A stretch of DNA of 64,000 nucleotides from Fimbriimonas ginsengisoli Gsoil 348 (GTDB lineage Bacteria > Armatimonadota > Fimbriimonadia > Fimbriimonadales > Fimbriimonadaceae). The notes beneath the pieces were generated by a model, which saw only the letters and a list, made by a program, of their open reading frames with translations, searched no databases and was not told the DNA's origin. The position numbers were made by a program, and so were the translations under genes. The stretch spans positions 4,588,001-4,652,000 of the forward strand of contig NZ_CP007139.1 in the NCBI RefSeq assembly GCF_000724625.1, written 5' to 3'. Below are positions 1 through 64,000 of the stretch, in pieces (position 1 is the stretch's first letter; each line of letters opens with the position of its first letter).

Positions 1-912
1 CAAATCGACATCCGGCTTTCCATCGTCCCCGCCGTCTTCGGCGAGCGCGCCGTCATGCGGTTGCTGGATAAAGGAACCGCCCTCCTCGGCCTGGAAGAGC
101 TCGGCATGGGAGCCGACGTTCTCACCAAATTCCGAAAGATCATCTCGCTGCCCCACGGCATCGTTTTGGCGACCGGCCCCACCGGTTCCGGTAAGTCGAC
201 GTCGCTGTACGCCTCGCTGCAAGAGATCTGGTCTCCCGCCACTAACATCCTCACCATCGAGGACCCGGTCGAGTATCAGGTACCCGGCATCAGCCAAATC
301 CAAGTTCGCCCGAACATCGGTCTCACATTTGCTAGCGGCCTTCGCTCCTTCTTGCGGCAAGACCCGGACGTAATCATGGTCGGCGAAATCCGTGACCACG
401 AGACGGCCGAGATCGCCATCCATGCGTCGCTCACCGGCCACCTCGTCTTCTCCACCCTCCACACGAACGACGCCGCCGGCGCGGTAACCCGTCTGCTCGA
501 CATGGGCGTCGAACCGTACCTCGTCGCTTCTTCCCTCGTCGGCGTCGTCGCCCAACGGCTCGTTCGCCGGGTTTGCTCGAACTGCTCCGAGCCTGCCGCC
601 CACAAGCCGGACCTGCTCGCCGCCATCGGCCTGACCGGCCACGAGCCGAACGCCAACTTCCGCCGCGGACGGGGATGCGAAAAGTGCCAGGGCACCGGCT
701 ACAAGGGCCGGCAGGGGCTCTACGAGCTCCTCGTCGTAGACGAAACGATCAAGCGAATGACGATCGACCGGGCTTCCTCGAGCGCCATGAAGGCGCACGC
801 GATCGAAACCCAGGAAATGCGAACCCTTCTCGGTGACGGCCGCTTAATGGTTCTCAACGGCAAAACCACTCCCGAAGAAGTCCTCCGCGTCTCGCAACGA
901 GAAGACTTCTGA
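1..912 (+). CDS. gspE: Type II secretion / type IV pilus assembly ATPase, C-terminal part (5' end outside window)
   Basis: The reading frame is open from base 1 ([20 protein letters not shown]...) and 303 residues are visible, so the start lies upstream. It is a secretion hexameric ATPase of the GspE/PilB family that powers pseudopilus or pilus assembly from the cytoplasm. Visible motifs are Walker [10 protein letters not shown], the Asp box, Walker [13 protein letters not shown], the His box [17 protein letters not shown], and the C-terminal zinc tetracysteine site (CSNC and CEKC). It heads the visible part of an operon running to base 11570, so GspE rather than a retraction ATPase is the better name. 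The ATG at 55 is internal, not the start. Confidence 0.95.
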
Positions 913-913
913 C

Positions 914-1012
914 ATTGCTTGATTGCTTGATTGCTCGATTGCTAGATTCAACTTATTAATCGAGCAATCAAGCAATCGAGCAATCAAGCAATCCAACAAT
1001 CAAGCAATCGAA
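914..1012. repeat. Iterated ATTGCTTG / CAAGCAAT inverted repeat between gspE and gspF
   Basis: The 100-base gap is built almost wholly from repeats of an 8-base unit (attgcttg, attgctcg) followed, after a short AT-rich spacer near 945-957, by the complementary units (caatcaag, cgagcaat). It can fold into one long, slippery hairpin. It separates two genes of an otherwise tightly packed operon, and the right arm ends just before the gspF start. Two other gaps (33711-33800 and 60716-60842) have the same design with different units. Confidence 0.8.
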
Positions 1013-2239
1013 ATGACCACTTTCTCCTATGTCGCCCTCGAACCCTCCGGTCAAAAGAAGACCGGGTTCGTTGACGCCTCCAGCCGAGAGGCGGCTATTC
1101 AGACCGTTTCCGCCACCGGCCGGTTCGTGCTCGACATCAAGGAGGAAGGGACCCGCACCAAGACGACTTCCGCCGCAAAGCACGAAGTCGCCAAGCGCAA
1201 GGGCAAAGTCTCCCGAGGCGATCTCGCCCTCTTCACCCGCCGCCTTGCCGACCTATCGGAAGCCGGCCTTCCTTTGGACCGGGTCCTCCAAGTCGTCTCC
1301 GAGCAGTCGGAGAGCATCACCCTCACCGAGGTCGCGGAAAACGCTTTAGACGAGGTCCGGGGCGGAAAGCCGGTGTCCGACGCCCTCGCCGCCTATCCCA
1401 AGCTCTTCCCTTCCGTCTTCACCCAAACCCTGAAAGCCGGTGAGGCCAGCGGCCAGTTTCCCGACGTCACCTCGCGCCTCGCCAACTTCCAAGAGAACGA
1501 GGTTGCCCGCCGAAGTCAGATCACCTCCGCGCTCGTGTATCCCGGCATCCTCGCCAGCACCGCCGTCTTCGTGGTGGTATTCCTGCTCACTTTCGTCGTT
1601 CCCCGCCTTTCGGGCGTCTTCAAGGGACTCGGAAACGACCTCCCGGCCAGCACCAAGCTTCTGCTCGCGATGACCGCGTTCATCACCCAGCAGTGGTATT
1701 TCATCATCGGCGGAATCGTGGCGGCGGTCGTGCTGTACAAGGCATGGGCCGGCACGGAAAGCGGCCGGTATCAACGCGACGCCCTGATCATGCGGATGCC
1801 TGCCGTCGGCCCCGTGATCCGCAAGGCGACCGTCTCGCGGTTTTCCCGCGTTCTGGCGACCCTCGTATTCGGTGGCGTACCGATCCTCCAGGCGCTCAAC
1901 ATCGCCGGATTAGCCTCCGGAAACCGGGTTTTCCAGCGAAGCGCCGAGGAAGTGGAAGCCGAAGTCCGCGAAGGCGTGTCAATTGCGCAAGCTATGCGAG
2001 ACGCCGGGGCCTTTCCACCCGTCTTGACCCACATGGTCGCAATCGGCGAGGAGACCGGCGACCTTCCGAAGATGCTTAACCGCGTCTCGGACAGCCTCGA
2101 CTTCGAGGTTGACAACGGCATGCGACGGCTGACCGCCATGGTCGAGCCGATCATCGTCCTGACCATGGGAGTCTTTGTAGGCTTCGTCGTCCTGTCGGTA
2201 CTCCTGCCGATCTACGCGGCGGGAGACACGGTGAAATAA
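1013..2239 (+). CDS. gspF: Type II secretion inner-membrane platform protein
   Basis: This 408-residue polytopic inner-membrane protein is the GspF/PilC platform that couples the ATPase to pseudopilin assembly. It has the two repeated GspF cytoplasmic domains (roughly residues 75-190 and 280-390), each followed by membrane segments (near 175-200, 220-250 and 380-400), and typical phrases such as LADLSEAGLPLDRVL and TLVFGGVPILQAL. The start is ATG at 1013 (MTTFSYVALEPSG, the usual GspF beginning). An upstream in-frame TTG at 923 would add 30 residues encoded by the iterated repeat and is rejected. Confidence 0.95.
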   Translation: MTTFSYVALEPSGQKKTGFVDASSREAAIQTVSATGRFVLDIKEEGTRTKTTSAAKHEVAKRKGKVSRGDLALFTRRLADLSEAGLPLDRVLQVVSEQSESITLTEVAENALDEVRGGKPVSDALAAYPKLFPSVFTQTLKAGEASGQFPDVTSRLANFQENEVARRSQITSALVYPGILASTAVFVVVFLLTFVVPRLSGVFKGLGNDLPASTKLLLAMTAFITQQWYFIIGGIVAAVVLYKAWAGTESGRYQRDALIMRMPAVGPVIRKATVSRFSRVLATLVFGGVPILQALNIAGLASGNRVFQRSAEEVEAEVREGVSIAQAMRDAGAFPPVLTHMVAIGEETGDLPKMLNRVSDSLDFEVDNGMRRLTAMVEPIIVLTMGVFVGFVVLSVLLPIYAAGDTVK

Positions 2240-2287
2240 AGTCGCCGTGAGAATGCAGAATAGAAAGCTTTTGGAAGAGAGGAACAT

Positions 2288-2734
2288 ATGAAAAAGAAAA
2301 TCAATGGAATGAAGCGGCGGGGCTTTACCCTTATCGAGCTCCTCGTCGTCATCCTGATCCTGGCCATTCTGGCCGCGTTGATCGTGCCTAAGGTTATCGG
2401 CCGAACAGACGACGCCAAAGTCGGGGCGGCCAAATCCGACCTGAAGAACCTATCGAGCGCTCTCGAAGCGTTCAAGCTCGACTGCGGGCGTTACCCGACC
2501 GCCGACGAGGGACTTACCGCCCTCCAGGTTGCCCCTGGCGACGTCCAAGGCTGGAAAGGCCCGTACCTGAAAGGAATGCCCGAGAGCCAGCCCGTCGACC
2601 CGTGGGGAACGGCGTATCAATACGAATACCCCGGCACGAGCGGCGACCCGAACTCGTACACTATCACCAGTCTAGGCGCCGATAAGGCCCAAGGCGGTGA
2701 CGGCTACAACGCCGACCTCACAGAGAATGGCTAA
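2288..2734 (+). CDS. gspG: Major pseudopilin GspG
   Basis: This 148-residue protein is a class III prepilin: a short basic leader, then [10 protein letters not shown] with the conserved Glu at +5, a hydrophobic helix, and a C-terminal globular head. The head carries the GspG signature region (CGRYPTADEGL...WKGPYLKG and PVDPWGT), which in this family binds calcium. It would form the body of the pseudopilus. A good ribosome site (gaagagagg) precedes ATG 2288; an internal ATG at 2309 would give a leader closer to the usual length. The end overlaps gspH by 8 bases. Confidence 0.95.
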   Translation: MKKKINGMKRRGFTLIELLVVILILAILAALIVPKVIGRTDDAKVGAAKSDLKNLSSALEAFKLDCGRYPTADEGLTALQVAPGDVQGWKGPYLKGMPESQPVDPWGTAYQYEYPGTSGDPNSYTITSLGADKAQGGDGYNADLTENG

Positions 2735-3260
2735 ATCTCGCCGTGGCTTTACTCTGATCGAGGTGTCGGTCGTGATCACGATTATCGTGGTCCTGGCCGC
2801 CCTCGTCACGCCAAACCTCTCGAACATGCTCGCGAGCCGGCAGGTGCGGACTTTTGTCAATGCCCTGCCGGATATCGCCGGCCAGACGAGAGACGCCGCC
2901 CGCAATCAGGGAGTCACGACAAAGCTCACGTACGACGATTCGGCCCACCAACTGATCGCCTCCATCGAACGCGTCAATCAAGATGACGAGACGATCACTT
3001 CGCTGGCGGTGCCGAATCCAGTTCAAATTCAGGCGTTTCAAGCCGACGGACAGCAAAAGAGCGCCGGCGACTGGACCCTTCACTTCTATTCCGACGGCCA
3101 TAGCGACGGCGGCGGAGTGGAAACCAACGACGCCGGCATGCTTCGTTCGCTGGTCGTCGACCGCAACGGAGTTGCCACGCTAGTCCGGGGGCCGCTTCCC
3201 GACGCAACCGAGGAGCGCTGGCCCGCAGGAGATTATGAGCACCGGACGACGACCAACTAA
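2727..3260 (+). CDS. gspH: Minor pseudopilin, GspH-like
   Basis: A 177-residue prepilin with leader MAKSRRG-FTLIEVSVVITI, followed by a hydrophobic helix and a beta-rich head. By position between gspG and gspI, and by length, it is the GspH-like minor pseudopilin of the pseudopilus. ATG 2727 sits inside the last codons of gspG, so translation is probably coupled. An in-frame GTG at 2697 would place a hydrophilic stretch before the leader and is unlikely. Confidence 0.85.
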   Translation: MAKSRRGFTLIEVSVVITIIVVLAALVTPNLSNMLASRQVRTFVNALPDIAGQTRDAARNQGVTTKLTYDDSAHQLIASIERVNQDDETITSLAVPNPVQIQAFQADGQQKSAGDWTLHFYSDGHSDGGGVETNDAGMLRSLVVDRNGVATLVRGPLPDATEERWPAGDYEHRTTTN

Positions 3261-3645
3261 AGGCTTCACCCTCATCGAAGCGCTGGTCGCCGTCGCGCTC
3301 CTCACCGGGGGAATCGTCGCCGTCCTCGGCGCCCTCGCTTCCATGACTCGGACCGAATCGCGATTCCGCGACCAGGACCAGATGCAGCGTCTCGCGATGC
3401 AGAAGCTCGATGAGCTCGTCTCCACCAGCGACAACATCACCGCTCCCCAAAATGGCGACTTCAAAGATCGCGACGACGACCGGTTCGTATGGAGCAGCGA
3501 GGAAGCCCCCAGCGGGGTTGAGAATCTCGACGCCATCACCGTGACCGTTCGCTACGCCGGCAATCCCGCCAAAAATGCGCCCGAGTCCGTGGTCTCGACT
3601 CTGCTGTACGTGCCGCCCACGAACACTACGGGGGCGACGCAATGA
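3235..3645 (+). CDS. gspI: Minor pseudopilin, GspI-like
   Basis: A 136-residue prepilin with leader ending TKG-FTLIEALVAVALL, the usual style of GspI. The family forms the pseudopilus tip with GspJ and GspK. The start ATG 3235 follows AGGAG and overlaps the end of gspH by 26 bases. The segment SRFRDQDQMQRLAMQKLDEL resembles the conserved helix after the pilin leader in GspI and related minor pilins. Confidence 0.85.
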   Translation: MSTGRRPTKGFTLIEALVAVALLTGGIVAVLGALASMTRTESRFRDQDQMQRLAMQKLDELVSTSDNITAPQNGDFKDRDDDRFVWSSEEAPSGVENLDAITVTVRYAGNPAKNAPESVVSTLLYVPPTNTTGATQ

Positions 3646-4367
3646 GGCGCGGCCTAACCCTCGTCGAGCTGCTCATCACCGTCTTCATCGTCAGCATCCT
3701 GATGGTGGGGGTGAGCCGAGCCTACGTCAGCACGATCGACTACGACTCCAAGATGCGGGTTGGCCGGGAAGAGTCGCAAAAGGCGATCGCATTTGAAGAG
3801 CGCGTCACCGACCTCATCCGCCACGCCAACCTTTCGTCGGATGCCAACCAAACCGCCTCCTTTTTCATCGGGAGCGTAGGCAACGGTCAGGACATGCAGA
3901 CAGTAGCCGGGAGCGGCAATGCGGACACGCTAATTTTCACCGCCGCCGGGCTCCGGGTCGATGCCGGTCTGCTCGACTCGACGGACGACTTCGAAACTCA
4001 AAACCAAAAGGTCGGCCCCCAAGGCGGAATTGGGGAGATTTCACTCTCGACGATCGCAATCGGCGACGCCTCCGGTAAGAGCGGGGTTTTTCTTCGTCAG
4101 CAACGTCCCGCCGACGGCGATCCGACCCAAGGCGGTTACGAGTCGCTGGTCCAACCGAACGTCGACACCCTCAAGTTCGAATTCTTCGACGGAACCGACT
4201 GGCTCACCACCTGGGATACCCGGACGATGACCACCAAGCGCCTCCCTGCCGCAGTCCGGGTGACCTACCGGCTCAGCGACGAAAATAAAGACCGGATCCT
4301 TGTCGTGCAAGTGCCGGCCAGCGACGTCACGACCCTCAATCCGGTTCAACAGGAGACCGCAGGATGA
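3642..4367 (+). CDS. gspJ: Minor pseudopilin, GspJ-like
   Basis: A 241-residue prepilin with leader MRRG-LTLVELLITVFIVS and a long beta-rich head, the size and position of GspJ. It starts in an ATGA overlap with the gspI stop and ends in an ATGA overlap with gspK, so the three tip pseudopilins should be made in equal amounts. The Phe at +1 is replaced by Leu, while Glu +5 is kept. Confidence 0.85.
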   Translation: MRRGLTLVELLITVFIVSILMVGVSRAYVSTIDYDSKMRVGREESQKAIAFEERVTDLIRHANLSSDANQTASFFIGSVGNGQDMQTVAGSGNADTLIFTAAGLRVDAGLLDSTDDFETQNQKVGPQGGIGEISLSTIAIGDASGKSGVFLRQQRPADGDPTQGGYESLVQPNVDTLKFEFFDGTDWLTTWDTRTMTTKRLPAAVRVTYRLSDENKDRILVVQVPASDVTTLNPVQQETAG

Positions 4368-5677
4368 AACGACGACAGAGAGGAAGCGCCTTTGTCGTGA
4401 CGCTGGTGATTCTCGCCGGCCTCGTCGCCGTCGTTGCCAGCGTAGCCAACAATCAGCGGGTGGCATTCCGCTCGCAGATTAGCCGCCAGCAGCGGGAACG
4501 CGCCCACCTCGCCGCCCTCGCCGGAATTCAGCGCGCAATCGCCGTTCTGGCGACCATCCCAGCGCCGGGCCAGTCCGGCCAAACGACGACTACGACCGGA
4601 AACACGACGAGCCAATCGGGAGCGATCACTCTCCAAGACGATTGGGCGACCCTCGGGCAGACCGGCAGCGAGAAATTCATTGTCGGAAACGCTTCGTTCC
4701 GGCTCCAGATCGTCGACGCCAGTTCGTTCGTGAACATCAACTCGGCCACCGAAGATCAATGGAACAAGCTCCCTTTAGCGCCCGAAGAAATAGCTTCGAT
4801 CCTCGATTACCGAACAACTGGCTCCGCCGCACGTCCACTCGGAGCGAAAGACGATTACTACAATGCGCTTGCGGAGCCGTACAACGCCAAACTCGCCAAT
4901 TTCGAGACGGTGGATGAGCTGCTCCAAGTAAAAGGGCTGACCGCCAAGATTCTTTACGAACTTAGAACCGACGTGCAGACCAGCAACCCGCTACCGACGG
5001 ATATCAACGGCAACACCGTGCCCTTGGCCGATCTGCTCACCGCGGTTTCCTACTCCGCCCGCCTAAACCCGCAGGGTCAGGCGCTGATTAATGTCGGCGG
5101 CGCGGCCGGCGCCGCAAACCGGCGGCAACGCCTCCAAGCGCTTGGATTCAGCGCAAACTTTCTCAATCAGATCGCACCCGCCCAGGGTCCCCAGCCGACC
5201 TTCGCCACCGTCGGCGCTATTTGCGCGAGAGCGTCCAGCGCGGACGACCTCGCTAAGGTCCTCGACAACCTCGCCACCGACGCCCAACCGCGCCAGCTAG
5301 GGAGAATTAATATCAACACGGCCCCCGAGTCAGTACTCCAGACCGTTCCCGGCATCACGCCCGACCTCGCCACCGCCATCGTTCAACGCCAAACCCAAGG
5401 GTTCGCCTCGTTAGGTGAAGTCACCCAGGTACCGGGCATCACGTCGCAAGTGCTTTCCCAGTGCGCGGATCTCCTGACCGCTTCGTCCCAAACCTTCTAT
5501 GTTCGAATCGTAGGAACCTCCGGACAAACGTCGGTTGCGGTTCTCGCGCTTATCGACGTGGAAAATGGGACCCCCAAGCTGTTAATGGTTCAGGATCAGC
5601 CATTCAACGATATGATTACTCGCTGGAACTGGCCGACCGACACCAACGTCGACACGACTCTAAAGGAGGCAGCTTGA
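4364..5677 (+). CDS. gspK: Pseudopilus tip protein GspK
   Basis: This 437-residue protein has a short basic leader then G-SAFVVTLVILAG, lacking Glu +5 as is usual for GspK, the tip subunit that needs no such residue. The periplasmic part has two helix-hairpin-helix-like segments typical of the family: VNINSATEDQWNKLP (about residues 123-137) and ININTAPESVLQTVPGI (about 311-327). It overlaps gspJ by 4 bases, and its stop overlaps the TTG start of the next gene. Confidence 0.9.
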   Translation: MKRRQRGSAFVVTLVILAGLVAVVASVANNQRVAFRSQISRQQRERAHLAALAGIQRAIAVLATIPAPGQSGQTTTTTGNTTSQSGAITLQDDWATLGQTGSEKFIVGNASFRLQIVDASSFVNINSATEDQWNKLPLAPEEIASILDYRTTGSAARPLGAKDDYYNALAEPYNAKLANFETVDELLQVKGLTAKILYELRTDVQTSNPLPTDINGNTVPLADLLTAVSYSARLNPQGQALINVGGAAGAANRRQRLQALGFSANFLNQIAPAQGPQPTFATVGAICARASSADDLAKVLDNLATDAQPRQLGRININTAPESVLQTVPGITPDLATAIVQRQTQGFASLGEVTQVPGITSQVLSQCADLLTASSQTFYVRIVGTSGQTSVAVLALIDVENGTPKLLMVQDQPFNDMITRWNWPTDTNVDTTLKEAA

Positions 5678-6990
5678 ACAGCCTCCCGGCCCCGAAGCGG
5701 GGTGGCCCTGCTCCCGACCTGGCCATCGAGTACTCCGCTCGCGGACTAACCGTTTACGATCCTCGAACCCGGTCTTCCCAACCATTTCAAGATCTGGCGA
5801 CCGTCGGCGCGACCTACGGTGGCCGCTACGTCGTCGTCGCACTCTCCCGCCGGTCCGTCTTCGTCCGCACCACGCGCGTTCCGAACGCCTCCGCGGACGA
5901 CATCCGGCAGATCCTGATGATGCGGATGGCCGACCTCTTTCCGCTCGGTCCGGTCGAGCTGGCGATCGATTTCCACGTCACCGACGACCTAAATCAGGAA
6001 GGGCGGCTTGCCATCGTCGCCGCGGTACCCACCACCGAGCTCCGCCGGATCCGGGAAGACGCTAAGTCCGCCGGCCTTCGCGTGCTCGCCGTCGTCCCCG
6101 TCGCCATCGGATCCGTCAGCATTGCCCGCGCGCTTCAGCAGCAAAACGCCGCTATCGTAAGCCGCGATCAAGAAGGGATCGGGATCGATATCGTGCTGGA
6201 CAACCAGCTCCGGCAGAGTCGGGTCGTTCCCTCCTCCGCCGCCGTCGAGGCCGAGGTATGCCGCACCTACTCGGTGGCCGGCATCCCTTGCGGAGAAATC
6301 GTGGCCGCCGACGGAGTGGTGCTCAAAGCGCCGGACCTCGACACGAACGATTCGCCCCTCGCCGCCCTGATCGACGGCTACGTGCACGGTCTCGGCCTCA
6401 ACCTGGAGCTTCCCGAAGCCATCGATCTCCGCCTGAAGCAAGGGCGGGACAAACACCGGCGCACTGCCTTCGTGCTCGCCGCCGCCGCTCTGGCGACCCT
6501 GATATTTGTAGCCAACGACCGGATCTCCGCCGGCAGCAAAGTCGATGCCGAGATCGGCAAGGCGCAAAAGGACGCGTCGGACGCCAAAACGAAGCTAAAG
6601 CAGCGCGAAAAGGAGCTCGACGTCGCCACCAAGAACGAGGACACCGTCAACCGGGCGTTCCAGCCGGCGCAACGGCTCGGCGACGTCGCCGTCCTGATGG
6701 CGAATCGGGTTCCCCAGGGGATTTGGCTGAACGGATTTACCGCCGAGCGCGGAAAGCCGGTGACCGCCCGCGGCGTCGCAAAGACGAGCGAGGCGGTCGG
6801 CACTTACATGCAACGCCTCTCCGCCGAGCCTCGCCTCCGCGACGTAAAGCTGGTCGGATTTTCCAGCAGCGGCCAGATCGAAGGGATTCCGGTCGTGCAG
6901 TTCAGCGTCTCCGCCTTCCCGGTCGGCAACCTGACCCTCGCCGACCCCTTTGCGAAGAAGGGCGCCTCCGCACCGGTGAAATCGAAATGA
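5674..6990 (+). CDS. PilM-PilN / GspL-type fused assembly protein
   Basis: A 438-residue protein with an actin-like PilM/GspL cytoplasmic domain (about residues 15-260), a single membrane helix (about 265-283, AFVLAAAALATLIFVAN), a coiled coil rich in Lys and Glu (about 290-330) and a PilN-like periplasmic domain. This is the layout of GspL, or of PilM and PilN joined. It would link the ATPase to the inner-membrane platform. The start is TTG at 5674, overlapping the gspK stop and preceded by AAAGGAGG at 5662-5669; longer versions of the frame only read through gspK. Confidence 0.85.
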   Translation: MNSLPAPKRGGPAPDLAIEYSARGLTVYDPRTRSSQPFQDLATVGATYGGRYVVVALSRRSVFVRTTRVPNASADDIRQILMMRMADLFPLGPVELAIDFHVTDDLNQEGRLAIVAAVPTTELRRIREDAKSAGLRVLAVVPVAIGSVSIARALQQQNAAIVSRDQEGIGIDIVLDNQLRQSRVVPSSAAVEAEVCRTYSVAGIPCGEIVAADGVVLKAPDLDTNDSPLAALIDGYVHGLGLNLELPEAIDLRLKQGRDKHRRTAFVLAAAALATLIFVANDRISAGSKVDAEIGKAQKDASDAKTKLKQREKELDVATKNEDTVNRAFQPAQRLGDVAVLMANRVPQGIWLNGFTAERGKPVTARGVAKTSEAVGTYMQRLSAEPRLRDVKLVGFSSSGQIEGIPVVQFSVSAFPVGNLTLADPFAKKGASAPVKSK

Positions 6991-7562
6991 TCAACTTCCG
7001 CGACCGGCAAGACATGCTTCCCAGCTTGATCACGGTCTCCGCCATCGTGGTTCTTGCCGGGACCCTCGCCTTCGGCATTTACAATAACACCCATCCGCTC
7101 TCCTCGACCAAGGCCGTCGCCGACGCCAAACGGGATCTTCGAATGACGAAGACCAATATCGGCAAGGCGATCGAGGCGATCGCTGAAAAGAACAAGGCGA
7201 TCGACGCCGCCACCTGGAGCGGCAAACCGCAGGAAATCGGCACCCAAGTGCTCAAGCAAGTCACCGCGCTTGCCAAGAAGAATGGCGTTAAGCTCGGTAA
7301 TGTCCGGCCCCAACGAGGAATCAATGTCGACGCCCTGACGACTCTTCCCTACCTGGTGACCGTCCAGGGCTCCTATCCCGCCGTCCTCGCCTTTGAGCGC
7401 GAGATCGACCAGCTCGGCAATCGCCTCGCCGTCAACCTCATCCAAATCTCCGCCTCCGACGCTAACTCCGACCAGGTAACCGCCAATATCGGTGTCGTCG
7501 CCTACCTCAATCCGAACGGCCCTCCGCTCAGCTCGAGCAAGGATGTGACCTCCCATGCCTAA
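6987..7562 (+). CDS. PilO / GspM-like assembly protein
   Basis: A 191-residue bitopic protein with a membrane helix near residues 11-30, a coiled coil (residues about 45-75) and a ferredoxin-like periplasmic domain, as in PilO and GspM. TVQGSYPAVLAFEREIDQL is a typical PilO phrase. In the known systems this protein pairs with the PilN/GspL periplasmic domain encoded just upstream. It starts in an ATGA overlap with the previous gene and ends with an 8-base overlap into the next. Confidence 0.85.
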   Translation: MINFRDRQDMLPSLITVSAIVVLAGTLAFGIYNNTHPLSSTKAVADAKRDLRMTKTNIGKAIEAIAEKNKAIDAATWSGKPQEIGTQVLKQVTALAKKNGVKLGNVRPQRGINVDALTTLPYLVTVQGSYPAVLAFEREIDQLGNRLAVNLIQISASDANSDQVTANIGVVAYLNPNGPPLSSSKDVTSHA

Positions 7563-8388
7563 ACTCTTTGGAAAGGAAGTTTCCTGGGCGCTTCTAGGCC
7601 CCGCTTCGATCCTCGGCCTGTACGTCGTCTACACCCTCGCGTTCCCGGCGCCCCCGGTGGTCGCGACCGGTCCCACCAAAAAGAGGACCAAGCCGGTCGC
7701 GACGAACACCCTCTTTTTGCCCGAGGATAAGACGGCCAAATTCGCCTCCTTTACGGAGCCGCCACAGAACACCTACCGGCCACTGATCGTTAAGCAGAAC
7801 CCTCTCGGCGGAAAGGCGGCTCTCAATGGGCCGATCCTCGGGTTCGACCCGAAGAACGCCGATGGTCAGGCGGGGTGGGGCTACACCGGTTACGTGGTGC
7901 TTAACGGCCAGCCGCAAGGTCTCTTGGAGAACCCGAGCACCGGCGATGCGCTCTACGTACAGAAAGGAGATGTCTGGAAACACTCGACCGTCAAGGAGCT
8001 GACGCCGGAGAAGATCGTGGTCAGCGGCCCCGGCGGCACCCAGACCGTCAAACTTGGGGACGTTACTGAACTCAAGAAGCCCTCGAGCGTCGTTGCCGGT
8101 GGGGTCGGCGTGGCCCCGGTTAATCCCGGACCCGCTCTTGCCGGCGCCATCGGAAATGGAGCTCCCGGTACCGGTTTTCCCAATGGCGGATTTCCCGGGA
8201 ACGGAAACCCCGCGACGGCGAATAATAGTAATGGCATCGGCAATAACCCGGTTACCGATCTCAGCGTTCAGCCAGACGCCACTTTCCAGGGCAGAGGCCG
8301 TGGCCGAGGCCGAGGTGGCCGCCGAAACCGCGGTGGCGGCGGCGGATTCGACAATGGTGGCGGCGGGTTTAACAACGGCGGGAATTAG
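7555..8388 (+). CDS. PilP / GspC-like protein with Arg-Gly-rich tail
   Basis: A 277-residue protein with an N-terminal membrane helix (about residues 10-30), a basic linker, and a beta-rich domain (about 85-180: GYTGYVVLNGQPQGLLEN...) like the small periplasmic domain of PilP or GspC that contacts the secretin. After residue about 185 it becomes low complexity: Gly/Asn/Pro rich, then an RGRGRGRGG stretch and poly-Gly with Phe and Asn to the end. That tail is unusual for the family and resembles segments in the next two proteins. Order just before the secretin gene supports the PilP/GspC role. Confidence 0.75.
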   Translation: MPKLFGKEVSWALLGPASILGLYVVYTLAFPAPPVVATGPTKKRTKPVATNTLFLPEDKTAKFASFTEPPQNTYRPLIVKQNPLGGKAALNGPILGFDPKNADGQAGWGYTGYVVLNGQPQGLLENPSTGDALYVQKGDVWKHSTVKELTPEKIVVSGPGGTQTVKLGDVTELKKPSSVVAGGVGVAPVNPGPALAGAIGNGAPGTGFPNGGFPGNGNPATANNSNGIGNNPVTDLSVQPDATFQGRGRGRGRGGRRNRGGGGGFDNGGGGFNNGGN

Positions 8389-8397
8389 GAACGAACT

Positions 8398-10857
8398 GTG
8401 AAAATCAAGCGAAGTTGGATGTCAGTAGCGCTGCTCATGCCCGTCATGGCCATGGGACAGTTCGTAACCGGAGCGAATGGAGAAACCGGCCGGCCGTGGG
8501 AGGACTTCAAGCTCAATCCGAAGTCCCGGATCAAGCTGGATTACCGGAACAGCAACATCGACATGATCCTGTCGATGTACCAGAAGGCGACCGGTATCAC
8601 CATCGTCAAAGACCCGAACCTCGTCGGCGGTCTCACCCTCACCAGCGCCAAGCCGGTTAGCCTCAACGACGCCTTTCAGATCCTGAGCACCACGCTCAGC
8701 CTCAAGGGATTCGACATGGCGAAGGACGGCAACCTTTTGGTTATTCGCCAGAAGAACAAGAATGCGAACGCCGGCAGACCCTCTTTCGACCCTTCCGCCT
8801 TGGCGGGTCTGATGGGTGGCGGTGGCGACCAACCCCAGAACAAGCTTCAGGTTTATCCGATCAAGTACGCCAACGCGAGCCAACTCGCCCGGGTGGTGAA
8901 CGACGTCTTTACTCCCTCGGGCGCCGGCACCAATCCTTTCGCTCGGTTTGGTCAGGGCGGTGGCGGAGGCGGGTTCCAGTTCCGCGGTGGTGGTGGTCCG
9001 GGAGGCCGAGGCGGCTTTCAGTTCCCCGGCGGGTTCAACTTTGGGCAAAATCAAAATCAGCCAAACGTCCGGGCCTCGTCTGACGACTTCAGCAACTCGG
9101 TGATCGTCAATGCACCCGAAAACGACCAGCGCCAAGTGAGCGACCTGATCAAACAGCTCGACAAGATCGTAGACGAACCGCTGCAGTCGAAGGTGTTCCA
9201 CCTTCAGTACGCCGCCTCGGATGACCTGCTCGCCCTTGTTCAGAACCTGCTTAGCGCCAACGTTCCGCGGGGCCGAGGCGGCGCCACGACGCAAGCAACC
9301 CAAGGTCCTGGCGCCTTCTTCAATGCCATCCGGGGCCAAACGGCCGGCTCCGGCACCGTCACTTCCGATCCTTACACCAACTCGCTGGTCGTCACCGCGA
9401 CGCCGGAGAACATGGCGCTCGTCACCAAAGTAATCACGGAGCTAGACGTAAAAGTCGAGTCGCAATCGTCGACCGTCGTGATCCCCCTTCGTAACGCCAA
9501 GTCCGACGACGTCGCCGGCCTGCTCAACCAAGCGTTCGGCCAGCGTCAGGGCACCGGCACGAACCGAGGCGGCGCCAACAACGGCAACCGCCCCAATACG
9601 GGCAATAACGCCACGAACCGAGGGAACACCGGCCGGAACAACGGGCTCGGCGGCAACATCGGCGTCCCCGGTAACGCAATGGCCCAGGAGATTCCGGTCG
9701 AGCTGCAGGATCCCAACGCGACCGAAGGGGAGCTGATGACGAACATCGTCGCCCAGGGCTTCGGTGGAGGCGGTGGATTCTTCGGAGGTGGGGGTCAGAA
9801 CCAGCGCCGGCCCGGACAAACCTCCGGCCAGCAAGCCGCCCGCGACGCGAACGGAAATGTCGTCAACGTACGAGACCTCACCGGACAAGTCACCACGATC
9901 TCCGACCCGAACACCAACTCCATCATCGTGGTCACCACGCCCGAAAACGCCGACATCATTCGCGGCATCATCGAGCAGATCGACCGCATCCCCGAGCAGG
10001 TAATGATCGAGACGATCATTACCGAGGCCACCCTGGACAAGACCAACCGGTTCGGCGTCGAATGGAAGTTCGCTCAGAGCAACCCGTTCGGAACGAAGAG
10101 CACCAGCTCGACCGCGACGACCGGCTTCGGTCTTCAAAACTCTACTCCGGCGCTCGGCGGGTTCAGCTACACCCTTACCGGCGGTAGTCTCAGCGCGTTC
10201 TTAAACGCGCTCCAGCAAGACGATAAGTTCCAGGTGCTTTCGACGCCTCGAATCTTCACTTCGAACAACGTCCAGGCTGAAATCAACATCAGCCAAAGCG
10301 TGCCGTACATCACGCAGAGCCGCCAGGACGCGAACGGCAACTTCACTTACAGCTACTCGTTCCAAGACGTCGGCATCGTCCTCACCGTCACCCCGCGTAT
10401 CACCAGCAACGGTTACGTGACGATGGAGGTCAGCCAGACCGCGAACGACCTGCAAGGGTTCACCACCTTCAACGCTCCGATCGTCAACAAACGAACGGCC
10501 GACACCACGGTTTCGGTTAAGGATGGCGAAACGATCATCCTCGGCGGGATCATCCGCTCCACGGTGACGTCCTCAGTAAAGAAGGTTCCGCTCCTCGGAG
10601 ACATCCCTCTCCTGGGCAACCTGTTCAAGTCACGGTCGAAGGAAGACCAAAAGACCGAATTGCTCGTATTCCTTACCCCCCGGATCGTCCGCGACCCCGC
10701 CGAGGCGAGGCGCCTGCGCGAAGAAGGGATGAAGGATATGAGCCCCGACACCCAGAAGGGTTTAAACAATTTGATTAAGAAGCCCACCACTCCCCCTCCG
10801 GCGGTCACGCCGGGTACCGGGACGGTCAAGGGCGACAAGAAAAACGGAGGGAGTTAG
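8398..10857 (+). CDS. gspD: Type II secretion secretin
   Basis: An 819-residue outer-membrane secretin with a signal peptide (MKIKRSWMSVALLMPVMAMG). N0 lies at about residues 38-115; N1 to N3 follow, each ending in a SNSVIVNAPEND or TNSIIVVTTPEN-type strand; and the C-terminal secretin domain (about 560-780) has PRI-TSN, VPYIT, GIVLTVTPRI and VPLLGDIPLLGNLF. Gly/Arg/Phe-rich loops interrupt N1 (about residues 180-225) and N3 (about 380-480), longer than in most secretins. Start is GTG 8398, 9 bases after the previous stop. It forms the gated channel of the machine encoded upstream. Confidence 0.95.
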   Translation: MKIKRSWMSVALLMPVMAMGQFVTGANGETGRPWEDFKLNPKSRIKLDYRNSNIDMILSMYQKATGITIVKDPNLVGGLTLTSAKPVSLNDAFQILSTTLSLKGFDMAKDGNLLVIRQKNKNANAGRPSFDPSALAGLMGGGGDQPQNKLQVYPIKYANASQLARVVNDVFTPSGAGTNPFARFGQGGGGGGFQFRGGGGPGGRGGFQFPGGFNFGQNQNQPNVRASSDDFSNSVIVNAPENDQRQVSDLIKQLDKIVDEPLQSKVFHLQYAASDDLLALVQNLLSANVPRGRGGATTQATQGPGAFFNAIRGQTAGSGTVTSDPYTNSLVVTATPENMALVTKVITELDVKVESQSSTVVIPLRNAKSDDVAGLLNQAFGQRQGTGTNRGGANNGNRPNTGNNATNRGNTGRNNGLGGNIGVPGNAMAQEIPVELQDPNATEGELMTNIVAQGFGGGGGFFGGGGQNQRRPGQTSGQQAARDANGNVVNVRDLTGQVTTISDPNTNSIIVVTTPENADIIRGIIEQIDRIPEQVMIETIITEATLDKTNRFGVEWKFAQSNPFGTKSTSSTATTGFGLQNSTPALGGFSYTLTGGSLSAFLNALQQDDKFQVLSTPRIFTSNNVQAEINISQSVPYITQSRQDANGNFTYSYSFQDVGIVLTVTPRITSNGYVTMEVSQTANDLQGFTTFNAPIVNKRTADTTVSVKDGETIILGGIIRSTVTSSVKKVPLLGDIPLLGNLFKSRSKEDQKTELLVFLTPRIVRDPAEARRLREEGMKDMSPDTQKGLNNLIKKPTTPPPAVTPGTGTVKGDKKNGGS

Positions 10858-10862
10858 TTTCT

Positions 10863-11570
10863 ATGAATGCTAAGAAAGCTATTGCCATTCTTTCAGTAAT
10901 GGTTCTCGCAGTGGGGGCCATGGCCCAGGGTGGAGGTCGCGGAGGCCAGCGCGGCTTCGGACGATTTGGTCAGCAGAGCCCAACCAGCCTGCTTCGCCGA
11001 ACCGACGTCAAAGAGGACCTCAAACTCACCGACGATCAGAAGTCCAAGCTTGCCGATGTCCAGCAGAAGCAGCAAGAGAAGATGCGCGACGCATTTCAGA
11101 ACAGCGGAATTCAGTTCCAGCCGGGCACCCCGCCCAGCGCTGAGGACCAGAAGAAGCTGCAAGACATGATGACCAAGCTGAACGAGGAGAACACGAAGGA
11201 GATCAACGCAATCCTGGACGCCGACCAGCAGAAGCGGCTCAAGGAGATCTTCGTCCAGTTCCAAGGCAACGCCATCGCGGGCAATGCCGACTACCAGAAG
11301 GACCTCGGCATCACCGACGACCAGAAGGCGAAGATCGCGGAGCTTCAGAAGAAGCAGGGCGAAGCGATGCAGGCTCTCTTCCAGAAGATGCGAGACCAGG
11401 AAATCGATCGCCAAGGCTTCACCGAAGCCACGGAAAAGAACACCAAGATCATGAACGACGAGATCGGAAAGATCCTTACCGACGATCAGAAGAAGAAGAT
11501 CGCGGATTGGAGCGGCAAGCCGTTCGTCAAGAAGGACCAGCCCGGCGGGCGAGGCGGCGGCGGCCTCTAA
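10863..11570 (+). CDS. Spy/CpxP-like periplasmic protein with LTDDQ repeats
   Basis: A 235-residue secreted helical protein: signal peptide to about residue 20 (AVGAMAQ), a GGGRGGQRGFGRFG segment, then an alpha-helical body. Four LTxxQ-type motifs are visible (LKLTDDQKSKL, ILDADQQKRL, LGITDDQKAKI, ILTDDQKKKI), which suggests two Spy-like halves. Spy and CpxP are periplasmic chaperones that bind unfolded proteins. The gene is 5 bases after the secretin gene and just before the operon terminator, so a role with the secretion machine is likely but is an inference. Confidence 0.8.
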   Translation: MNAKKAIAILSVMVLAVGAMAQGGGRGGQRGFGRFGQQSPTSLLRRTDVKEDLKLTDDQKSKLADVQQKQQEKMRDAFQNSGIQFQPGTPPSAEDQKKLQDMMTKLNEENTKEINAILDADQQKRLKEIFVQFQGNAIAGNADYQKDLGITDDQKAKIAELQKKQGEAMQALFQKMRDQEIDRQGFTEATEKNTKIMNDEIGKILTDDQKKKIADWSGKPFVKKDQPGGRGGGGL

Positions 11571-11620
11571 AGCCCCCAAAGTGGCTCGGACCGCCCGTCC
11601 GAAGTCACTCCAATAAAATA

Positions 11621-11665
11621 AGAGCCGCCGCCCCGCACCGCGGGGCGGCGGCTCTTTTCTTTTCC
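11621..11665 (+). terminator. Intrinsic terminator of the secretion operon
   Basis: A perfect 15-base stem (11621-11635 with 11641-11655, GC-rich) with a 5-base loop is followed by ttttcttttcc. It lies 50 bases after the Spy-like gene. The bases before it (11579-11608) are a degraded copy of a palindromic repeat seen at 12933 and 51342. Confidence 0.95.
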
Positions 11666-11681
11666 GTTGTTGAAGTTGATC

Positions 11682-11687
11682 TATACT
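11682..11687 (+). promoter_or_regulatory. Possible -10 box (TATACT) with a ~100-base leader
   Basis: TATACT lies after the terminator and 105 bases before the start of the TusA-like gene. The leader (11690-11792) is GC-rich and may fold, but I recognise no known riboswitch in it. Confidence 0.4.
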
Positions 11688-11792
11688 GTAGACGTAGCTG
11701 TACCGAGCCCACCTTTTTTGCTCTCACGGGGGAACAGCAAATGCGGACTCGGGACGATCCAAGGCACTCCTAACGGGGGCCGGGAGTCCCGT

Positions 11793-11981
11793 ATGTCACC
11801 AGAAGACGCTAGCGCGGCCGCCGTCGAAATTCTTTCGAGGCGGACCGAGAATGAGATCCGTATCGTCACGGACAATCCCAACGATTGCAAACAGACAATC
11901 ACGGCTTTTCGCAAACTTGGCTGTCGGGTCAAGGTCGAGCAGGACGGCAACCTGCTTCGAGTAACGAGGCCGGCTAAATGA
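11793..11981 (+). CDS. Small TusA-like protein lacking the N-terminal Cys motif
   Basis: A 62-residue protein starting MSPEDASAAAVEIL. Its second half (IRIVTDNPNDCKQTITAFRK, then VKVEQDGNLLRVTR) has the beta-alpha-beta-beta pattern of TusA/SirA-like sulfur carriers, with the ..DNP.. strand-turn typical of that fold. The catalytic CPxP motif expected near the N-terminus is absent; the only Cys follows the DNPND turn. A longer frame from 11667 reads through the leader and is unlikely. It overlaps the next start by 4 bases, so the two are co-translated. Family assignment is tentative. Confidence 0.55.
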   Translation: MSPEDASAAAVEILSRRTENEIRIVTDNPNDCKQTITAFRKLGCRVKVEQDGNLLRVTRPAK

Positions 11982-12517
11982 CCTCCGAAGAGACGGTCGC
12001 CCGCCCCTTATCCGAGCGCGAGCTCTTCTTTGCCACCAATCATCAAGCCGCCCATGCGGTTGTCGCGATGACGCTTGGATGCTTTGTTGGAGACTTGGCG
12101 GTTTCCGATGAAGCGGATACCGATCCAGGTTGGTCCAGCTCTCCCGCCCCGCTTGCCGACGCAGAATCGATCTTCGCGGCCGGATACGCGATGGAAATGC
12201 TTTTGTGGCGAACCCGCGGCCGGGCGTGGGCCGAATCGGAGTGCGATCGTCAACGACTGGCGGATCGATACGGCGATGTAACCGGCAACGACCTCTCACC
12301 GGAAGCCGCCGACGCTCGCTTCTTGGATGCCGCCGCCCAGTCTCGCGCGATCCTCAACCACGATGGGGCTCGGAGGACGATCGACGCGCTCGCCCATGCT
12401 TTGGTCGAGTGCTATTCTCGCGGTTCCGGTCGCCTCGAAGCGGCGGCCGTAAGAGCGATCACCACCCAGTTCTTCGGTGATCAGCGGCCGGTAGCGGCAA
12501 TATCCGTCGCTGACTGA
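11978..12517 (+). CDS. FtsH/M41-like peptidase-domain protein with HQAAH in place of HExxH
   Basis: A 179-residue all-helical protein. ATNHQAAHAVVAMTLG near residues 19-34 matches the position and surroundings of the M41 zinc site (HEAGHAVV), but the catalytic Glu is Gln. AAGYAMEMLL (about residues 67-76) resembles the M41 segment where FtsH has AG..AE. There is no AAA domain and no clear membrane helix. With HQAAH it is probably not an active peptidase. It is coupled by ATGA to the small TusA-like gene. The peptidase relation is by motif only. Confidence 0.5.
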   Translation: MTSEETVARPLSERELFFATNHQAAHAVVAMTLGCFVGDLAVSDEADTDPGWSSSPAPLADAESIFAAGYAMEMLLWRTRGRAWAESECDRQRLADRYGDVTGNDLSPEAADARFLDAAAQSRAILNHDGARRTIDALAHALVECYSRGSGRLEAAAVRAITTQFFGDQRPVAAISVAD

Positions 12518-12624
12518 ACTGTTTCTGGGCTGAATCGTCATCGCCTGTCAAGGCGTAGAGAGATATAGGCCCAAACCACTCTAGGCCCCTGCGGTTTTGC
12601 AATGAATTTCCGACAATAGAGTGA

Positions 12625-12630
12625 TAGAGT
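12625..12630 (+). promoter_or_regulatory. TAGAGT -10 box, leaderless start
   Basis: TAGAGT ends 6 bases before ATG 12637 and there is no Shine-Dalgarno sequence, so transcription probably begins at or next to the start codon. Confidence 0.5.
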
Positions 12631-12636
12631 AGAAAC

Positions 12637-12924
12637 ATGCGAATCTCGATTCCCACCCGCGATCGAGAGCGCCTAGTCCGAGCGCTCCATGCCGAAAGAG
12701 GAATGGACGGCTTCGTTGAGATCACGCTGCTTCGCCTGGAACCGGGCGAGCAGCCGGCTCTCATCAAGCAATCCGTATCCGCGTTCGAAAGCGAGGCCCT
12801 TGCCGACGGCGCGCCGATCTTCGACGCCCACGGTACCCCCGACTTCCCCCCCGGCTTCTGGCCCGCCCGCCGCGTCGCCGGCGGCTGGGTAGCGCTAATC
12901 GACGATTCAGTCATCGAAGCCTAG
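12637..12924 (+). CDS. Hypothetical protein
   Basis: A 95-residue protein (MRISIPTRDRERLVRALHAE) with no signal peptide or membrane segment and no family I recognise. Codon use is like its neighbours, with G or C in the third position, and it is preceded by a convincing leaderless-type promoter. It ends with hydrophobic and acidic residues (WVALIDDSVIEA). Its downstream gap holds palindromic repeats and it converges on the next gene. Confidence 0.65.
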   Translation: MRISIPTRDRERLVRALHAERGMDGFVEITLLRLEPGEQPALIKQSVSAFESEALADGAPIFDAHGTPDFPPGFWPARRVAGGWVALIDDSVIEA

Positions 12925-12932
12925 CCCAAAAA

Positions 12933-12983
12933 AGTGGCATGGGCGGCCCGCCCATGTGTATCTCGGGCGGCCCGCCCGAGTCC
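12933..12983. repeat. GC-rich palindromic repeat pair
   Basis: Two adjacent palindromes (catgggcggcccgcccatg and ctcgggcggcccgcccgag) follow the gene at 12637. Related units, starting AGTGGC and containing a GGGC...GCCC palindrome, occur at 11579 and at 51342-51487. Confidence 0.8.
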
Positions 12984-13030
12984 CAGCGTCCGTCAACCAG
13001 TTGAATCTTTGCGCTCAATCTGGAAAGGAC

Positions 13031-13082
13031 TTCTTTGTACGTTTTGTACACCCCCTGACCAGCGTACAAAACGTACAAAGAA
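13031..13082. terminator. Perfect 19-base inverted repeat between convergent genes
   Basis: Arms 13031-13049 and 13064-13082 are exact complements (ttctttgtacgttttgtac), with a 14-base loop. It lies between convergent genes and could act as a terminator in both directions; the A/T-rich arm ends provide T-rich runs on each strand. A protein-binding operator is the alternative, since gtacaaaacgtac is itself nearly symmetric. Confidence 0.6.
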
Positions 13083-13101
13083 ATGACCGGCCTTCCTCGA
13101 T

Positions 13102-14160
13102 CTACAGCGAAGGCAAGATCGTCAACCGGTAGATCTTGTCCGAGCTTGCCAGATACAAAAACCCGTCTGGCCCCTCGGTCACATCGAACAAGTGCCCAAG
13201 CCCGGTGACCAATACCTGCTGGCTCGTGATTGCGCTCCCGCTAATCGAGAACTCCCGGAGCGTTCCATCGTTGTAGCTCCCCATCACCAACCCGCCCGCG
13301 AATCCGTAGGCGTCGGAGGTCGAGAACGCGATCCCCGTGGGAGCGATCGTCGGATTGAACCGGGCCAACGGCATGACGAAAGCGGAGTCGTGGTCGTTAC
13401 ACGGTTGATCGGGACGCCAGCCGTAGTTCGCCCCCTTCACAATCCGGTTGATCTCGTCGTCGCACCCAGGGCCGTTCTCCGAGACGAACGGCGTGCCTGT
13501 GCCGGGCTGGAATGCCAACCCAAACGAATTGCGCAGCCCCAGCGCCCACATCGGGTTCCCAGCCACCGGATTATCGCCCGGTACCGTTCCGTCTGGGTTG
13601 TATCGGAGAATCTTGCCCGGCAAGACATTCGGATTCTGAGAGTTCGCCGGATTGCCGTTCTCGCCGATCGTGACGTACAGCTTGCCGTCGGCTCCAAATC
13701 CGATCCGTCCCCCGTTATGGTTCCCCGCGATCGGCAACCGATCGACGATCACCGTTTCCGCGGTGCCGACGTTGGCCGAATCCGTAAACCGCACCACCCG
13801 GTCGCACCCCGCCCCCGCGTCGGTGTAGCAAAAATAAACGAAGTGATTGGTGTTGTACTGCGGGTCGAACGCCATGCTCAGCGCCCCCTGCTCACCCGCC
13901 GTCGCCACCGGCAAGGTAGTGAACGGAGTCGCCGATAAGCTGAACCCGCTTGCCACGCGTACCCGGCCCGTGGTGAGCTCGGTGAAGAAGAGCCGTCCAT
14001 CCGGAGCAAAACGAAGGCAGGACGGCGTGTCGACCGACTCGATCACCGGAACCGCCGCGAACGTTCGGCCGGTCGGCGTTTGGCTTCCGCCCCCACTTCC
14101 TCCGCACCCGATTCCCAGGAGCAGCAAAATGCCCGCCGCCACAACATTCGTTCGTCTCAT
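13102..14160 (-). CDS. Sorbosone/glucose dehydrogenase-type beta-propeller lipoprotein
   Basis: A 352-residue lipoprotein: signal MRRTNVVAAGILLLLGIGC with lipobox LGIG-C and a Gly/Ser linker. The rest is a six-bladed propeller of the soluble PQQ-glucose/sorbosone dehydrogenase (GSDH) family. Visible marks are LRFAPDGRLFFTE, GNHNGGRIGFGADGKLYVTIGE, NPMWALGLRNSFGLAFQP and GANYGWR. Family members oxidise sugars with PQQ, but cofactor and substrate cannot be told here. ATG 14160 follows GGAGAA; an in-frame ATG at 14265 would put a basic, repeat-derived stretch before the signal peptide. Confidence 0.85.
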   Translation of the reverse strand: MRRTNVVAAGILLLLGIGCGGSGGGSQTPTGRTFAAVPVIESVDTPSCLRFAPDGRLFFTELTTGRVRVASGFSLSATPFTTLPVATAGEQGALSMAFDPQYNTNHFVYFCYTDAGAGCDRVVRFTDSANVGTAETVIVDRLPIAGNHNGGRIGFGADGKLYVTIGENGNPANSQNPNVLPGKILRYNPDGTVPGDNPVAGNPMWALGLRNSFGLAFQPGTGTPFVSENGPGCDDEINRIVKGANYGWRPDQPCNDHDSAFVMPLARFNPTIAPTGIAFSTSDAYGFAGGLVMGSYNDGTLREFSISGSAITSQQVLVTGLGHLFDVTEGPDGFLYLASSDKIYRLTILPSL

Positions 14161-14595
14161 GTGATTCTCCGCCCGATCGTTCATCTTAGCTCGCGATGAC
14201 CTCGTCTTCACCGCTCTTCCGAAGCGCAGATTCCATCTCCCAATCCGGAAGGGATTGCGTCCCAAAGCGAAGGGTTGGACCCGCGTAGCGGGGTCCTACC
14301 CTGGTGGCGGTAGCTACCAATTCAACCCCAACGGGGTTGCGTCCCCAGAATGCCGCAACCCCTTTGGGTTGAAAGATTGTCTGTCATCCGAACCAGGGTA
14401 GCTCGTGCCTCGCAACCCTTCGCTACTGGACGTAATCCCTTCGGGATAGGGAGCAAGGCCAGCGCGGACTTCAGACCCAATGTTCCGCCAAGCTTCAGCC
14501 CGCGGTCCGGGGAATCGGCCGAAGCCGACCCCTCGTCCCTTCCCAACGATCATCGGCGCCCCGGCGCTATCTAGATGCGGATACGCGGCTAGAAT
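14161..14595. repeat. Nested palindromic repeat in a 435-base gap
   Basis: The gap between two divergent genes has no convincing gene. From about 14245 to 14445 it is a nest of inverted repeats: gaagggattgcgtcc pairs with ggacgtaatcccttc; inside it gcgaagggttg pairs with caacccttcgc; then accctggt pairs with accagggt; and an inner pair is caaccccaacggggttg / caacccctttgggttg. Open frames across it on both strands are repeat-derived. Confidence 0.75.
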
Positions 14596-16753
14596 ATGCG
14601 CGTGACGATGCTGTCTGCACTGATTCTTGCCTCCGCGACGCCCGCTCTGATCCCGCTCCCCAACCAGGTCCAGTGGAATACCGGTTCGTTCGCCTTAACC
14701 CGGACTACGCCGGTCGTGAGCCAGGGCTCCAGCTCCGAGACCCTAGACCGGCTCCGCGAAGCACTCGCCCTGCCACTCCGCTCCGAAAGCGGTGGCGATT
14801 CCGCGATCTTTCTCAAGAAAGGGCCCGGAATGGCCGCCGAGGAATACGACCTTAACGTCGACTCACATTCCGTCAGAATCAGCGCGACGACCGACGCCGG
14901 CCTCTTCTACGGTATCCAAACCCTGCGGCAGCTTAATCAAAACGGTCAAATCGCCGCCTGCCACATCCACGACGCCCCTCGATTCGCATGGCGTGGACTG
15001 CTGCTCGACGAGAGCCGCCACTTCTTCGGACCCAAGTTCATCCGGAAGTACATCGATGAGATGGCGGCCCACAAGCTGAACACCTTCCACTGGCACCTCA
15101 CCGACGACGGCGGGTGGCGGATGGAGGTGAAGCGCTTCCCTGAGCTCACCAAGATCGGCGCCTGGCGCAAGGAGCAGGGGGTCGAATGGGATTACGGCAA
15201 TCTCTACTTCCCCGGCCCCGGATCGAGCGCCAAGCTGTACGGCGGCTACTATCCGCAAAGCGAGCTGCGCGCCATTGTCAAATACGCCCGGCAACGTAAC
15301 GTCACGATCGTCCCCGAGATCGAGATGCCGGGTCACAGCCTCGCTGCCGCCGCATCGCACCCACAACTGCAATGCGAGCTGCCCGCCGACGTCATGGCGA
15401 AATACCTCAAGGACTCGAATAGCCAGGCGCCGAGCATGGTCTGCCCTGGTAAAGACTCGACCGTCGAGTTTTACAAGCGTGTGCTCGACGAAGTCATGGC
15501 GATCTTCCCGTCGAAGTTCATCCACATTGGCGGAGACGAAGTCGACAAGACGCTCTGGCATCAATGCAGATACTGCCAATCGCGGATGCACGCCCTCGGA
15601 TTGAAGGACGAGAACGAGCTTCAAAGCTGGTTCGTGCGCCAGATGGACGCCTACCTCGCCTCCAAAGGCCGGCGACTCATCGGTTGGGACGAGATCCTCG
15701 AAGGGGGCCTCGCTCCGGGTGCGGCGGTTATGTCTTGGCGCGGCATCGAAGGCGGAATCGCGGCCGCGAAAGCCGGCCACGACGTGGCGATGTCGCCGAC
15801 GAGCCATTGTTACTTCGATTACAGCTACGATTCCATTCCCACCTCCCGCGTCTACTCGTACGAGCCGATCCCTGCGGAGCTGACCGGAGACGAGCGCAAT
15901 CGGGTGCTGGGCGGCCAGGGAAACATCTGGACTGAGCACATCCCAACCCCCCCAGAAGGTAGAAGCGATGACCTATCCGCGAGCCGCCGCCCTCGCGGAG
16001 ACGCTTTGGACGCAGCCTGAGCACAAGTCGTGGAGCGACTTCGAAAACCGGCTAAACCAGCACTATGTGCGCATGGAGAAAATGGGGATCGCCTTCCAGC
16101 TCGGCGCCCCAACCCTCGAGCCGGGGGTTTTGAACCTTGCTGCCGCCCATGAATGGAAGGTCACCCGCCCTGCCCTCGCCGGCGCGCGGGTGGTACTCGC
16201 CGACGGAACCGAAGTGCGGGACGGCCGCGTTCCCGCGCGGGAAGGGGATGTCCGCCTCTTCTTCCAGCTCCCCGGCGGCCGCCGGGGCGATGCCGCGGTC
16301 GGTCATGCCGTGACGCTACGAACCGCAACCGGCTTTACCGAATCCGGGCTAAAGCGAACCAAGATCGCCTGGAAGGGCGACCTAACTCCGGCCCCTTCCG
16401 CCTTCGCCGGAGGCACCTCCGATGTCGTATCGACGGCCACTCTCGACGGGTTGGATCTCAAGGAGCCGTTCGCGCTCCTGTTCGAAGGGGGACTCGTCAT
16501 CGAGAAAGCGGGCCGCTACACCCTCGGCATCGGCAGCGACGACGGCTCGGTCCTTTACTTGGACGGCAAACGGATTCTCGAAAACGACGGCGCGCACGGG
16601 TATTACGAGCGCACCGTAACCGTCGACCTGCAACCCGGCGTCTACCCTCTCCAGCTAACCTACTTCGACGCCGGCGGAGCCCAACGCGTTAGCCTCTTCT
16701 GGACCCCACCCGGCGGCCAGCGGGAAACAATCGCCAACCTCCGCCACCGATAG
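14596..16753 (+). CDS. Beta-N-acetylhexosaminidase (GH20) with C-terminal PA14-like domain, frameshifted
   Basis: A secreted GH20 enzyme of about 718 residues if read through a frameshift. Domains: signal peptide (MLSALILASATPA), GH20b domain (about 25-125), TIM barrel from about 130 with the catalytic Asp-Glu in IHIGGDEVDK, then a PA14-like domain (GIGSDDGSVLYLDGKRIL...). The first frame ends at 16020 with an unrelated tail; the second is open from 15968 (MTYPRAAALAETLW, a strongly conserved GH20 segment). Removing one C from the 7-C run at 15947-15953 restores IPTPQKVEAMTYPRAAALAE exactly. TAGAAT directly abuts ATG 14596, so GTG 14602 or ATG 14608 may be the real start. Substrates in the family are chitin or glycan GlcNAc ends. 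Confidence 0.85.
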
Positions 16754-16775
16754 AGCCTGACAACGCCCACAAAGG

Positions 16776-16781
16776 TATCCT
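16776..16781 (+). promoter_or_regulatory. TATCCT -10 box, leaderless start of bioY
   Basis: TATCCT ends 7 bases before ATG 16789 with no Shine-Dalgarno sequence. Confidence 0.55.
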
Positions 16782-16788
16782 CCGCCAA

Positions 16789-17352
16789 ATGACCGCTTCG
16801 ACCCCGGCCCTCGCTCTGCTACGACCCAACACGCGGGTGCGCCAAGCAATGATCGTGGTTGGCGGGGCCGCATTCACGGCCCTCTGCGCGCAGATTAGGA
16901 TCCCTTTGGAGCCGGTGCCGGTCACCATGCAGACGCTTGGGGTTATGCTGACCGGCCTCGCCCTGGGCGGCCGGCTCGGTTTGTTCAGCCAGCTCCTGTA
17001 CCTCTCCGCCGGGATCAGCGGACTCCCGGTGCTGGCCTCGATCTCCAGCGGACCGGCCGCCTTGGCGGGGCCTACCGGCGGCTACCTCGTCGGCTTCGCG
17101 GTTGCAGGATGGATGCTCGGCTTTCTTGCCGAACGGGGGTGGGACCGGTCGGTTTGGAAACTTGCAATCGCCGCGATTGCCGCTTCCACAGTGATCCTCT
17201 TGCTCGGATTTCTATGGCTCACCCGCTACATGCCGGCCGGCTCCGCCTTCCAAGCCGGCGTCCTTCCCTTCCTCGCCGGCGACGCGTTCAAGTGCGCCAT
17301 CGTCGTTCTGTTGGTACCACCCATCTCGCGAAGCCTGGCTACCATGCCGTAA
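16789..17352 (+). CDS. bioY: Biotin transporter BioY
   Basis: A 187-residue protein with about six membrane segments, matching BioY, the substrate-binding S component of energy-coupling-factor biotin transporters. Family marks are IPLEPVPVTMQTLGVMLTGLALG (residues about 39-61), YLSAGISGLPVLA and GPTGGYLVGF. No ECF ATPase or T component is next to it, so it would use a shared ECF module or act alone. No biotin operator could be identified in the short upstream gap. Confidence 0.93.
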   Translation: MTASTPALALLRPNTRVRQAMIVVGGAAFTALCAQIRIPLEPVPVTMQTLGVMLTGLALGGRLGLFSQLLYLSAGISGLPVLASISSGPAALAGPTGGYLVGFAVAGWMLGFLAERGWDRSVWKLAIAAIAASTVILLLGFLWLTRYMPAGSAFQAGVLPFLAGDAFKCAIVVLLVPPISRSLATMP

Positions 17353-17398
17353 CGTCGTTCTTTCCGGTAACTCGCCGTCGCACCATCGGCCCGTTCTC

Positions 17399-17404
17399 TA
17401 TACT
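17399..17404 (+). promoter_or_regulatory. TATACT -10 box, leaderless start of the solute-binding lipoprotein
   Basis: TATACT ends 7 bases before ATG 17412; no ribosome-binding site is visible. Confidence 0.6.
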
Positions 17405-17411
17405 GCCGGTG

Positions 17412-18617
17412 ATGCATCGCTTTTTTATTGCCGTGTCCATCTCGGCCGGCCTCCTAGCCGGCTGTGGCGGACACTCGTCGTCGCCCACGATCTATCCGAA
17501 CGCCACCCCCGTCGGCGCAATGCTCGATCAGACCGGAACCCTGACCGACTTTACGCCCGAGTTCACCGCGGCCTGTCAACTCGCGGTGGAGGATGAAAAC
17601 GCTCGCCTGGCCGCCATACCGAGCGGAACCCGCTTCAACCTGATTCTCCGGGATTCTAAATCGAACGACGCCGGCGCAGAAGAAGCGATCAACGGCTTCA
17701 TCGGCGACCACGTTTCGTTCGTTATGGGCCCGCGAATCAGCTCGCAGTGCAAGCGAGTTCTCCCGATCGCCCAGACGCACGATATCGCGGTCGTTTCTAC
17801 TCGATCGGTCTCCGACGACCTCTCGATTCCGAATGACGCCCTCTTCCGCCTCATTTCGCCCGATCGCGAGGTAATCCCTCTCGTTGCTAACGATGCTTTG
17901 GGGCGTGGTTTGAAGTCGATCTGCGTCCTCTATCGCAACGACATCTTCGGCAACAACGCACTCCAGATCATGACGGATAAAATCCGCGCCGGCGGCGGCA
18001 ACATCGTCTACTCCCAGCCTTATGCGCCCACCGGAACGCCAAGCGATGGCGACTTGCAAACCTTTGCCGACGCGGTTCGGGCTCAGAAGGCGCTGCACGG
18101 AGCCGAAACCGGCATCGCCTACTTTGGCCTTAGCGAGCTGGTCCCCGCCTTTGCCAAGCTGAATGCCCAGCCCGACGATTTCCGAACCGTCAACGCCGTG
18201 GCATCGCAATCGCTGGCCAACATCCCGTCGATGGTCACCAATGCCCAGGCCGAGGCGTATTGCGCCGCGTGCAACTTCCAAGCCGTCGCCTTCGCCCTTG
18301 CCGACCATCCCGCCAAAGAGCTCCCGGCTGGATCCGCCTTGCTCGCACGCATCGCGGCCCGAAGCGGCAAAGCAACTCCTGACGAGCTCTCGATCAACGT
18401 GTACGACGGAATGCGCGCAATGCTTCGCGCGGCCCAACACCCGTCGGGAAGCGCCATCACCTCGATGCAGAAGGAATTCGCGACCTCGCCGCTCGGAACC
18501 ATCGACACCATGCACTTCGACGCCAACGGCGATCGCCTCGGTGACTTCTACGGCATCTACAAGATCGACACCACCGGCACCCCGGCCTGGACCCGCATCG
18601 CCACCCTCACGCCCTGA
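17412..18617 (+). CDS. Leu/Ile/Val-type (Peripla_BP_6) solute-binding lipoprotein
   Basis: A 401-residue lipoprotein (signal MHRFFIAVSISAGLLAGC, lipobox LLAG-C) with the two-lobed fold of branched-chain amino-acid-type binding proteins. Marks are MLDQTGTLTDFTPEFTAACQLAVEDEN, FVMGPRISSQCKRVLPIAQ, VVSTRSVSDDLS and SICVLYRNDIFGNNALQIM. No permease or ATPase genes are adjacent, so it may be a sensor, as orphan members can be. The frame is open further upstream into bioY, but the lipoprotein signal and promoter fix the start. Confidence 0.85.
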   Translation: MHRFFIAVSISAGLLAGCGGHSSSPTIYPNATPVGAMLDQTGTLTDFTPEFTAACQLAVEDENARLAAIPSGTRFNLILRDSKSNDAGAEEAINGFIGDHVSFVMGPRISSQCKRVLPIAQTHDIAVVSTRSVSDDLSIPNDALFRLISPDREVIPLVANDALGRGLKSICVLYRNDIFGNNALQIMTDKIRAGGGNIVYSQPYAPTGTPSDGDLQTFADAVRAQKALHGAETGIAYFGLSELVPAFAKLNAQPDDFRTVNAVASQSLANIPSMVTNAQAEAYCAACNFQAVAFALADHPAKELPAGSALLARIAARSGKATPDELSINVYDGMRAMLRAAQHPSGSAITSMQKEFATSPLGTIDTMHFDANGDRLGDFYGIYKIDTTGTPAWTRIATLTP

Positions 18618-18800
18618 TACCGGGCCTGGGAGCGCGAGCTTTAGCTCGCTTGCGCGGTCGACTTCAGTCGACCCGACGCTGCGGGCTAAAGCTCGAGCGG
18701 AGCAAGCGAACTGAAGTTCGCGCTCCCTATGCCAATGCCGGTATTCAACACTAGGAGCGCGAGCACTACCTAGATCGAGTCGACGCCGCCAAGCGCAGGG
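18618..18800. repeat. Inverted-repeat element
   Basis: gggagcgcgagctttagctcgcttgcgc near 18628 pairs imperfectly with gcaagcgaactgaagttcgcgctccc ending at 18727; inner parts (gtcgacttcagtcgac, agctttagct) are palindromes, and a third piece aggagcgcgagcac is at 18752. ATACCGG and CCGGTAT border the element. No gene is seen. Confidence 0.75.
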
Positions 18801-18806
18801 TAACGT
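18801..18806 (+). promoter_or_regulatory. TAACGT -10-like box, leaderless start
   Basis: TAACGT ends 7 bases before ATG 18814. Confidence 0.45.
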
Positions 18807-18813
18807 CCAGGGA

Positions 18814-19797
18814 ATGGCACAGGAAGTTCGGGTCGGCGTAGCCGGCCTTACGCATGGTCACGTTTGGGGCCTTATCGACGCTTGGAGCAAGGTGGAGGGC
18901 GCAAAGCTCGTGGCGGTGGCCGACGAAACACCGCTCCTCGACAAAGCTCGCGACCGATTTGAAAAGTCGTACACCGACTGGCGCGAAATGCTCGCGAACG
19001 AGAAGCTCGACGCCCTCGTGGTGACCAGCGACAACGTCGAGTCGTCCGAGATCACGGTTCAAGCTCTTCACAAGGGAATCCCCTGCATGGTCGAAAAGGC
19101 AATGGCTGCCAACGCGTTCGACGCCGAGCGGATGCTGACCGCGATGCACGAGTCGGGCAAGACGCTGATGATCAACTGGCCCCTCGCCTGGGCGCCCTGG
19201 TTGGGCGAGCTTCAGCGCCGAATGGCCGACGGCTACATCGGCCAGCCCTTCCATCTCCGGTTCCGAAACGGCCACCAAGGTCCCAAAGAGATTGGCTGCG
19301 ACGAGTGGTTCGTCGGCTGGCTGTATGACGAGACTAAAAACGGCGGTGGCGCGATCGCCGACTTCGGATCGTACGGCGCCGTCCTCGCTCGATGGCTGAT
19401 GGGGATGCCGGAGACCGTCTACTGCATTCGAGGAAATTTCACCAAGGATTATCCGGTCTCCGACGACCACGCCGTCATCCTCCTCAAGTACCCGCACGGC
19501 ACCGCATTCCTGGAAGGAACCTGGGCCACCGTCGGCTTCGATGGCGGACCAAACCCAGTTATTCACGGGAAGACCGGCACCCTCTCCGTCCAAGGTGGCG
19601 ACCTGATCCTGACCGGTCAGAAGGTCGAAGTCCCTGAACCTGAGTTCAAGAATCCGGCGGAATACTTCCTGAACTGCATCCGAAGCGGCAAACAGCCGGA
19701 GGGAATTCTAAGTCCCGAGCTTTCCGCGGACGCCTGCCGGATTCTGGACGCCGCCATCAAAAGCTCCAAATCCGGCTGCGCCGAGCGGCCGATGTAG
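18814..19797 (+). CDS. Gfo/Idh/MocA family oxidoreductase
   Basis: A 327-residue NAD(P)-dependent oxidoreductase. The N-terminal Rossmann domain has GVAGLTHGH at residues 8-16, in place of the usual GxGxxG, and LVAVADE after strand 2. The family EKP motif appears as VEKAMAAN (about residues 94-101). The C-terminal domain has the GGGAIADFGSYG segment, where the family usually has a conserved Asp and His. Members act on sugars, inositols and related compounds; the substrate here is unknown. Start ATG 18814 is set by the promoter box. The next gene follows 44 bases later but has its own promoter box. Confidence 0.85.
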   Translation: MAQEVRVGVAGLTHGHVWGLIDAWSKVEGAKLVAVADETPLLDKARDRFEKSYTDWREMLANEKLDALVVTSDNVESSEITVQALHKGIPCMVEKAMAANAFDAERMLTAMHESGKTLMINWPLAWAPWLGELQRRMADGYIGQPFHLRFRNGHQGPKEIGCDEWFVGWLYDETKNGGGAIADFGSYGAVLARWLMGMPETVYCIRGNFTKDYPVSDDHAVILLKYPHGTAFLEGTWATVGFDGGPNPVIHGKTGTLSVQGGDLILTGQKVEVPEPEFKNPAEYFLNCIRSGKQPEGILSPELSADACRILDAAIKSSKSGCAERPM

Positions 19798-19827
19798 CAT
19801 CGGCTGGGCCACGAAGCCATATTTCTG

Positions 19828-19833
19828 TAAACT
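19828..19833 (+). promoter_or_regulatory. TAAACT -10 box, leaderless start
   Basis: TAAACT ends 8 bases before ATG 19842. The preceding bases (19795-19806, gtagcatcggct) are a partial copy of the repeat at 21542. Confidence 0.5.
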
Positions 19834-19841
19834 GGCGTCGA

Positions 19842-21545
19842 ATGGAATTTGACGTTGCTATCATCGGAGGCGGCCCCGGCGGATCTACCACCGGGACCCT
19901 GCTCAAAAAGCACAACCCCGCGCTCCGGGTAGCGATCTTTGAGCGGGAGACCTTCCCCCGCGACCACGTGGGCGAGAGCCAGCTTCCGGGAATCTCCGCC
20001 GTCCTCGACGAGATGGGGGCGTGGGACAAGGTGGAAGCGGCCAACTTTCCCATCAAGCTCGGCGGTACATACCGCTGGGGCCGTTCCCGCGAGCTGTGGG
20101 ACGTGATGTTCTATCCGATCGATAAATTCGAGAACCAGGCTCGACCCGCCAAATACGAGGGACAGCGACGGGCCACCGCGTTTCAGGTCGATCGAGCGAT
20201 CTACGACAAGATCCTGCTCGATCACGCCCGGGAAATGGGCTGCGAGGTGTTCGAGAACACCCGCGTCACCGAGATCGAGCGAGAAGGGGACCGAGTCGCC
20301 GGGCTGAAGCTCCAAAACGGCGAAAAGGTGACGGCCCGCCACTACGTCGACGCTTCCGGTCATGCCGGCATCTTGCGGCGAGCCATGGGCGTCCAGGTGG
20401 AGTACCCAACGACCCTGCAGAACATCGCGATCTGGGACTACTGGCAGAACGCGGATTGGGCGGTGGAGATCGGGGTCGGCGGGACCTTCATCCAAGTGAT
20501 GAGCGTCGGCTACGGATGGATTTGGTTTATCCCACTCGGCCCCACCCGCACCAGTATCGGGCTCGTCATTCCCGCTGAGTATTACAAACAAAGCGGCAGG
20601 CGCCCGGCCGAGCTCTACGAGAAAGCGCTGAAGGACGACGACCGGATCGCCAACCTCATGAGGAATGCGGTCAGCGAGAATAAGCTCACCACCACCAAAG
20701 ACTGGTCTTTCTTAGCGAGCCGTCAAACCGGCGAAAACTGGATGTTGGTGGGTGAAAGCGGCGGCTTTGCCGATCCGATCCTCTCCGCCGGTCTTACAAT
20801 TACCCACGCCGCCGGACGGGAAGCCGCATTTACGATCCTCGAGCTGGATCGCGGAAAGGTCGACTCCGCTTGGCTGAAGAAGCAGTACGGAGTCCGCCAG
20901 AGCCAGCGGGTGACGAACCACATGCGGTTCGCCGACTACTGGTACACCACCAACGAGCAGCTCACCGACCTCAAAGGTTTCATCCAGAAGATCGCCTCCG
21001 ATAACGGCCTCGACCTTACGCCCGACAACGCATGGTCGTGGCTGGCTCAGGGAGGGTTCATACGCGACGACCTCTCCACCGGCACCGGCAGCTTCTCCGT
21101 TCAAGCGATCCGCGCCCTCGGCGAGTTTCTCTCCGAGGTTCCCGCCGCGTCCCCTTTGAACAGCAACAACGTCTTTACGCTCGACCTCAAAGGGGCTTCC
21201 TGGACCACTCTCGCCCACTACGAAGCCGGCGCGGTGAGCAAGCGAGACGCCTACGAGCGGGACGGCAAGCTGCTGCCGATGGACGGCCTGTTCGATCTCC
21301 TCATTCAGATCCTTCAGCGAGAGCGAACCTCACGAGGAATCGTCGACGCTCTGAATCAATCGTTCGAGCACCTCCGTTCGGACCCGATGAGACGCCACCA
21401 CGTCGTCATCTCCGCCCTACGCGCCTGGGAAGCCCTCGTACTGGACGGCTGGGTCGCCGCTTCTCACGACCCAACTCAACCCCTTCTAGACCTAAGCAGC
21501 GAATACACCGCCGTCGGCTGGAATAAGTACGCCGCCGAATCGTAG
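19842..21545 (+). CDS. Flavin-dependent halogenase-like monooxygenase
   Basis: A 567-residue FAD enzyme. The N-terminus has the dinucleotide motif GGGPGG (residues 9-14) and DHVGESQLPG (41-50). Two marks point to the halogenase branch: WIWFIP at 226-231, fitting the WxWxIP signature, and FPIKLGGTYRWG (69-80), which holds a Lys where halogenases have their catalytic Lys. VGESGGFADPILSAGL is the C-terminal FAD-binding motif. Family members chlorinate or brominate aromatic or carrier-bound substrates; related proteins without halogenase activity exist. No biosynthetic cluster or carrier protein is next to it, so the substrate is open. Confidence 0.8.
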   Translation: MEFDVAIIGGGPGGSTTGTLLKKHNPALRVAIFERETFPRDHVGESQLPGISAVLDEMGAWDKVEAANFPIKLGGTYRWGRSRELWDVMFYPIDKFENQARPAKYEGQRRATAFQVDRAIYDKILLDHAREMGCEVFENTRVTEIEREGDRVAGLKLQNGEKVTARHYVDASGHAGILRRAMGVQVEYPTTLQNIAIWDYWQNADWAVEIGVGGTFIQVMSVGYGWIWFIPLGPTRTSIGLVIPAEYYKQSGRRPAELYEKALKDDDRIANLMRNAVSENKLTTTKDWSFLASRQTGENWMLVGESGGFADPILSAGLTITHAAGREAAFTILELDRGKVDSAWLKKQYGVRQSQRVTNHMRFADYWYTTNEQLTDLKGFIQKIASDNGLDLTPDNAWSWLAQGGFIRDDLSTGTGSFSVQAIRALGEFLSEVPAASPLNSNNVFTLDLKGASWTTLAHYEAGAVSKRDAYERDGKLLPMDGLFDLLIQILQRERTSRGIVDALNQSFEHLRSDPMRRHHVVISALRAWEALVLDGWVAASHDPTQPLLDLSSEYTAVGWNKYAAES

Positions 21546-21614
21546 CGTCGGCTCCCAGCCGATGAGTCTTCCCATACTGAGGTCAAGGGCTCATCGGCAA
21601 GGTGCCGATGCTAC
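21542..21614. repeat. Imperfect 25-base inverted repeat
   Basis: Arms 21542-21566 and 21590-21614 (gtagcgtcggctcccagccg... and its near complement) flank a 23-base loop between convergent genes. A partial copy is at 19795. It may serve as a terminator, but no T-run is seen. Confidence 0.75.
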
Positions 21615-21616
21615 GG

Positions 21617-22879
21617 TTATGGCAACCGAAGCCGAGGGTCCGGCTTCGCCGGGCGTAATCCGGCCAAGCGGAAACCGCGCTGCACGACCGGATGGCTGTT
21701 CGACAGCTTCCAAACGAACCCACTTCGCGCGTTCTCCAGCCCGCACATCATCATCCCGAGATCGATTCCGATGACGTCGGGGCCGACCCAGTTCCGCTGC
21801 GGACAATAACCGTTCGGAAACCCGTACTTCCCCCACGCCTCGGTATGGTCCTTGCGCATGGCGACGGCGAACGCCTGCGATTCGGCCGGCGTGAACGGCA
21901 TGCTCGCTACTGCCGAAGTCGGGGTAACGACCCCTTCATCGTTTACCCAGCCCGGCGCGCCGAAAGCGTTGTATCCGTCTGGACCATCGCACGCGCTGAG
22001 CCCCCAGAACGTGGGGCCGTAGGCTGCCATCTTCTTCGGGTTGTCAATGCAGTACTGGCGATTCCCAAGAGTCGCGTTACGCGTCTCAACGCCGTAGTCG
22101 ATGCCCAGGCGGTCGCGCTTGTTGCGGAAGTCGTAAAACGACTCCGTCATCTGGTGCATAAAGAGCGGGCCGCCGGTGAACAGATCAAATCCGCCATACG
22201 AGACCGGGGTGCGTTTGATCTTTTCCCAGCTGTCCTTCGGCAAGCTGGTGCTGCCGTAGGCTTGGATATAGAGCATTTTGCACTCGTTGAAGTCGTTCCA
22301 GCGAGCGTTAATGAATCCCTCTCCCGGATGCCACCCCATCGAGAAGTGCCGGGAATCCGGCTTATCGCCCCCGTCCGTCAACATCCACTGCCAGTCGATC
22401 CGCTTCTGAAACGCGTTTGCGTCCCGGTCGACATCGCGGTCTTTCCAATACCGTTGCGAGGCGAGCACCCCGGCGAGGCAGATGCTGGTGTCGATGCTGC
22501 TCGCCTCGCAATTCCAGATGCGCGTCCCCTTGTTGTAGTCGATGAAGTGATAGAGCCAGCCTCGCTCGTTCGGCCACCGCGTCATCAGACCGCGCAACGT
22601 CACCCGAGTTCGGTCCAACGCTTCTCGACGCGGAATCCACCCCCGCTCGGCGCCGATCGCGTAGGCCACCAGCGCGAAGCCGACGGACGCGCAGCTCGCC
22701 ACCTCGTGCGCGTCCTTCCCCTCCGCGTTGGTCGCCCGGTCTTTGCTGAACCCATTAACCGGATTCGACTGCTCCCAAAAGAAACGCACCGCCCGGCGTT
22801 CCAAATCTTCAAGAAGCGGAGCCGGAGAGGCCCGAGGCGCGGGGTGAGCGATGGAGAGGAGAATGAGGCTTGTAAACAT
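21617..22879 (-). CDS. Secreted glycoamylase-like / GH144-type glucanase
   Basis: A 420-residue secreted protein (signal MFTSLILLSIAHPAPRA) with an (alpha/alpha)6 catalytic domain of the glycoamylase-like family (Pfam Glycoamylase; includes GH144 endo-beta-1,2-glucanases). Marks are RRAVRFFWEQSNPVNGF, DTSICLAGVLASQRYW, SMGWHPGEGF, YGGFDLFTGGPLFMHQ, YGPTFWGLSACDGPDGY and GVVTPTSAVASMPFTP. ATG 22879 is chosen because the upstream ATG at 22930 lies on the far side of a terminator. With a GH94 phosphorylase nearby, beta-1,2-glucan is a plausible substrate, but that is inferred. Confidence 0.8.
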   Translation of the reverse strand: MFTSLILLSIAHPAPRASPAPLLEDLERRAVRFFWEQSNPVNGFSKDRATNAEGKDAHEVASCASVGFALVAYAIGAERGWIPRREALDRTRVTLRGLMTRWPNERGWLYHFIDYNKGTRIWNCEASSIDTSICLAGVLASQRYWKDRDVDRDANAFQKRIDWQWMLTDGGDKPDSRHFSMGWHPGEGFINARWNDFNECKMLYIQAYGSTSLPKDSWEKIKRTPVSYGGFDLFTGGPLFMHQMTESFYDFRNKRDRLGIDYGVETRNATLGNRQYCIDNPKKMAAYGPTFWGLSACDGPDGYNAFGAPGWVNDEGVVTPTSAVASMPFTPAESQAFAVAMRKDHTEAWGKYGFPNGYCPQRNWVGPDVIGIDLGMMMCGLENARSGFVWKLSNSHPVVQRGFRLAGLRPAKPDPRLRLP

Positions 22880-22887
22880 CGGAAATA

Positions 22888-22893
22888 AAAATA
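22888..22893 (-). promoter_or_regulatory. TATTTT -10-like box inside the terminator T-run
   Basis: On the minus strand TATTTT ends 8 bases before ATG 22879 and lies in the T-run of the terminator for the upstream gene. This would let a leaderless transcript begin immediately after termination. Confidence 0.4.
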
Positions 22894-22927
22894 AAAAGAG
22901 GGGCGCGATGCCATGGCATCGCGCCCC
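22894..22927 (-). terminator. Intrinsic terminator after the prepilin gene
   Basis: 22900-22927 is a perfect 28-base palindrome (ggggcgcgatgcc then its complement) followed on the minus strand by tctttttattttt. It is 17 bases after the prepilin stop codon. Confidence 0.9.
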
Positions 22928-22944
22928 CATGGCCGTGAAAGCTC

Positions 22945-23751
22945 TTAGCGAACTTCGGCAGGCATCGTCTGGCAGAAAGTGTCAAGCCACTGAACGTCGC
23001 CCATTGCACCCCAAGCGTTGAGCTGGTTCCTTTGGTAGCCCCACATGTTCAGCTCGTTGTCCTTACCGCAAATCGCGGAATTTGCAGCTCGCTTAGCATG
23101 GCTGTCGTGAAACACCAAGACCATCGCCTTGTTATCCCACTTGTTTCCGCCCCACGGATACTTCATTCCCGTGATTGGATCGCCAGGATAGTTCGCGGAA
23201 GGTGTCCAGTCAAGGTACGGACCGCCATCGACCCAAACTCGCTTGTGCTCACCAATAACCAGCGTGTTTGCCGGATTCTCGAACTCGGTATCGCTGATAG
23301 TGGCAGCACCCCAATCCTTCTTCCACATGAACGGAAGATCGGCAAGGAAGTACCCCCGTTGGAACAAGTTGCCCGAAGGAACCTTACCGTCGATCGCAAG
23401 CAGCGTCGGCTCGGAGGTGTCATCGGGATACTTTGCCGCTTGGTTCACCGTGTCGGTGAATAGGGCCGTCGACTTGACGTACGGGTAGATCATTCCCTTC
23501 CAAGAGATCTGACTCTTTGCGCCAGTGGAGGTGAAAATATCGTACTTCCGCTGGGGATATACGTCGTCGTTGTCGCCTAAGTAAATCTTCAGACCGGTTC
23601 CGATCTGCTTCATGTTGGAAAGCGACTGAGTGGTCTTTGCCGCAGCCTTCGCCTGAGCGAACACCGGGAAAAGGATGGCGGCGAGAATCGCAATGATTGC
23701 GATGACGACTAAGAGTTCAATAAGCGTAAAACCAGAACGTCTGCGTGACAT
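22945..23751 (-). CDS. Stand-alone prepilin with DUF1559-like head
   Basis: A 268-residue prepilin: leader [19 protein letters not shown], hydrophobic helix ending [15 protein letters not shown], then the head region [21 protein letters not shown] typical of the abundant stand-alone type II secretion G-like pilins of Armatimonadota and Planctomycetota. Its surface role is unknown. It is 6 bases after the LacI gene and ends at a terminator, so it is made from the lipoprotein-LacI-prepilin operon. Confidence 0.9.
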
Positions 23752-23757
23752 AAAAGA

Positions 23758-24798
23758 TCACCTCTTTGTGGATAGAACATGCATTAAGGGCGCGGTAGAA
23801 CCGCGCACATCGAGAGCTAGCGGATAGACGATCTGCCTCTGAGGCAGCTCTTCGCTCCGCGTGATTGAAATCAAAAGGCGGGTGGCCTCTGCCGCCATGT
23901 CATAAATCGGTTGCCGAACGCTCGTCAATGGAGGAACTGTCCGGTTGCAGATATCCAGGGAATCGAATCCGACGACCGACAGGTCCGAAGGAACCGAAAC
24001 ACCCAGGCCACGCGCAACTTCCATACAAGCGACCGCCACATCGTCGGACCACACAAACAGCGCTGTCGGACGATCGGGGCGATTCAGGAACGCGGAAAGC
24101 TGTTCATGGGCCTCAACCGGGCTACCAATTCGCGGAAAGATCGGGAACGGCTCTATCCCTGCATCGGCAAGAGCGGAAAGGTAACCTTCGCGACGTGCCC
24201 CGGCTGCAACCGATCCTTCCGGTCCGCCGATCATTGCGATCCTCGTATGCCCGAGCCCGAGCAAATGGCGCACCGCAACTTCAGCCCCGGAGAAGTTGTC
24301 GGCATCTACCCAAGCGGCTTGCGGGTGGTCGGATCGCGTAAAAAACAGAACTGTTGGAACACCTCGATCAAGCAGTGCGGAAATCGTGGGATCCCCCTCG
24401 TCGCGGAGCACCAAGGCGCCATCCACCCGTCCGTCGCCGAGAATATCGGCCTCGGCTTCTGGACTGCGAACAGCTTGGGTATGAAGCATCAGGTCGAACC
24501 CTTTTTCCACCGCGCCCGCGCAAACCCCTCGCATCACCTCGCTGATGAAGCCGGAACCGGAGGAGAACAGTTCGGCATACTGGAAAACGATCGCCAAAGT
24601 GTTCGTGCGCCGTGTGACGAGCATTCGGGCCAAGCCGTTGGGCCGGTAACTCAACTCTTGGGCGGCACTTAGAACCCGCTTCTGCGTAACGTCGCTAATG
24701 CGGGCTTCGCGAGACCGGCCGTTCAGCACATAGCTAACCGTAACCTTCCCCACGCCTGCCAGCTTGGCAACGTCCGCAATCGTAGAGCGCTTCAACAT
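23758..24798 (-). CDS. LacI-family transcriptional regulator
   Basis: A 346-residue repressor: N-terminal LacI helix-turn-helix (TIADVAKLAGVGKVTVSYVLNGR, about residues 6-28), hinge LSYRPNGLARML, and a sugar-binding periplasmic-protein-like domain (ALFVWSDDVAVACMEVARGLG and DLSVVGFDSLDICN). Such regulators usually sense a sugar and control nearby catabolic genes; the GH144-like and GH94 genes on either side are natural candidates. It is co-transcribed with a prepilin gene, which is unusual. No operator could be identified by eye. Confidence 0.93.
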   Translation of the reverse strand: MLKRSTIADVAKLAGVGKVTVSYVLNGRSREARISDVTQKRVLSAAQELSYRPNGLARMLVTRRTNTLAIVFQYAELFSSGSGFISEVMRGVCAGAVEKGFDLMLHTQAVRSPEAEADILGDGRVDGALVLRDEGDPTISALLDRGVPTVLFFTRSDHPQAAWVDADNFSGAEVAVRHLLGLGHTRIAMIGGPEGSVAAGARREGYLSALADAGIEPFPIFPRIGSPVEAHEQLSAFLNRPDRPTALFVWSDDVAVACMEVARGLGVSVPSDLSVVGFDSLDICNRTVPPLTSVRQPIYDMAAEATRLLISITRSEELPQRQIVYPLALDVRGSTAPLMHVLSTKR

Positions 24799-24816
24799 TG
24801 AAATTTCGAATTCGTC

Positions 24817-25110
24817 CTAGCGTTTGGGGGCCGCCGGACCACCGCCGCCTACGCTACCGCTCTTCATCTTTCCCCAGAACTCACTAGCTGCCTTCTCGTC
24901 GCCATTGAAAGATTTCACGTATTTGGCTTTGTCCTCTGCTGACACCTTAGAGTAGTCGCCACCGCTCTTGTCGAACATCGCCTTGACGTCCATACCGGTG
25001 TTCGCAGCCTCCTTCATGTAAGCCTCATCGACTTTCGGAGCGGATGCACCGCAGCCAAAGGCAGCAAAACTGCATGCCACGAGAACCAAGAAGGACCACT
25101 TCGTCTTCAC
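24817..25110 (-). CDS. Small lipoprotein
   Basis: A 97-residue lipoprotein: signal MKTKWSFLVLVACSFAAFGC with lipobox AFG-C, then a charged helical body rich in Lys, Asp and Ala, ending GGGGPAAPKR. No family recognised. The start is GTG at 25110, fixed by a TAATAT box 7 bases upstream. It heads the operon with the LacI gene (18 bases further) and the prepilin gene. Confidence 0.8.
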   Translation of the reverse strand: MKTKWSFLVLVACSFAAFGCGASAPKVDEAYMKEAANTGMDVKAMFDKSGGDYSKVSAEDKAKYVKSFNGDEKAASEFWGKMKSGSVGGGGPAAPKR

Positions 25111-25117
25111 GTAGGGG

Positions 25118-25123
25118 ATATTA
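25118..25123 (-). promoter_or_regulatory. TAATAT -10 box, leaderless GTG start
   Basis: On the minus strand TAATAT ends exactly 7 bases before GTG 25110; no Shine-Dalgarno sequence lies between them. Confidence 0.6.
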
Positions 25124-25275
25124 ACACAAAATTTACGACTTGCTGAACCGAATCAGCATTGCTGCCGAAAATCGCAAGAATTCCGCTTAAGGTTCCTCTT
25201 TGTTGCCCGGCTAGCAACCGAGACCAATTCAGCGGCAATTCTTTGCGGGTGATCCTCCACGGGACCAGGCAGTAT

Positions 25276-25306
25276 TTGTGGCTGGCGGTGAAGCCGCCAG
25301 CCACAA
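25276..25306. terminator. Perfect 13-base hairpin
   Basis: ttgtggctggcgg (25276-25288) pairs with ccgccagccacaa (25294-25306). It follows the gene at 25364 on the minus strand. There is no clear T-run, so it may be a repeat or stabilising hairpin rather than a terminator. Nothing else is seen in the 253-base gap. Confidence 0.5.
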
Positions 25307-25363
25307 TTAATGACCTCGCCAGGTCCAAGCATTCGTCGGGCCTACCACAGGGCTGGTGGTTAG

Positions 25364-26059
25364 TTAATAGTCCGCCTGGACACTCTGTCTACCAACAGTT
25401 ATGATTTTTGCCCGGCAGTCCGCTGTCGTGTCGGCGAAGCATCCGTATGGGTACAGAACTGGCTGAGATGTGTTCTTCTGGACGTTCACCCCTAGAGCAA
25501 GCGTATATGTTTGTTGTACCGTTGCCGTCCAGGTGTTTACGGGTCCCGTCACTTGCGTAAAATAACCCGTCTGGCCACTGATGTACGAACCTCGGACATA
25601 GGTGGTTGAACCCGAGGTTACATTCTGCATAAATCCTGCCGTCGCCGACACCACACCCGGCAGTGTCCCGTCGATTTCCGCCTTCGCAAACCAGGTTCCG
25701 GGGTTAGAATTCGGCTGTCCGCCGCACTGAGCATGGGATCGGGCATAGTACTTGGTCGCTATGCTAACGTTGACGTTGCTAACAGGCGGCGTTTCCCCAG
25801 CAGCCCCCGTCCAAGTTACGGTCCAAGTCACCGTGGGAGAAACCGAGTCGAGAGCGCTCGCGGAACCAGCCGGGCCACCGCAACTAACGGAATTCGCGCC
25901 GCCCCAGGTCAACTCATACGTTGGTGAGCCTGCGACCGACGCATAGCAGTTCGTCGTTGGGGAGGCCAAGAGAGTACCGCCAGAAAGAGAGTAGGTACCC
26001 GCGAAAGAAGCTGCCGAGAACAGTCCTAAGGCAACTAAGGAACCAGTTTTTAGAAACAT
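25364..26059 (-). CDS. Secreted hypothetical protein
   Basis: A 231-residue protein with a signal peptide (MFLKTGSLVALGLFSAASFA) and a beta-rich, Thr/Ser/Gly-rich body with six Cys residues that could form disulfides. No family recognised. ATG 26059 follows a GGAG site; the upstream in-frame ATG at 26107 is rejected. Base composition is less GC-rich than neighbouring genes, with many Thr and Asn codons. It may be exported or surface-exposed. Confidence 0.7.
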   Translation of the reverse strand: MFLKTGSLVALGLFSAASFAGTYSLSGGTLLASPTTNCYASVAGSPTYELTWGGANSVSCGGPAGSASALDSVSPTVTWTVTWTGAAGETPPVSNVNVSIATKYYARSHAQCGGQPNSNPGTWFAKAEIDGTLPGVVSATAGFMQNVTSGSTTYVRGSYISGQTGYFTQVTGPVNTWTATVQQTYTLALGVNVQKNTSQPVLYPYGCFADTTADCRAKIITVGRQSVQADY

Positions 26060-26191
26060 CGTTGATCTCCAAGTAGGGGTTAGACGCCCTACATGCGAGG
26101 GGACCACTCTTGTATTAATTATCGTTCTGATGTTTACACGAGAAAATCAAATTTTAAACGATCAAGTGTCCTTCCTATTACTTTAGATCCA

Positions 26192-26450
26192 ATGAAAATA
26201 CAATTAAGGGCTTTAGTCTCGCCCCAGATTGACCAAGGATTCCGGTCTACCGAATTCGCCCTCGGCTACGCGATGAACAACATCGCGTTCTACCTGAACG
26301 GCCAATGGGATGCGGGCGGCCCATGCAATACCAGTCCCAACCTCTCCTTCAATACGATCAACGGATTGGTTGTCGACGAGTCGGCTTCCGTTGCCGCACT
26401 TTGGGAGACCAAGATGGAGTGGGGCGACGTAGGGGGGTTGACGGCTACGA
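26192..26450 (+). pseudogene. Possible gene remnant
   Basis: The 385-base gap between two minus-strand genes contains a plus-strand stretch with host-like codon use and protein-like composition (STEFALGYAMNNIAFYLNG, then INGLVVDESASVAALWETKM). It has no obvious start signal, and its continuation past 26450 is only the shadow of the GH94 gene. It looks like a piece of a former gene, perhaps a secreted or pilin-like head, but I do not recognise it. Confidence 0.35.
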
Positions 26451-28631
26451 AGATAACATTCTGGCCACTCGGACCATCCATGCCGCTGATCCGGTGTACC
26501 AAGTCCACCCGGCCCGGCCCGCGTAAGGTGAATCGGGCCCGTCGACGTTCCCCGGCATCACGTACGGCTCCGCCGCGTACAGTTCCGAATCCTCTTGCGC
26601 TCGCAACAGCGGCAGCATCCCTCGATAGATCTGGCGAGCGGTGGCGTCGTCTCCCATCTTGGCGAACGCCCAGATCGCCCAGGTTGATGCGTGGCTGTAG
26701 ACGCCGCCGTTCTCCCGGAGGCCGGGGGCGTAGCGGGTGATGTAGCCGATGTACGGATCGACCTTAGAGAACGCCGGACGCAGTAGGAGGGCTCCGAAGT
26801 CGGTGACCAGGTGCTCGCGAACCGATTGCATGGCGCGCGCGGCCCGATCCGGAGGCGCGATCCCCGAGATCACCGCCCAGGTCTGCGGATTGAGGAAGAT
26901 CTTTCCCTCTTCGCAAACATGGCTTCCGAACGGCTTCCCATCGTCCCGCGTGCCGCCGATGTACCACTCGCCATCCCAAGCATGCTCGTTGACGGCCGCC
27001 CTGAGCGCTTCCGCTTCCCTTTCGTACCGCTCGGCAATCGAACCCTCCAAGATCGGGGCGAAGCGCTTAAGGATGTCGTACAGAAACATCGCGAGCCACA
27101 CCGACTCTCCCTTGCCATCGATACCCGCGTGGCTGAGGCCGTCGTTCCAGTCCCCCGCGCCGATGAGGGGGAGCCCTCGCTCCGATCGACGCGATAGCGC
27201 CCGGTCGATTCCTCGCCGGCAGTGGGCGAGCAGACTTCCCCGCTCACCTGGCTTTTCGGTCTGCCGATTTAAAAATGCGTACTCGTTATCTAGCGCCGCG
27301 ATATTTCCCGTCGCGTCCAAGTAAGCGAGCGTTCCGTAGGCAAGCCAAAGGCATGTGTCGCTGTGATGGCTGTGCACGAAAATATCGGTTCCCGGGTGCC
27401 ACCAGTGGCGCACCCCGCCATCCTCGTACATCGCTTCCGCGTGCCGTCCAAGCTGCAATAGCGTCGTTTCCGGTTCGCTTTGGAGCAGCATCAGGCTGTC
27501 CTGAAGCTGATCGCGGTACCCGTAAGCGCCCCCTTGCTGGTAGTAAGCGCACTTCGCCAAAAGACGGCCGGCCACCGCCTGATAAGGCAGCCAGGTGTTG
27601 CACATCAGATCGATCGCTTCGTCGCCGGTCTGGACGTTCATCGCCGCGCAACGCTCGCGCCAACCATCGACCGTCGCTGTTAATTCGGCCCGCGCCGAGG
27701 CCTCGTCGTACTTCGCCGCGAGGGTAAGCGCCTCCGCCTCCGTTGGGGCGGCTCCCAAAGTGAGAACAATGGTTCGCGTCTCCCCTGGCGCCAATTCCAG
27801 AGTCGCCAGGCCACCCGCCACTGGGTCGTCCCAGCGAGCGGTCCGGGACGTTTCGACTTCGCGATACATCGCCTCCGGGGCGGAAGTGCTTCCCTCGCGT
27901 CCGAGCCAGGCCTGTTTATCGGTAACCCACCGAACCTCTTCTACTCCCGACCAGGAAATGAACGCCCGCTCCGGCTCCGCCATCTCGGTACGCCGATGCT
28001 CGACGAGCCCGGGGTGCTTCCACGCTACCAGCGTGTTGCCTTGCGCCCGGCTCTCCATAAACAGGCGGTGGAATTCTCGGTGCCAATCGCCGATCCCGCC
28101 GAGGTGCCACTCAAGATAGCTCCCCAGTTGCAGTCGCCGCGGCTTCTCCGTAAGGTTTTCGATTTCGACGATCCACACCTCGGCGCAGTCGTCGCGCGGG
28201 ACGAACACCGTGTGGCGCGTCTCCAGGCCCATGAATCGGCGGGTGAAAGTGGTCGCTCCGAGGTCGTGCCGCACCTCTTCGAGTTCAGCCCGGTGCCGGG
28301 TCGGCTGGTAGGTCGTCGACCAGAGCTCGTCCGGCCGATCCAAATCCTGGACGTAGATAAACCGCCCGTAAGCGTCTTGAACGAGGTCTTGCTCCCAGCG
28401 CGAGAGCCGGTAAAGCTGGCAATTATCCGCCCAAGAGAAGCCGCCCCCGGCTTGACTAACGACCACCCCGTACTTGTCGTTCGACATCACGTTCGCCCAT
28501 GGACGAGGAGTGAGGACGTCTGTAACGACGAAAGCCCCGGTTCCCCCCTCGAAGTAGCCATAAGGGTTGGGAAAACGTCGGCCGGAGCACCCGGCTTCCG
28601 TAGCCGCCGGACGAAGCGCGTCATCGAGCAT
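26445..28631 (-). CDS. GH94 family glycoside phosphorylase
   Basis: A 728-residue inverting phosphorylase of the GH94 type (cellobiose, chitobiose and 1,2-beta-oligoglucan phosphorylases). N-terminal beta-sandwich: NPYGYFEGGTGAFVVTD, PWANVMSNDKYGVVVSQAGGG and SWADN. The (alpha/alpha)6 barrel has YGYRDQLQDSL, WWHPGTDIFVHSHHSDTCLW and the catalytic Asp in GAGDWNDGLS. It splits a beta-glucan-derived oligosaccharide with phosphate to give a sugar 1-phosphate. No signal peptide, so it acts in the cytoplasm on imported sugars. The GH144-like enzyme 4 kb away makes a 1,2-beta-oligoglucan substrate attractive; specificity cannot be read from sequence by eye. Known 1,2-beta-oligoglucan phosphorylases tend to be longer. 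Confidence 0.88.
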   Translation of the reverse strand: MLDDALRPAATEAGCSGRRFPNPYGYFEGGTGAFVVTDVLTPRPWANVMSNDKYGVVVSQAGGGFSWADNCQLYRLSRWEQDLVQDAYGRFIYVQDLDRPDELWSTTYQPTRHRAELEEVRHDLGATTFTRRFMGLETRHTVFVPRDDCAEVWIVEIENLTEKPRRLQLGSYLEWHLGGIGDWHREFHRLFMESRAQGNTLVAWKHPGLVEHRRTEMAEPERAFISWSGVEEVRWVTDKQAWLGREGSTSAPEAMYREVETSRTARWDDPVAGGLATLELAPGETRTIVLTLGAAPTEAEALTLAAKYDEASARAELTATVDGWRERCAAMNVQTGDEAIDLMCNTWLPYQAVAGRLLAKCAYYQQGGAYGYRDQLQDSLMLLQSEPETTLLQLGRHAEAMYEDGGVRHWWHPGTDIFVHSHHSDTCLWLAYGTLAYLDATGNIAALDNEYAFLNRQTEKPGERGSLLAHCRRGIDRALSRRSERGLPLIGAGDWNDGLSHAGIDGKGESVWLAMFLYDILKRFAPILEGSIAERYEREAEALRAAVNEHAWDGEWYIGGTRDDGKPFGSHVCEEGKIFLNPQTWAVISGIAPPDRAARAMQSVREHLVTDFGALLLRPAFSKVDPYIGYITRYAPGLRENGGVYSHASTWAIWAFAKMGDDATARQIYRGMLPLLRAQEDSELYAAEPYVMPGNVDGPDSPYAGRAGWTWYTGSAAWMVRVARMLSS

Positions 28632-28639
28632 ACGCGCAA

Positions 28640-28645
28640 AGTGTA
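28640..28645 (-). promoter_or_regulatory. TACACT -10 box, leaderless start of the GH94 gene
   Basis: On the minus strand TACACT ends 8 bases before ATG 28631. Confidence 0.5.
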
Positions 28646-28714
28646 CAGCGTGGGGGCCGATTGCTGATACGGTTCAGCTACGGGATTGGCAAGATTTACC
28701 TCTCCCTTATCCTT

Positions 28715-29932
28715 TCACTTTTCAAAGTGCGCAAGAGCGGCTTTTCGTACTCGCCCTGGCCGAAACACCGACCTGATCGCCTCCAGATATTTCATGCCGT
28801 GCACCGTATCCGGTTCCAGGTAGCTCCCTTCGGTCCACTCGTTCCAACAGTTGATATTGAGAACGCGCGGGCCGTACTTCTGGGCTAACAATCGCGTTTT
28901 GGTCATCTCGAGCGCAGTCCGAAATCGCTCGGGCGTGTTGCCGCCGATCGTGTTCATAAACGGGTAGCCGAAATTGCCGAACTCATCCCGCTGGTCGGCT
29001 CGAGGGCTGGAATCCCACCCCATGGTGACGTTCGGAAAATAAGGAACGCCGAATTCGTGCTCGGCGGTCTCCCAATATTTCATGTAGCCATCGCGGACGA
29101 CGTCGTAGTCCGTCTGTTGCTCCGGAAGCGAAACGTGGTGGATCCAGACATAAGAGGTCACGGAGTCGAATCCCAGATCTTTGATCAGCTTCGCGGTATC
29201 GGCGGGCTTCCCTTCACCGGGAAGGATCGGCTGCCCCCACACGACGGCATTCAGATGCAAGCCAGGCAGGCCCGCCGCAACCGCTTTCGCCCTCAATCGG
29301 TCAAGCGCCGCACGGGTTGCCTCGATGGATCCGAAATTCTCCAGCAGTTTCGTCAGCTCATAAAACGAGAAATACGGCTTCCCGTCGATCTTCCAGTAAT
29401 TGGGCCGGCGGAAGTAGTCCTTGATCAAATGGTCGCCGACCCTCTCAAACGTCGCAGGCGATACTCGGCCCGGATAGAGCAGCTTTTGTGGCGCACCCTT
29501 GCGGTAGGGATGGATGTCGAGCCAGTCGTGGTTTGCCCACATGAAGGCAAACTTCAGGCGCCGGTTGTTCTTTGCCCTCAAAAAGCCGTTGTCGATCGGC
29601 CGGTCTAGAAAAGGACCGTCATCGTAGTAGTACCAGTCGAAAATAAACGCATCGATCCCGTGGTCCGCCGCGGCGGCGATCTTCTTGGCCATCACGGTCG
29701 GATCGGATTCATCCGTGAAACCCCACAGAGGGAGGTTCGGCTGATGGTGGCCCGGAAAGCGCGGCTTGGCTGCCTTGACCAGTTCCCACTCCGACCATCC
29801 ATGTCCCTTCGATATCTCATTTCGAGGGTCGCCGGGGTGGTAGTTCCCGAAGTAATAGCTCGCCACCGTAATCTTTTCGGGCGGTGGCGAGGTCGCGGCG
29901 GACATGGCAAGTAAGAGCGCGATGCTGGTCAA
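28715..29932 (-). CDS. Secreted WbsX / GH99-like glycan protein
   Basis: A 405-residue protein with a short signal (TSIALLLAMSAATS) and a TIM-barrel domain of the WbsX/GH99-like family. Marks are VASYYFGNYHPGDP, GWSEWELVKAAKPRFPGHHQP, DAFIFDWYYYDDGP, FAFMWANHDW and the C-terminal NCWNEWTEGSYLEPD. Family members are found in polysaccharide synthesis and degradation loci; GH99 relatives are endo-mannosidases. The start is TTG at 29932. It is separated from the GH94 gene by 83 bases and has the same strand, so it may belong to the same sugar programme. Confidence 0.8.
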   Translation of the reverse strand: MTSIALLLAMSAATSPPPEKITVASYYFGNYHPGDPRNEISKGHGWSEWELVKAAKPRFPGHHQPNLPLWGFTDESDPTVMAKKIAAAADHGIDAFIFDWYYYDDGPFLDRPIDNGFLRAKNNRRLKFAFMWANHDWLDIHPYRKGAPQKLLYPGRVSPATFERVGDHLIKDYFRRPNYWKIDGKPYFSFYELTKLLENFGSIEATRAALDRLRAKAVAAGLPGLHLNAVVWGQPILPGEGKPADTAKLIKDLGFDSVTSYVWIHHVSLPEQQTDYDVVRDGYMKYWETAEHEFGVPYFPNVTMGWDSSPRADQRDEFGNFGYPFMNTIGGNTPERFRTALEMTKTRLLAQKYGPRVLNINCWNEWTEGSYLEPDTVHGMKYLEAIRSVFRPGRVRKAALAHFEK

Positions 29933-29994
29933 ACGATAACCTCAGCTCGGAATAAGCGATTACCCATCATACGGTCAACTCATGTGTCGGTAAC

Positions 29995-30771
29995 ATGCCG
30001 CACATGAGCGGTCGTCTTTTGGCTCTCCTTCCCGCCTTGATTCTTGCTGGTCCCCCCGGTGGCGCAGGCAAGGAGAAGCCGGTCCTGGTCGTGAATTTTG
30101 AATCGACTCCGGACGGAGGGATTCCCGACGGATTTACCAAACAAGGTAATTGCGAGGTCACCAGCAAGGAGGCTCACCGCGGCAAGAAGTGCCTTCAAAT
30201 CAATCCGGCCGAGAGGGGACCGCGCCGGATCGTGCTGAAGGGAGACCTCGTTAAGAATCTTGGAGGGAGCCATTGGGGACGGCTGTATCTGAAGGTCAAG
30301 ATTCCAACCCCCGTTCCAGTCGTCCCGGCGGGCCAAAGCTTCGCGGTGATTCACAGCACGATCGTGGAGGGGGCGGGGACGAGCCCGCTCCACAACGATC
30401 CGGTCTGGGTTCGCCTCGCCGACACGTGCACCGGTCCTGATGGCGGCTTGCAATGGCTGTACAACGTCTGGGTGACTCCGCGTCCCGAGTTCGGCAAAGG
30501 GAGCCCGTACAAGTACAAGTTCAACGGAAAGTGGATGCTCGTCGAATGGTATGTCGATCACGCGACCCAGACATACCAACTCTTCATCGACGGCAAAGAG
30601 ATCCCCGAGGTGAAGCTTAACAACGGCGCCGGCCACTTCGAGGGGACGGAAATCCCTCCGTTCTTCGATAGCCTTGCATTCGGTTGGAACAACTATCAGT
30701 CGGCGAGCGAGGGATTCACGGCGTGGATCGACGATATCGCCGTCGCCCACTTGCGCATCGGCGCCAAGTAG
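29995..30771 (+). CDS. Secreted jelly-roll (concanavalin-like) protein
   Basis: A 258-residue protein with a signal peptide (MSGRLLALLPALILAG, start ATG 29995 or 30004) and a beta-sandwich body: VLVVNFESTPDGGIPDGF near the N-terminus, WGRLYLKVKIP, WMLVEWYVDHATQTYQLFID and a final AWIDDIAVAHLRIG. This pattern is like Cip1/polysaccharide-lyase-type jelly rolls that bind or cut acidic or beta-glucans; the match is by strand pattern, not by catalytic residues. It is divergent from the WbsX-like gene across 62 bases, which may share a control region. Confidence 0.65.
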   Translation: MPHMSGRLLALLPALILAGPPGGAGKEKPVLVVNFESTPDGGIPDGFTKQGNCEVTSKEAHRGKKCLQINPAERGPRRIVLKGDLVKNLGGSHWGRLYLKVKIPTPVPVVPAGQSFAVIHSTIVEGAGTSPLHNDPVWVRLADTCTGPDGGLQWLYNVWVTPRPEFGKGSPYKYKFNGKWMLVEWYVDHATQTYQLFIDGKEIPEVKLNNGAGHFEGTEIPPFFDSLAFGWNNYQSASEGFTAWIDDIAVAHLRIGAK

Positions 30772-30911
30772 GGACTTGCGAACTAGTCCCGGCCGTCAAC
30801 CTTGTTTTGGCGCCACATGGGCAAACCGCCAATCAATCTGAGCTCGACGAGGTCCGGTTGCACGTTCTCGCGCAGCCGCTTCACTTCAAGGAAGCGAAGG
30901 ACGTAAAGCTC

Positions 30912-30948
30912 GATCATCCCGGAGACGCTGACCGTCTCCGGGATGATC
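30912..30948. terminator. Perfect 16-base hairpin between convergent genes
   Basis: gatcatcccggagacg (30912-30927) and its exact complement (30933-30948) with a 5-base loop lie between convergent genes. No T-run on either side, so it may stop transcription weakly or mark transcript ends. Confidence 0.6.
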
Positions 30949-30974
30949 CGCAATCTCCGAGATTATCGGACTCG

Positions 30975-33086
30975 CTAGGGACCTTCCCCAAGGAAATAGG
31001 TTCCCCAGAACTCGAAGTCCTCGTAGAAGTTATAGCGGCTAACTTGGTCCGCGTCATTCGTCTCCCAAGGTTCGTATTGGATGAAGTCTACGGCGCCCGT
31101 GGCATGCAGAGACGCCTGCAGCATTGCAAAGTAGGTGGCGCCGCCCTCGCTGTAGGCGGCCAACTCTCCACCCGCGTGAGTGATGCTGTACCAGTACGCT
31201 TGCCTGAAATACCACCAAGTGGTGAGAGGCGGGTTATGCGTGGTTACGGTCGTAGAATTGGCGATACTGTGGCCGTTCCATCCCATGAACACGTCGGGCG
31301 GATAGTAGACCCCGCCGATCGGTACACAGTAGGCGTTTAAGTTGTTGTAGGTGACCAGCGCCTTAGGGTGATCTTCGTTGTGTTCGTTCCCGAAGGTATT
31401 GCACCCATCGAGGAAGACCCAGTGGAAGCGCTGACCTCGATTTTGAAGAACGGTCGGAATGGAGAAGATGAAGTTATTGCTTGCATCTCCGAGTCGTCCA
31501 TCCGGTCCCGTCCAGTTGTAACTACAAAACTTGAGGTGGCCTAGCGCATCGATGCCCTGGAAGTTTCCATGGCCATAGATATACAGGTCCCACAGTTGGG
31601 GGCTTTGAATCCAGGTCCTCACCAACTGGGCGAGAACAGGCGAAAGTCCGCCATTTGGCGCACAGTAAAGAACCTGACTCGTATATCCGGGGTTTTGAAC
31701 CTGGAAATCCCCCACATAGGAGGAGATCAAGTTGGCATAGTCGTTCCCGTTGTCCGGTCCCCAAGGGGCAATCGGATATAGATCGGTCACCATGGCAAGT
31801 AGCCGAGGTACCGATGTGGCGATCATCATCGGCACGGGCAGATCGAATGTGGAATGGTCTGGTCCCGTAACATGAGCGACATAACGTCCGCTCGGGAGCA
31901 AGTTGCCGTTCGAATCCGTTCCATCCCAATCGAACGCAGCATGAGTTTGCAGCCCGACCCAAGTCCGGAGAATCGTCGTGGGTGCATTCCGGTTCGCGAT
32001 TTCAACCGACCAAGTCGACCAGTTGTTGTAGGCCCCGGTAGGCAGTAGATCGAATTCGAAGTGAGAGTACGTCGAGTCGGGCGTATACACGACGTCGCCG
32101 GTTTTCAGCCCATTGCAGGGCAAAGCAGGGACGGTCACCGTCTGCGGCGTGGAACTGGCAAAGCCGCTTGGGGACTGAGCTACGATTCGAACACTGTAGC
32201 TCGTGCCGGCCATTCTTTCAAGATCGAAGCTGCCACGAACCAAGTTCGCCGTACTGTAGGGTCCTAAACTGTCGTCCGCTTCGGCCTGGCCTATCACAAC
32301 ACCGTTCACAACGGCTTGGTAGATCCGATCTGCCGTACCTGTTGGGGGCGCGACCGCAAACGAGACATTGGTTCCCGAGGAGTCAACCGCAGGATTGGCG
32401 CTCCACGTCACGGAGTTGCCCGTGATTGCGGTGGCACTGCCGGAAGTCGGGGAAGTCGTCACCGTGGCTAGCGCAGAGTTCATCAGCTTCACCTTGTAGG
32501 TGTATGAAGTCCCGGCTACCGCGGTGAAGTCGTAGAATTGCGTAGAGGTGATGGGAACGGTATTGAAGGTCTTGATCGTTGTTCCAGGACCCGTTCGAAC
32601 GACTCGATAACCGGCCAGGCTCGTGCGAAGTGTCGCAGGGGAAGGATCCCATGAGACCAAGATGCCCCCTTCTCCGCCAAGGGCCGAAACGTGCGCGGGC
32701 GCAACGGAGGCTTTGGTGGACGCTACGGTCATCCGGAAAAAAGCAAAGGAATTGTCGTTTTGGCGTGCAGAAATTGTGACGGTGGTGGGTTGCGTCACGG
32801 CATGCACGGTCGCGGTAAACGAAGTGTTAGCGGGATCTCCACCAAAGGTCGTAGTGGCAGGCACGGAAACGGCCGCAGGGTTGGATGAAGTCAGATTGAG
32901 CGTGATCTCTGAGCCCGGAGAAAACGGAAGGATATTGGGATACATGCCGAGTTGAACCGTGACGGTCCCCGTTCCGACCATAAAGTCGGCCGAGGGGGTC
33001 AGCGATACCAACTGGTTTGCCGCCTGTGCGATCGGCGCAACACACAGAATTGTTAAAGCAAGCAGGATTCTACAAAGGTTATTCAA
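30975..33086 (-). CDS. Secreted protein with Ig/FN3-like domains, FlgD-like domain and caspase-like (clan CD) C-terminal region
   Basis: A 703-residue secreted protein (signal MNNLCRILLALTILCVAPIAQA). Order: an Ig-like domain (about 25-125), an FN3-like domain (about 130-225), more beta sandwich, a FlgD-type Ig domain (AAFDWDGTDSNGNLLPSGRY), then an alpha/beta region. In it YIYGHGNF (His about 506) and WVFLDGCNTFG (Cys about 562) are placed like the His-Cys dyad of caspase/gingipain-fold peptidases, followed by FMGWNGHSIANST, like the post-Cys GW strand. The start is TTG 33086 with GGAGGT 5 bases upstream. Peptidase activity is inferred. Confidence 0.7.
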   Translation of the reverse strand: MNNLCRILLALTILCVAPIAQAANQLVSLTPSADFMVGTGTVTVQLGMYPNILPFSPGSEITLNLTSSNPAAVSVPATTTFGGDPANTSFTATVHAVTQPTTVTISARQNDNSFAFFRMTVASTKASVAPAHVSALGGEGGILVSWDPSPATLRTSLAGYRVVRTGPGTTIKTFNTVPITSTQFYDFTAVAGTSYTYKVKLMNSALATVTTSPTSGSATAITGNSVTWSANPAVDSSGTNVSFAVAPPTGTADRIYQAVVNGVVIGQAEADDSLGPYSTANLVRGSFDLERMAGTSYSVRIVAQSPSGFASSTPQTVTVPALPCNGLKTGDVVYTPDSTYSHFEFDLLPTGAYNNWSTWSVEIANRNAPTTILRTWVGLQTHAAFDWDGTDSNGNLLPSGRYVAHVTGPDHSTFDLPVPMMIATSVPRLLAMVTDLYPIAPWGPDNGNDYANLISSYVGDFQVQNPGYTSQVLYCAPNGGLSPVLAQLVRTWIQSPQLWDLYIYGHGNFQGIDALGHLKFCSYNWTGPDGRLGDASNNFIFSIPTVLQNRGQRFHWVFLDGCNTFGNEHNEDHPKALVTYNNLNAYCVPIGGVYYPPDVFMGWNGHSIANSTTVTTHNPPLTTWWYFRQAYWYSITHAGGELAAYSEGGATYFAMLQASLHATGAVDFIQYEPWETNDADQVSRYNFYEDFEFWGTYFLGEGP

Positions 33087-33304
33087 ACACTACCTCCAGT
33101 CGCCGAGACTAGCACAGGATCTTGATTACAGCAAACTTTCAAAGCATGAATTAATAAATTCATCTGTTTTCACGTGTAAACCATCCTCTCTTTAAGATAG
33201 CTTTTATTAAGATTTAGGTCTTGCTGGGGTGGAAATCAGATCGGAGGCCACTCTTCGACCCACGTGTGTATCGAGGTCCGAAACGGACAAAGCTGTAGCT
33301 ACCG

Positions 33305-33331
33305 TTAGCACTCGCATGGGTAAACTGCCAA
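33305..33331 (+). promoter_or_regulatory. CIRCE-like HrcA operator, left half perfect
   Basis: TTAGCACTC (33305-33313), a 9-base spacer, then AACTGCCAA (33323-33331). The CIRCE consensus is TTAGCACTC-N9-GAGTGCTAA, so the left half is perfect and the right matches 6 of 9. The right half is inside a sequence also present near 30816, so it may not be functional. It lies about 65-90 bases before groES. Confidence 0.45.
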
Positions 33332-33394
33332 TCAAACCGGCCCTCGACGGGCCGTTCCGAAATTAAAGATTTCACATTGGAGGAACGAATCAAC

Positions 33395-33706
33395 ATGGCC
33401 ATTCAGCCCCTGCACGATCGAATCATCGTTGAGGCCGCGGCAAAGGAGGAGAAGTCCGCCGGCGGCATCATCCTTCCCGACACCGCTCAAGAGAAGCCCC
33501 AGCGCGGCAAAGTCCTCGCCGTGGGTCCCGGCAAGCGCCTCGATAGCGGGCAGCTCGCCCCCGTCGGCATCAACGTCGGCGACACCGTTCTGTACGGCAA
33601 GTACGGCGGGACCGAGGTCAAGGTCGACGGCCAAGACCTCGTCATTCTTCGCGCGGACGACGTCCTCGCCGTACTAGAGAACGAGCCGGTGGGAGCTACT
33701 GCGTAA
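33395..33706 (+). CDS. groES: Co-chaperonin GroES
   Basis: A 103-residue GroES: MAIQPLHDRIIVEAAAKEE, mobile loop SAGGIILPDTAQEKPQRG, and NVGDTVLYGKYGGTEV. It caps GroEL during protein folding in the cytoplasm. ATG 33395 has GGAGG at 33379-33383; an in-frame ATG at 33377 adds six residues across that site and is rejected. The gap before it (33087-33394) holds an AT-rich stretch and the CIRCE-like site. Confidence 0.97.
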   Translation: MAIQPLHDRIIVEAAAKEEKSAGGIILPDTAQEKPQRGKVLAVGPGKRLDSGQLAPVGINVGDTVLYGKYGGTEVKVDGQDLVILRADDVLAVLENEPVGATA

Positions 33707-33710
33707 GAGG

Positions 33711-33800
33711 CGTTAGGCGCTAAGGCGTTGGGCGTTAGCACAAAGAAACGCCTAACCCCAAGCGCCCTCCCCTACTGCTAACCGCCAACCGCCAACTGCT
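33711..33800. repeat. Iterated GGCGTTAGGCG-type inverted repeat between groES and groEL
   Basis: gaggcgttaggcgctaaggcg... (33711-33737) is followed by aacgcctaaccccaagcgcc (33748-33767) and iterated ctaaccgccaaccgccaactgctaac (33777-33802). It could form a long hairpin within the groESL message. The repeat at 60716 uses nearly the same unit. Confidence 0.8.
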
Positions 33801-33802
33801 AA

Positions 33803-35410
<1,608 letters not shown>

Positions 35411-35425
35411 TCCACCCGGACTTTT

Positions 35426-35460
35426 AGAGCCCGACGAGCAAAGCTCGCCGGGCTCTTTTG
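35426..35460 (+). terminator. Intrinsic terminator of groESL
   Basis: agagcccgacgagc (35426-35439) pairs with gctcgccgggctct (35443-35456), one mismatch, followed by tttgtttc. It is 15 bases after groEL. Confidence 0.93.
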
Positions 35461-35834
35461 TTTCTCAGGAGATGCACCACGCCTCACCGCCCCGGCGCGT
35501 CGGTGGAGGTCTTACGTATCTATTAACTAGCGTGGAAAGCAGAGGTCAGGATTGTCCCTTACAGCTGAGACTAAGACATAGACTAAGTTGAAAACGGATC
35601 ACGAGGCATACATCAGCGTGACGACTCTCGACGACTTTCCTGTGTCGGCGACCTTACGAGGAGCGGACATGGGCGATTCAGCCCGTTTCGTCGGCTGCAA
35701 CCCTCGTGAGTCAGCCGATCCATTCCCCTATCTGCAGGATGGTGGCGGAGGGGGTGTTTTACTTGGCAGGATTCGATCCGGAAACCACCGAAACCATTTG
35801 CACCAAAAAACAACTTTATGTAGCCAGCTGTCGA
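35461..35834. other. Gap with no supported gene
   Basis: This 374-base stretch between the groESL terminator and the KAP gene has one open plus-strand frame (from 35588) whose composition is not protein-like and which runs into the antisense of the KAP gene. A short hairpin (ggtgg...ccacc, about 35741-35787) is visible. It may be the left border of the inserted island. Confidence 0.6.
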
Positions 35835-37949
35835 TTAAATTTCAACTACTTCAACCGTATCCAAGCGGGGCCGGCGACGTCTCTGACGACCTAACGGGTC
35901 CCGCACAGCGTTCAATGTCAAGAGGCGAGCTCTCCGGCCACTTTCGTTCAGCTTTTCCGGCGCTATGTCGCGGATTGCAGCCACTAGTGGCCCCTCGTCA
36001 AACCCATAGTTGAAATCTACGATTTGACCGAGATATAGGTTTAAGTATTGAACGAGTGCTTCCTCTGATGAATGGATTGAATCAAACCATTTGGTCCAGT
36101 ACGCATCACCGAGTATATAACGCACCGCTGAAAATGCGGTGCGGACGTCGTTCGAATTCCAGATCTCGCCTGATTCGACAAATTTCTTTACTTTTCTGGC
36201 GAGCGACCGCTGAAGAGGGGCGAGGTCAGATTCCTCTGACCAATCAGGGTGGCGCCCCTTGCGCTTTTGCTCAAGTTCCATTCCAACAACGATGGCCGGA
36301 GCAACCAAAGCAGTTGTGCTCTTGATGACCTCATTTAACTCATTTACCGGATCTAGGCCATCGGGAGATATCTCCAACATTGAAGATACGCAGTTCATAA
36401 CTGCGCTTTCCCAGCTAGTATACGAGCTGGTAAATACCCCTTCCTCGGGATGTTGTTTATCTCCCCACTCAAAAAGAATCTTCATCAGCTGCTTGCTCTC
36501 GGGCCATTCAATGTCCCAGGCCCGAGTCACAATTGCTGCAATCCACCTGTCGCGTGCTTCGCGGTCATCCCATTCATGGAGCCAAAACGGGTCGCTGTCG
36601 GTTCCCCGCAAGCTCGATTTGAACTCTTGCCACGTTTTCTGGCTGACACTAGCACGAGCCTCATGAAAACCAAGGTAGACAGGCTTCCAATAATCAGTTG
36701 AGAACCTGCACGTCATGAGTGCCAGGGGATTTCTGGACTTACCATCCCCTAGTGCTTCTAAAGCATATATAGCTAGCGATCTCTTCGGTTCACCGAGCTG
36801 ATCGAGAGCTTCGGCCCTAGCTTCCTTCTTCTTATCATTTGCTTCGTCTTGCATCAACCAGGCTAGCCGACCACCTGGACGTGGAGCTTCTTCTTCACGT
36901 AGCACCGAATAAATAGTAGGTACATATTGTCGAAGAAACTCCAAGGCAAGGAAGTCAGCAGGGTCGATGTTGCGTGTGCCTTCGACGATAAGCGAAGGAA
37001 GAAGAGTCTCAATCGTAGTAATGAATCGCTTTACGTGCCGTACCGTGGACAATCCTGGTAGGAGGACCTGATCGAAAACGACGGAGAGGCGCTCCATGCC
37101 ACTCTTGCCAAGATTCTCATGGATTCCCGTTGACAATAAGGATTCTTCGAGGAGCGCACTTCGCTGTTTTCTCGTAGCTTCTGGGAGATCGAACGGGCGA
37201 CTTACAATCTTCTCAAGAAAAGCCTCCGGGTCCGTCACTGAATCTTTAAGCGCATGACATACCTGATCACGATCAAACAACAGAAGGTATCGGATGTTTG
37301 GAAAGTCAGCGCAGGCCTTAATCAACTGAAAGGTGATCCGCACTTCCTCCTTATCCAGGCGGTCTATATCGTCTATGATGATAACTGCGGGTTTAGTAAG
37401 CTCCGCCAGATCAGAAGATATTTCGTCTCTGGCGTCACGTAGAGTGGGCTCGATGGCTTGTGCTTCTAGACCTTCTGCCGCATAATTGAGGGCTTCGCTA
37501 ATAGCCTTTGATCCCTTCTCAGCTATCCCCACACCGGGCACGACCACGCTCAACGCCCCTGCCCCCGTGGAAATGGTGCTCATAATCTTTGAACTGTATC
37601 TATAGAATCGAGAGCGGGCCTTTTTGTCCTTGTCAGTGTCCTCTTTTGGCAGGATCTTGTTCCCAATCGTTGCAAAGAATTCGCGGGCGAGCCCTTCACG
37701 TGAACCAACCATCCAGGGTTCAAATCTCACTACGGTTGCCTGATTATCCAGTTCTTCGGCCACCATTGCCGCAACCGATGATTTGCCAGTTCCCCAACCA
37801 CCCATCACAGCCACGACGGTCGCTCCGTTAGGATTATCTGCAAGTAAAGTTCTGACCAATGAAGAGGCGAATGGCTTCCTCGCTAACCGATCATCTTTCA
37901 CTCCAGAGATAGGGGCATCGTGAGTATCTGAAAATGGCACGGATTCCAT
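35835..37949 (-). CDS. KAP-family P-loop NTPase
   Basis: A 704-residue KAP NTPase. Walker A is GGWGTGKSS (residues 50-58) and Walker B VIIIDDIDRLD (about 189-199). Between them is a hydrophobic segment (about 124-142), as in KAP proteins, which carry membrane helices inserted in the NTPase. Sensor-like RYLLLFDRDQV follows. The C-terminal 350 residues are helical and unassigned. Known members include phage-exclusion proteins such as PifA and animal Kidins220. Codon use is more AT-rich than the surrounding genome, a sign of transfer. It is 96 bases after the winged-helix gene on the same strand. A defence role is inferred. Confidence 0.85.
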   Translation of the reverse strand: MESVPFSDTHDAPISGVKDDRLARKPFASSLVRTLLADNPNGATVVAVMGGWGTGKSSVAAMVAEELDNQATVVRFEPWMVGSREGLAREFFATIGNKILPKEDTDKDKKARSRFYRYSSKIMSTISTGAGALSVVVPGVGIAEKGSKAISEALNYAAEGLEAQAIEPTLRDARDEISSDLAELTKPAVIIIDDIDRLDKEEVRITFQLIKACADFPNIRYLLLFDRDQVCHALKDSVTDPEAFLEKIVSRPFDLPEATRKQRSALLEESLLSTGIHENLGKSGMERLSVVFDQVLLPGLSTVRHVKRFITTIETLLPSLIVEGTRNIDPADFLALEFLRQYVPTIYSVLREEEAPRPGGRLAWLMQDEANDKKKEARAEALDQLGEPKRSLAIYALEALGDGKSRNPLALMTCRFSTDYWKPVYLGFHEARASVSQKTWQEFKSSLRGTDSDPFWLHEWDDREARDRWIAAIVTRAWDIEWPESKQLMKILFEWGDKQHPEEGVFTSSYTSWESAVMNCVSSMLEISPDGLDPVNELNEVIKSTTALVAPAIVVGMELEQKRKGRHPDWSEESDLAPLQRSLARKVKKFVESGEIWNSNDVRTAFSAVRYILGDAYWTKWFDSIHSSEEALVQYLNLYLGQIVDFNYGFDEGPLVAAIRDIAPEKLNESGRRARLLTLNAVRDPLGRQRRRRPRLDTVEVVEI

Positions 37950-38045
37950 GTTTTATTTAGTAAGAGAGCGGCGATATTTCAGTGAAAGTTTCTAAACACA
38001 AAGGGAGCACCTAAGCAGAGAGATTGGGAGTGCCAATGACTTTCT

Positions 38046-38741
38046 TTATAAATGTAGAGTTTTCAGAAGCATCGTCAAGCCTTCGTAGACCACTGGACCG
38101 TGGACGGCAAGCCAAGTCCCTCCTGCAACTGTGCCCGCAACGGCATGTTTCCCAAGTTCCTTTGCAATCTCATCAGAGAATGCCTTCAATACGGATCTTA
38201 CGCCTTCTTCCTTAGCAAGAGGCTCCGCACGTGCGGCCAACTCAAATTTTGAGGTTCCTTCCGCTGCAGCCTTAAGAAAGACTTCAAGTTCTTGCTGTTG
38301 ATTAGCCTCAATGAGCGGGCTCAATTGATTCGCGAGTTCGAGTAGCTCTCTTGGTAGATTGCTTTGCACGCCGGTCTGAGCAATCGTGATGTCTCTTCCT
38401 TGAGCAATCGCGAGTTGACCGGAGTTGTGAATGTGCTGGACAATTAGTGGTGACAAATGAGCGGTAGATTTCTCCGGGGCAGCAATGAGATCCTCGATTT
38501 CGTCTAGGCCGCGTCGCGTTAAACCATACACTCCAATGGGGCGTTCCTCCAAGAGGCGTGCATCAGCAAGATAATTTAGCGCTTTCTCGATTTCATCTGG
38601 GTCAACTTCAAAACCTCGATAGATTTCCTCGTGCTGCCAAGGAACCCCGGTAGAGTCACTCAGATGTCCATCCACTATATCGTAAATTCGACGTAGCACT
38701 TCAGATCTGAGTCGGCGGCGGCGAACCACGTCTATCTTCAT
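38046..38741 (-). CDS. Winged-helix protein with central repeat-like strand segment and hydrophobic C-terminus
   Basis: A 231-residue protein. Residues about 5-85 look like a winged helix (SEVLRRIYDIVDG, EEIYRGFEVDPDEIEKALNYL, LTRRGLDEIEDLI). A beta-like segment IHNSGQLAIAQGRDITIAQ (about 106-124) has the short Gly/Gln-rich pattern seen in signalling or amyloid-like motifs of bacterial effector proteins. A helical region follows, and the last 30 residues (AVAGTVAGGTWLAVHG...) are hydrophobic. No family recognised. The start overlaps the previous gene's stop by 4 bases, so the two are coupled. Likely a sensor or adaptor of the KAP cassette (inference). Confidence 0.65.
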   Translation of the reverse strand: MKIDVVRRRRLRSEVLRRIYDIVDGHLSDSTGVPWQHEEIYRGFEVDPDEIEKALNYLADARLLEERPIGVYGLTRRGLDEIEDLIAAPEKSTAHLSPLIVQHIHNSGQLAIAQGRDITIAQTGVQSNLPRELLELANQLSPLIEANQQQELEVFLKAAAEGTSKFELAARAEPLAKEEGVRSVLKAFSDEIAKELGKHAVAGTVAGGTWLAVHGPVVYEGLTMLLKTLHL

Positions 38742-39082
38742 TCACCACCCTCACTTTGGGTTTGGACCCGCGCATCTTCGACGCAGTCGGCCAGCACCTG
38801 TCCTAGCAAAACATCGAGCTTCACTCTTTGATCGATTCGGTGCGGAGTTCTTCGATTGAGCTGTTTGCCAATCACCTCAGGCGCCTCGTAAACCACGGCA
38901 ATAATGATTGAGACGGGTCTCCCGATTAACCTGTGCTCTGCGTACTGGAGCATGTCCAGAAGCTCCTTCACGTCCGGCAAAGTACTGTTGCCGTCTCCAG
39001 GGAACCAATTCTCAGATGGTGCATTGTGATCGGAAATCACCCCGACTGCGATACGCTTAACCATAATTCCTTGATATTCCAT
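38738..39082 (-). CDS. Small hypothetical protein of the KAP cassette
   Basis: A protein of 114 residues if started at ATG 39082 (MEYQGIMVKRIAVGVISDHN), or 108 from ATG 39064, which has AAGGAA just upstream. Body: alternating strands and helices (VKELLDMLQYAEHRLIG, VSIIIAVVYEAPEVIG). No family recognised. The frame is open back to 39193, but that part reads as the shadow of another frame. It is the first gene of the three-gene minus-strand cassette and is joined to the winged-helix gene by an ATGA overlap. Confidence 0.55.
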   Translation of the reverse strand: MEYQGIMVKRIAVGVISDHNAPSENWFPGDGNSTLPDVKELLDMLQYAEHRLIGRPVSIIIAVVYEAPEVIGKQLNRRTPHRIDQRVKLDVLLGQVLADCVEDARVQTQSEGGE

Positions 39083-39105
39083 AGACGTTTGTATACCTCT
39101 CTGGA

Positions 39106-39321
39106 CTAGACGATTTGGATCTGGTAGAGGATGCACGTTCGAAGCTGGTTCTTCCCCGGCCAAAGTCGGGTGCCCTCGGAGACCATCGGACAATGCTCAG
39201 AAGTCTCTTCCAGAATATTGAGGAGGAAATCGGCGGCTCGTTGCGCTTGTCCTGAAGCGACCACGAGCGTTTTCGGATCGCTCAGGATCTTTCGGAGCCA
39301 GCCTTGGAGAGCCTGCGGCAT
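39106..39321 (-). pseudogene. 71-residue fragment with host-like codon use
   Basis: ILSDPKTLVVASGQAQRAADF is followed by LLNILEETSEHCPMVSEGTR and a TAG at 39106. Codon use is GC-rich like the host and unlike the cassette next to it. It could be the 3' remnant of a host gene, or an out-of-frame first part of the small cassette protein. I do not recognise the family. Confidence 0.4.
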
Positions 39322-39515
39322 TCCCTACGAGCGAATTTTCGAGGAAGAAGCGCTCACCGAAAAAGTGGACGACAACGTGAAGGCCGTATTACATCCTCGC
39401 CGCTTACGGCCAGGCCGTCCGCCTCGGCAATCAGAATGCGTTCCACACGGATTTCCCAAAAGTCATCCGCACCCGCGCCACGCAACTAAATTCGGTAACC
39501 TCGTTCGACCCTTAG
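39320..39515 (+). pseudogene. 3' remnant of a plus-strand gene, frameshifted
   Basis: YERIFEEEALTEKVDDNVKAV is readable from about 39326; then, after a 2-base loss near 39390, YILAAYGQAVRLGNQNAF and HTDFPKVIRTRATQLNSV lead to a TAG at 39513. The composition is clearly protein-like, but the 5' part is missing and the frame is broken. It marks the right edge of the inserted or rearranged block. Family not recognised. Confidence 0.55.
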
Positions 39516-39550
39516 TCGCCTTGCATCAACTGATCCCGACCTCGCCCTGT

Positions 39551-39688
39551 TCCCTACGGCGCAACCGTGTAGTCGCAGGTTGGCTCGTACCTGCGCGACA
39601 ACGCTCCAATGATCCACGCACTTTGTCAGAAAACGAAACGCTCTCGCGCAGGTACGAACCAACCTGCGGCTACAACGCTTCGCGTTAG
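39551..39688. repeat. Inverted-repeat element, copy 1 (MITE-like)
   Basis: Perfect-length 30-base arms 39569-39598 and 39644-39673 (gtagtcgcaggttggctcg... and complement) flank a 45-base centre. Outer ends tccctacggcg and cgcgttag recur in copy 2 at 40545-40674. The centre differs between copies, so the ends and arms are what is conserved. Confidence 0.85.
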
Positions 39689-39796
39689 AAATCGGTAAGT
39701 GCCTTCGTGTCCTTATTTCATACGCAGCGCAATTCTCGCCGGAAACCAGGCGGATCTGTGTCGGACTGCTTTTCGCCCATTCACGAGGGCAGTCGC

Positions 39797-39802
39797 TATG
39801 AT
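39797..39802 (+). promoter_or_regulatory. TATGAT -10 box, leaderless or very short leader
   Basis: TATGAT ends 9 bases before ATG 39812. Confidence 0.45.
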
Positions 39803-39811
39803 GAAGTACGG

Positions 39812-40300
39812 ATGACGAGGACGTATCGGTTGAATTTTTGGGCGTTGCTGGTGGCGCTGGCGGTGACCGCGGTTGGGCTTGGGATGGTTGCGATGCCCGC
39901 CGTGAAGCTCGCGACCGGGACGACGATGATGATTGGCAACGGCCGTTATCAGCCGGGTGTCCATCCGGTGTCGACGAGCGGACTTTGGGGTTCGTTGGCG
40001 ATCGGGATTCCTATTACCTATCTCGGCGTCACCTCGATTCTCGCCTGGATGTTCCAGAGGATCATCACTTCTCAGGAAGGAATCCAGTACGTGAACCGCT
40101 TCGGGCGAGAAGAGATGCGGGAGAACTGGGCCGCATTCGAGAGCCTGCAACGAAGATCGAGTCCGAAGTCCGGGATCACCTACAAGGCCACCATCGCCGG
40201 CCGTACCCTGCCGATCACCAACCTCTACCGGAACTACGAAGAGCTAATCGAGGAAATCACCCTCAACGCCCCGCAAGTCGCCGGCATGCCTGGTTCCTAG
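39812..40300 (+). CDS. Small membrane protein with PH-like domain
   Basis: A 162-residue protein with two membrane helices (about residues 10-28 and 58-82, IAIGIPITYLGVTSILAWMF) followed by a cytoplasmic region (SQEGIQYVNRFGREEMRENW...TLPITNLYRNYEELI) that looks like a bacterial PH-type domain, as in YdbT-like membrane proteins. Function unknown. The upstream in-frame ATG at 39707 would add a basic non-hydrophobic stretch and is rejected. It lies between the two copies of the inverted-repeat element. Confidence 0.7.
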   Translation: MTRTYRLNFWALLVALAVTAVGLGMVAMPAVKLATGTTMMIGNGRYQPGVHPVSTSGLWGSLAIGIPITYLGVTSILAWMFQRIITSQEGIQYVNRFGREEMRENWAAFESLQRRSSPKSGITYKATIAGRTLPITNLYRNYEELIEEITLNAPQVAGMPGS

Positions 40301-40544
40301 AGGCGCTTCAATATATGTAGACATAATGATACGTATTTAAGGTATCCTGCGGTCTACGCTCCTGTGACAATGCAAACATTCGGCCCAAATAGCCCAACCC
40401 AGAAAAGTAAAAAACGTGGAACGAACCCAGAATTGAACCTAACGCGAACAAAAACGAACCCAGCCACAAGAGTTGACTCCGTGCTACCCGCGCCCCTACA
40501 GCGCGGCCAGTAGCCATACGGACCGCAGAGCTCCAGCTCTGCCC

Positions 40545-40674
40545 TCCCTACGGCGCAGCCGTGTAGCCGCAGGTTGGCTCGTACCTGCGCGAGAGCGTTT
40601 CGTCTCCGACCAAGGGTATGGATCGTTTGGGACGCAGGTACGAGCCAACCTGCGGCTACAACACTGCGCGTTAG
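40545..40674. repeat. Inverted-repeat element, copy 2 (MITE-like)
   Basis: Exact 27-base arms 40563-40589 and 40633-40659 (gtagccgcaggttggctcg... and complement), with ends matching copy 1. It ends 32 bases before the start of the budA-like gene, so that gene's promoter must lie in or next to it. Confidence 0.85.
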
Positions 40675-40706
40675 GTGCGACGGAAGCGATAGACTTTCGG
40701 ATAAGC

Positions 40707-41348
40707 ATGTTCCTCGCCGCCCCGAATCTCTACCAGGTCTCCGCGTTCGACGCCCTTCGCCTTGGCCACTACGACGGCTCCTTCGAGGTGCGTAACCTCA
40801 CCCGGCATGGCGACTTTGGGCTTGGAACGTTCAATGGCCTCGCGGGTGAAATGATCGTGTTGGGAGGCAAGGTCTACCAAGTCTCGGGATTTGGCGACGC
40901 AAAAATTCCGGATAAAGAGGTCAAGACGCCGTTCGCGTTCGTCACGGCGTTCAAACCGACGACCACGATCCGGGTCACGAAGCCGCTCACCCCGGCCGGG
41001 CTTCAGGCGCTGGTGGATAAGAACATGCCGGACGGCATCGTCGCCATCAGAATCACGGGCGAGTTTCAAGGGCTCCAAGCTCGCAGCTTCGCCGCTCAAC
41101 CTAAGCCGTACCTCCCGTTCGCAAAGATCATGGACCGGCAGAGCCTCTTCCCATACGGGCAGATCCGAGGGGATTTCGTCGGGTTCCGGATGCCGAAGTC
41201 GGTAAGCGAGCACTACCTGAACGTCCCCGGCTACCACTTCCACTTCGTCAGCGCGAACCGCAAGCAAGGCGGCCATGTCCTGGGTTACGGGAGCATCCAA
41301 TCGGGCACGATCCAGCTCATGCGGGTTTCCAAGATCGTTCGACGATAA
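40707..41348 (+). CDS. budA: Alpha-acetolactate decarboxylase
   Basis: A 213-residue cytoplasmic enzyme that converts 2-acetolactate to acetoin. Family marks are LYQVSAFDALRLGHYDGSF, HGDFGLGTFNGLAGEMIVL, GQIRGDFVGFRMP and the zinc site HFHFVSANRKQGGH, where the spacing HxH-x10-H equals that of the known enzyme. No acetolactate synthase or butanediol dehydrogenase gene is adjacent. The start ATG 40707 gives a length near the family minimum; longer in-frame readings pass through the repeat element. Confidence 0.92.
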   Translation: MFLAAPNLYQVSAFDALRLGHYDGSFEVRNLTRHGDFGLGTFNGLAGEMIVLGGKVYQVSGFGDAKIPDKEVKTPFAFVTAFKPTTTIRVTKPLTPAGLQALVDKNMPDGIVAIRITGEFQGLQARSFAAQPKPYLPFAKIMDRQSLFPYGQIRGDFVGFRMPKSVSEHYLNVPGYHFHFVSANRKQGGHVLGYGSIQSGTIQLMRVSKIVRR

Positions 41349-41367
41349 CTCTTAACAATCGAGCCGG

Positions 41368-41373
41368 TATCCT
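41368..41373 (+). promoter_or_regulatory. TATCCT -10 box, leaderless start
   Basis: TATCCT ends 7 bases before ATG 41381. The bytes between (cggggag) contain a possible GGGAG, so a Shine-Dalgarno role cannot be excluded. Confidence 0.45.
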
Positions 41374-41380
41374 CGGGGAG

Positions 41381-43024
41381 ATGAAGCGCCTCGCTACGCT
41401 CGCGCTCGCCTCCCTGGCCTGCGTCTCCCTCGCTCAACCCGCACCCCGAAAGCCAAAGCTGATTGTCATGATCAGCATCGACCAGTTCCGGGCCGACTAC
41501 GTGACCCGGTTCGCGTCGAACTTCCTTCCCGCCCGATCCGGGGGCAAGGTCGGAGGCTTCCGGTTCCTTACCGAGTCCGGAGCTTGGTTCCGAGACGCTC
41601 ACCACAACCACATCCCCACCGCGACCGGCCCTGGCCACGCGACTCTTCTAAGCGGTTCGGAGCCGGGGATCGACGGAATCGTCGGTAACGATTGGTTCGA
41701 CCGGGCCACCGGAAAGCCGATGTACTGCGTGGACGACAAGTCGGTGGAGACGGTGGGCGGAACGAGCTCCCCGATGAGCCCAAGAAATCTCAAGACGACC
41801 ACCTTGGGCGATGAGCTGAAGATGGCGACCAACGGCCGCGCCAAGGTCGTGAGCCTCGCGCTCAAGGACCGCGCCGCCATCCTTATGGCCGGCCACGCGG
41901 CGGATCAGGTGGTGTGGTTCGACAACAACACCGGCAACTGGGTGACCAGCACCTGGTACGCCCGGCAGCTCCCGGGCTGGGCGGAGGGGGTCAACCGAGA
42001 CCGCCTCGTCGACAAGGCGTACGGTACTAGCTGGGAGCCGCTGCTCGATGCAAAGGCATACGACCTCGCCCGCAAAGCTCCGGCCGAAAAACCGGCGGCA
42101 AACGGCAAGCTCTTCTCTTGGCCGCTCGGTGTGGCTGGAGGCAAAGCCGACAAGGCTTACTGGGGCGCCCTCTGGACCTCCCACTGGGGGAACGAATTTG
42201 TAGAGCAGTCGGCTGAGCGAGCGCTCGATACCGAAAAACTGGGCCAACGCGACGTCTCCGACCTGCTGATCGTCGGCTTCTCGTCGAACGACTACATCGG
42301 CCACCGGTTCGGGCCGAACAGCCCGGAAGTGATGGACGCCACGGTGCGAACCGACCGGCTGTTAAGCCAGCTTTTCACCGCCATCGATCGTAAGGTCGGT
42401 CTCGACAACGCGGTCATCGTTCTCTCCGGCGACCACGGCGTGTTGCCAATTCCGGAGGAGGAATCGGGTGTCTACCGGTCGCCGTCGACTCGCTACCTCT
42501 CGAGCGTCGTAAAGCCGGTGCGCGAGGCGCTGAACGCGGCGTTCGGCGAAGGGGATTGGCTGCTGGGCGCGGGTATTTACGAGCAAAACCTGTACATCAA
42601 CCGAGAGACGGCTGCCGCCAAGAAGGTCCGAATGGAAGACGTGGAGCGCGTGGCCGCCGAGGCGGCGATGAAGCAGCCGGGCGTTTTCCTCGCCCTCACC
42701 CGGACCCAGCTCCTGAACGGGCAGGTTCCCGCCTATCCGTTCATCTCACGCGTGGTCAACGGGTTCAGCCCAACGCTGGGAGGCGACGTCATGGTCGTCG
42801 AGGCGCCGGGGGCTTACTTCGGAGCCGGGACCGGCACCGGTCATGGCTCGGCCTGGGATTACGATTCGCACGTTCCGATCATCTTCCGCGGCGCAGGGAT
42901 CTCGAGAGGGGTATTCACTCGCCGGGTGGCGACAGCCGACATCGCGCCGACTCTGGCGCATCTGCTCGGCATCGAGCTCCCGAGTGGGAACGTCGGGCGG
43001 GTTCTGGGCGAAGCGATTCGGTAG
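41381..43024 (+). CDS. PafA-like alkaline phosphatase / phosphodiesterase-fold protein
   Basis: A 547-residue exported phosphatase of the alkaline phosphatase superfamily. Signal peptide MKRLATLALASLACVSLAQ; first metal ligand in ISIDQFRADY; nucleophile Thr in HIPTATGPGHATLLSG (about residues 78-91); FSSNDYIGHRFGP and VLSGDHGVLP supply the other metal ligands. It resembles the PafA phosphate-irrepressible monoesterases. A periplasmic phosphate-scavenging role is likely. It is followed by a perfect hairpin at 43040. Confidence 0.88.
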   Translation: MKRLATLALASLACVSLAQPAPRKPKLIVMISIDQFRADYVTRFASNFLPARSGGKVGGFRFLTESGAWFRDAHHNHIPTATGPGHATLLSGSEPGIDGIVGNDWFDRATGKPMYCVDDKSVETVGGTSSPMSPRNLKTTTLGDELKMATNGRAKVVSLALKDRAAILMAGHAADQVVWFDNNTGNWVTSTWYARQLPGWAEGVNRDRLVDKAYGTSWEPLLDAKAYDLARKAPAEKPAANGKLFSWPLGVAGGKADKAYWGALWTSHWGNEFVEQSAERALDTEKLGQRDVSDLLIVGFSSNDYIGHRFGPNSPEVMDATVRTDRLLSQLFTAIDRKVGLDNAVIVLSGDHGVLPIPEEESGVYRSPSTRYLSSVVKPVREALNAAFGEGDWLLGAGIYEQNLYINRETAAAKKVRMEDVERVAAEAAMKQPGVFLALTRTQLLNGQVPAYPFISRVVNGFSPTLGGDVMVVEAPGAYFGAGTGTGHGSAWDYDSHVPIIFRGAGISRGVFTRRVATADIAPTLAHLLGIELPSGNVGRVLGEAIR

Positions 43025-43039
43025 CGTTGCCGGCCGTGC

Positions 43040-43074
43040 GCCGGTATTGGTGCGTACCCCGCACCAATACCGGC
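43040..43074. terminator. Perfect 15-base hairpin
   Basis: gccggtattggtgcg (43040-43054) pairs with its complement at 43060-43074, 15 bases after the phosphatase stop. There is no T-run; ccggtatt also borders the repeat at 18618-18745. Confidence 0.6.
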
Positions 43075-43183
43075 ATAGACACTATCTTTAGAGCGGGCGT
43101 TGTCGTTAGTGCAAAGACGATGTAATATAACCCCGAGGACCTGCCGTCGGATTCAATTCCTGGCCGGAGCCCAAGGACCTCCC

Positions 43184-44032
43184 ATGAACTTCATACGTCC
43201 CTTCGCGCGGCGCTCCAGCGGCTTCACGCTTATCGAGCTGCTCGTCGTGATCGCCATTATCGCGATCCTCGCCGCAATCCTCTTCCCCGTTTTCGCCCAG
43301 GCCAAGGCCGCGGCAAAGAAAACGAGCTGCCTCAGCGACACGAAACAGTTGATCACCTCCGAGCTCATGTACATGGGCGACAACGACGACCAGATCCAGG
43401 AGCTCTATCCTGGCGGCTGCACAAACAATGCCGGCAACGTCGCGCCGTACACATGGATGGGAACGCTCCAGCCATATATCAAGAACATCGACATCTTCAA
43501 CTGCCCTGCGGCCAGTAATAGAATGACGAAGCTCGACTTCGCCGCCCGGATCACGGTACCGATCGGAATGAATTCCTATCTGGGCTACTACTTCAACTAT
43601 TACGACTACTTCGTCGTGGGTGGGGCCGGTGCATGCCCGAGCGCAGGAGAGGGAGATCCGCATCCCCGACCGGTAAGCGGTTCGGTCGTCGAGTACGCGG
43701 CGGAAACGGTATTGAACGCCGATGCTTGGAACAATAACTCCAAGACCGGTACCACCCCCCGCCCGGCTTACATCGATCCGGGTTACGGACTGGGCCGCCG
43801 ATACGGCATTTCCGATCGGCATGACGGTCGAACGAACGTTAATCTGTTGGACGGGCACGCCAAGAATTTCAAGGCGTTCTCCCTGCTGAACCAGATGGCG
43901 ATCAGTAGCTCCGGAAACGAGTACGTCATCATGACGAACTACAATGCGGCCAAAGTGATCTGGGACGTGGACGCTCCCAACCCCCACACCAAGCCCGGCC
44001 TCTATCCGAGCGATTGCTGCACTAACCCGTAA
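43184..44032 (+). CDS. Stand-alone prepilin with DUF1559-like head
   Basis: A 282-residue prepilin: leader [22 protein letters not shown], helix ending [15 protein letters not shown], then [21 protein letters not shown]. The head has several Cys residues near the C-terminus and a [15 protein letters not shown] segment (the His-containing GHA strand found in this prepilin family). The N-terminal 30 residues are nearly identical to those at 22945 and 45130. Its TAA overlaps the ATG of a small membrane protein gene. Confidence 0.9.
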
Positions 44033-44193
44033 TGACAGACAAAAAGAAGCTTGTCATCGTGGGCATCGTTGCGGTGCTCGCTATCATAGCGGCGGTCATT
44101 ATGGGTGCGAAGTCGTCCTCCGGATCGAAAGAAACGGAGACCGACTTCCACGCCGTTCCCCCCAAAGGGATCGGCAAGCACGAACGCGAATAG
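44032..44193 (+). CDS. Small single-helix membrane protein coupled to a prepilin gene
   Basis: A 53-residue protein: MTDKKK, one membrane helix (LVIVGIVAVLAIIAAVIMG), then a charged hydrophilic tail ending GKHERE. It starts in a TAATG overlap with the prepilin stop, so the two are translated together, and a terminator follows 26 bases later. A similar partner follows the prepilin gene at 45130. No family recognised. Confidence 0.8.
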   Translation: MTDKKKLVIVGIVAVLAIIAAVIMGAKSSSGSKETETDFHAVPPKGIGKHERE

Positions 44194-44218
44194 CTTCCGC
44201 CTGTTCACACTCGAAGAC

Positions 44219-44252
44219 ATGGGCCTCGCCGCAAGGCAGGCCCCATTTTCAT
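44219..44252 (+). terminator. Intrinsic terminator
   Basis: atgggcctcgcc (44219-44230) pairs, with one bulged C, with ggcaggccccat (44235-44246), followed by tttcatt. It closes the prepilin-small protein operon. Confidence 0.8.
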
Positions 44253-44307
44253 TAAGCGCCTTCCCGGGTGCGTAACTCGGTCAACCCGATGGTCGGTCCT
44301 CGAGACC

Positions 44308-44805
44308 TCAGGGCAACCCGACACAAATGGCTTCGACGACTTTCCTACCCTGCTCCAAGGATTTCATTGTCGGGGCAAGGATTTTGAAACTCATCCCGTC
44401 TGGGCGGCGGATAAGGTCGTAACCTTCGACAAACATGCCTTGGACCTGTTGAGGAGCGAGGAATCGCCGACCGTTCCAGTTTCCGATTTTCGCGATTTCG
44501 CCGATATTCTTGGGCAACCCGCCTCTCCCGGCTCGGGCGCCGGGCCGAAGCTCAGCGAACTGGGTCTTGTACCCCCCCTTACCGATGATAACGGTCACTC
44601 TCGCTCCCATCGGGGTGCTGAACCCGCCATCGGCATCCTTGGCCCAGGACGGCACCTTCACGGCGACCGGAGGAAGCGGTAAGGAGCCTCCGCCGGGTCC
44701 CGCGTTATAAGAGCGGACCTTGGAAACCCGCAATCCTTGCGCGGGACACGACGATAAGGAGACGACACAAAGGGCTAGGGCAGAGAAAATTCTCGAAGTA
44801 ATCAT
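44308..44805 (-). CDS. Secreted hypothetical protein
   Basis: A 165-residue protein with a signal peptide (MITSRIFSALALCVVSLSSCPAQG; SLSSC could also be a lipobox). The body is basic and rich in Gly and Pro in its first part, then alpha/beta (IGNWNGRRFLAPQQVQGMFVEGYDLI). No family recognised. ATG 44805 lies only 14 bases after the terminator hairpin of the upstream operon; longer in-frame readings pass through that hairpin. Confidence 0.7.
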   Translation of the reverse strand: MITSRIFSALALCVVSLSSCPAQGLRVSKVRSYNAGPGGGSLPLPPVAVKVPSWAKDADGGFSTPMGARVTVIIGKGGYKTQFAELRPGARAGRGGLPKNIGEIAKIGNWNGRRFLAPQQVQGMFVEGYDLIRRPDGMSFKILAPTMKSLEQGRKVVEAICVGLP

Positions 44806-44807
44806 TT

Positions 44808-44861
44808 GACAAAATTTCTGCAACCCTCGAGCTCGGCGCGATCGCCGAACTCGAGGGTTGC
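44808..44861 (-). terminator. Intrinsic terminator of the minus-strand prepilin operon
   Basis: gcaaccctcgagctcggcg (44820-44838) pairs with cgccgaactcgagggttgc (44843-44861) with one internal mismatch; on the minus strand agaaattttg follows. Confidence 0.85.
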
Positions 44862-44872
44862 TTACTTGGGAC

Positions 44873-45127
44873 CTACTTGCCGGCCAGTGCCGCTTCTCGA
44901 GCTTCCGCGGATTTATCCGCATCCGTCTCGTGGCCCCGCGCATGGGTCTGCGCGTTTTGAGCCGCAAGTTCCGCCGTCTTCATGGTATGGCCCGGTGACC
45001 CGGCCTGTACCGTTCCAACGACTTCCTGCTTATCGCCCGCCGACATTTTGACTGCCTGGAAGGCGACCAGAGCGACCGCGACCACTACGGTGGCGATCAA
45101 GAGCACCTTCTTAAGCGTATCGCTCAT
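44873..45127 (-). CDS. Small single-helix membrane protein paired with a prepilin gene
   Basis: An 84-residue protein: MSDTLKK, one membrane helix (VLLIATVVVAVALVAFQAV), then a hydrophilic tail rich in Ala, Glu, His and Lys. It starts 2 bases after the prepilin stop codon, the same arrangement as the 53-residue protein at 44032, with a similar start (MTDKKK versus MSDTLKK) and helix but different tail. No family recognised. Confidence 0.8.
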   Translation of the reverse strand: MSDTLKKVLLIATVVVAVALVAFQAVKMSAGDKQEVVGTVQAGSPGHTMKTAELAAQNAQTHARGHETDADKSAEAREAALAGK

Positions 45128-45129
45128 GT

Positions 45130-46062
45130 CTAGTGGAACGCCTCATCCCAGTGGACTTTATTCTTCGCCTTCGCAGCGATCGCTCCGTTGATGTCGGTTA
45201 CCCATCGTCGGTCCATCAGCTGATGGCGGTCCATTCCCTTGGCGTGTCCGTCCGCGAACAGGTAGTTCGTGGTCTTTCCGCCCGTGTAGGCTCCGATGGA
45301 CATCGCGTCGGTGCTGCAGCACCAGGCGTACGCGACATTGATCGTCTTCGGCCAAGCGGGGATGCCGCCCGAAAGCTCTACGTTATCGAACGCCCACGCT
45401 CGACCGTCGGCCCGGTATTGAACCAAGCCCGAATAGTACGACCAAGAAATGTACGCGGGGCTCAAGATCGCGGTGTCCGCCGGAGCGCCGATCTGGGTGG
45501 TCGAGAACGAACCGGTCGTACCGTTCCTCGGGGTGCCGTCGGAAAGTGCCCAGGCATGACCGAAGACTCCGAACGAGGTGACGCTGGGGCTCGCCGAGCC
45601 CTGGTTGATCCAGTTCGTCTGGCCGTTATAGCTCGGGATATAGCTGACGGCTCCGCCGGTCCAGCGATCTCCGCACTGATTCGTGCCGTCGCACCGCTCC
45701 ATAGTGTCGTTCGGCGACTTCCAAATCTGGCGATTCTTCACGTACGGCTCGAGCTGCGAAACGATGCTCATCACCTGATGGCAGTCTCCCAGCGGGGTAC
45801 CGGACGGAAGACCACATCCCCAGTTGCTGGCCCCTTCGCGAATCGTTGGCAAAACATCGTCTGAGTCGCCTACGTAGATGTTCATCGACGTGCCAATCTG
45901 CTTCAGATTAGACAGGTCCGCCGTCTTCTTCGCGGCGTCTTTTGCCTGGGCAAAGACCGGGAAGAGGATGGCCGCCAGGATGGCGATGATGGCAATGACC
46001 ACCAAGAGTTCGATCAAGGTAAATCCCGACCGCTTGGAAATTAAATATGAATTTCGTGACAT
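45130..46062 (-). CDS. Stand-alone prepilin with DUF1559-like head
   Basis: A 310-residue prepilin: leader [22 protein letters not shown], helix ending [15 protein letters not shown], then [21 protein letters not shown]. The head carries several Cys pairs and the [13 protein letters not shown] strand. ATG 46062 follows AAGGAA. An open frame upstream to 46470 runs antisense to feoA and is not real. It is the first gene of a two-gene operon with the small membrane protein. Confidence 0.9.
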
Positions 46063-46324
46063 ACGCAATTCCTTGAGTTCCCAATACCAATAAATTCGGG
46101 TATCGGCACCTATACAAGAGAATAATACAAATCGGGCCGCTTGGACGCAATGGAAATGCAGAAGGTTCGAGCGGATCTCGAAAATGGCGCTTTCGGCGGC
46201 GAAGAAACGTGCCGAGACCGATGAAATGGTCCGTCCACTAAAAAGGGAAATGGCGGCATGTAGGCATTTCGGACGGTTTTTGTCCATTTTCCGAAGTCGG
46301 GGAATGAATCCAGACATTTTTGGG

Positions 46325-46330
46325 TAGATT
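46325..46330 (+). promoter_or_regulatory. TAGATT -10 box, leaderless start of feoA
   Basis: TAGATT ends 6 bases before ATG 46337. No Fur box could be recognised by eye. The 274-base gap (46063-46336) is otherwise without a gene. Confidence 0.5.
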
Positions 46331-46336
46331 AAGAAC

Positions 46337-46588
46337 ATGACACCCGGAACCGGGGCGGTGAAGAGTTTTGCGGATCTCAAGAAAGGGATGCGCGCACAGG
46401 TAGTTCGCGTCACGCAGGAGTCCGCCGAAACCGTTCGACTGCAAGAGATGGGGCTAACCCCCGGCACCACGTTCCGCGTGGTAAAGGTCGCGCCGTTCGG
46501 CGATCCGATCGAGATCGAGCTGCGTGGCTACCGACTTTGCCTTCGAAAGCGCGAGACCGATTGCTTTGAGATCGAAGTCCTCGATTAG
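46337..46588 (+). CDS. feoA: Ferrous iron transport protein A
   Basis: An 83-residue SH3-like Feo[51 protein letters not shown]. It is a cytoplasmic partner of FeoB needed for ferrous iron uptake. It sits directly before feoB and the two overlap or nearly touch. Confidence 0.95.
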
Positions 46589-48755
46589 TCCAGATCCGTC
46601 GAAACCGGCCAACTCCTTGGAGCCGGTCTCCACTTCCCCCCTGGTCGCCCTCGTGGGCAACCCGAACGCAGGGAAAACCACCCTCTTTAACGCCCTTACC
46701 GGCTCTCATCAAAAGGTCGGCAACTACCCCGGCGTCACCGTCGAGCACGTCTCCGGAACGCTTAAGCTTGAAGAAGGAAGCGTCGAGTGTGTCGACGTTC
46801 CCGGCCTCTACTCTCTTCAAGCCGTTTCCGAGGACGAACGGGTCGCTCTCAAGGTGATCGAAGGCACGATGCCTGGGGTTCGGCGTCCCACGCTACTCGT
46901 CTGCGTCCTCGACGCCACCAATCTCGAGCGCAACCTCTACTTCTACCACCAGCTCGCCGACGCGGGTTACCCGATCCTCATCGCCCTGACGATGGTCGAT
47001 CGACTGCGGACGAAGGGATCTGAGATCGACCTCGCCCGGCTCAGCAACCTACTCGGCGCCGAAGTGATTCCTTTGGTCGGACACAAAGAGAAGGGGTTAG
47101 AAGAGCTGCGCGACGCAATCTCGCGACACCTCGAAGACCCCCGGCCGCCGATCGTGGACGAGGCGACGGGCGACGCGGCGGAGCTGAAGGTAGCCGCCCT
47201 CAGCGAGCGGCTGGCGCGCCTCGGCCAATCGTCGACGCATGCGGAAGTTCGCCAAATGCTTCTCGACCCCACTGAGACCAGCGAGGCTTTTCTGGAAGGA
47301 TTTCCCGAGGTTCGCGAGGCTTTTCGCGAAGCGCGAGAGCAGTTGGTGGCCAACCCGCGCCCTCCGGCCGAGGTTGCCAGCCGTTATCAGTGGGCGACCA
47401 TGGTCCAACGCGCCGTGGTGCGAGAGGCCGACCGGCCGAAGCGAAGCCGCACCGACAAAATCGACGCCGTTCTGACCCACCGGGTCTTCGGCCTTGCGAT
47501 CTTCGTCGGAATCATGTACCTCGTCTTCCTGTCGATTTACAGTTTCGCGACGCCATTCATGAACGGCATCGATGCCGGTTTCGGATGGATTAAGGGAGTG
47601 GTTTCTCCCCGTTTAGAATCGGTCCCGATTCTTCAGTCGTTGGTCGTCGACGGCATTATCGGCGGCGCGGGATCGATGCTGGTCTTCCTCCCCCAGATCC
47701 TCATCCTCTTCTTCTTCATCGCGTTGCTGGAGGGGACCGGGTATCTCGCTCGCGCCGCGTTCCTCATGGACCGGCTCCTCGGGTGGTGCGGGCTCAACGG
47801 TCGCGCCTTTATTCCGCTTCTCTCCAGCTTCGCCTGCGCCATCCCGGGGATCATGGCGGCGCGGGTGATGCCGGACCGCAATAGCCGTCTGGCGACGATC
47901 CTGGTGTCTCCGCTCATGTCTTGCAGCGCGCGGCTACCCGTCTACCTGCTGCTCATCGGAGCGTTCATCGAGCCGAAGCTGGGCGCGGCGTGGGCGGGAT
48001 TCGTGCTGTTCGCGATGCACCTGCTCGGACTGTTCATCGCCATCCCGATCGTCTGGTTCCTGAACCGAAAGGTGATCAAGGGGAAGCGCCTCCCATTCTT
48101 GCTCGAGTTGCCGCCGTACCAGTGGCCGAAGTGGAAAGACGTCTGGATCGCGATGTACTTCCGAGCCAAGGTTTTCGTCAAGACCGCGGGCACGATCATC
48201 GTCTTCATGTCGATCCTGATTTGGGCGCTCTCCTACTTCCCACGTCTCTCCACCACCCAAGTCGCTCAAATCAGGCAAAGCTATGCCAGCGCCGACAAGG
48301 TCGAGATCCAAAAGCATATCGACGAAGAGCAGCTCGCCCAGTCGGTGCTCGGCCGCTTCGGAAAGGTGATCGAGCCGGTCTTCCGCCCCGCCGGGTTCGA
48401 CTGGCGGATCACGACGTCGATTCTCTCCGCCTTCCCGGCGCGGGAAACGGTGGTGCCGTCGCTCGGGATCATCTTCTCGCTGGGCGGCGACGTCGACGAG
48501 AAGTCGACCGACCTGCGCAAGACGATGGCGGAGGCTACTTGGCCGGACGGACGCCCGCTCTTTACCCCTTGGACCGCCGTCGGCCTCATGGTCTTCTTCG
48601 CCCTCTGCGCGCAATGCATGGCCACCCTCGCCACCGTCCGTCGCGAGACGAATAGCTGGAAATGGCCTTGGTTCATGTTCACCTACATGACCGCCCTCGC
48701 TTACATCGCCGCAGTCCTAATCCACCAAGTCGGCCGTCTTTTTGGATCGCCGTAA
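46524..48755 (+). CDS. feoB: Ferrous iron transporter B
   Basis: A 743-residue (from GTG 46524) Fe2+ transporter: N-terminal G domain with G1 GNPNAGKT (45-52), G2 NYPGVTVE and G3 DVPGLYSL, then the membrane part with Gate motifs ([24 protein letters not shown]). The G4 motif, normally NxxD, is TMVD (156-159), which is odd since the Asn gives guanine specificity. GTG 46524 would overlap feoA by 65 bases; TTG 46617 is a possible shorter start ([14 protein letters not shown]). The frame is the real gene in either case. Confidence 0.93.
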
Positions 48756-48768
48756 TCGGCAAGCGCAG

Positions 48769-48774
48769 TAAACT
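48769..48774 (+). promoter_or_regulatory. TAAACT -10 box before lysS
   Basis: TAAACT ends 11 bases before ATG 48786, giving a leader of only a few bases. Confidence 0.4.
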
Positions 48775-48785
48775 CTCCCGTTCCG

Positions 48786-50327
48786 ATGAACGAAGAGCTT
48801 TCCCTCCGTGAAGTGCGCCTCGTCAAGCTCCAGCGAATGCGCGAGCTTGGCCACGACCCGTACCGGGTCGAAAAATGGGAGCGCACCCAGAGCGCCCACG
48901 AGATGTTGGAGACGTTCGAGGAGCAGAAACCGGTCAGCTTCGCCGGACGCGTCGTCTCCTACCGTCTCATGGGCAAAGCCGGCTTCGCCCATATTTCCGA
49001 CGGCGACGGCCGGATCCAAGGTTATTTCAGAAAGGACGACCTCGGCGAAGTCGGCTGGGAGCTGTACAACCTGCTCGATGTGGGCGACCACATTGGCGTC
49101 AAGGGATACCTCTTCACGACCAAGACGGGTGAAAAGTCGATCCACGTCAGCGAGCTCCAACCGCTAAGCAAGGCGCTCCAGAACCTGCCGATCGGCAAGG
49201 AAAAGGACGGTCACGTCTTCTACGGTCTTACCGACGTCGATCAACGGTACCGCCACCGCCACCTCGATCTCCTGTCGAACGCCGACGCCCGCCGCACCCT
49301 GATCGACCGGATGCGGATCACCCGAGCGGTCCGTCACTACTTCGACTCCCATGGGTACCTCGAGGTGGAGACCCCGATCCTGCAGATCGAAGCGGGCGGC
49401 GCGACCGCTCGGCCGTTCCACACCCATTACAACGCGTACGAGACGGACGTCAAGCTCCGGATCTCGCTTGAGCTGTACCTGAAGCGGCTGATCTGCGGCG
49501 ATCTGCCGCGGGTGTACGAGATCGGCCGCGTCTTCCGAAACGAGGGGGTCTCCCAACGGCACAACCCGGAGTTCACGCTCTTGGAGTTCTATGAGGCGTA
49601 CGCCGACATGGAGACGATGATGCAGCGGGTGGAAGAGTGCTTCCGCTTCGTCGCCAACGAAGTGTACGGAAGCCCCCTCCTCGTCGATGCATCGTGCGAT
49701 GAGGAGGGGGTTGGGGGTGGAGAAAAAAGATCCCTCGACTTCGGCAAGCCGTGGAAGCGGGTCAACCTCCTCCAAGAGATCGAGGGTCACACCGGGCTGA
49801 CTCACGACGACCTCTCGTCCCTGGAGAAGGCTCAGAAGGCACTCGGCCACCGCGAGGTCGTTAATCCGGCCACGGGCAAGCGGATTAACGCGGACGACGA
49901 GAACAACCTTGGCGGACTGATCGAAAAGCTCCTGGAAGTCTTTGTCGAACCCACTCTCCAGGAGCCGACGTTCGTGGTCGGCTACCCGATCGAGACGTCG
50001 CCGCTGGCCAAGAAGGACCCGAACAACCCGCGGATGACGCAGCGGTTCGAGGGGTACATCCTAGGCAAAGAGGTGTGCAATGCCTTCTCCGAGATCAACG
50101 ATCCGATCGACCAGCGCGAGCGGTTCGAGCAGCAGCTCGGGGAGCGCGCCAAGGGCGACGACGAGGCACATCCGATGGACGAAGAGTTCATCTACGCCCT
50201 CGAATGCGGTATGCCGCCGACCGGCGGCTGCGGTATCGGCATCGACCGGATGGCGATGATGCTCACGGGCAGCGACCACCTCCGAGAAGTCCTCCTCTTC
50301 CCCTTCATGCGGCCGACCGCCGAGTGA
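48786..50327 (+). CDS. lysS: Class II lysyl-tRNA synthetase with a palindrome-derived insertion
   Basis: A 513-residue lysyl-tRNA synthetase: OB-fold anticodon domain (about 50-150: VSFAGRVVSYRLMGKAGFAHI), then class II motif 1 (YLEVETPIL), motif 2 (VYEIGRVFRNEGVSQRHNPEF) and motif 3 (GCGIGIDRMAMML). It charges tRNA-Lys. Between motifs 2 and 3, residues about 296-315 (LLVDASCDEEGVGGGEKR) interrupt the usual sequence before LDFGKPW; the DNA there is a palindromic repeat at 49673-49710. It follows feoB by 30 bases but has its own promoter box. Confidence 0.95.
   Translation: MNEELSLREVRLVKLQRMRELGHDPYRVEKWERTQSAHEMLETFEEQKPVSFAGRVVSYRLMGKAGFAHISDGDGRIQGYFRKDDLGEVGWELYNLLDVGDHIGVKGYLFTTKTGEKSIHVSELQPLSKALQNLPIGKEKDGHVFYGLTDVDQRYRHRHLDLLSNADARRTLIDRMRITRAVRHYFDSHGYLEVETPILQIEAGGATARPFHTHYNAYETDVKLRISLELYLKRLICGDLPRVYEIGRVFRNEGVSQRHNPEFTLLEFYEAYADMETMMQRVEECFRFVANEVYGSPLLVDASCDEEGVGGGEKRSLDFGKPWKRVNLLQEIEGHTGLTHDDLSSLEKAQKALGHREVVNPATGKRINADDENNLGGLIEKLLEVFVEPTLQEPTFVVGYPIETSPLAKKDPNNPRMTQRFEGYILGKEVCNAFSEINDPIDQRERFEQQLGERAKGDDEAHPMDEEFIYALECGMPPTGGCGIGIDRMAMMLTGSDHLREVLLFPFMRPTAE
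49673..49710. repeat. Palindromic element inside lysS
   Basis: ccccctcctc (49673-49682) pairs exactly with gaggaggggg (49701-49710), with further inner pairing, and is followed by ttgggggtggag. The reading frame passes through it without a stop. Confidence 0.8.
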
Positions 50328-50340
50328 CCGTAGTGCCGCC

Positions 50341-50388
50341 TTCCCAGGCGGCATCTTCTCAAGTGTCCCCCCGGCATCCTGCCGGGCC
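50341..50388. terminator. Two hairpins between convergent genes
   Basis: gccgccttcccaggcggc (50337-50354) is followed by atcttctc, and cccggcatcctgccggg (50371-50387) lies next to it. Between lysS and the minus-strand deacetylase gene; the first could terminate lysS. Confidence 0.55.
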
Positions 50389-50395
50389 GTCGGAG

Positions 50396-51373
50396 CTATA
50401 AAGAACTGAACTGAAACCCGCGGTCGCGCAACCGCTGAACCAGGGTGGGCAGCGCCTCCACCGTCTCGCGGACTCCCGCGTGAAGCTGAATCTCACTCCC
50501 GGCCCGCACGGCGGACAAAACCCGCCTCAGGAGCTCAGAGGTTCCTGGCCGCGTATAGTCGTATGGATCGACCACCGGCGGCGGCTGCCCTAAGCCCATG
50601 ATCTGCTCCGACCCCGGGGCTCGGTACAGGCGGAAATCGCGTCCCAAGGCGCGGCGAAAAGCCTCGTGGCAGCGGTCAAGCTGAGGGCTTGAAGCATCGT
50701 GAGACCATGAGTGGCATTGCACGGAATGTCCCTCCCTCAGCGCCCGGCGAAGCAGCTTCACATTCGCTTCGATTCGCGAGCCAAGGCAAAACAGGGTCGC
50801 TTTCACCCCGGTCGCGCGCAACGCGTCGAGCAGCTCTTCCCCGCCGTTCGCGGGTGGGAAGTCGTCGAAGGTGAGGTAGACCGTCCCCCCGCTCGCTTCA
50901 TCTCCTCGCAAGGCCGATCTCACCGCGGCGAGTAAATCGTCGCGCCGCACGATTCCGGAAGAGGAGAACGAAACTCGGCCCGTACGGTCGACGACCACCG
51001 TCGTAGGAACCCGGTCGACTCCCACGTGGCGGGACCAAGCCGCGCCGGCATCGCGCCATAGCGGCAACCCGCCGTTGTTTCGCGCCACTTCCGCCCACCG
51101 GCCGTCGATGGAGACGGTTCGGATATCCACCGGCAACCCTCTCAAGGCCCCTTTGACCTCGACCAGCTTCGGCACTTGGGCCTTCCACGTGTCGCACCAG
51201 TAGGCACAGAACGAAAAGACCGTCACCCGGCCCGCTCTCCACTCGACCGCCTTGCCGGCCTGGTCCAGCAGCTTAGCCGCCTGCCATCGGTCTCCCGATT
51301 GCACCGACTGGCCGAAGGCGACTGACATGCTCGCCAGCAGAAGTGGCACGGGCAGCTTGCCCGTGGGTATCAT
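50396..51373 (-). CDS. Thioredoxin-fold and NodB polysaccharide deacetylase fusion, secreted
   Basis: A 325-residue exported protein. Signal peptide MIPTGKLPVPLLLASMSVAFG; a TlpA-like thioredoxin domain (about 25-158) with FCAYWCDTW at 55-63, where the redox pair CxxC has become CDTW, and VDRVPTTVVVDRTGRV with the cis-Pro; then a NodB deacetylase domain with TFDD (168-171) and zinc site HSWSH (221-225). NodB enzymes remove acetyl groups from GlcNAc polymers or peptidoglycan. The pairing in one chain is unusual. The first codons come from a palindromic repeat (see 51342-51487). Confidence 0.75.
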   Translation of the reverse strand: MIPTGKLPVPLLLASMSVAFGQSVQSGDRWQAAKLLDQAGKAVEWRAGRVTVFSFCAYWCDTWKAQVPKLVEVKGALRGLPVDIRTVSIDGRWAEVARNNGGLPLWRDAGAAWSRHVGVDRVPTTVVVDRTGRVSFSSSGIVRRDDLLAAVRSALRGDEASGGTVYLTFDDFPPANGGEELLDALRATGVKATLFCLGSRIEANVKLLRRALREGHSVQCHSWSHDASSPQLDRCHEAFRRALGRDFRLYRAPGSEQIMGLGQPPPVVDPYDYTRPGTSELLRRVLSAVRAGSEIQLHAGVRETVEALPTLVQRLRDRGFQFSSL

Positions 51374-51487
51374 GCGCGGCCCGCCCATGAGGCCGAAAGA
51401 CGCTCAACGAGCTTCATCCACCGGTCGATATGGGATATTTCAGGCGCGGGCCACGCCTGATACCCACGGGCGAGCCGCCCGTGCCAC
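51342..51487. repeat. Two facing copies of a GC-rich palindromic repeat
   Basis: agtggcacgggcagcttgcccgtgggtatca (51342-51372) and its mirror tacccacgggcgagccgcccgtgccac (51461-51487), with a third palindrome gcgcggcccgcccatg (51374-51389) and caggcgcgggccacgcctg (51441-51459) between. The left copy overlaps the start codon of the deacetylase gene. Confidence 0.85.
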
Positions 51488-51497
51488 GAACGATCGC

Positions 51498-54400
51498 TCA
51501 CGGGTGGACCACCAGTTTCGTTGCTGCGGACTGGCCGCGCTGTTGGGGGCGGCGGAGGTATTCGGCGATGGCGGGGAGGGCGATCAGGTTGCCGTCCGAT
51601 TCGGCCCGTAGATAGTAGCGGAAGAACGCGGGGGCGCCGGCGTTGACGAGGTGATGGATAACCACGCCGTCGCGAACGTCTTCTTGCACGTACCCGGTGT
51701 ACTCTCCTTCAACAAACTCGAAACCGGCCGGGATCGGCTCGGTGATCCGCACGGCGTCAGAGCGGTCATCGCCCCACACCACCACGGTGCAGCGAACCGG
51801 CTCGCCGGGGCGGATCACTCGATCCACCTCCGACCAGACCCCGGCTTCGTTCTTCACTTCGTATCGGCGATTAACGCGCACTCCGGTGGCGTTTTCAACC
51901 AGAACGTTGCGGTAGTACCGCAAGGTAGCGTTAAACATCACCTCGCCGCCGCCGTCGCGGGCGAGCTTAATCGATTCAGTCGGCAAGGAATCGAGCGGCA
52001 AGTCGATGCTGGAACTTGCATCCACCGTCGAGGGTTTCAGGGCGACGCTTTTTCCGTTTACGATTGCGGTGACCGATCCGATCGAGGTTGCCGATGGATG
52101 GTTCTTTGCGTAAAGGCTCAGGGCGTAGGCGATGGTGGCGTCTTCGTCCATGGACCGGGACCATTCGTCTCGAGTGACGAGCCAAGTAACCAGGCGGTCC
52201 TGCAGATCGGCGTGAAGGCCCAGGCGAGATAAAACCAAAAGCAGCTCCGCCGTCGTTTCACCCTCCGAGGCGGTCCAACCCAGACCTTCGCCCACGGGTA
52301 CGAAGGCGGCGCCGGGTCCGTCGGACACGAGCTTGGTTACTTCGCCAACGATGTTCTGCGCGCTGGCGCGGTCCGTAGGGGCGAGAGCCTCGGCCAATCG
52401 GAGGCGGGCATAGGGCGAGAGGTGAATACCGCGCTCGCTGACCTCGGCGATGCTGTCCTTGCCGTGCTCTTCGTTCAGCTCGACCATCGATGCCGCGAGC
52501 AGCGCCCGGTGTTCCCACAAAGGAGACCGGTCGTATTGCGCCCTTGCCCCATTCTTTGCGGCGTTCAACATCGCGGGAAATACCGAAACTCCGGCGTTCC
52601 TCGCAACCGAGATCGCATGGCCCACGCGAGCCGTGATCACCGGATCCGACGGGGCGTTGTCCCACCAGCCCCATCCGTCCGGATGCTCGGTGCGAGAGAG
52701 GAGGGCGAGCGCTTCCCTCGCATCGTCTTCATGGCCAACCCGACCCGCCGAGGCGACCGCGATCAGGCCGTTCGCCGCCGCCGGCGAGCCGTAACGTCCC
52801 GAACGTAGGACCCGTTCCGCGGTTTGCCTCATCGCCGGCGCTACCCCGGCAAAGACTCGGATCGAGAGGGTCGCGCCGTCACCCATGGCATCGCTCGGGA
52901 GCGGTAATTTGACGGTGGCGTCCTGCCTCATGGCGCCCGCCGCCTGCACGGTTTCTCGGACTCCCTGAGGCACGATCGGAACCGAGACCTGCAACGCATC
53001 TGAGAGATCCGCCGTCGGGCCGTTCGCCTTCGCGAGCAGAGTAAAGCGCCCACTTGCCGGCACTTTGGCGGCGTTCAGCCGCCATTTGACGGTCTGCTGA
53101 GAGCGGGGCTTCATCTCAACCGTCGTCGGCGTCCCGGGCGTGCCGATTCCATCCCCTTCGAGCGTCACCTGGGTCGACACCATGCCGTCACTGCGATTAT
53201 TGACGGTCCCGATCAAGGTGAACTCGTCTCCTTGAGCAACCACTCTCGGCGTCGCCAACCGAAGCGTGAGCGGCCTGGTCGCGACGAAGCTACTGCGCCC
53301 GATTCCGACCTGAGTGTCGGCGGTTACGCCGCGAGCGGTCGCCCGCCAAGTGGTCAGGTTCCCCGGCACCTCGAATTCGGCCACGCCGACCCCGCCCGGG
53401 CCGGTGCTCACAAAAGCGTTCCAGTAAGCAGTGTCCTCGAATCGCTGGCGAACGGGAGCGACCGCGTTTGCCCGTTGATATGCGCCGCCCGAGACTTCTT
53501 CCGGGCAGGTCGAGGTGGTCGAGACGCCGTCTTCGCGCCGGCCCCAATAGAAGCCGTAAGGGTCGGCGGTCGTGTCCGGCGAGAGGGCATAGATCGCCTC
53601 GTCGACGACCGAAAGCGCGACCTCCGCCGGGATCGGATGCCCTTTGCTGTCGAGCGTACGCACCCTGATCCTCGCGTGATCGCCTGGTCTCAGCTCTTTT
53701 TGATCCGGAATGGTCTCGACGGTTATCTGCCGAGTGGGATCCGGAACCGGCAGCACCGCGCTTCCGGACTGAAGCCCCTGCTCACTCCATTGGTCGACCG
53801 TGACGTAGCCGTTCGGCGATTGCTCGACCGACGTATTGAATCTCCACGAACGCCCGGACGATCGACCGGGAAGGACGCGGTAGGCAAAGATGTCTCCGCC
53901 CTCCAGCACAAGAAGCGCCGGCCGGTTCGGACGATTGGTCGTCATGTACGCGGTGGCGGCTTGGCCTGGCACGTAAACCCTGCGGTCGAGCCTAAGGTCG
54001 ATTTGGGGCTGGGGGTTCTCACGCGGCGCCTTGTAGTCCGGCCCCGCTACGTACACTTCAAGCGAGCTCTTCGCCTTGCGGCCCGTTCCATCTGGAGCAA
54101 CTGCCTCGATCGACAGCGATCCTTCCGCCCGGGCTGGCAATTCGGTGACGAGTTTGCCGGTCGGGGGGACGGTGACCGTCCGGTCGGCCAGAAGCTTCTT
54201 CCGGAAACGCCCTTCCTTTTCGACCCACTCGGGCTCAAAGAGTCGCAGATCGACCTTTGCACCGATGGGCCGCCCGTCGAGATCGACGGCACGCACTTCA
54301 ACCGGGATCAAGCCTCCAAGCGGCGTGACCGACTGTCCCGAGGTCAAACCGATGCGAATCGCGGCGGCATACACGGGAACGGAGGTGCCGCCGGTGACCT

Positions 54401-55733
54401 GCCGGCGAGATTCATCTTCGACGGTAATGCTTAGGTCGTACGACTGGTCTCCCGCCGCGGGATCGGATTCGATCTCGATCGTCGCCTTACCGTCGTTATC
54501 CGTTACCGTCTCACCCTCGCCGACGAACGGCGTGGTTGCGTAGGTATCGCTCGGGTACAGGTTTCCATCGCCACCGTAGAACCAACGCTCTTCGGCGCCC
54601 GCGGTGAAGAATGGGATCCTACTGCCGCGAACGGTCCAGCGCACGTGGGCTTGGGGGACCGGAGCACCGAAGTAGTAGGCGGAGCTCACCGTAAACTTCA
54701 GCGTCTGCCCGGCGAGATACCTCTTTGCGGCCGCCTGAGCTTCCACTTTGAACTCAGGCTTCCGGTAAGAGGCGACCGTAAAGGTTTCGAAAGCCTGCTG
54801 CCCGGCCGCATCGAGAACGATCGTGTAGGGGCCGGCCATTCCCTCTTCCGGAACCTTGAAAGACCCCGCGATGCTCCCCTGCGGGTTCGGCCGTATCCGG
54901 AATTGATCGAGCGGATTGTCCTTGGGGTCGCGAAGCGTGGCGACTACTTCCCCCTTGACAACCGGAACGTAGGAGCGCCCTTTTGTGAGGCGCAAGATCG
55001 CTTTGTAGTAAACGGTTTGCCCGGGCCGGTAAATCGGCCGATCGGTCTGGAAGTGAGCCCGCAGGTGGCCGTCCGGATCCTCGGCGCCACAATCGATTCC
55101 CGCCAGGTCGTCGCCCCGACGCACGACGAGCGTGTCGTTGCCCGGCTTCGCTTCAAAAATCGCAACTCCGTCTGTCCCCGTCCGCCCCCTTCCCCGAGGT
55201 TCGCCGTTCCGGCCGTACAGGGCGACCTCTGCGCCGGGCTGAACGGCGCCCGTTTTGAAGTCGGTCACCCAGGCGAGAACCCGTTTCGGCGACCGCTTGA
55301 CCACCACGGCCAGGTTTGTGACGTTGACGACCGCCGTCGCTTCCTTCCCCGCTCCGCGAACCGAAAGAAGATAGACGCCGGGCTTGAGAAGTGGGAGGTT
55401 AACTTGCCGAGTGAAGTAGTGGTCGCCTCCTCCTCTCGCGCTCTTCGGGTCGGCAACCGTCACGTCCCAGCTCTTGACGGCGGGACCAATCGGCGCCGGA
55501 CGGTCATGCTTCTTGTCGCGAACGCGCATCCAAGCCGATCCATCGACAGGTAGAGCGCTCACGTGCACCACCGGCACATTGCGCGTGTTCATGTTCAGGC
55601 GGACTTTCGGGCCGGGAGCGACATTTCGGGCTACCCACACGTTGATCTCGTGGCGGAGCTCTTTAACCGGGGCCGTAGCCTCGTCCCCTTGGCCGAGCAC
55701 TCCCGCCAATAGTAAAGCGATTACCGCGCTCAT
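51498..55733 (-). CDS. Bacterial alpha-2-macroglobulin-like protein without thioester
   Basis: A 1411-residue exported protein (signal MSAVIALLLAGVLGQG) of the MG/A2M family. Marks include HFQTDRPIYRPGQTVYYKAILR (MG2), PEFKVEAQAAAKRYLAGQ, and VPGNLTTWRATARGVT before the thioester domain. The CxEQ thioester motif expected after the receptor-type domains is missing; the place reads RYGSPAAANGL. In bacteria these proteins trap proteases in the periplasm, and thioester-lacking relatives exist. The start overlaps the stop of the AMMECR1 gene (ATGA), so the two are one operon. Confidence 0.88.
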   Translation of the reverse strand: MSAVIALLLAGVLGQGDEATAPVKELRHEINVWVARNVAPGPKVRLNMNTRNVPVVHVSALPVDGSAWMRVRDKKHDRPAPIGPAVKSWDVTVADPKSARGGGDHYFTRQVNLPLLKPGVYLLSVRGAGKEATAVVNVTNLAVVVKRSPKRVLAWVTDFKTGAVQPGAEVALYGRNGEPRGRGRTGTDGVAIFEAKPGNDTLVVRRGDDLAGIDCGAEDPDGHLRAHFQTDRPIYRPGQTVYYKAILRLTKGRSYVPVVKGEVVATLRDPKDNPLDQFRIRPNPQGSIAGSFKVPEEGMAGPYTIVLDAAGQQAFETFTVASYRKPEFKVEAQAAAKRYLAGQTLKFTVSSAYYFGAPVPQAHVRWTVRGSRIPFFTAGAEERWFYGGDGNLYPSDTYATTPFVGEGETVTDNDGKATIEIESDPAAGDQSYDLSITVEDESRRQVTGGTSVPVYAAAIRIGLTSGQSVTPLGGLIPVEVRAVDLDGRPIGAKVDLRLFEPEWVEKEGRFRKKLLADRTVTVPPTGKLVTELPARAEGSLSIEAVAPDGTGRKAKSSLEVYVAGPDYKAPRENPQPQIDLRLDRRVYVPGQAATAYMTTNRPNRPALLVLEGGDIFAYRVLPGRSSGRSWRFNTSVEQSPNGYVTVDQWSEQGLQSGSAVLPVPDPTRQITVETIPDQKELRPGDHARIRVRTLDSKGHPIPAEVALSVVDEAIYALSPDTTADPYGFYWGRREDGVSTTSTCPEEVSGGAYQRANAVAPVRQRFEDTAYWNAFVSTGPGGVGVAEFEVPGNLTTWRATARGVTADTQVGIGRSSFVATRPLTLRLATPRVVAQGDEFTLIGTVNNRSDGMVSTQVTLEGDGIGTPGTPTTVEMKPRSQQTVKWRLNAAKVPASGRFTLLAKANGPTADLSDALQVSVPIVPQGVRETVQAAGAMRQDATVKLPLPSDAMGDGATLSIRVFAGVAPAMRQTAERVLRSGRYGSPAAANGLIAVASAGRVGHEDDAREALALLSRTEHPDGWGWWDNAPSDPVITARVGHAISVARNAGVSVFPAMLNAAKNGARAQYDRSPLWEHRALLAASMVELNEEHGKDSIAEVSERGIHLSPYARLRLAEALAPTDRASAQNIVGEVTKLVSDGPGAAFVPVGEGLGWTASEGETTAELLLVLSRLGLHADLQDRLVTWLVTRDEWSRSMDEDATIAYALSLYAKNHPSATSIGSVTAIVNGKSVALKPSTVDASSSIDLPLDSLPTESIKLARDGGGEVMFNATLRYYRNVLVENATGVRVNRRYEVKNEAGVWSEVDRVIRPGEPVRCTVVVWGDDRSDAVRITEPIPAGFEFVEGEYTGYVQEDVRDGVVIHHLVNAGAPAFFRYYLRAESDGNLIALPAIAEYLRRPQQRGQSAATKLVVHP

Positions 55734-56269
55734 CCTCGCCACCTCTCCGCAACCATTCTTTGTAACGTAACCGCCGACCCGACGGGAACTCCCGCCTTCT
55801 GGTACGCCCACTTGAGGCGAAGCGCCGGGTCCTTCCCCTCCCATGGGAGCACCACCCCTTTCTTACTTCCAGAGGAGAGGACTAGCCCATCCTCCGGGCG
55901 AATTCCGTGCGCATCGGAGATCGGCTCCAGCCGGTCGACGACGGTCACGGTGACTAGGAAGCCATTCAGGTCCTGCTCGCGGACGGGTCGGTAACGGGGG
56001 TCGTGAGCCGCCGCTCCCCGGGCCGTATCGACTAGTTCTTCCGCTAAGGTGGCCCGTCTGGGGGCCAAGCTTCCGCGGCAGCCGAGGATCTGTCCGTTCC
56101 GCTCGATGGTCACGAAGACCGGCGAGGCTCGCCCAAAGTCCCGCATCGGGGGCGGCGCTGCATGCCGCACCTCGGCCTGAACGATTTCGCGAGCGAATCG
56201 GACCAATCGGGGTCCGTCAACGTCGGAGTTATGAAAGAAAAGCGGCAAAAGCAAAAGGCACGGAGCCAT
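55730..56269 (-). CDS. AMMECR1-domain protein with signal peptide
   Basis: A 179-residue protein: hydrophobic N-terminus MAPCLLLLPLFFHNS, a likely signal or anchor, then an AMMECR1 domain (VRFAREIVQAEV, PVFVTIERNGQILGCRGSLA with the family LxGCxG pattern, VTVTVVDRLEPISD, GVVLPWEGKDP and LKWAYQKAGVP). The domain's biochemical function is not settled; it is normally cytoplasmic. Export with an alpha-2-macroglobulin partner is unusual. ATG 56269 is the most likely start; an earlier in-frame ATG at 56350 would run into the divergent gene's start. Confidence 0.8.
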   Translation of the reverse strand: MAPCLLLLPLFFHNSDVDGPRLVRFAREIVQAEVRHAAPPPMRDFGRASPVFVTIERNGQILGCRGSLAPRRATLAEELVDTARGAAAHDPRYRPVREQDLNGFLVTVTVVDRLEPISDAHGIRPEDGLVLSSGSKKGVVLPWEGKDPALRLKWAYQKAGVPVGSAVTLQRMVAERWRG

Positions 56270-56351
56270 CGCGAAGGTAGACGGTGAGAAATTTGCTTCG
56301 TTTCGTGCGATTCCGACGTTACGCTTCGCAGGCTGACACAATAAAACCATA

Positions 56352-58829
56352 GTGCTCGCTCTGCTCTCCCTTGCGTTATTGGCCGCGCCGGCCCAGGTGA
56401 TCGTGCCGGAAGACGCTTCGGCCCCCTTGCGCAGATTCCCGGTCTCCCTCATGGTTCGGCGGGCGGGCTCCGACCTTCAGCAGGTTTCCCTCCTCCGCTT
56501 AGGTTCTCTCAGGCCCGGAGACGAGGTGGAGATGCGAGTCGGCGAGCGCTTGGCGAAGGACTGGACCTTCATATCTGCCGAGCTTTCTGCCGGCCAAAAG
56601 CCGAAGGTACAGAGTTGGAATCTCTGGGATAAGCGATACCGCTCTCAGCCGGTGAGAGTGGGCAAGGTACCCAGCGGAGATTTCGTTCCGCTTTACTTCC
56701 TGATCCTCAACCGGGGACACGACGGGCGCGCCGGCGACGCGATCCGGAAGGCGCTCGAGTCGTCCAGCGAGCAAATCGTCAATGCGACCCAGGCATTTTC
56801 CGTCGCCTACGATGCCCAAGACCGCGTTTACTGCCTCATCAACGCCTACTCGTCACTGGGAATCAAGGAGACGCAGGACCCGCAAATCATGCGCGACCGT
56901 CTGGGTCAGCTCGGGGCCGACCTAGGGGTTCCGATCGATCCGAAACTGAGCACCAGCACCCCGGCCGATCTTCGGCGAGGCCTGATGGCCGGTCTTGGAG
57001 TTATCTCCCAGTTGCGCAAAACCCCCGACGATCCGACCGCGGCTGCGAAGATCGCCCAAAGCCAGCTCCCCGGTCCGATCGCCGAGTGGGTGGGCCTCGT
57101 AAGCGACCTCATGCACGTATTCGTCCGGCCACGTAGGGAGCTCAGGATGTCGTTCGTCCCGGCTTCGGCGGGGGAATCGAGCACGATGCCGAACGCCCGC
57201 GACACCTGGATGGACCTGGTTACGGAGCGTGTGTTGGAGACAAAAGACGGCTCGGCGCCCGCCCTCGTGTTCAAGCCCACTTTCGACGCCACGCCGGCGC
57301 CGAAAACGATCCCGCTCGCCTTCGACCGCGGCCAAATCCTCTCCGGCGGGTCCGAGGTCGCGATCCCACTCGCCGCCCAAAGCCGCGACCTGTTCACCAA
57401 GCCGCAGGCATGGGATTGGAAAGTGAGCTTGGACGGAAAGCCGTTTGAGCCGGCGGACGGCGCTCGCTTGGTGCCTGGCCGCGGCCTAGTGATCCCGACC
57501 GACGATTCCTGGTGGGCGGGCAAGAACGAGCATCAGGTCGCCGTTTCCGCTCGGATCGGCATGCAAACGGTCACAGTTCCTCCGGTGGCGGTCGCCAAAG
57601 TGTTTGCCCAAACCTGGCAAGCGGCCACCCCGGGTCCAGTCGATCTTGCCGTGGGCGACGGCTCGGCCCAGGTTCGCTTGACGAGGGTCGGCGGTACCGA
57701 GCAGCCTTTCTACAACATCGCGAGCGCTACCCTGATCGACGCGGCAGGCAAGCCGATTCCGGCATCGGCCGTAACGTATCAGGATGGGGTTCAGGCAACG
57801 TTCAACTTGGCGTCAGCGGCGCCGGGAACGGCGATCGTGCGCGTTCAGCAAGGGGAAGCCTCCGCTCCCGACCAGGCGGTTTCGCTCTTTATTGCGCCGC
57901 GTCGCCCAAGTGTCGGTTTTGCGGGCGCGGCGAGGGATAACGTGGTCCGAGCGGTCGGCGCCGACGCCAAGTTCGTCCAGACCATCAGCATTCCGTCGGT
58001 CAACGTGCTGAAGACCGACGACTCGGTCCCGGGCGAACGTTCCTTCGTCCTATCGGGCGGCATTCCGGCAAACCTGGCAGCTATCGACGTCACTTACCAG
58101 GACCCGACGCAGCCCGCCCTTGTGTGGCGGCGGAAGGTCGATCTGACGATCGGCGCACCCCGACCTAAGTTCCTCGCCTCGCTGGTCGGATCGCTTCCCG
58201 AGGATGCGCCGATCGGTCCGGCGAGCGATCCGTCGCTCGCCACCGCGACGATGCCTGCCGGATGGTTCCGAACTAAACAGCCGATGCGCCTGCAATTGGC
58301 GGCGGTTCCTCCATTCAAGTGGTCGCACGACCTCACTTTGGAGCTTGGGTTTGGCTCCGCCGCCGATGTCCAGGCGGTTGCCACGGTACCGGAAGGGCCT
58401 GCGCTGGCGATCGACCTTGCGAATCCGAGAGCCTTACTCACGATCAACCTCGACACGGTGCTTCCGCAAGCCTCCAAACGAAACTCCGGCGTTCTGTGGT
58501 TCCGCCTTTCCCGCGGCGCTCTCGCCAGCGAATGGACGCTCGCAAAGCTGCCCGAGGACCAGCAAGGTCTCCCCCTTCGCGCCGTCCGGGTTCCCACCGT
58601 AGCCGCCGTCGAGCGGAACGACCAAAGAACGCGCGTCACCTTCGCCTCCGCCGACGACGTGATCTCGGTCAAGTTCGCCGGGCAGGCCGCGGCGGTTACT
58701 CCTACCCTCGTAGAATCCAATCCCACCGGCCTTTCCGCGTTCGTCGACGGCCCCGCGGGGGCGACGGAGTTCGAGATCGTCCTTCGCGACGCTTCCGAGG
58801 GCGTCGTCAAGGTGAAACTAAAGCCATAG
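56352..58829 (+). CDS. Large secreted hypothetical protein
   Basis: An 825-residue protein with a signal peptide (MLALLSLALLAAPAQV, GTG start 56352), a helical part (about 120-270: AIRKALESSSEQIVNATQAF, MRDRLGQLGADLG) and a long beta-rich part of Ig-like character with many Val/Ala-Pro repeats. No family recognised. It is divergent from the AMMECR1-A2M operon across an 82-base gap, and could be an exported structural or binding protein. Residues such as LMHVFVRPRRELRMSFVPASAGES look globular rather than repeat. Confidence 0.75.
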   Translation: MLALLSLALLAAPAQVIVPEDASAPLRRFPVSLMVRRAGSDLQQVSLLRLGSLRPGDEVEMRVGERLAKDWTFISAELSAGQKPKVQSWNLWDKRYRSQPVRVGKVPSGDFVPLYFLILNRGHDGRAGDAIRKALESSSEQIVNATQAFSVAYDAQDRVYCLINAYSSLGIKETQDPQIMRDRLGQLGADLGVPIDPKLSTSTPADLRRGLMAGLGVISQLRKTPDDPTAAAKIAQSQLPGPIAEWVGLVSDLMHVFVRPRRELRMSFVPASAGESSTMPNARDTWMDLVTERVLETKDGSAPALVFKPTFDATPAPKTIPLAFDRGQILSGGSEVAIPLAAQSRDLFTKPQAWDWKVSLDGKPFEPADGARLVPGRGLVIPTDDSWWAGKNEHQVAVSARIGMQTVTVPPVAVAKVFAQTWQAATPGPVDLAVGDGSAQVRLTRVGGTEQPFYNIASATLIDAAGKPIPASAVTYQDGVQATFNLASAAPGTAIVRVQQGEASAPDQAVSLFIAPRRPSVGFAGAARDNVVRAVGADAKFVQTISIPSVNVLKTDDSVPGERSFVLSGGIPANLAAIDVTYQDPTQPALVWRRKVDLTIGAPRPKFLASLVGSLPEDAPIGPASDPSLATATMPAGWFRTKQPMRLQLAAVPPFKWSHDLTLELGFGSAADVQAVATVPEGPALAIDLANPRALLTINLDTVLPQASKRNSGVLWFRLSRGALASEWTLAKLPEDQQGLPLRAVRVPTVAAVERNDQRTRVTFASADDVISVKFAGQAAAVTPTLVESNPTGLSAFVDGPAGATEFEIVLRDASEGVVKVKLKP

Positions 58830-58894
58830 GGAACGCAGATGGGAGCGCCTCGGTTGAATCTGGCGTCAGGCATAATGGAGATTCCGCCCAAGCC

Positions 58895-59869
58895 ATGAGG
58901 AAGCAGCGCCAATCGACGCCCATGTGGAGACGCCTAGTTGGCGGCTTTGTTTACGGGTCATTACTGTTAGGAGCCATCGCGGCCGGGACCGGCTATCGCT
59001 TACTGAGCGAAAGCAAGGTCGCTTCCGCGCTCGCCGACAAGGTCATTCACCACACTTCACCCAACGAAGTGTTCCACTCGAATACCACCACGCTCCTACT
59101 GCTAGGCTGCGACGAGGATCTCGCGCCCGGCGGCAAGAAAGTTCTTCGGAAGCAAGCGCGTAGCGACATGATGCTCGTGGCGAAGCTCGACTTCGACAAC
59201 AAGCGGATTACCGGCCTTTCGATTCCGAGAGACACCGAGTGCCGGCTTCCCGGCGACCGGATCCGGAAGATTAACGCGTACCACGCGATCGCGAAACCGG
59301 GCGAAGAGGCCGAGCTTACGAAGACGGCCGTCGAGCACCTTCTCAAAGGGGTGCGCATCGACCGAGTCGTTACCCTCGACTACGACGCCTTTCAGACAGT
59401 GGTGAATATGGTCGGCGGTGTGCCGGTAGAGGTCGACCGAACGATGGATTACGACGACAACGCCGGTAACCTTCATATCCATCTCAAGCCTGGTCGAGCC
59501 GTCCTCGACGGCTACAACGCGATGTGCTACGTTCGCTACCGACACGGTGACAGCGACTTCAAGCGTCAGGACCGCCAGAAGGCATTTCTCGTCGCCTTCA
59601 AAAATGCGGTCCTCGGCAAGCCGGGAATGATTGGGCAGGTCGCGGACCAGTCGATGGCGGTGCTCGGAAATGCGCTGAATGCCGACGAGATCGCCTCGCT
59701 CGCCCTGTTCGCCAAGGACGTTCCACCAGCAAACATTCAGATGGGCCAGGTGCCGGTAGTGGAAGGGAAAGGGACGCGGCTCTCGGTAAACGATAAGCAG
59801 CTACCTTCCGTGCTCGCCCAATACTTTCTCACCGACAGTTACGGTTCCCGAGTGAGCGTGGCACGATGA
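58895..59869 (+). CDS. LytR-CpsA-Psr (LCP) family protein
   Basis: A 324-residue bitopic membrane protein: helix near residues 16-36 (GGFVYGSLLLGAIAAGTGY), then the LCP domain with LLLLGCDEDL, RSDMMLVAKLDFDNKRITGLSIPRDTE (Arg and Asp of the pyrophosphate site), KINAYHA, GGVPVEVDRTMDYDD and YNAMCYVRYRHGDSDFKRQDRQ. LCP enzymes attach polymers from lipid carriers to the cell wall or envelope. ATG 58895; earlier frame is antisense or shadow of the upstream gene. Its stop overlaps the pilin-like gene. Confidence 0.92.
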   Translation: MRKQRQSTPMWRRLVGGFVYGSLLLGAIAAGTGYRLLSESKVASALADKVIHHTSPNEVFHSNTTTLLLLGCDEDLAPGGKKVLRKQARSDMMLVAKLDFDNKRITGLSIPRDTECRLPGDRIRKINAYHAIAKPGEEAELTKTAVEHLLKGVRIDRVVTLDYDAFQTVVNMVGGVPVEVDRTMDYDDNAGNLHIHLKPGRAVLDGYNAMCYVRYRHGDSDFKRQDRQKAFLVAFKNAVLGKPGMIGQVADQSMAVLGNALNADEIASLALFAKDVPPANIQMGQVPVVEGKGTRLSVNDKQLPSVLAQYFLTDSYGSRVSVAR

Positions 59870-60711
59870 GCGAAGAAGGATACGGCGCTTACGACCCGTC
59901 CGCCCCCGAGGGTTCGGATCAAGCGCACTCGCAGTACGTAACCAAGAAGGACGTCCGGGTCATCTTGGTGGTCATCGCGGTATTAACCGCTTGCTGCTAT
60001 CCCGTGTTCAAGATGTTGGAGCGGAACGCCCAGCGATCGGTCTGCGCCACGAACCTCAAGGCGGTCTCCAGCGCCATCGGCCAGTACGCGGAGATGCACG
60101 ACGAGCGATTTCCGCCGATCATGCGCACCGGCCCGAACAACGAGCCGGACCTCGGAACTTCCGGCTTTCCTTACACCTGGGCTAGCGACGTCGCCGATCT
60201 GATGTCGAAGCGGGCAAGCTTCCGATGTCCCACCGCCACCGACGAAGAGGTGACGCGGGTTGAGACGCATGGCGGCTCCATGCCGATCACCTACGGCATG
60301 TACCAGCCGTACGGCGGCTATCTGCGCACGATCGTCCCGAACCCAGACCAGACCGTCTTGGTGGCCGAGACTTCGAATATGGGCGCCAACAACACGTACG
60401 ACCCGCTCCCGTACAAGACGATAGATGGAAAGACCGTCCCGTTCGACGGTTTCGTGATCGGCTGGAGCAACACGAACGCCGACCCGACCTCGGCGAGCAC
60501 CTACATTACGCGCCTTGCCTTTGCGGACACGTCGAAGGCCAATTTCGACACCGCCGACAAGCCACGCCACGACGGCGGCATCCACGCCCTCAACTGCTCC
60601 GGCGCCATGATGCGGTTCCTTTTGAAACCGTCCGACGCCCGCGTAAGAATGAGCCGCGACCTCCCCGGCGGCCTCTGGGAAGCTCCGCCGATGTCGGCGG
60701 GACAGAGGTAG
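59866..60711 (+). CDS. Pilin-head-like membrane protein without a prepilin leader
   Basis: A 281-residue protein. A hydrophilic 28-residue N-terminus (MSEEGYGAYDPSAPEGSDQ...) is followed by a membrane helix (VILVVIAVLTACCYPVF) and then RNAQRSVCATNLKAVSSAIGQYAEMHDERFP, which is the post-helix region of the DUF1559-type prepilins in this genome; the end has GGIHALNCSGAMMRF, equivalent to their GHA strand. The G-FTLIE cleavage site is missing, so it cannot be matured as a pilin. It overlaps the LCP gene by 4 bases. Confidence 0.8.
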   Translation: MSEEGYGAYDPSAPEGSDQAHSQYVTKKDVRVILVVIAVLTACCYPVFKMLERNAQRSVCATNLKAVSSAIGQYAEMHDERFPPIMRTGPNNEPDLGTSGFPYTWASDVADLMSKRASFRCPTATDEEVTRVETHGGSMPITYGMYQPYGGYLRTIVPNPDQTVLVAETSNMGANNTYDPLPYKTIDGKTVPFDGFVIGWSNTNADPTSASTYITRLAFADTSKANFDTADKPRHDGGIHALNCSGAMMRFLLKPSDARVRMSRDLPGGLWEAPPMSAGQR

Positions 60712-60715
60712 GGCA

Positions 60716-60842
60716 TTCGCGGCGTTGGGCGTTTAGGCGCTGGGCGTTACCGTCCCGATGGGACATACGAGTCTTCTGGGACTCAGGTGTCTTATGGGGT
60801 CGGCTAGATGTCGGTAGAGCTAACGCCCAACGCCCTTCCCTA
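60716..60842. repeat. Iterated GGCGTTGGGCGTTTAGGCG-type inverted repeat
   Basis: ggcgttgggcgtttaggcg (60721-60739) on the left pairs with taacgcccaacgccc (60821-60835) on the right around an 80-base centre. The unit is the same as in the groES-groEL spacer. It separates convergent genes. Confidence 0.8.
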
Positions 60843-61739
60843 CAGCTTCCTTCCCTCCGCCAAGCCTTCCAGCCACTTCGCGCACTCGTAGTCGTCCTCG
60901 GGGACGGTTTGGTTCGGGATCAGGTACCAGGTCTCTTGGTGCTCGGCGAACTCGCCGGGATAGACGAACTCCATCGGGCCGAGAGACTCGATCTCGAGCA
61001 TGTCTTGCCGGGTGAACGTCTCGAAGTTGCACTCGAAGTCTGGGTAGGAGGCATCCGGATCGCAGCCAAATCGCTTTAGGAAGACGTGCCCTTCGTTGAC
61101 ACACGCTGCGTATCCTTGTTCCACTAAAGAACCGATCTTGGTCGGCCCGAGGTTTGGGTCGTGCCGGAGTCGCGCCACTTGGTCGCCCCAGGTCCACCGC
61201 GGATCGCCGAGCCGGGTGTAGCGCCACATCACGAGCGGACGTCCCGGTAACACGTCTTCCGAGTGCGGCACGAACGGCGCTTGAGGGAACAGCACGACGC
61301 CTCCGCTGCACTGCGTGGGAGCCCACGCGGCAAACTCAAGGGGATAGCCCGAGTGGTTGTAGATTCGGTGCATCAATACGAACCTGTCGTTCTCCGGCTC
61401 TGGGCGGATTCGGATCTCCTTTTGAGTGTGATACTCGTCCGGGGGGGAGGTGAAGACGTAGAACCCATCCTCTTCCGTCACCTCGACCGGATCGTTGTCA
61501 GGCCGGAACGTCCGCAGCTCCTCTTCCGGCGCGATCCAGAGACGGTGGCCGCCGTACCCCCGGAATTTATCGCCACGCTTCTTCCCCGCATCGTCCGGGT
61601 TGACGAAGAACAGATTCGGTCCCCCGACCGGACCATATGAGATGACCCGAGGGCCGACCTCCAAGGTCACGATCATCTCTACGTCGTTACAAACGAGGCG
61701 CGCATTCCTCTCCCAGCCGCTGAAAGCCACGATCTCCAT
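60840..61739 (-). CDS. Aldose-epimerase-like beta-sandwich protein (DUF4380-like)
   Basis: A 299-residue cytoplasmic beta-rich protein. The pattern LEVGPRVISYGPVGGPNLFFVNPD, then RGYGGHRLWIAPE and HRIYNHSGYPLEFAAWAPTQ resembles the galactose-mutarotase-like/DUF4380 family, proteins of unknown activity with a sugar-binding-type fold. A TAAAAC box ends 7 bases before ATG 61739. Confident as a gene; the family label is by fold pattern. Confidence 0.75.
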   Translation of the reverse strand: MEIVAFSGWERNARLVCNDVEMIVTLEVGPRVISYGPVGGPNLFFVNPDDAGKKRGDKFRGYGGHRLWIAPEEELRTFRPDNDPVEVTEEDGFYVFTSPPDEYHTQKEIRIRPEPENDRFVLMHRIYNHSGYPLEFAAWAPTQCSGGVVLFPQAPFVPHSEDVLPGRPLVMWRYTRLGDPRWTWGDQVARLRHDPNLGPTKIGSLVEQGYAACVNEGHVFLKRFGCDPDASYPDFECNFETFTRQDMLEIESLGPMEFVYPGEFAEHQETWYLIPNQTVPEDDYECAKWLEGLAEGRKL

Positions 61740-61830
61740 TGCGGCGGTTTTACCCGTTGTGACGCATCGACATTGGGGTCGAAACCCAGCCTAAGGCCGG
61801 AGCACCTGATTTAACGACCGGGTGACTGCC

Positions 61831-62256
61831 TCAGCGGTCGCCGAAGTAATAGTCCATGTTTCGGTCGAAAATCGTAGCGATCGGCATTGGGGTCAGACCG
61901 GCGACCGCGGGGCGCTTCATAACCAGGGCGGCTCCAGCTCCGGAATGAGCGCAGAACCGGCTATCGCCGCCGCAGATCGGACAGATCGGCCGATTCTGAT
62001 GCTCAGGCTCCCCAACGAGCTGAGACGAACCGGAGGCCACGTACTGCGGGGTGTAGTCTCCGAACTCGGCCTTTGGCTCGTCGGCCTTGGTGTCCTCGGC
62101 GTGGTAGATCTTCTTCGCCGCCTGCGATGCGTAATATTCGATCGCCTTGCGCGGATCTTGTCGCAGGGGACCGTTCTGGCTCAGCCGCACGACGGCGACC
62201 ATCGCGACGATCAATAACCCGACGCTAATGCCGGCCGTCCAGTTCGGAGCGCGCAT
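61831..62256 (-). CDS. Hypothetical membrane-anchored protein with Cys motif
   Basis: A 141-residue protein: N-terminal membrane helix (WTAGISVGLLIVAMVAVV), an acidic/basic linker, then CPICGGDSRFCAHSG, which could bind a metal or be a rubredoxin-like knuckle, and a hydrophobic C-terminus. No family recognised. A TAAGAT box ends 6 bases before ATG 62256. Divergent from the carB half gene. Confidence 0.7.
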   Translation of the reverse strand: MRAPNWTAGISVGLLIVAMVAVVRLSQNGPLRQDPRKAIEYYASQAAKKIYHAEDTKADEPKAEFGDYTPQYVASGSSQLVGEPEHQNRPICPICGGDSRFCAHSGAGAALVMKRPAVAGLTPMPIATIFDRNMDYYFGDR

Positions 62257-62262
62257 GACACT

Positions 62263-62268
62263 ATCTTA
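62263..62268 (-). promoter_or_regulatory. TAAGAT -10 box, leaderless start
   Basis: On the minus strand TAAGAT ends 6 bases before ATG 62256. Confidence 0.5.
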
Positions 62269-62322
62269 CAACCAGTTTGGACTCGATCCTAAGGTTCCCG
62301 GCGTGTCACAATCGATTTTTAG

Positions 62323-64000
62323 ATGAAACCCACCGTTCTCGTTCTCGGCTCCGGCCCCATTCGCATCGGCCAAGGGATCGAGTTCGATTATTCCTGCGTC
62401 CACTGTGTCTGGTCTCTGCGGGAAATGGGTTACCGCGCGATCATCGTCAACAATAATCCAGAAACCGTCAGCACCGACTTCGACACGGGCGACGGTCTTT
62501 ACTTTGAACCGGTGACGCTAGAAGACGTTCTCGACGTGATCGCCCACGAAAATCCGATTGGCGTGGTCTGCCAGTTCGGGGGACAGACGGCGATCAACCT
62601 TGCCCAGGGGCTCAGCGACTCCGGGATCGCCGTGCTCGGCACCAGTCCGGCGGCGATCGCCAGCGCGGAAGATCGCGAGCAATTCGACGCGCTGCTCGAG
62701 GAGCTCGACATTCCTCGCCCACGAGGTAAGGGTGTTCGGTCTCTGGAGCAGGCGAAGGAAATCGCCCGTGAAGTCGGTTACCCGGTTCTGGTCCGGCCCA
62801 GCTTCGTTCTAGGCGGCCGCGGCATGGAAATCGTGTTCTCCGAAGGTCAGCTCGAAGGATTCTATCGCGAAGCCGAGGATGCCAATCCGGGACAACCGGT
62901 CCTCGTGGACAAGTATCTGCTCGGCAAAGAGGCCGAGGTCGACGTCATTTCGGACGGCGAAGAGACGCTGGTGCCGGGAATCATGGAGCATATCGAGCGG
63001 GCCGGCGTCCATTCCGGCGATTCGATGGCCGTCTACCCCCCCGTGTCACTTTCGGCGAACGTGCAGGCCCAGATGGTCACCAGCGCCTGTAAGATCGCCC
63101 GCGCCCTCGGGGTCAAAGGGCTGATGAATATTCAGTTCGTCATCCAAGACGAGATCGCGTATGTCCTGGAAGTAAACCCGCGCGCCAGCCGGACCGTGCC
63201 GTACTTGAGCAAGGTTACAGGTATCCGAATGGTCGACCTCGCCACCCGTTGCATGATGGGCGAGAAGCTTCGGGACATGGGATACGCGAGCGGGCTTTGG
63301 ATTCTAAGTGGCTCCCGGTCCAAAAACTTGGAGCAAGGCGGCGAAGCTCCATGTGCCCTGCCGGAGTTTGCCGATATGTTCGGTCTTACCGAACGAAAGC
63401 CCCCGACCGACGCTCCGGGAAACATTCTTCGCGAATCCGAATTCATCGGAGGCGCACCGTCCCTGCCGGCGCCGTTCCTTTACGCAATCAAAGCCCCGGT
63501 GTTTTCGTTCCAGAAGCTAGGACGCGTCGAGCCATCGCTTGGGCCTGAAATGAAGTCGACCGGGGAGATCTTAGGGATCGATAACACCTTCGAGGGGGCG
63601 CTCTATAAGGCGCTCGTCGCCAGTGGCATCAATTTTAAGGGCGATGGCTGCGTCCTCATGACGGTGCGCGACGACGACAAGCCGATGGCACTCGAAATTG
63701 CCCGGGGGCTGCACGAATCGGGCCGGCAGATCGCCGCGACGCCGGGGACTGCCGACATCCTCCAACAGGCCGGCATCCCATGCGAGCGGGTGAACAAGAT
63801 TCAGCTTGGCTCGCCGAATATTCTCGACCTGATCATGGCCGGGCGCGTAAGCCTTATGATCAACACGCCCGGGCTAAACGAGACCAGCGAGAGCGAGGCC
63901 GCCCGAATCCGCCGGGCCTGCATCGAAACCGGCATCCCGTGCGTCACCAGCATCGATACGGCCGCCGCTCTCATTCGGGCGTTGGAGGTCTTCGCCAACC
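62323..64000 (+). CDS. carB: Carbamoyl-phosphate synthase large subunit, C-terminal half as separate gene (3' end outside window)
   Basis: 559 residues are visible to the right edge with no stop. They match the second half of CarB: GSGPIRIGQGIEFDYSCVH, NNNPETVSTDFDTGD and LYFEPVTLEDVL, ATP-grasp PVLVRPSFVLGGRGMEIV and GIMEHIERAGVHSGDS, LEVNPRASRTVPYLSK, then the MGS-like regulatory domain start. The N-terminal half is not upstream, where a divergent gene lies, so carB is split. After LRDMGYASGL about 50-60 residues (to SLPAPFLY, about 322-380) are inserted before AIKAPVFSF; that DNA contains small hairpins. It makes carbamoyl phosphate for arginine and pyrimidines. Confidence 0.9.
   Translation, partial: MKPTVLVLGSGPIRIGQGIEFDYSCVHCVWSLREMGYRAIIVNNNPETVSTDFDTGDGLYFEPVTLEDVLDVIAHENPIGVVCQFGGQTAINLAQGLSDSGIAVLGTSPAAIASAEDREQFDALLEELDIPRPRGKGVRSLEQAKEIAREVGYPVLVRPSFVLGGRGMEIVFSEGQLEGFYREAEDANPGQPVLVDKYLLGKEAEVDVISDGEETLVPGIMEHIERAGVHSGDSMAVYPPVSLSANVQAQMVTSACKIARALGVKGLMNIQFVIQDEIAYVLEVNPRASRTVPYLSKVTGIRMVDLATRCMMGEKLRDMGYASGLWILSGSRSKNLEQGGEAPCALPEFADMFGLTERKPPTDAPGNILRESEFIGGAPSLPAPFLYAIKAPVFSFQKLGRVEPSLGPEMKSTGEILGIDNTFEGALYKALVASGINFKGDGCVLMTVRDDDKPMALEIARGLHESGRQIAATPGTADILQQAGIPCERVNKIQLGSPNILDLIMAGRVSLMINTPGLNETSESEAARIRRACIETGIPCVTSIDTAAALIRALEVFAN

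Follow-up and report, generated by a model that had tools for sequence, protein, structure and literature searches.

A gene of Fimbriimonas ginsengisoli Gsoil 348 joins a thioredoxin-like domain, in which the usual CxxC motif reads CDTW, to a NodB-type deacetylase, and the question is what such a protein does and whether the fusion itself is what evolution has kept. We followed the gene from the 64,000-nucleotide stretch of DNA analysed here (the window) to its relatives. The first-pass annotation had placed a thioredoxin–NodB fusion at 50396–51373, and this ORF call is exact: the gene lies on the minus strand and encodes 325 residues plus a stop, to which an extra in-frame ATG at 51388 would add five residues. 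Residues 1–22 (51308–51373, minus strand) read by eye as a probable signal peptide, with low pLDDT over residues 1–20. They are followed by a TlpA/ResA-like thioredoxin domain of residues 23–157 (50903–51307, minus strand), assigned by Pfam, an AlphaFold2 model and structural matches, and by a NodB/CE4 deacetylase domain of residues 161–325 (50399–50893, minus strand), assigned by Pfam, PDB sequence matches and structural matches. Pfam NodB (PF01522) matches residues 160–256 at 74.5 bits, above its cut-off of 23.1; the thioredoxin part gives matches to Redoxin, Thioredoxin_8 and AhpC-TSA with E values from 2.6e-05 to 6.5e-04, all below their own cut-offs. The structure model that the annotation had suggested as a check was made with AlphaFold2 and reached a mean pLDDT of 90.9. 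Modelling supports the folds of both domains: residues 27–157 superpose on ResA with Z 18.9 and 1.9 Å over 131 residues, and residues 162–325 on a CE4 esterase with Z 20.9 and 2.3 Å over 161 residues.

The active-site motif WCDTW occupies residues 59–63 (51185–51199, minus strand) within the context F-C-A-Y-W-C-D-T-W-K. The nucleophilic Cys60 is kept, Trp63 replaces the resolving cysteine, and the CxxC dithiol site is therefore absent. In alignment A1, which comprises the window protein and ten homologues 39–58% identical to it, W59-C60-D61-T62-W63-K64 is invariant in 11 of 11 sequences, which argues against chance as the origin of the change from CxxC to CDTW that the annotation had read here. 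A second cysteine, C56, lies four residues upstream of C60 and is found in 8 of 13 Armatimonadota fusion proteins in the alignments; since the other five lack it, the single conserved cysteine is C60, in line with the claim that one redox cysteine remains. A Sco-like CxxxC copper site formed by C56 and C60 was dropped on the same count. The deacetylase motifs that had been called intact are so in the window protein, both by sequence and in A1. TFDDFP (50855–50872, minus strand), CE4 motif 1, contains a Phe peculiar to this family, the corresponding residue being Gly in all 19 other NodBs compared, and HSWSH at residues 221–225 (50699–50713, minus strand) provides the metal-binding HxxxH in the sequence and the alignments. 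DD and HxxxH are kept in 10 of the 11 A1 rows, that of the window included, and lost in genome G017, and all 11 rows hold R251, D272 and H298, which we take to be further CE4 catalytic positions.

Two genes lie upstream of the fusion gene on the same strand. The nearer one (51498–55733, minus strand; ORF to 55844, likely ATG 55733) encodes an alpha-2-macroglobulin (A2M) composed of MG2, bait-region and A2M domains. In bacteria, such proteins are similar to animal A2M and to complement. In the window A2M the bait region is kept (A2M_BRD, 60.5 bits), and a search of its sequence for a CxEQ thioester found none. The farther gene (55730–56269, minus strand; ORF to 56452) encodes an AMMECR1-domain protein (PF01871, 86.2 bits against a cut-off of 25), whose N-terminus is leader-like if translation begins at the likely ATG, 56269. 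The stop codon of this gene and the start codon of A2M overlap in an ATGA at 55730–55733. The order AMMECR1, A2M, thioredoxin–NodB is identical in all ten relatives first examined, six of which have a 4 bp overlap between the A2M and thioredoxin–NodB ORFs. Downstream of the fusion gene, the plus strand carries a convergent gene for a class II aminoacyl-tRNA synthetase (probably lysS), and feoB precedes the synthetase gene on that side of the cassette. Promoter- and terminator-like sites are no more frequent than in shuffles. Divergent from the cassette, the plus strand at 56352–58829 carries an 825-residue ORF with a leader-like start and no Pfam match at E 0.01. The window genome also has a second A2M, at locus L212 (G000:C1:1206000-1225900; ORF 7536–12176, minus strand), with an intact GCTEQ thioester; a VanW-like gene adjoins it, an M13 peptidase lies some kb off, and neither AMMECR1 nor a thioredoxin stands beside it.

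Searches for the same architecture in other genomes revealed that the fusion is conserved but is one form of a broader family. Patterns derived from the alignment were run against 84,980 species genomes and gave 55 stretches, of which 20 were confirmed as loci, ten with a NodB domain, intact or degenerate (L041–L050), and ten without (L051–L060); A2M lies directly upstream in all 20 except L059. The named relatives comprise a Fimbriimonas as well as metagenome assemblies of other Armatimonadota. Across 291 Armatimonadota genomes, a DNA pattern combined with a thioredoxin profile revealed at least 32 with the cassette, 13 with NodB fusions and 19 with stand-alone thioredoxins. The stand-alone proteins score 178–248 bits against the profile, followed by the fusion of genome HR16 at 115 and then by CxxC proteins. 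The WCDTW DNA pattern alone is unspecific, since only 30 of its 66 matches (in 61 of the 291 genomes) are these thioredoxins and 36 fall in other frames or proteins. Loci L058, L059 and L060 group in one second phylum (the L058 record is titled Bacillota), and a profile search of 149 genomes of that phylum added at least three members, namely a CAP fusion (L199), a NodB fusion (L200) and a stand-alone protein (L201). The motif WCDTWDGL also occurs in a different protein, which is not a thioredoxin by profile, at L107, L109, L115, L116 and L117; it has 491–517 residues in three of these loci, 268 in L115 and 136 in L116.

Altogether, at least 38 distinct loci encode a thioredoxin with the motif WC[DEC]TW, a lower bound because the profile searches scored at most 11 or at most 23 candidates per genome and may have missed members. 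All 38 retain the nucleophilic Cys, and all 38 have Trp in place of its resolving partner; the spelling is WCDTW in 36, with WCCTW and WCETW found once each, both in stand-alone members recovered by the profile search only. In 36 of the 38 loci, spread over two phyla, A2M lies directly upstream on the same strand, with at most 0.7 kb between the A2M and thioredoxin domain matches. This count comprises the window and 35 of 37 surveyed loci, the latter being 39 rows less the duplicates L202 (L059) and L205 (L060). In the stretch examined, A2M was not found at L059/L202 and L200; five A2M matches do occur elsewhere in the L059 genome, on other contigs. An AMMECR1 gene lies near 29 of the 38 thioredoxins (28 surveyed and the window). 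At six of the other nine (L058, L096, L097, L104, L142 and L199) the contig ends before or inside the A2M gene, and at L059, L060 and L200 AMMECR1 was not found in the stretch examined. A cassette of AMMECR1, A2M and WCxTW thioredoxin, common to Armatimonadota and Eremiobacterota-related bacteria, is thus well supported. The link between WCxTW thioredoxin and A2M runs one way, because A2M occurs in 210 of the 291 Armatimonadota genomes, mostly without the cassette.

Control loci set this association apart. Beside 21 CxxC thioredoxins, the next-best profile matches, no A2M was found within the 2–3.5 kb examined; 19 of the 21 are fully informative, the upstream sequence reaching about 0.1 kb in L188 (contig end) and about 0.46 kb in L174. 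Nor did any of 18 non-cassette A2Ms, picked among the matches listed from the window genome and 17 others, have an AMMECR1 or WCxTW-family thioredoxin gene beside it, usually within 7 kb on each side (there is next to no flank in L229, and one flank is short in L218, L222, L228 and L231; two short pieces, L223 and L226, are not among the 18). A tree computed with the motif masked splits the 21 CxxC controls from the 38 WCxTW domains with support 98/97. Among 25 cassette genomes searched, AMMECR1 was detected in 24 by the Pfam model and in the 25th (G003) by a profile of our own, and 13 of the 25 have no AMMECR1 besides the cassette copy; eight relatives without the cassette gave no AMMECR1 match.

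The annotation had treated the thioredoxin–NodB fusion as the unit of interest. The fusion is real, but what is conserved is the WCxTW thioredoxin beside A2M, usually together with AMMECR1. NodB is an optional C-terminal part, present in 14 of the 38 members and absent from 24, and one of the NodB domains is degenerate. Two other members carry a C-terminal CAP domain (PF00188) instead (L199, 4671–5603; L205, 9046–9885), and these CAP-fused WCDTW thioredoxins likewise sit downstream of an A2M. FDDFP occurs in 13 of the 14 NodB fusions and TFDDGP in 19 of 19 other NodBs; by these motifs, the fusion NodB domain is a distinct CE4 subtype. On the thioredoxin tree, where L119 and L200 form long branches, the NodB fusions need three changes, and a single origin is not rejected (AU p 0.239). 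The shared FDDFP together with this test favours one fusion event, and independent NodB fusions are accordingly disfavoured. The single exception to FDDFP is the degenerate copy in G017 (L011/L040/L049), in which DD and HxxxH are lost (TFDG) and the A2M is split into two ORFs while WCDTWK is intact. Given the degenerate NodB and the split A2M, this cassette may be in decay or may reflect an error of assembly.

All three products of the cassette have features of exported proteins. The thioredoxin–NodB and A2M proteins have leader-like starts by eye. Among the cassette AMMECR1 ORFs, 26 of 28 have a hydrophobic stretch before or at the start of the domain, defined as a mean hydropathy of at least 1.25 over 12 residues, and 23 of 28 reach 1.8 or more; the two without it are L119 (HR16) and L204, which is cut by a contig end. 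By the same measure, none of ten stand-alone AMMECR1 ORFs elsewhere in such genomes reaches 1.25. These ten derive from 15 scored non-cassette loci, of which five long ones (514–538 residues) were set aside because the stretch before their AMMECR1 domain belongs to another domain. An extracytoplasmic location of the cassette AMMECR1 protein is therefore probable from its sequence. The five long ORFs (L232, L234, L235, L238 and L258), at non-cassette loci of cassette genomes, have a C-terminal AMMECR1 domain and leader-like, partly lipoprotein-like starts by eye. Judged from these starts, they may form a second exported family with this domain, and export of AMMECR1 probably extends beyond the cassette.

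These observations enable us to propose a putative model, which we hold tentatively, at slightly less than an even chance. The cassette would encode a module for defence of the envelope: trapping of proteases would fall to A2M, retention of clients or partners to the monothiol thioredoxin, and action at the wall to NodB or CAP. All three proteins would reside outside the cytoplasm and serve this one module, with A2M capturing foreign or stray proteases. The thioredoxin domain, having a reactive Cys and no resolving Cys, could not complete the normal dithiol cycle; it may instead hold its partners by a mixed disulfide or non-covalently, and may dock, where an attack occurs, on A2M or on clients. 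In the window lineage, the attached CE4 deacetylase would take acetyl groups off peptidoglycan, a substrate assumed from the CE4 family, and the deacetylated wall would be protected against lysozyme-like enzymes while A2M handles proteases. When a thioredoxin lacks its resolving Cys, the mixed disulfides that it forms are stable (PMC2896474), and the thioester-less A2M MagD is bound by co-encoded partners (PMC5764988). A2M and the wall enzyme PBP1c have been proposed as a joint periplasmic defence (PMC5764988), with the same division of labour between wall and protease as suggested here. Of the roles that the annotation had offered for the thioredoxin part, binding of proteins and positioning of the deacetylase is still a good reading, whereas targeting to redox stress found no direct support.

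Alternatively, the WCxTW domain might be redox-dead and serve only as an adaptor, either structural or for peptides, that would for instance attach NodB or CAP to A2M. Such a role would agree with the loss of the resolving Cys in all members and with the varying C-terminal partners. It would also agree with the V-P pair at the cis-Pro position (V122-P123), which is the same in all 21 rows of alignment A4 and lies where thioredoxins bind peptides. However, if the domain were nothing but an adaptor, one would hardly expect its Cys to survive in 38 of 38 members, some of which are less than 30% identical to the window protein, and we regard this explanation as unlikely.

A second alternative is that the WCxTW domain services the A2M thioester, either keeping the CxEQ Cys reduced or forming an adduct with activated A2M. 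A cysteine nucleophile adjoining a thioester protein is suggestive, and CxEQ, which 22 of the 36 linked A2Ms have, is kept in 21 of 23 A2Ms beside WCxTW proteins without NodB as well as in the A2M of the HR16 fusion. Yet 12 of the 13 A2Ms that accompany NodB fusions have lost CxEQ; with L095 and L058, the linked A2Ms without it come to 14 of 36. The thioredoxin beside each of these 14 still has its WCxTW, and this speaks against the thioester as the only target of the domain. We hold service of the thioester to be quite improbable. In the L095 A2M (9798–14258) the site reads YGDTEQ, with the thioester Cys replaced by Asp and the rest of the A2M well kept.

We also considered a disulfide between the thioredoxin and a conserved A2M cysteine, and rejected it. 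In an alignment of 21 A2M rows, 12 rows represent thioester-less A2Ms other than L095 (11 proteins, that of L049 being split), and these share no Cys throughout, the best-shared column reaching 5 of 12 rows. Such a disulfide is therefore unlikely in the thioester-less cases.

Very improbable, in our view, is a one-Cys peroxidase of the peroxiredoxin kind guarding the envelope against peroxide. The fold does match the 1-Cys peroxiredoxin AhpE (Z 16.7–17.0), and Redoxin and AhpC-TSA are among the best Pfam matches. However, ResA proteins match better (Z 18.9), the Cys lies at the thioredoxin position, and P-x-x-x-T/S-x-x-C, the context of the peroxidatic motif in peroxiredoxins, is absent by eye from a 32-row alignment. 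The window taken alone would permit a chance neighbourhood, in which a lineage-specific fusion merely happens to adjoin an A2M gene, but its probability is negligible given that the order is kept across many Armatimonadota families and a second phylum at low identity, with negative controls.

Comparison with known systems further defines the envelope-defence module that we favour. Like the exported thioredoxins of the TlpA/ResA/CcmG type, the WCxTW family has the fold, a leader-like start, a proline at the cis-Pro position and a Cys before the helix; unlike them, it has Trp for the resolving Cys in 38 of 38 members, a link to A2M and an optional NodB or CAP domain. It shares a nucleophilic Cys without a resolving Cys with the C32S trap mutant of Bacillus subtilis TrxA (PMC2896474), whereas the WCxTW form is natural and conserved, has Trp instead of Ser and is probably exported. 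The fusion NodB has the fold and the metal and catalytic motifs of the CE4/NodB deacetylases SpPgdA, PdaC and PdaA. It differs from them in having FDDFP rather than FDDGP, an R-x-PG motif, mostly [DN]P[YF]D[YF]xRP, a usually shortened stretch between these two motifs, and an N-terminal thioredoxin.

As to the A2M, two bacterial types are distinguished (PMC5764988): type I has a CXEQ thioester and, in a number of bacteria though not all, an adjacent pbpC gene for PBP1c, and type II is MagD, encoded by the six-gene mag operon of Pseudomonas aeruginosa. The cassette A2Ms have the same A2M domain set as type I, and 22 of the 36 linked ones carry the thioester; the window A2M, by contrast, lacks it, and its neighbours are AMMECR1 and a WCxTW thioredoxin, not pbpC. 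Like type II, the window A2M lacks CXEQ, keeps the bait region and has co-encoded partners; unlike in the mag operon, its two adjacent genes encode AMMECR1 and thioredoxin–NodB, and, unlike type II, the cassette family has lost the thioester in some lineages and kept it in others. Since the pbpC and mag settings are already in print, the cassette is a further genomic setting for a bacterial A2M.

The annotation knew of no characterised enzyme with the order thioredoxin–NodB and would have been contradicted by an architecture that was common and already described. In the collections searched, the architecture occurs in two phyla only, and we found no description of it in the open-licence literature searched. 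For the cassette, whether with a stand-alone WCxTW thioredoxin or with thioredoxin–NodB, titles and abstracts of that literature gave no description among the matches listed. It is possible, at somewhat less than an even chance, that the cassette represents a third, undescribed kind of bacterial A2M system, one that would combine an exported AMMECR1, an A2M trap and a natural one-cysteine trap thioredoxin, whose WCxTW would be a covalent client-capture device, with an exchangeable wall-acting NodB or CAP domain into one envelope-defence machine.

If this is true, AMMECR1 proteins would gain an extracytoplasmic role. Even at the level of gene order, the poorly understood AMMECR1 domain gains a context and a probable extracytoplasmic location, and AMMECR1 and the one-cysteine thioredoxin become concrete interaction candidates for A2M outside Proteobacteria. 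A2M is tied once more to modification of the wall, by NodB here and perhaps by CAP, as by PBP1c elsewhere, and loss of the thioester occurs inside one gene-neighbourhood family. Finally, the natural change of the resolving Cys to Trp across two phyla offers a chance to learn what function a naturally monothiol thioredoxin has.
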